Shown piece by piece: positions 1-5,923 of a stretch of DNA of 5,923 nucleotides. Location of the stretch: positions 1-5,923 of the forward strand of contig JAQWFV010000046.1 in assembly GCA_029238555.1 (NCBI GenBank), read 5' to 3'. Source of the DNA: Flavobacteriaceae bacterium. Lineage in GTDB: Bacteria > Bacteroidota > Bacteroidia > Flavobacteriales > Flavobacteriaceae. How positions within the stretch are numbered: the stretch's first letter is position 1; each line of letters opens with the position of its first letter. A program made the position numbers and the translations under genes. Under the pieces are notes generated by a model. It did not search any database. It was not told where the DNA came from and was given only the letters and a program-made list of their open reading frames with translations.

Positions 1-387
1 CGCGGCCGATGGTCCTGAGAACTCTGTCCCAGCAATGGGGTGCGCTGCCAAGTAATTTCTTCTGTTGGGATGGTCTTTAACCGCCTCACACAAGCTGGCC
101 TTTGTGGAACCGGCATCTACTACTACAGTATGTGCAGACACCTGATCCAATACGAGCGGCAACACTTTTAAAGTGGCGTCTACCGGAATAGCTATAAACA
201 CCATATCTGCCTTTGCCACATCTTCTAAACGCCCTATCTCATCTATCACACCCAAGGACAAAGCTTCCTTTAAGTAGTCTTCCTTTTGGTCAATCCCAAT
301 GCGTTTCACCTCAGGATAATGTTCCTTGATGTCTTTAGAAAAAGAACCTCCAATTAAACCAACTCCTATGATACAAACTACTTTCAT
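1..387 (-). CDS. tyrA: Prephenate dehydrogenase, N-terminal 129 residues (cut by window edge)
   Basis: Prephenate dehydrogenase oxidatively decarboxylates prephenate to 4-hydroxyphenylpyruvate with NAD(P)+, the committed step to tyrosine, in the cytoplasm. The visible part is the Rossmann domain: a dinucleotide-binding GVGLIGGS at residues 8-15, an acidic residue at the end of the second strand (D33 in GIDQKE) that favours NAD+ over NADP+, a DAGSTK motif at 91-96, and HPIAGTE at 116-122, whose His116 matches the catalytic histidine of the family. The start is ATG at 387-385, 2 bp after the aminotransferase stop codon, so it is the third gene of the pheA operon. The reading frame is open to base 1 and the C-terminal helical dimerisation domain lies outside. 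In related bacteria a DAHP synthase/chorismate mutase gene often follows, but that cannot be seen here. The identification is firm. No chorismate mutase domain precedes it, unlike enterobacterial TyrA. Confidence 0.95.
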   Translation of the reverse strand, partial: MKVVCIIGVGLIGGSFSKDIKEHYPEVKRIGIDQKEDYLKEALSLGVIDEIGRLEDVAKADMVFIAIPVDATLKVLPLVLDQVSAHTVVVDAGSTKASLCEAVKDHPNRRNYLAAHPIAGTEFSGPSAA

Positions 388-389
388 AC

Positions 390-1538
390 TTAATTCTTCA
401 CGCGTTCAATAGCTTCTTTTATTATCGTTTTGTCTACACAAAGAGAAAAACGAACATAGCCTGCTCCGCCAGCTCCAAAAATGGTTCCTGGGGTAATAAA
501 TAAATCTTTTTCATGTAACAATGCCTCTATAAAAGCTTCTGCATCTGTTAGGCCCTCTGGTAATTTAGCCCACACAAATAAGCCCACCGCCTTTGGATCG
601 TAAGTACAGCCTAAAGCGTCTGCCAACTCATAGGTGAGTGCCCTTCGCTCCTCATATACTTTATTAAGTGCTGTATACCAATCGTCAGCAACTTCCAATG
701 CCGCTATGGCTCCCTTTTGTACCGGATAAAACATCCCGGAATCCATATTACTCTTCACCTTCAGCACCGCATTAATAATGGCTTCGTCTCCCAACACCAT
801 TCCTACACGCCAGCCAGCCATATTAAACGTCTTACTCAAAGAATTTAACTCCAATACATGTCCTTTAGCGCCTGGAATGGATAAGATACTCTGAGGCGCC
901 TTGTTTAAAATAAAACTATAAGGGTTGTCATTGACCAAAAGAATATCGTGCTTTTTGGCAAAGGCCACCAATTCGGTAAGTGCTGCTACAGAAGCTACTG
1001 CTCCAGTAGGCATATGAGGGTAAGACAGCCACATGAGTTTCACCTGAGTGAGGTCTAACTGCTCCAAAGCGGCTATATCTGGCAACCAATTGTGCTCAAT
1101 AGAAAGCCTGTAAGGAATGACCTTAGCGCCTACCAAATCAGATACTGACTGATAGGTAGGGTATCCTGGATCTGGAATTAGCACTCCATCTCCTGGGTTT
1201 AAAAAGGCCATACTAATGTGCATGATCCCTTCTTTTGAACCCATCAATGGCAAAATCTCTGTGGCTGCGTCTAAAGAAACACCAAACTGTCTTTTATAAA
1301 AAGACGCCATAGCTTCTCTGAGCTCGGGCAGTCCCTGATAGGACTGATACTGGTGGGCATTCTCCGCGGCCGTGGCAGCTATTAAAGCCTGGGTAACCTT
1401 AGGATCAGGTGCCAAGTCTGGACTCCCAATGCCCATATTAATAATAGGTTTTCCCGCTGCCATTAGGCCCCTAACCTCTCTTAACTTTCTAGAGAAGTAG
1501 TATTCTTGTACCGTATTTAAACGTGTGGCTGTTTTCAT
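390..1538 (-). CDS. PLP-dependent class I aminotransferase of the aromatic operon
   Basis: This 382-residue fold-type I aminotransferase probably transfers an amino group to phenylpyruvate and/or 4-hydroxyphenylpyruvate, or to prephenate itself. The position between pheA and tyrA suggests this role; the sequence alone does not fix the substrate. Visible landmarks are GIGSPDL (36-42), GYPTY (125-129), the cofactor-contacting Asp204 and Tyr207 in VNDNPY, the Schiff-base Lys236 in SLSKTFNMAGWR (233-244) with the phosphate-binding Arg244, and Arg363 in YVRFSLC, which should bind the substrate alpha-carboxylate. Length is normal for the family. The usual NNPTG motif reads HMPTG (175-179), so the near-invariant Asn beside the PLP ring is Met. 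The ATG overlaps the pheA stop in an ATGA arrangement, indicating translational coupling. An LL-diaminopimelate or aspartate aminotransferase label is possible by similarity, but the operon favours aromatic substrates. The stop is TAA at 392-390. Confidence 0.9.
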   Translation of the reverse strand: MKTATRLNTVQEYYFSRKLREVRGLMAAGKPIINMGIGSPDLAPDPKVTQALIAATAAENAHQYQSYQGLPELREAMASFYKRQFGVSLDAATEILPLMGSKEGIMHISMAFLNPGDGVLIPDPGYPTYQSVSDLVGAKVIPYRLSIEHNWLPDIAALEQLDLTQVKLMWLSYPHMPTGAVASVAALTELVAFAKKHDILLVNDNPYSFILNKAPQSILSIPGAKGHVLELNSLSKTFNMAGWRVGMVLGDEAIINAVLKVKSNMDSGMFYPVQKGAIAALEVADDWYTALNKVYEERRALTYELADALGCTYDPKAVGLFVWAKLPEGLTDAEAFIEALLHEKDLFITPGTIFGAGGAGYVRFSLCVDKTIIKEAIERVKN

Positions 1539-2371
1539 AATTCTCTAGCATTTGTATATTCTCCCAATACCCTAAACTCCGTAGCCATTATTTCTAAAAT
1601 AGCCCTTGCTTTGGTATAGTCTTCATACTGATCAAAAGTAACGTCTACAAAAAAAGCGTACTTCCATGGAAGGTCTATTACTGGAAGTGATTGTATTTTT
1701 GTTAAATTTAAATGGCAGTCACTCATCACATTGAGCACAGCAGCCAAACTGCCCCTTTTGTGATCTAACACGAAACGAAGCGATGCTTTATTAATACGCT
1801 CTTGAGGAATTTCCTTAGAGGTGGTTTTCACTATAATAAAACGGGTGGCATTGTTTTTAATGGTCTGTATGTCAGAAGCCAAGACTTCTAGGCCATACAA
1901 TCCAGCAGCAACTTTAGGTGCTATAGCCGCAATGCCTTTTAGCTGACCAGATTGAATACGCTGCGCAGTTTCAGCAGTATCTACATCTTCTACCAATTGA
2001 ATGTGCGGGTGCTTTTTAAAAAACTCATGACACTGCAATAGGGCCATAGGATGGGAATGTACCGCCTTAATATCTTCCATCCTTTGCCCCGCTAGGGCCA
2101 TAAGGTGGTGGTGAATATTTAAGTAATACTCTCCAATAATATGTAAATGATGGTTATACACCAAAGCGTAGTTTGGAATAATAGAACCCGCAATGGAATT
2201 TTCAATAGCCATAATGCCCTTATCTGCACGCCCCTCCATAAGTTCCTGAACCAATGCCGGAAAAGACATACAAGGAAGCATCTCCTGGTCTGAACCATAA
2301 CAATCTATGGCCACCTGATGGTGGTTAGATCCCTTTATGCCTTGAATGGCTATTGTCATTTTTTCTTTCAT
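1535..2371 (-). CDS. pheA: Prephenate dehydratase, monofunctional, with C-terminal ACT domain
   Basis: Prephenate dehydratase decarboxylates and dehydrates prephenate to phenylpyruvate, the committed step to phenylalanine. The 278 residues form a catalytic PDT domain (about 5-183) and a regulatory ACT domain (about 196-275). No chorismate mutase domain is fused, unlike E. coli PheA. Diagnostic motifs are AIQGIKGSNHH at the N-terminus (8-18), AIENSIAGSI (55-64) and NATRF (174-178), which contains the catalytic Thr-Arg-Phe. In the ACT domain the classic GALV and ESRP phenylalanine-binding motifs read GSLA (207-210) and QSLP (227-230), so feedback binding may differ from the textbook enzyme. The start could be ATG at 2371 or the Met at 2359, which gives MTIAIQG and has a purine-rich AAAGAAAAA in front; the longer form is listed. 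It is the first structural gene of the operon, directly downstream of an attenuator, and overlaps the aminotransferase gene by 4 bp. Identity is firm; the start is uncertain by four codons. Confidence 0.95.
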   Translation of the reverse strand: MKEKMTIAIQGIKGSNHHQVAIDCYGSDQEMLPCMSFPALVQELMEGRADKGIMAIENSIAGSIIPNYALVYNHHLHIIGEYYLNIHHHLMALAGQRMEDIKAVHSHPMALLQCHEFFKKHPHIQLVEDVDTAETAQRIQSGQLKGIAAIAPKVAAGLYGLEVLASDIQTIKNNATRFIIVKTTSKEIPQERINKASLRFVLDHKRGSLAAVLNVMSDCHLNLTKIQSLPVIDLPWKYAFFVDVTFDQYEDYTKARAILEIMATEFRVLGEYTNAREL

Positions 2372-2379
2372 TTTTAATC

Positions 2380-2409
2380 AAAAAAAAATCCCGCAACAGC
2401 GGGACTCTT
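2380..2409 (-). terminator. Intrinsic terminator of the pheA attenuator (3:4 hairpin)
   Basis: On the minus strand, TCCCGC (2404-2399) and GCGGGA (2394-2389) form a perfect 6-bp GC-rich stem closed by the loop TGTT, followed at once by nine T (2388-2380). AAGAG before the stem can pair with the first five T by A-U and G-U, extending it to 11 bp. The T-tract ends 8 bp before the pheA ATG at 2371, so a transcript ending here would carry only the leader and no structural gene. Its 5' arm is shared with an alternative pairing farther upstream, which is the hallmark of an attenuator rather than a simple end-of-gene terminator. The sequence is seen directly; termination itself is inferred. Confidence 0.88.
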
Positions 2410-2448
2410 AATAAGGTATATCGTTCACAATATCCTAGAAAAGCCCCG
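2400..2448 (-). promoter_or_regulatory. Antiterminator pairing (2:3) competing with the terminator
   Basis: On the minus strand CGGGGCTTTT (2448-2439) can pair with AAGAGTCCCG (2409-2400) over 10 consecutive bp, eight Watson-Crick and two G-U. The second arm contains most of the terminator's 5' arm, so the two helices exclude each other. The first arm lies within the last codons of the leader peptide (Thr-Gly-Leu-Phe), and the leader stop codon TAG follows at 2437-2435. A ribosome finishing the leader would cover the first arm and let the terminator form. A ribosome stalled on the upstream Phe/Tyr codons would leave it free and permit readthrough into pheA. The pairing is worked out by hand; the mechanism is inferred from the phe, his and trp attenuators. 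Confidence 0.8.
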
Positions 2449-2509
2449 TACTTCTATTAAAATAGAAGTAGAAGTAAAAACGGTTCCAGAAATTTGTGCT
2501 AAGTGTCAT
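2435..2509 (-). CDS. Phe/Tyr-rich leader peptide of the pheA operon (pheL-like)
   Basis: A 24-codon reading frame starts at ATG 2509-2507 and ends with TAG at 2437-2435. It begins MTLSTNFWNR, continues with an unbroken FYFYFYF at residues 11-17, and ends NRSTGLF. Ten of 24 residues are aromatic (6 Phe, 3 Tyr, 1 Trp), which is far from chance and resembles the Phe-rich PheL peptide upstream of E. coli pheA. Here Phe and Tyr alternate, matching an operon whose products make both amino acids. No strong Shine-Dalgarno is visible; the start is preceded by the A-rich GTAAAAGAAAAT, as is common in Bacteroidota. The role is presumably in being translated: stalling for charged tRNA-Phe or tRNA-Tyr would favour the antiterminator and raise expression of pheA, the aminotransferase and tyrA. 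The name is by analogy of function, not by sequence homology to enterobacterial PheL. Confidence 0.87.
   Translation of the reverse strand: MTLSTNFWNRFYFYFYFNRSTGLF
2449..2470 (-). promoter_or_regulatory. 1:2 (pause-type) hairpin over the Phe/Tyr codons
   Basis: On the minus strand TACTTCTATT (2470-2461) and AATAGAAGTA (2458-2449) are perfect inverted repeats of 10 bp around TT; sterically this is about 9 bp with a 4-nt loop. The left arm encodes Tyr-Phe-Tyr of the leader run, and the right arm ends exactly where the antiterminator arm starts. GAAGTA can instead pair with the first of two tandem TACTTC copies, with the following CGG meeting an upstream CCG across a four-U bulge, and that form would occupy part of the antiterminator arm. 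Likely roles are polymerase pausing to synchronise the first ribosome and protecting against antitermination. The repeat is seen directly; the role is inferred. Confidence 0.75.
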
Positions 2510-2527
2510 ATTTTCTTTTACAAAAAG

Positions 2528-2556
2528 CTAATGTAATTATTATATTTAAAACACAA
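2528..2556 (-). promoter_or_regulatory. Candidate Bacteroidota-type promoter for the pheA operon
   Basis: On the minus strand TTG (2556-2554) is followed after 18 bp by TACATTAG (2535-2528). This matches the Bacteroidota -33 TTG and -7 TAnnTTTG pattern at all positions but one. Transcription would start around 2520-2525, leaving a 5' untranslated stretch of only about 12-16 nt before the leader ATG. An overlapping alternative -7, TAGCTTTT (2531-2524), also matches all but one position but with longer spacing. The AT-rich background makes chance matches likely, so support comes mainly from the position just upstream of the leader. Confidence 0.5.
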
Positions 2557-2677
2557 TGAATTCCATTGATTTTTTTTGAATTCTACCATTTAAGCGATTT
2601 ATATTAAGGAATTTCGGCAAAATCAATTTTAAAACTGAGAATAATAGAATTAATACTGCCCAGCTTTAGAGCAAAAT
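2557..2677. other. Spacer between metF and the pheA promoter; TGAATTC direct repeat
   Basis: This AT-rich spacer contains no convincing gene. Two direct copies of TGAATTC occur at 2557-2563 and 2577-2583, exactly 20 bp apart, just upstream of the candidate promoter; each is followed shortly by CCATT. They could be an operator, but short AT-rich repeats are common by chance. Downstream of metF I find only a weak hairpin (TGCTC / GGGCA near 2673-2657 on the minus strand) without a clean T-tract, so no firm metF terminator can be called. Confidence 0.3.
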
Positions 2678-3631
2678 TTAAAACACCTCAGCAGCTATGG
2701 CTTCTATATTACTAGATTTACCCATGGAGTAATAATGCAAAACGGGTACGCCGGCAGCCATGAGCTCTTTAGACTGTGCAATAGCCCATTCAATTCCTAC
2801 CTGTCTTATAGCGGCTTTGTCTTTTGCGTCAGAGACTGCGTCTATAAGGTCCTGAGGTAAGTCTAGACTGAATACCTGAGGTAAAAGTTGTAGGTGTTTT
2901 TCTACTGCAATGGGTTTAATACCCGGAATAATAGGTACCTCTATGCCCATCCCTTTAGCGGCTGCTACAAACTCAAAGTATTTTTGGTTGTCAAAAAACA
3001 TTTGGGTCACTACGTAGTCTGCGCCTGCGTCTACTTTTTCTTTGAGCCTTTTAAGGTCTTGTTGTAAGGAAGGTGCTTCCATGTGTTTCTCTGGATACCC
3101 CGCTACACCAATACAAAAAGAGCTCGAATGGGCACTTTCAATTTCTTCATGCAGGTACTTTCCAGCGCCCAAATCTTTTATTTGCCCTACTAGGTCCTTG
3201 GCATAAGTATGCCCCCCTGGAGTGGCTTCAAAATAACGTTGGCCGGCCATGGCATCGCCCCTAAGGGCCATAACATTTTCTATCCCTAAGTACTGGCAAT
3301 CTACCAATAAGTATTCCGTCTCTTCTTTGGTGAAACCACCGCAGAGTACATGAGGAACCGTGTCTACCCCATACTTATGCTTTATGGAAGCGCAAATACC
3401 TACGGTACCTGGTCTCATTCTGGTGAGTTTTTTCTCCAACAGACCTTCTTTCTTTAAATAGACAAATTCCTCTCTAGAGGTTGTCACATCTATAAAAGGT
3501 GGGTTAAAGGCCATCAGTGGGTCTATATTGTTGTAAAGCTCCTGAATATTCCCGCCTTTAACGGGGGGGACTATTTCAAAGGAAAATAAGGTGTTCCCTT
3601 TTGCGGCTGCTATGTGCTGGGTAATCTTCAT
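2678..3631 (-). CDS. metF: 5,10-methylenetetrahydrofolate reductase
   Basis: MetF reduces 5,10-methylene-tetrahydrofolate to 5-methyl-tetrahydrofolate using an FAD cofactor, supplying the methyl group used by methionine synthase encoded just upstream. The 317-residue protein is a single TIM barrel of normal bacterial length, without the regulatory domain of eukaryotic MTHFR. Visible motifs are FSFEIVPP (16-23) with the catalytic Glu19, HVLCGG (94-99), ALRGD (122-126) with the FAD/folate-contacting Asp126, VTQMFFDN (208-215), and PGIKP (236-240). The start chosen is ATG at 3631-3629 (MKITQHI), which begins where family members usually begin and is 2 bp after the metH stop. An in-frame ATG 33 bp earlier would add 11 unlikely residues and overlap metH. 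The gene is co-transcribed with and probably translationally coupled to metH. It contains a run of seven C (3569-3563 on the coding strand) without a frameshift. The stop is TAA at 2680-2678. Confidence 0.96.
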   Translation of the reverse strand: MKITQHIAAAKGNTLFSFEIVPPVKGGNIQELYNNIDPLMAFNPPFIDVTTSREEFVYLKKEGLLEKKLTRMRPGTVGICASIKHKYGVDTVPHVLCGGFTKEETEYLLVDCQYLGIENVMALRGDAMAGQRYFEATPGGHTYAKDLVGQIKDLGAGKYLHEEIESAHSSSFCIGVAGYPEKHMEAPSLQQDLKRLKEKVDAGADYVVTQMFFDNQKYFEFVAAAKGMGIEVPIIPGIKPIAVEKHLQLLPQVFSLDLPQDLIDAVSDAKDKAAIRQVGIEWAIAQSKELMAAGVPVLHYYSMGKSSNIEAIAAEVF

Positions 3632-3633
3632 AT

Positions 3634-5923
3634 CTATACGTCTGCTAAATTTGGGGCCAACCATTTCTTGGCGGTGGCTAGAGAAATCTCTTTTCTAGAG
3701 GCAAAATTTTCCAATTGGTCTTGGGTAATCTTACCCACACCAAAGTATTTCGCTTCTGGATGGGCAAAATAATACCCTGATACAGAGGCTGCTGGCCACA
3801 TAGCCAAACTCTCTGTTAGACTAACACCTATCTTTTCTTCTACCTCGAGTAGTTCCCAAAGCGTGTTTTTCTCTAGGTGATCTGGACAGGCTGGGTATCC
3901 TGGCGCAGGCCTAATCCCTTTATACTCCTCGGCTATTAATGCCTCTGGATCTAAAGATTCTTGTGCGGCATACCCCCAATGTGACTGTCTCACTTCTAAG
4001 TGCAAGTATTCTGCAAAGGCCTCTGCTAGTCTGTCTGCCAAGGCTTTTACCATGATGGAGTTATAGTCGTCTAAAGCAGCCTGATAGGTCAAAGCCATTT
4101 CTTCTGATCCAAAACCTGCGGTCACACAAAATGCACCCATATGGTCTTGAACCCCTTCACTTGGAGGGGCTATATAATCTGAAAGGGCTCTGTGTGCCAC
4201 CCCTTCTTTTTTCTTGATTTGCTGTCTAAGGGTCCTAAAAATATAAGTGGTATTGGCGTCTTTTTGAACAGAAATGTCGTCTTCGTTAGAGCGCTCTGCA
4301 GGGAATAATCCAAAGACTGCTTTTGCCGTAAATTTCTCTTCAGAGATAATTTTTTCCAACATGGCTTGGGCTTCTTCAAAAAGAGCAGTTGCCTGTTCTC
4401 CCACCACAGCATCTGTTAGAATGTCTGGGAAACGTCCGTGTAACTCCCAACTTCTAAAAAATGGAGTCCAATCTATAAAAGGCACTAAGGCCCTTAAATC
4501 TTGATTTTCAATGACTTGAGTGCCTAATTGATTGGGCGCTGGAGCAAGGTCCTTTTTGAAATTTAACTTCAATGCGTTCTCTCTTGCCTCTGCTAGAGAC
4601 ACATATTCTTTGGTTTTAGACCTGTTTAGGAATTGATCTCTAAACTGATCGTAGTCTTGTTTTAGTTTGGCTTTATAAGAAGCTGAAGTATCTGGTTGTA
4701 GCAAATCTCCCACCACGGTCACCGCCCTAGAGGCGTCATTGACATGCACTACCGTTTGGCCGTACTGAGGCGCAATTTTCACTGCGGTATGTGCTTTGGA
4801 AGTAGTGGCACCACCAATAAGTAACGGCATAGTGAAGCCTTCACGTTGCATGGCTTCTGCCAAGAAAACCATCTCATCTAAAGAGGGCGTTATAAGCCCG
4901 CTGAGTCCAATGGCGTCTACCTGGTGCTCTTTTGCTGCAGCAATAATTTTATCTGGTGGCACCATTACCCCCAAATCTATGATCTCATAATTATTACAAG
5001 CCAATACCACACTCACAATATTTTTTCCAATATCATGCACATCTCCTTTCACGGTGGCCATGAGTATTTTTCCAGCAGATTGTGAGGCCGTAGCGTCATA
5101 ATCTACTTGTAGTTTTTTAGCTTCCTCAATATAGGGCAGCAAATAAGCGACTGCTTTTTTCATGACCCTGGCAGATTTTACTACCTGTGGCAAGAACATT
5201 TTTCCACTACCAAAAAGATCTCCTACCACATTCATTCCTGTCATTAAATGACCTTCTATGACTTGAATAGGTGCAGACACAGCATTCCTAGCCGCTTCTA
5301 CATCTTCAATAATATAGGTGTCTAAGCCTTTTACAAGCGCCCTGGTAATTCTATCTTGAAGGGGTTCTTCTCTCCAGGAGAGATCTACTTTGCTTTCTTT
5401 TTTAGTGCCTACAAATCCCTCCGCAAAATCTAATAAGCGTTCGGTAGCGTCTGCTCTTCTATTGAGAACAACGTCTTCTACATGCTCCAAAAGGTCTTTT
5501 GGAATATCTGAATATACCTCCAACATGGCAGGATTTACAATCCCCATATTCATCCCTGCTTTAATAGCGTGGTATAAAAAAACCGAGTGCATGGCTTCCC
5601 GCACTGGATTGTTTCCTCTAAAGCTAAAAGATACATTACTCACCCCACCACTTACGGACACCCCGGGAAGGTTTTCTCTCACCCATTGGGTCGCTTTAAT
5701 AAAGTCTACAGCATTTAATTTATGCTCGTCCATTCCTGTTGCTACAGGAAATATATTTAAATCGAAAATAATATCTTGGGCGGGGAAATCTATGCGTTCT
5801 ACCAATAAGTCATAAGACCGCTTGGCAATTTCAATCCTACGTTCGTAATTGTCTGCCTGCCCTACCTCATCAAAAGCCATAATAATTACAGCAGCACCGT
5901 AATTTTTTATTTTTAGGGCTTGT
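3634..5923 (-). CDS. metH: Cobalamin-dependent methionine synthase, C-terminal 762 residues (5' end outside window)
   Basis: MetH transfers the methyl group of 5-methyl-tetrahydrofolate through methylcobalamin to homocysteine. The frame stays open to the window edge and residues before the first internal Met (at 5880) read KNYGAAVII, which continues into [10 protein letters not shown] as in known MetH proteins, so that Met is internal. Counting from it, the visible parts are the end of the pterin-binding barrel (to about 120, with [14 protein letters not shown] at 77-90), the four-helix cap (about 170-258), the cobalamin domain (about 270-395) with GDVHDIGKN at 279-287, whose His282 should be the lower axial cobalt ligand, plus LSGLITPS and [11 protein letters not shown], and the AdoMet reactivation domain (about 450-745) with [12 protein letters not shown] at 657-668. 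The protein ends WLAPNLADV, as is typical. Whether the homocysteine-binding module is fused or encoded separately, as in many Bacteroidota, cannot be told. The stop TAG (3636-3634) is 2 bp before metF. Confidence 0.97.

What the first reader, a model, noticed from the sequence alone, without database searches (positions are those of the whole stretch)
2435..2509. Unannotated 24-residue leader peptide with an alternating FYFYFYF run upstream of pheA
Seen directly: ATG to TAG, 10 of 24 residues aromatic, seven consecutive alternating Phe/Tyr codons (TTT TAC TTC TAC TTC TAT TTT). It lies just upstream of an operon that makes both Phe and Tyr. The established parallel is E. coli PheL, which is Phe-rich. 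A leader that interleaves Phe and Tyr codons would sense either charged tRNA with one peptide. The gene is too short for standard gene callers and is probably missing from annotation. Whether this peptide is already described for flavobacteria I cannot tell.
Basis: partly seen in the sequence, partly recalled or inferred. Interest (0 to 1): 0.88.

Follow-up and report, generated by a model that had tools for sequence, protein, structure and literature searches.

The report
Phe/Tyr leader-peptide attenuator in Bacteroidota
In front of its phenylalanine and tyrosine synthesis genes this bacterium has a tiny gene full of phenylalanine and tyrosine codons followed by an RNA hairpin switch, and nearly all relatives sampled here keep both, so a stalling ribosome most likely controls the genes.

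Summary
On the minus strand, 2509-2435, lies a 24-codon ORF, MTLSTNFWNRFYFYFYFNRSTGLF, followed by an intrinsic terminator (2409-2384) just before pheA-aminotransferase-tyrA; the nearest named relative continues into DAHP synthase/chorismate mutase. Relatives show a classical ribosome-mediated attenuator. The Phe/Tyr-rich frame is present in 78 of 79 named loci with upstream sequence, and at the operon head in all 57 sampled genomes with this PheA type, including 3 where the operon is rearranged and the leader precedes DAHP synthase. An antiterminator strand starts 7-11 nt after the Phe/Tyr run in 116 of 129 loci (10% in shuffles) and covaries with the terminator arm. In the run, Phe and Tyr codons replace each other (21 inferred changes) more often than they become anything else (5), so selection acts on 'Phe or Tyr'. 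Precedents exist (C. glutamicum aroR, Phe-Tyr-Phe; E. coli thrL, two amino acids), so the kind is known. Not found described in my searches: its breadth in Bacteroidota (Flavobacteriaceae to Hymenobacter), tandem copies, and a second copy before DAHP synthase-aroB-aroA. Translation and response to Tyr are inferred, not shown.

The parts
2528..2535 (-). Promoter-like TACATTAG, 26 nt upstream of the leader ATG, with TTG at 2556-2554 at about -33
   Evidence: TAnnTTnG within 80 nt upstream of the leader ATG in 112 of 129 loci against 402 of 2580 shuffles; the strict published TAnnTTTG in 33 of 129 against 218 of 2580. The loosened form was chosen after looking at the sequences. TAnnTTTG and TTTG as Bacteroidetes motifs: PMC7366714, passage.
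2435..2509 (-). Leader ORF, 24 codons plus TAG: MTLSTNFWNRFYFYFYFNRSTGLF
   Evidence: counterpart in 78 of 79 named loci
2459..2479 (-). Control-codon run Phe-Tyr-Phe-Tyr-Phe-Tyr-Phe
2449..2470 (-). Hairpin of the end of the run with the following codons (TACTTCTATT/AATAGAAGTA), possible 1:2 or pause hairpin
   Evidence: Part of the MFE fold; a 7-bp version pairs in 92.9% of cells in 42 sequences but is weakly supported (9 to 123 of 500 shuffles reach the five measures)
2439..2448 (-). Antiterminator 5' strand CGGGGCTTTT, inside the last leader codons
   Evidence: 10 of 10 pairs (three G-U) with 2409-2400, read from the sequence; relatives
2400..2409 (-). Shared strand AAGAGTCCCG: terminator 5' arm and antiterminator 3' strand
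2380..2409 (-). Intrinsic terminator: hairpin 2409-2384 as called, T-run 2388-2380
   Evidence: 2 terminator-like sites in 701 bases, 0.4 expected; hairpin plus T-run after the leader in 131 of 135 loci
1535..2371 (-). pheA, prephenate dehydratase, first gene controlled
   Evidence: PF00800 1.2e-57
390..1538 (-). Class I/II aminotransferase, overlaps the pheA stop
   Evidence: PF00155; downstream of pheA in 79 of 79 loci with enough sequence
1..387 (-). tyrA, prephenate dehydrogenase, cut by the window end
   Evidence: PF02153; downstream of pheA in 79 of 79 loci; L001 continues with DAHP synthase/chorismate mutase

Best explanation
A classical ribosome-mediated transcription attenuator that reads Phe and Tyr codons. 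A promoter just upstream starts a transcript on which a ribosome translates the 24-codon leader behind RNA polymerase. With charged tRNA-Phe and tRNA-Tyr the ribosome runs through FYFYFYF to the stop codon and covers CGGGGCUUUU (2448-2439); AAGAGUCCCG (2409-2400) is then free to form the terminator hairpin and transcription ends before pheA. If either tRNA is short of charge the ribosome stalls in the run, far enough upstream to leave CGGGGCUUUU free; that strand captures AAGAGUCCCG, the terminator cannot form, and pheA-aminotransferase-tyrA (and, in relatives, DAHP synthase/chorismate mutase) is transcribed. Shown here: anatomy, conservation, two mutually exclusive covarying helices, codon-level selection for Phe or Tyr. 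Inferred: that the leader is translated, the footprint size, the kinetics, and that Tyr as well as Phe starvation relieves termination.
For: Leader before pheA in 78 of 79 named loci; at the operon head in 57 of 57 genomes with this PheA type, 3 of them before DAHP synthase in a rearranged operon. Terminator in 131 of 135 loci; the 4 without it are the 4 without a leader beside pheA. Antiterminator strand 7-11 nt after the run in 116 of 129, against 671 of 6450 shuffled regions; mean duplex energy -11.3 against -5.7 kcal/mol. Covariation on 42 sequences: antiterminator 5 of 7 pairs, terminator 6 of 8 pairs changed on both sides. Run columns: 28 synonymous, 21 Phe<->Tyr, 5 Phe/Tyr to other, 5 other to Phe/Tyr; at least one Tyr codon in 129 of 129 cores, at least two in 128. 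The leader RNA folds better than 200 of 200 shuffles. metF, the upstream gene, is the neighbour in only 6 of 74 loci, so the hairpin is not just its terminator.
Against: No data on translation, transcript ends or response. In C. glutamicum aroR the Tyr codon reportedly does not matter. The antiterminator is individually no better than 5% of shuffles in 27 of 129 loci, 19 of them Flavobacterium-type with short arms. Swapping antiterminator strands between loci discriminates poorly: a median 17% of foreign strands pair as well or better, and only 36 of 90 loci beat 90% of foreign strands. Folding without a ribosome gives antiterminator in 98 of 129 loci, so a protector helix is not evident. L068 (Gelidibacter) has the operon without leader or terminator.
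Confidence: 0.82

Rival explanations
1. The attenuator is real but senses Phe only; Tyr codons are tolerated fillers, as reported for C. glutamicum aroR.
For: Review passage on aroR (PMC11802643); Phe codons outnumber Tyr 685 to 375 in the cores.
Against: Tyr columns change to Phe, hardly to anything else: column 13 has 5 Tyr-to-Phe and no other amino-acid change, column 11 has 7 Phe<->Tyr and 3 others. No leader of 129 lacks Tyr. The operon makes both amino acids.
Confidence: 0.2
2. The run is conserved as RNA (a pyrimidine-rich arm or pause hairpin), and the reading frame is incidental.
For: The end of the run pairs with the next codons in the window and in 92.9% of cells of 42 sequences.
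Against: 28 synonymous and 21 Phe<->Tyr changes against one Phe-to-Ser in the run, although Phe-to-Ser and Phe-to-Leu are transitions that would keep a pyrimidine tract. Frame, start and stop are kept in leaders of very different sequence.
Confidence: 0.03
3. The small ORF encodes a working small peptide (membrane peptide, or a nascent chain that arrests the ribosome by its own sequence), and the hairpin is an ordinary terminator.
For: Aromatic, partly conserved N-terminus YFWNGF in one clade.
Against: Length (16 to 40 codons) and both ends differ between clades; the conserved C-terminal GL of one clade is coded by the antiterminator strand. The antiterminator keeps its distance to the run, not to the stop codon.
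Confidence: 0.04
4. The hairpin simply ends the upstream transcript and the Phe/Tyr frame is chance in AT-rich sequence.
For: (TWY)7 is common genome-wide.
Against: The upstream gene differs (metF in 6 of 74); 131 of 135 against 11% in shuffles; leader and terminator come and go together.
Confidence: 0.01

Closest known systems
E. coli pheL-pheA attenuator
   Same: Short Phe-rich leader, terminator before pheA, control by charged tRNA (review passage, PMC11802643; passages of PMC9291695).
   Different: Here Tyr codons are interleaved and selected; the operon also holds an aminotransferase, tyrA and, in relatives, DAHP synthase; no Rfam leader family reaches its threshold. That E. coli PheL has no Tyr codons is recalled.
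C. glutamicum aroR leader (Phe-Tyr-Phe) before aroF
   Same: Mixed Phe/Tyr codons; controls a DAHP synthase gene by attenuation (PMC11802643, passage; Neshat et al. 2014 cited there, not read).
   Different: Actinobacterium; three codons rather than a run of seven; reported not to respond to Tyr. No sequence comparison was made here.
E. coli thrL leader
   Same: One peptide with codons of two amino acids sets the response (PMC9291695 passage; title of Lynn et al. 1987 in the reference list of PMC7041290).
   Different: Thr and Ile, thr operon; no sequence comparison was made.
Bacteroid-trp RNA (Rfam RF01692)
   Same: A Bacteroidetes cis-regulatory candidate listed by Weinberg et al. 2010 (PMC2864571, table row); that it is a Trp leader is recalled.
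   Different: Other amino acid; no match to it in the window at E <= 5 or in 20 loci at the gathering score.

Membership tests
Ribosome-mediated (classical) attenuators of amino-acid operons | Short leader ORF upstream of the first structural gene | tested here: met
   78 of 79 named loci; 57 of 57 genomes at the operon head
Ribosome-mediated (classical) attenuators of amino-acid operons | Run of codons for the amino acid(s) that the operon makes, kept by selection at codon level | tested here: met
Ribosome-mediated (classical) attenuators of amino-acid operons | Intrinsic terminator between leader and first gene | tested here: met
Ribosome-mediated (classical) attenuators of amino-acid operons | Antiterminator exclusive with the terminator, free when the ribosome is in the run and covered when it is at the stop codon | tested here: met
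   (computed; the stop-codon result follows largely from geometry)
Ribosome-mediated (classical) attenuators of amino-acid operons | Protector (1:2) hairpin that sequesters the antiterminator strand without translation | tested here: inconclusive
   Weak covariation; antiterminator still favoured without ribosome in 98 of 129 loci
Ribosome-mediated (classical) attenuators of amino-acid operons | Leader is translated and readthrough rises when the tRNA is uncharged | not testable with these tools
   Needs footprints and reporter assays
Rfam leader families (Leu_leader RF00512 and any other leader family) | Covariance-model score at or above the gathering score | tested here: not met
   Window: Leu_leader 25.6 bits, gathering 50, no other family at the leader up to E 5; 20 loci: only two Flavo-1 matches, far from the leader
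T-box riboswitch | T-box covariance-model match upstream of the operon | tested here: not met
   No T-box family in the window at E <= 5 nor in 20 loci at the gathering score

The most novel reading that the evidence does not exclude
One leader peptide measures charged tRNA-Phe and tRNA-Tyr together, with Trp codons as a third input in many species, as the single switch of the whole aromatic branch (DAHP synthase, PheA, TyrA). It is an ancestral device of the Bacteroidota groups with this operon, follows the operon head through rearrangements, was doubled in tandem in Hymenobacter and copied to DAHP synthase-aroB-aroA, and implies that ribosome and RNA polymerase are closely coupled in a phylum said to initiate translation largely without Shine-Dalgarno pairing (recalled).
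Probability: 0.5. Interest if true: 0.68.

Novelty: new member of a known kind. Interest (0 to 1): 0.5.

Why it matters
Attenuation works only if a ribosome follows RNA polymerase closely. A deeply conserved attenuator in Bacteroidota is therefore comparative evidence for such coupling in a phylum where leader-peptide control is little described: Naville and Gautheret 2010 knew of none outside Proteobacteria and Actinobacteria before adding Firmicutes (PMC2965389, passage). It also offers a ready reporter of Phe/Tyr supply in laboratory Flavobacterium, a natural series of Phe/Tyr codon swaps to test which tRNA is read, and a family for which no Rfam model reached its threshold here.

Tried and rejected
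Rarity of the run itself: rejected as evidence. Swap test of antiterminator strands: weak. Pairing of the Phe-Trp-Asn codons with the last leader codons as a 1:2 helix: fits the window, but by eye on alignment A2 it breaks where codon 23 is TTG, so it is not claimed. Covariance model R1 in 24 genomes: of the weaker places I read 13 (L185-L197, chosen from a capped list); 12 showed no Phe/Tyr leader and look like ordinary terminators or chance, one is the second leader of L001's genome. Stretches upstream of 20 other DAHP synthase genes in the 57 genomes (L229-L248; one, L238, lies inside a pheA operon): none has a frame with 6 or more aromatic residues in 8; three have 5 in 8 within frames of about 49-58 codons and were not examined further. 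Genomes with only distant PheA: no leader in 33 of 33 pheA loci read, out of 158 such genomes, nor upstream of 30 of 30 DAHP synthase loci read from 30 such genomes searched, 23 of them with a match. Viral contigs: nothing.

Rows dropped before counts: L041 (cut at the contig end); L081 (same locus as L001) and L082 (paralogue); L058 and L123 (the script chose another ORF; their leaders and terminators were read by eye); L027, L046, L066, L117 and identical sequences before the covariation alignment. One search kept all 46 rows, including those four, which are misaligned there. The structures counted were read from these same sequences, which favours them. Loci are related to each other, so counts of loci are not independent.

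Full report
What is there. The finding gives 2435-2509 without a strand. On the minus strand this is an ATG-to-TAG frame of 24 codons, MTLSTNFWNRFYFYFYFNRSTGLF, with ten aromatic residues and seven consecutive Phe/Tyr codons at 2479-2459. An intrinsic terminator is called at 2409-2384; its T-run ends at 2380 and the pheA ATG begins at 2371. pheA (PF00800), a class I/II aminotransferase (PF00155) and tyrA (PF02153, cut by the window end) follow on the same strand. The nearest named relative, L001 (PheA 95% identical, titled Flavobacteriaceae bacterium), continues with a DAHP synthase/chorismate mutase. Upstream on the same strand are metF and metH.

The run by itself proves little. Seven Phe/Tyr codons in a row are absent from 200 shuffles of the window, but 20 related genomes hold 2 to 119 matches each, 576 against 620 for the reversed pattern. 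The evidence is comparative.

Conservation. A scan with an alignment of 16 PheA sequences kept 80 named loci, the cap, nearly all titled Flavobacteriaceae or its genera. Of the 79 with upstream sequence, 78 carry a Phe/Tyr-rich short frame that ends 59 to 180 nt before the PheA match, e.g. MTKTYFWNGFYFYFFFKRGTGLF (L019), MLQNVWQGFYFYFYFFSKRRDFVSYC (Tenacibaculum, L065), MSNNRFYFSNSFYFFFSRSEDCAMVI (Flavobacterium, L080). L068 (Gelidibacter) has none. Of these 57, 54 have the leader directly before pheA (53, plus L001's own locus). The other three (L108-L110) have pheA behind a gene that reads like aroA, with leader and terminator before the DAHP synthase that heads that longer operon (aroB and aroA there read by eye). 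So 57 of 57 have it at the operon head. A DAHP synthase lies within 8 kb downstream of pheA on the same strand in 54 of 57 and upstream in those three. Among the 158 genomes with only distant PheA I read 33 pheA loci and saw no leader. In 135 loci, 131 have at least 5 aromatic residues in 8, against 297 of 2700 shuffles. L121 is Hymenobacter by its PheA (92% to Hymenobacter lucidus; Cytophagales), so the element reaches beyond Flavobacteriaceae.

RNA anatomy. A hairpin with T-run follows the leader in 131 of 135 loci, starting 15 to 53 nt after the stop codon; the four without are the four without a leader beside pheA. The best complement of the terminator 5' arm between run and terminator has mean energy -11.3 against -5.7 kcal/mol in shuffles. 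It is individually strong (at most 10 of 200 shuffles as good) in 102 of 129; of the other 27, 19 are Flavobacterium-type leaders with short arms. It starts 7-11 nt after the end of the run in 116 of 129, against 671 of 6450 shuffled regions, while its place relative to the stop codon ranges from 34 nt before to 14 nt after. In the window it is CGGGGCTTTT, inside the last leader codons, pairing 10 of 10 with AAGAGTCCCG. On 42 aligned sequences the antiterminator has 96.9% paired cells and 5 of 7 pairs changed on both sides, with no shuffle of 500 reaching any of the five measures. The terminator has 100% and 6 of 8; four measures are reached by no shuffle and the fifth by 17 of 500. One strand thus covaries with two partners. 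Relatedness inflates such tests. The hairpin of the run itself is only weakly supported, and a test swapping strands between loci was weak.

Geometry. I folded RNA that ends before the terminator 3' arm, with everything up to 13 nt from the first base of the A-site codon hidden by a ribosome. The antiterminator then forms with the last run codon in the A site in 129 of 129 loci, and with the stop codon in the A site in 0 of 129. In the window its probability falls below one half at codon 19 or 20, two or three codons beyond the run, for footprints of 11 to 15 nt. With no ribosome it would still form in 98 of 129, so what happens without translation is open.

Codon-level selection. In 46 leaders of 23 codons, parsimony on a pheA tree gives for the seven run columns 28 synonymous, 21 Phe<->Tyr, 5 Phe/Tyr-to-other and 5 other-to-Phe/Tyr changes. 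From the code alone, with transitions twice as frequent, I would expect Phe<->Tyr to be about a tenth of amino-acid changes (my arithmetic). Column 7 exchanges Trp with Phe or Tyr seven times, though this takes two base changes. All 129 cores hold Tyr, 128 at least two; 685 Phe, 375 Tyr and 55 Trp codons in all. This favours reading of both tRNAs, perhaps of Trp too, over Phe alone. It is not a functional test.

Start of the transcript. TAnnTTnG occurs within 80 nt upstream of the leader ATG in 112 of 129 loci, 90 of them 26-40 nt upstream, against 402 of 2580 shuffles; the strict TAnnTTTG in 33 of 129 against 218 of 2580. The looser form was chosen after seeing the sequences. The window has TACATTAG at 2535-2528.

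Extras. L121, L123 and L124 show two leader-plus-terminator units in tandem before pheA; I did not look for tandems systematically. L001's genome has a second Phe/Tyr leader, MNRFTTEYFYFFYFFEKAK, with terminator and a possible antiterminator, before DAHP synthase/chorismate mutase, 3-dehydroquinate synthase and EPSP synthase genes. No such frame was found before 20 other DAHP synthase genes, at 6 aromatic residues in 8.

What is known. C. glutamicum aroR is a leader with Phe-Tyr-Phe before a DAHP synthase; the review says that it responds to Phe limitation and not to Tyr (PMC11802643, passage). E. coli thrL relates to Thr and Ile (PMC9291695, passage; PMC7041290, passages and a reference title). 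For Bacteroidetes I saw the name Bacteroid-trp in a table (PMC2864571) and a remark on sORFs reminiscent of attenuation leaders in B. thetaiotaomicron (PMC7366714, passage). PMC4833913 (passages) counts leader genes in Bacteroidetes but does not contain the words pheA, phenylalanine or tyrosine. Ten library searches listed no paper that, by title and abstract start, describes this leader. The library lacks most subscription journals, and Lopatovskaya et al. 2010 was not held, so I do not claim that it is unpublished. The kind is known; breadth and the mixed, codon-selected run are the news. Neither translation nor regulation has been measured here.

Noticed in passing
L121, L123, L124, up to 420 nt upstream of the PheA match: Two Phe/Tyr leaders in tandem, each with its own terminator, before pheA (L121 is Hymenobacter by its PheA).
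   Followed up: partly
L194 and L228 (genome of L001), leader at L194:521-643 minus strand: Second Phe/Tyr leader plus terminator before DAHP synthase/chorismate mutase, aroB and aroA genes, beside a second DAHP synthase and a short PheA paralogue.
   Followed up: yes
L172-L174 (genomes of L108-L110): Rearranged operon: leader before DAHP synthase, with pheA further downstream behind an aroA-like gene.
   Followed up: yes
Leader codon 8 in the window (2488-2486), column 7 in the 23-codon relatives: A Trp codon before the run that exchanges with Phe and Tyr codons across relatives although two base changes are needed; possible third input or part of an RNA helix.
   Followed up: partly
L068, 260 nt upstream of pheA (Gelidibacter): Operon without leader or terminator; the upstream region instead carries repeated blocks with GC-rich hairpins lacking T-runs.
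   Followed up: no
L063:5112-5189 and L080:5178-5255: Flavo-1 RNA (RF01705) about 1.3 to 1.4 kb downstream of the pheA match in two Flavobacterium-type loci.
   Followed up: no
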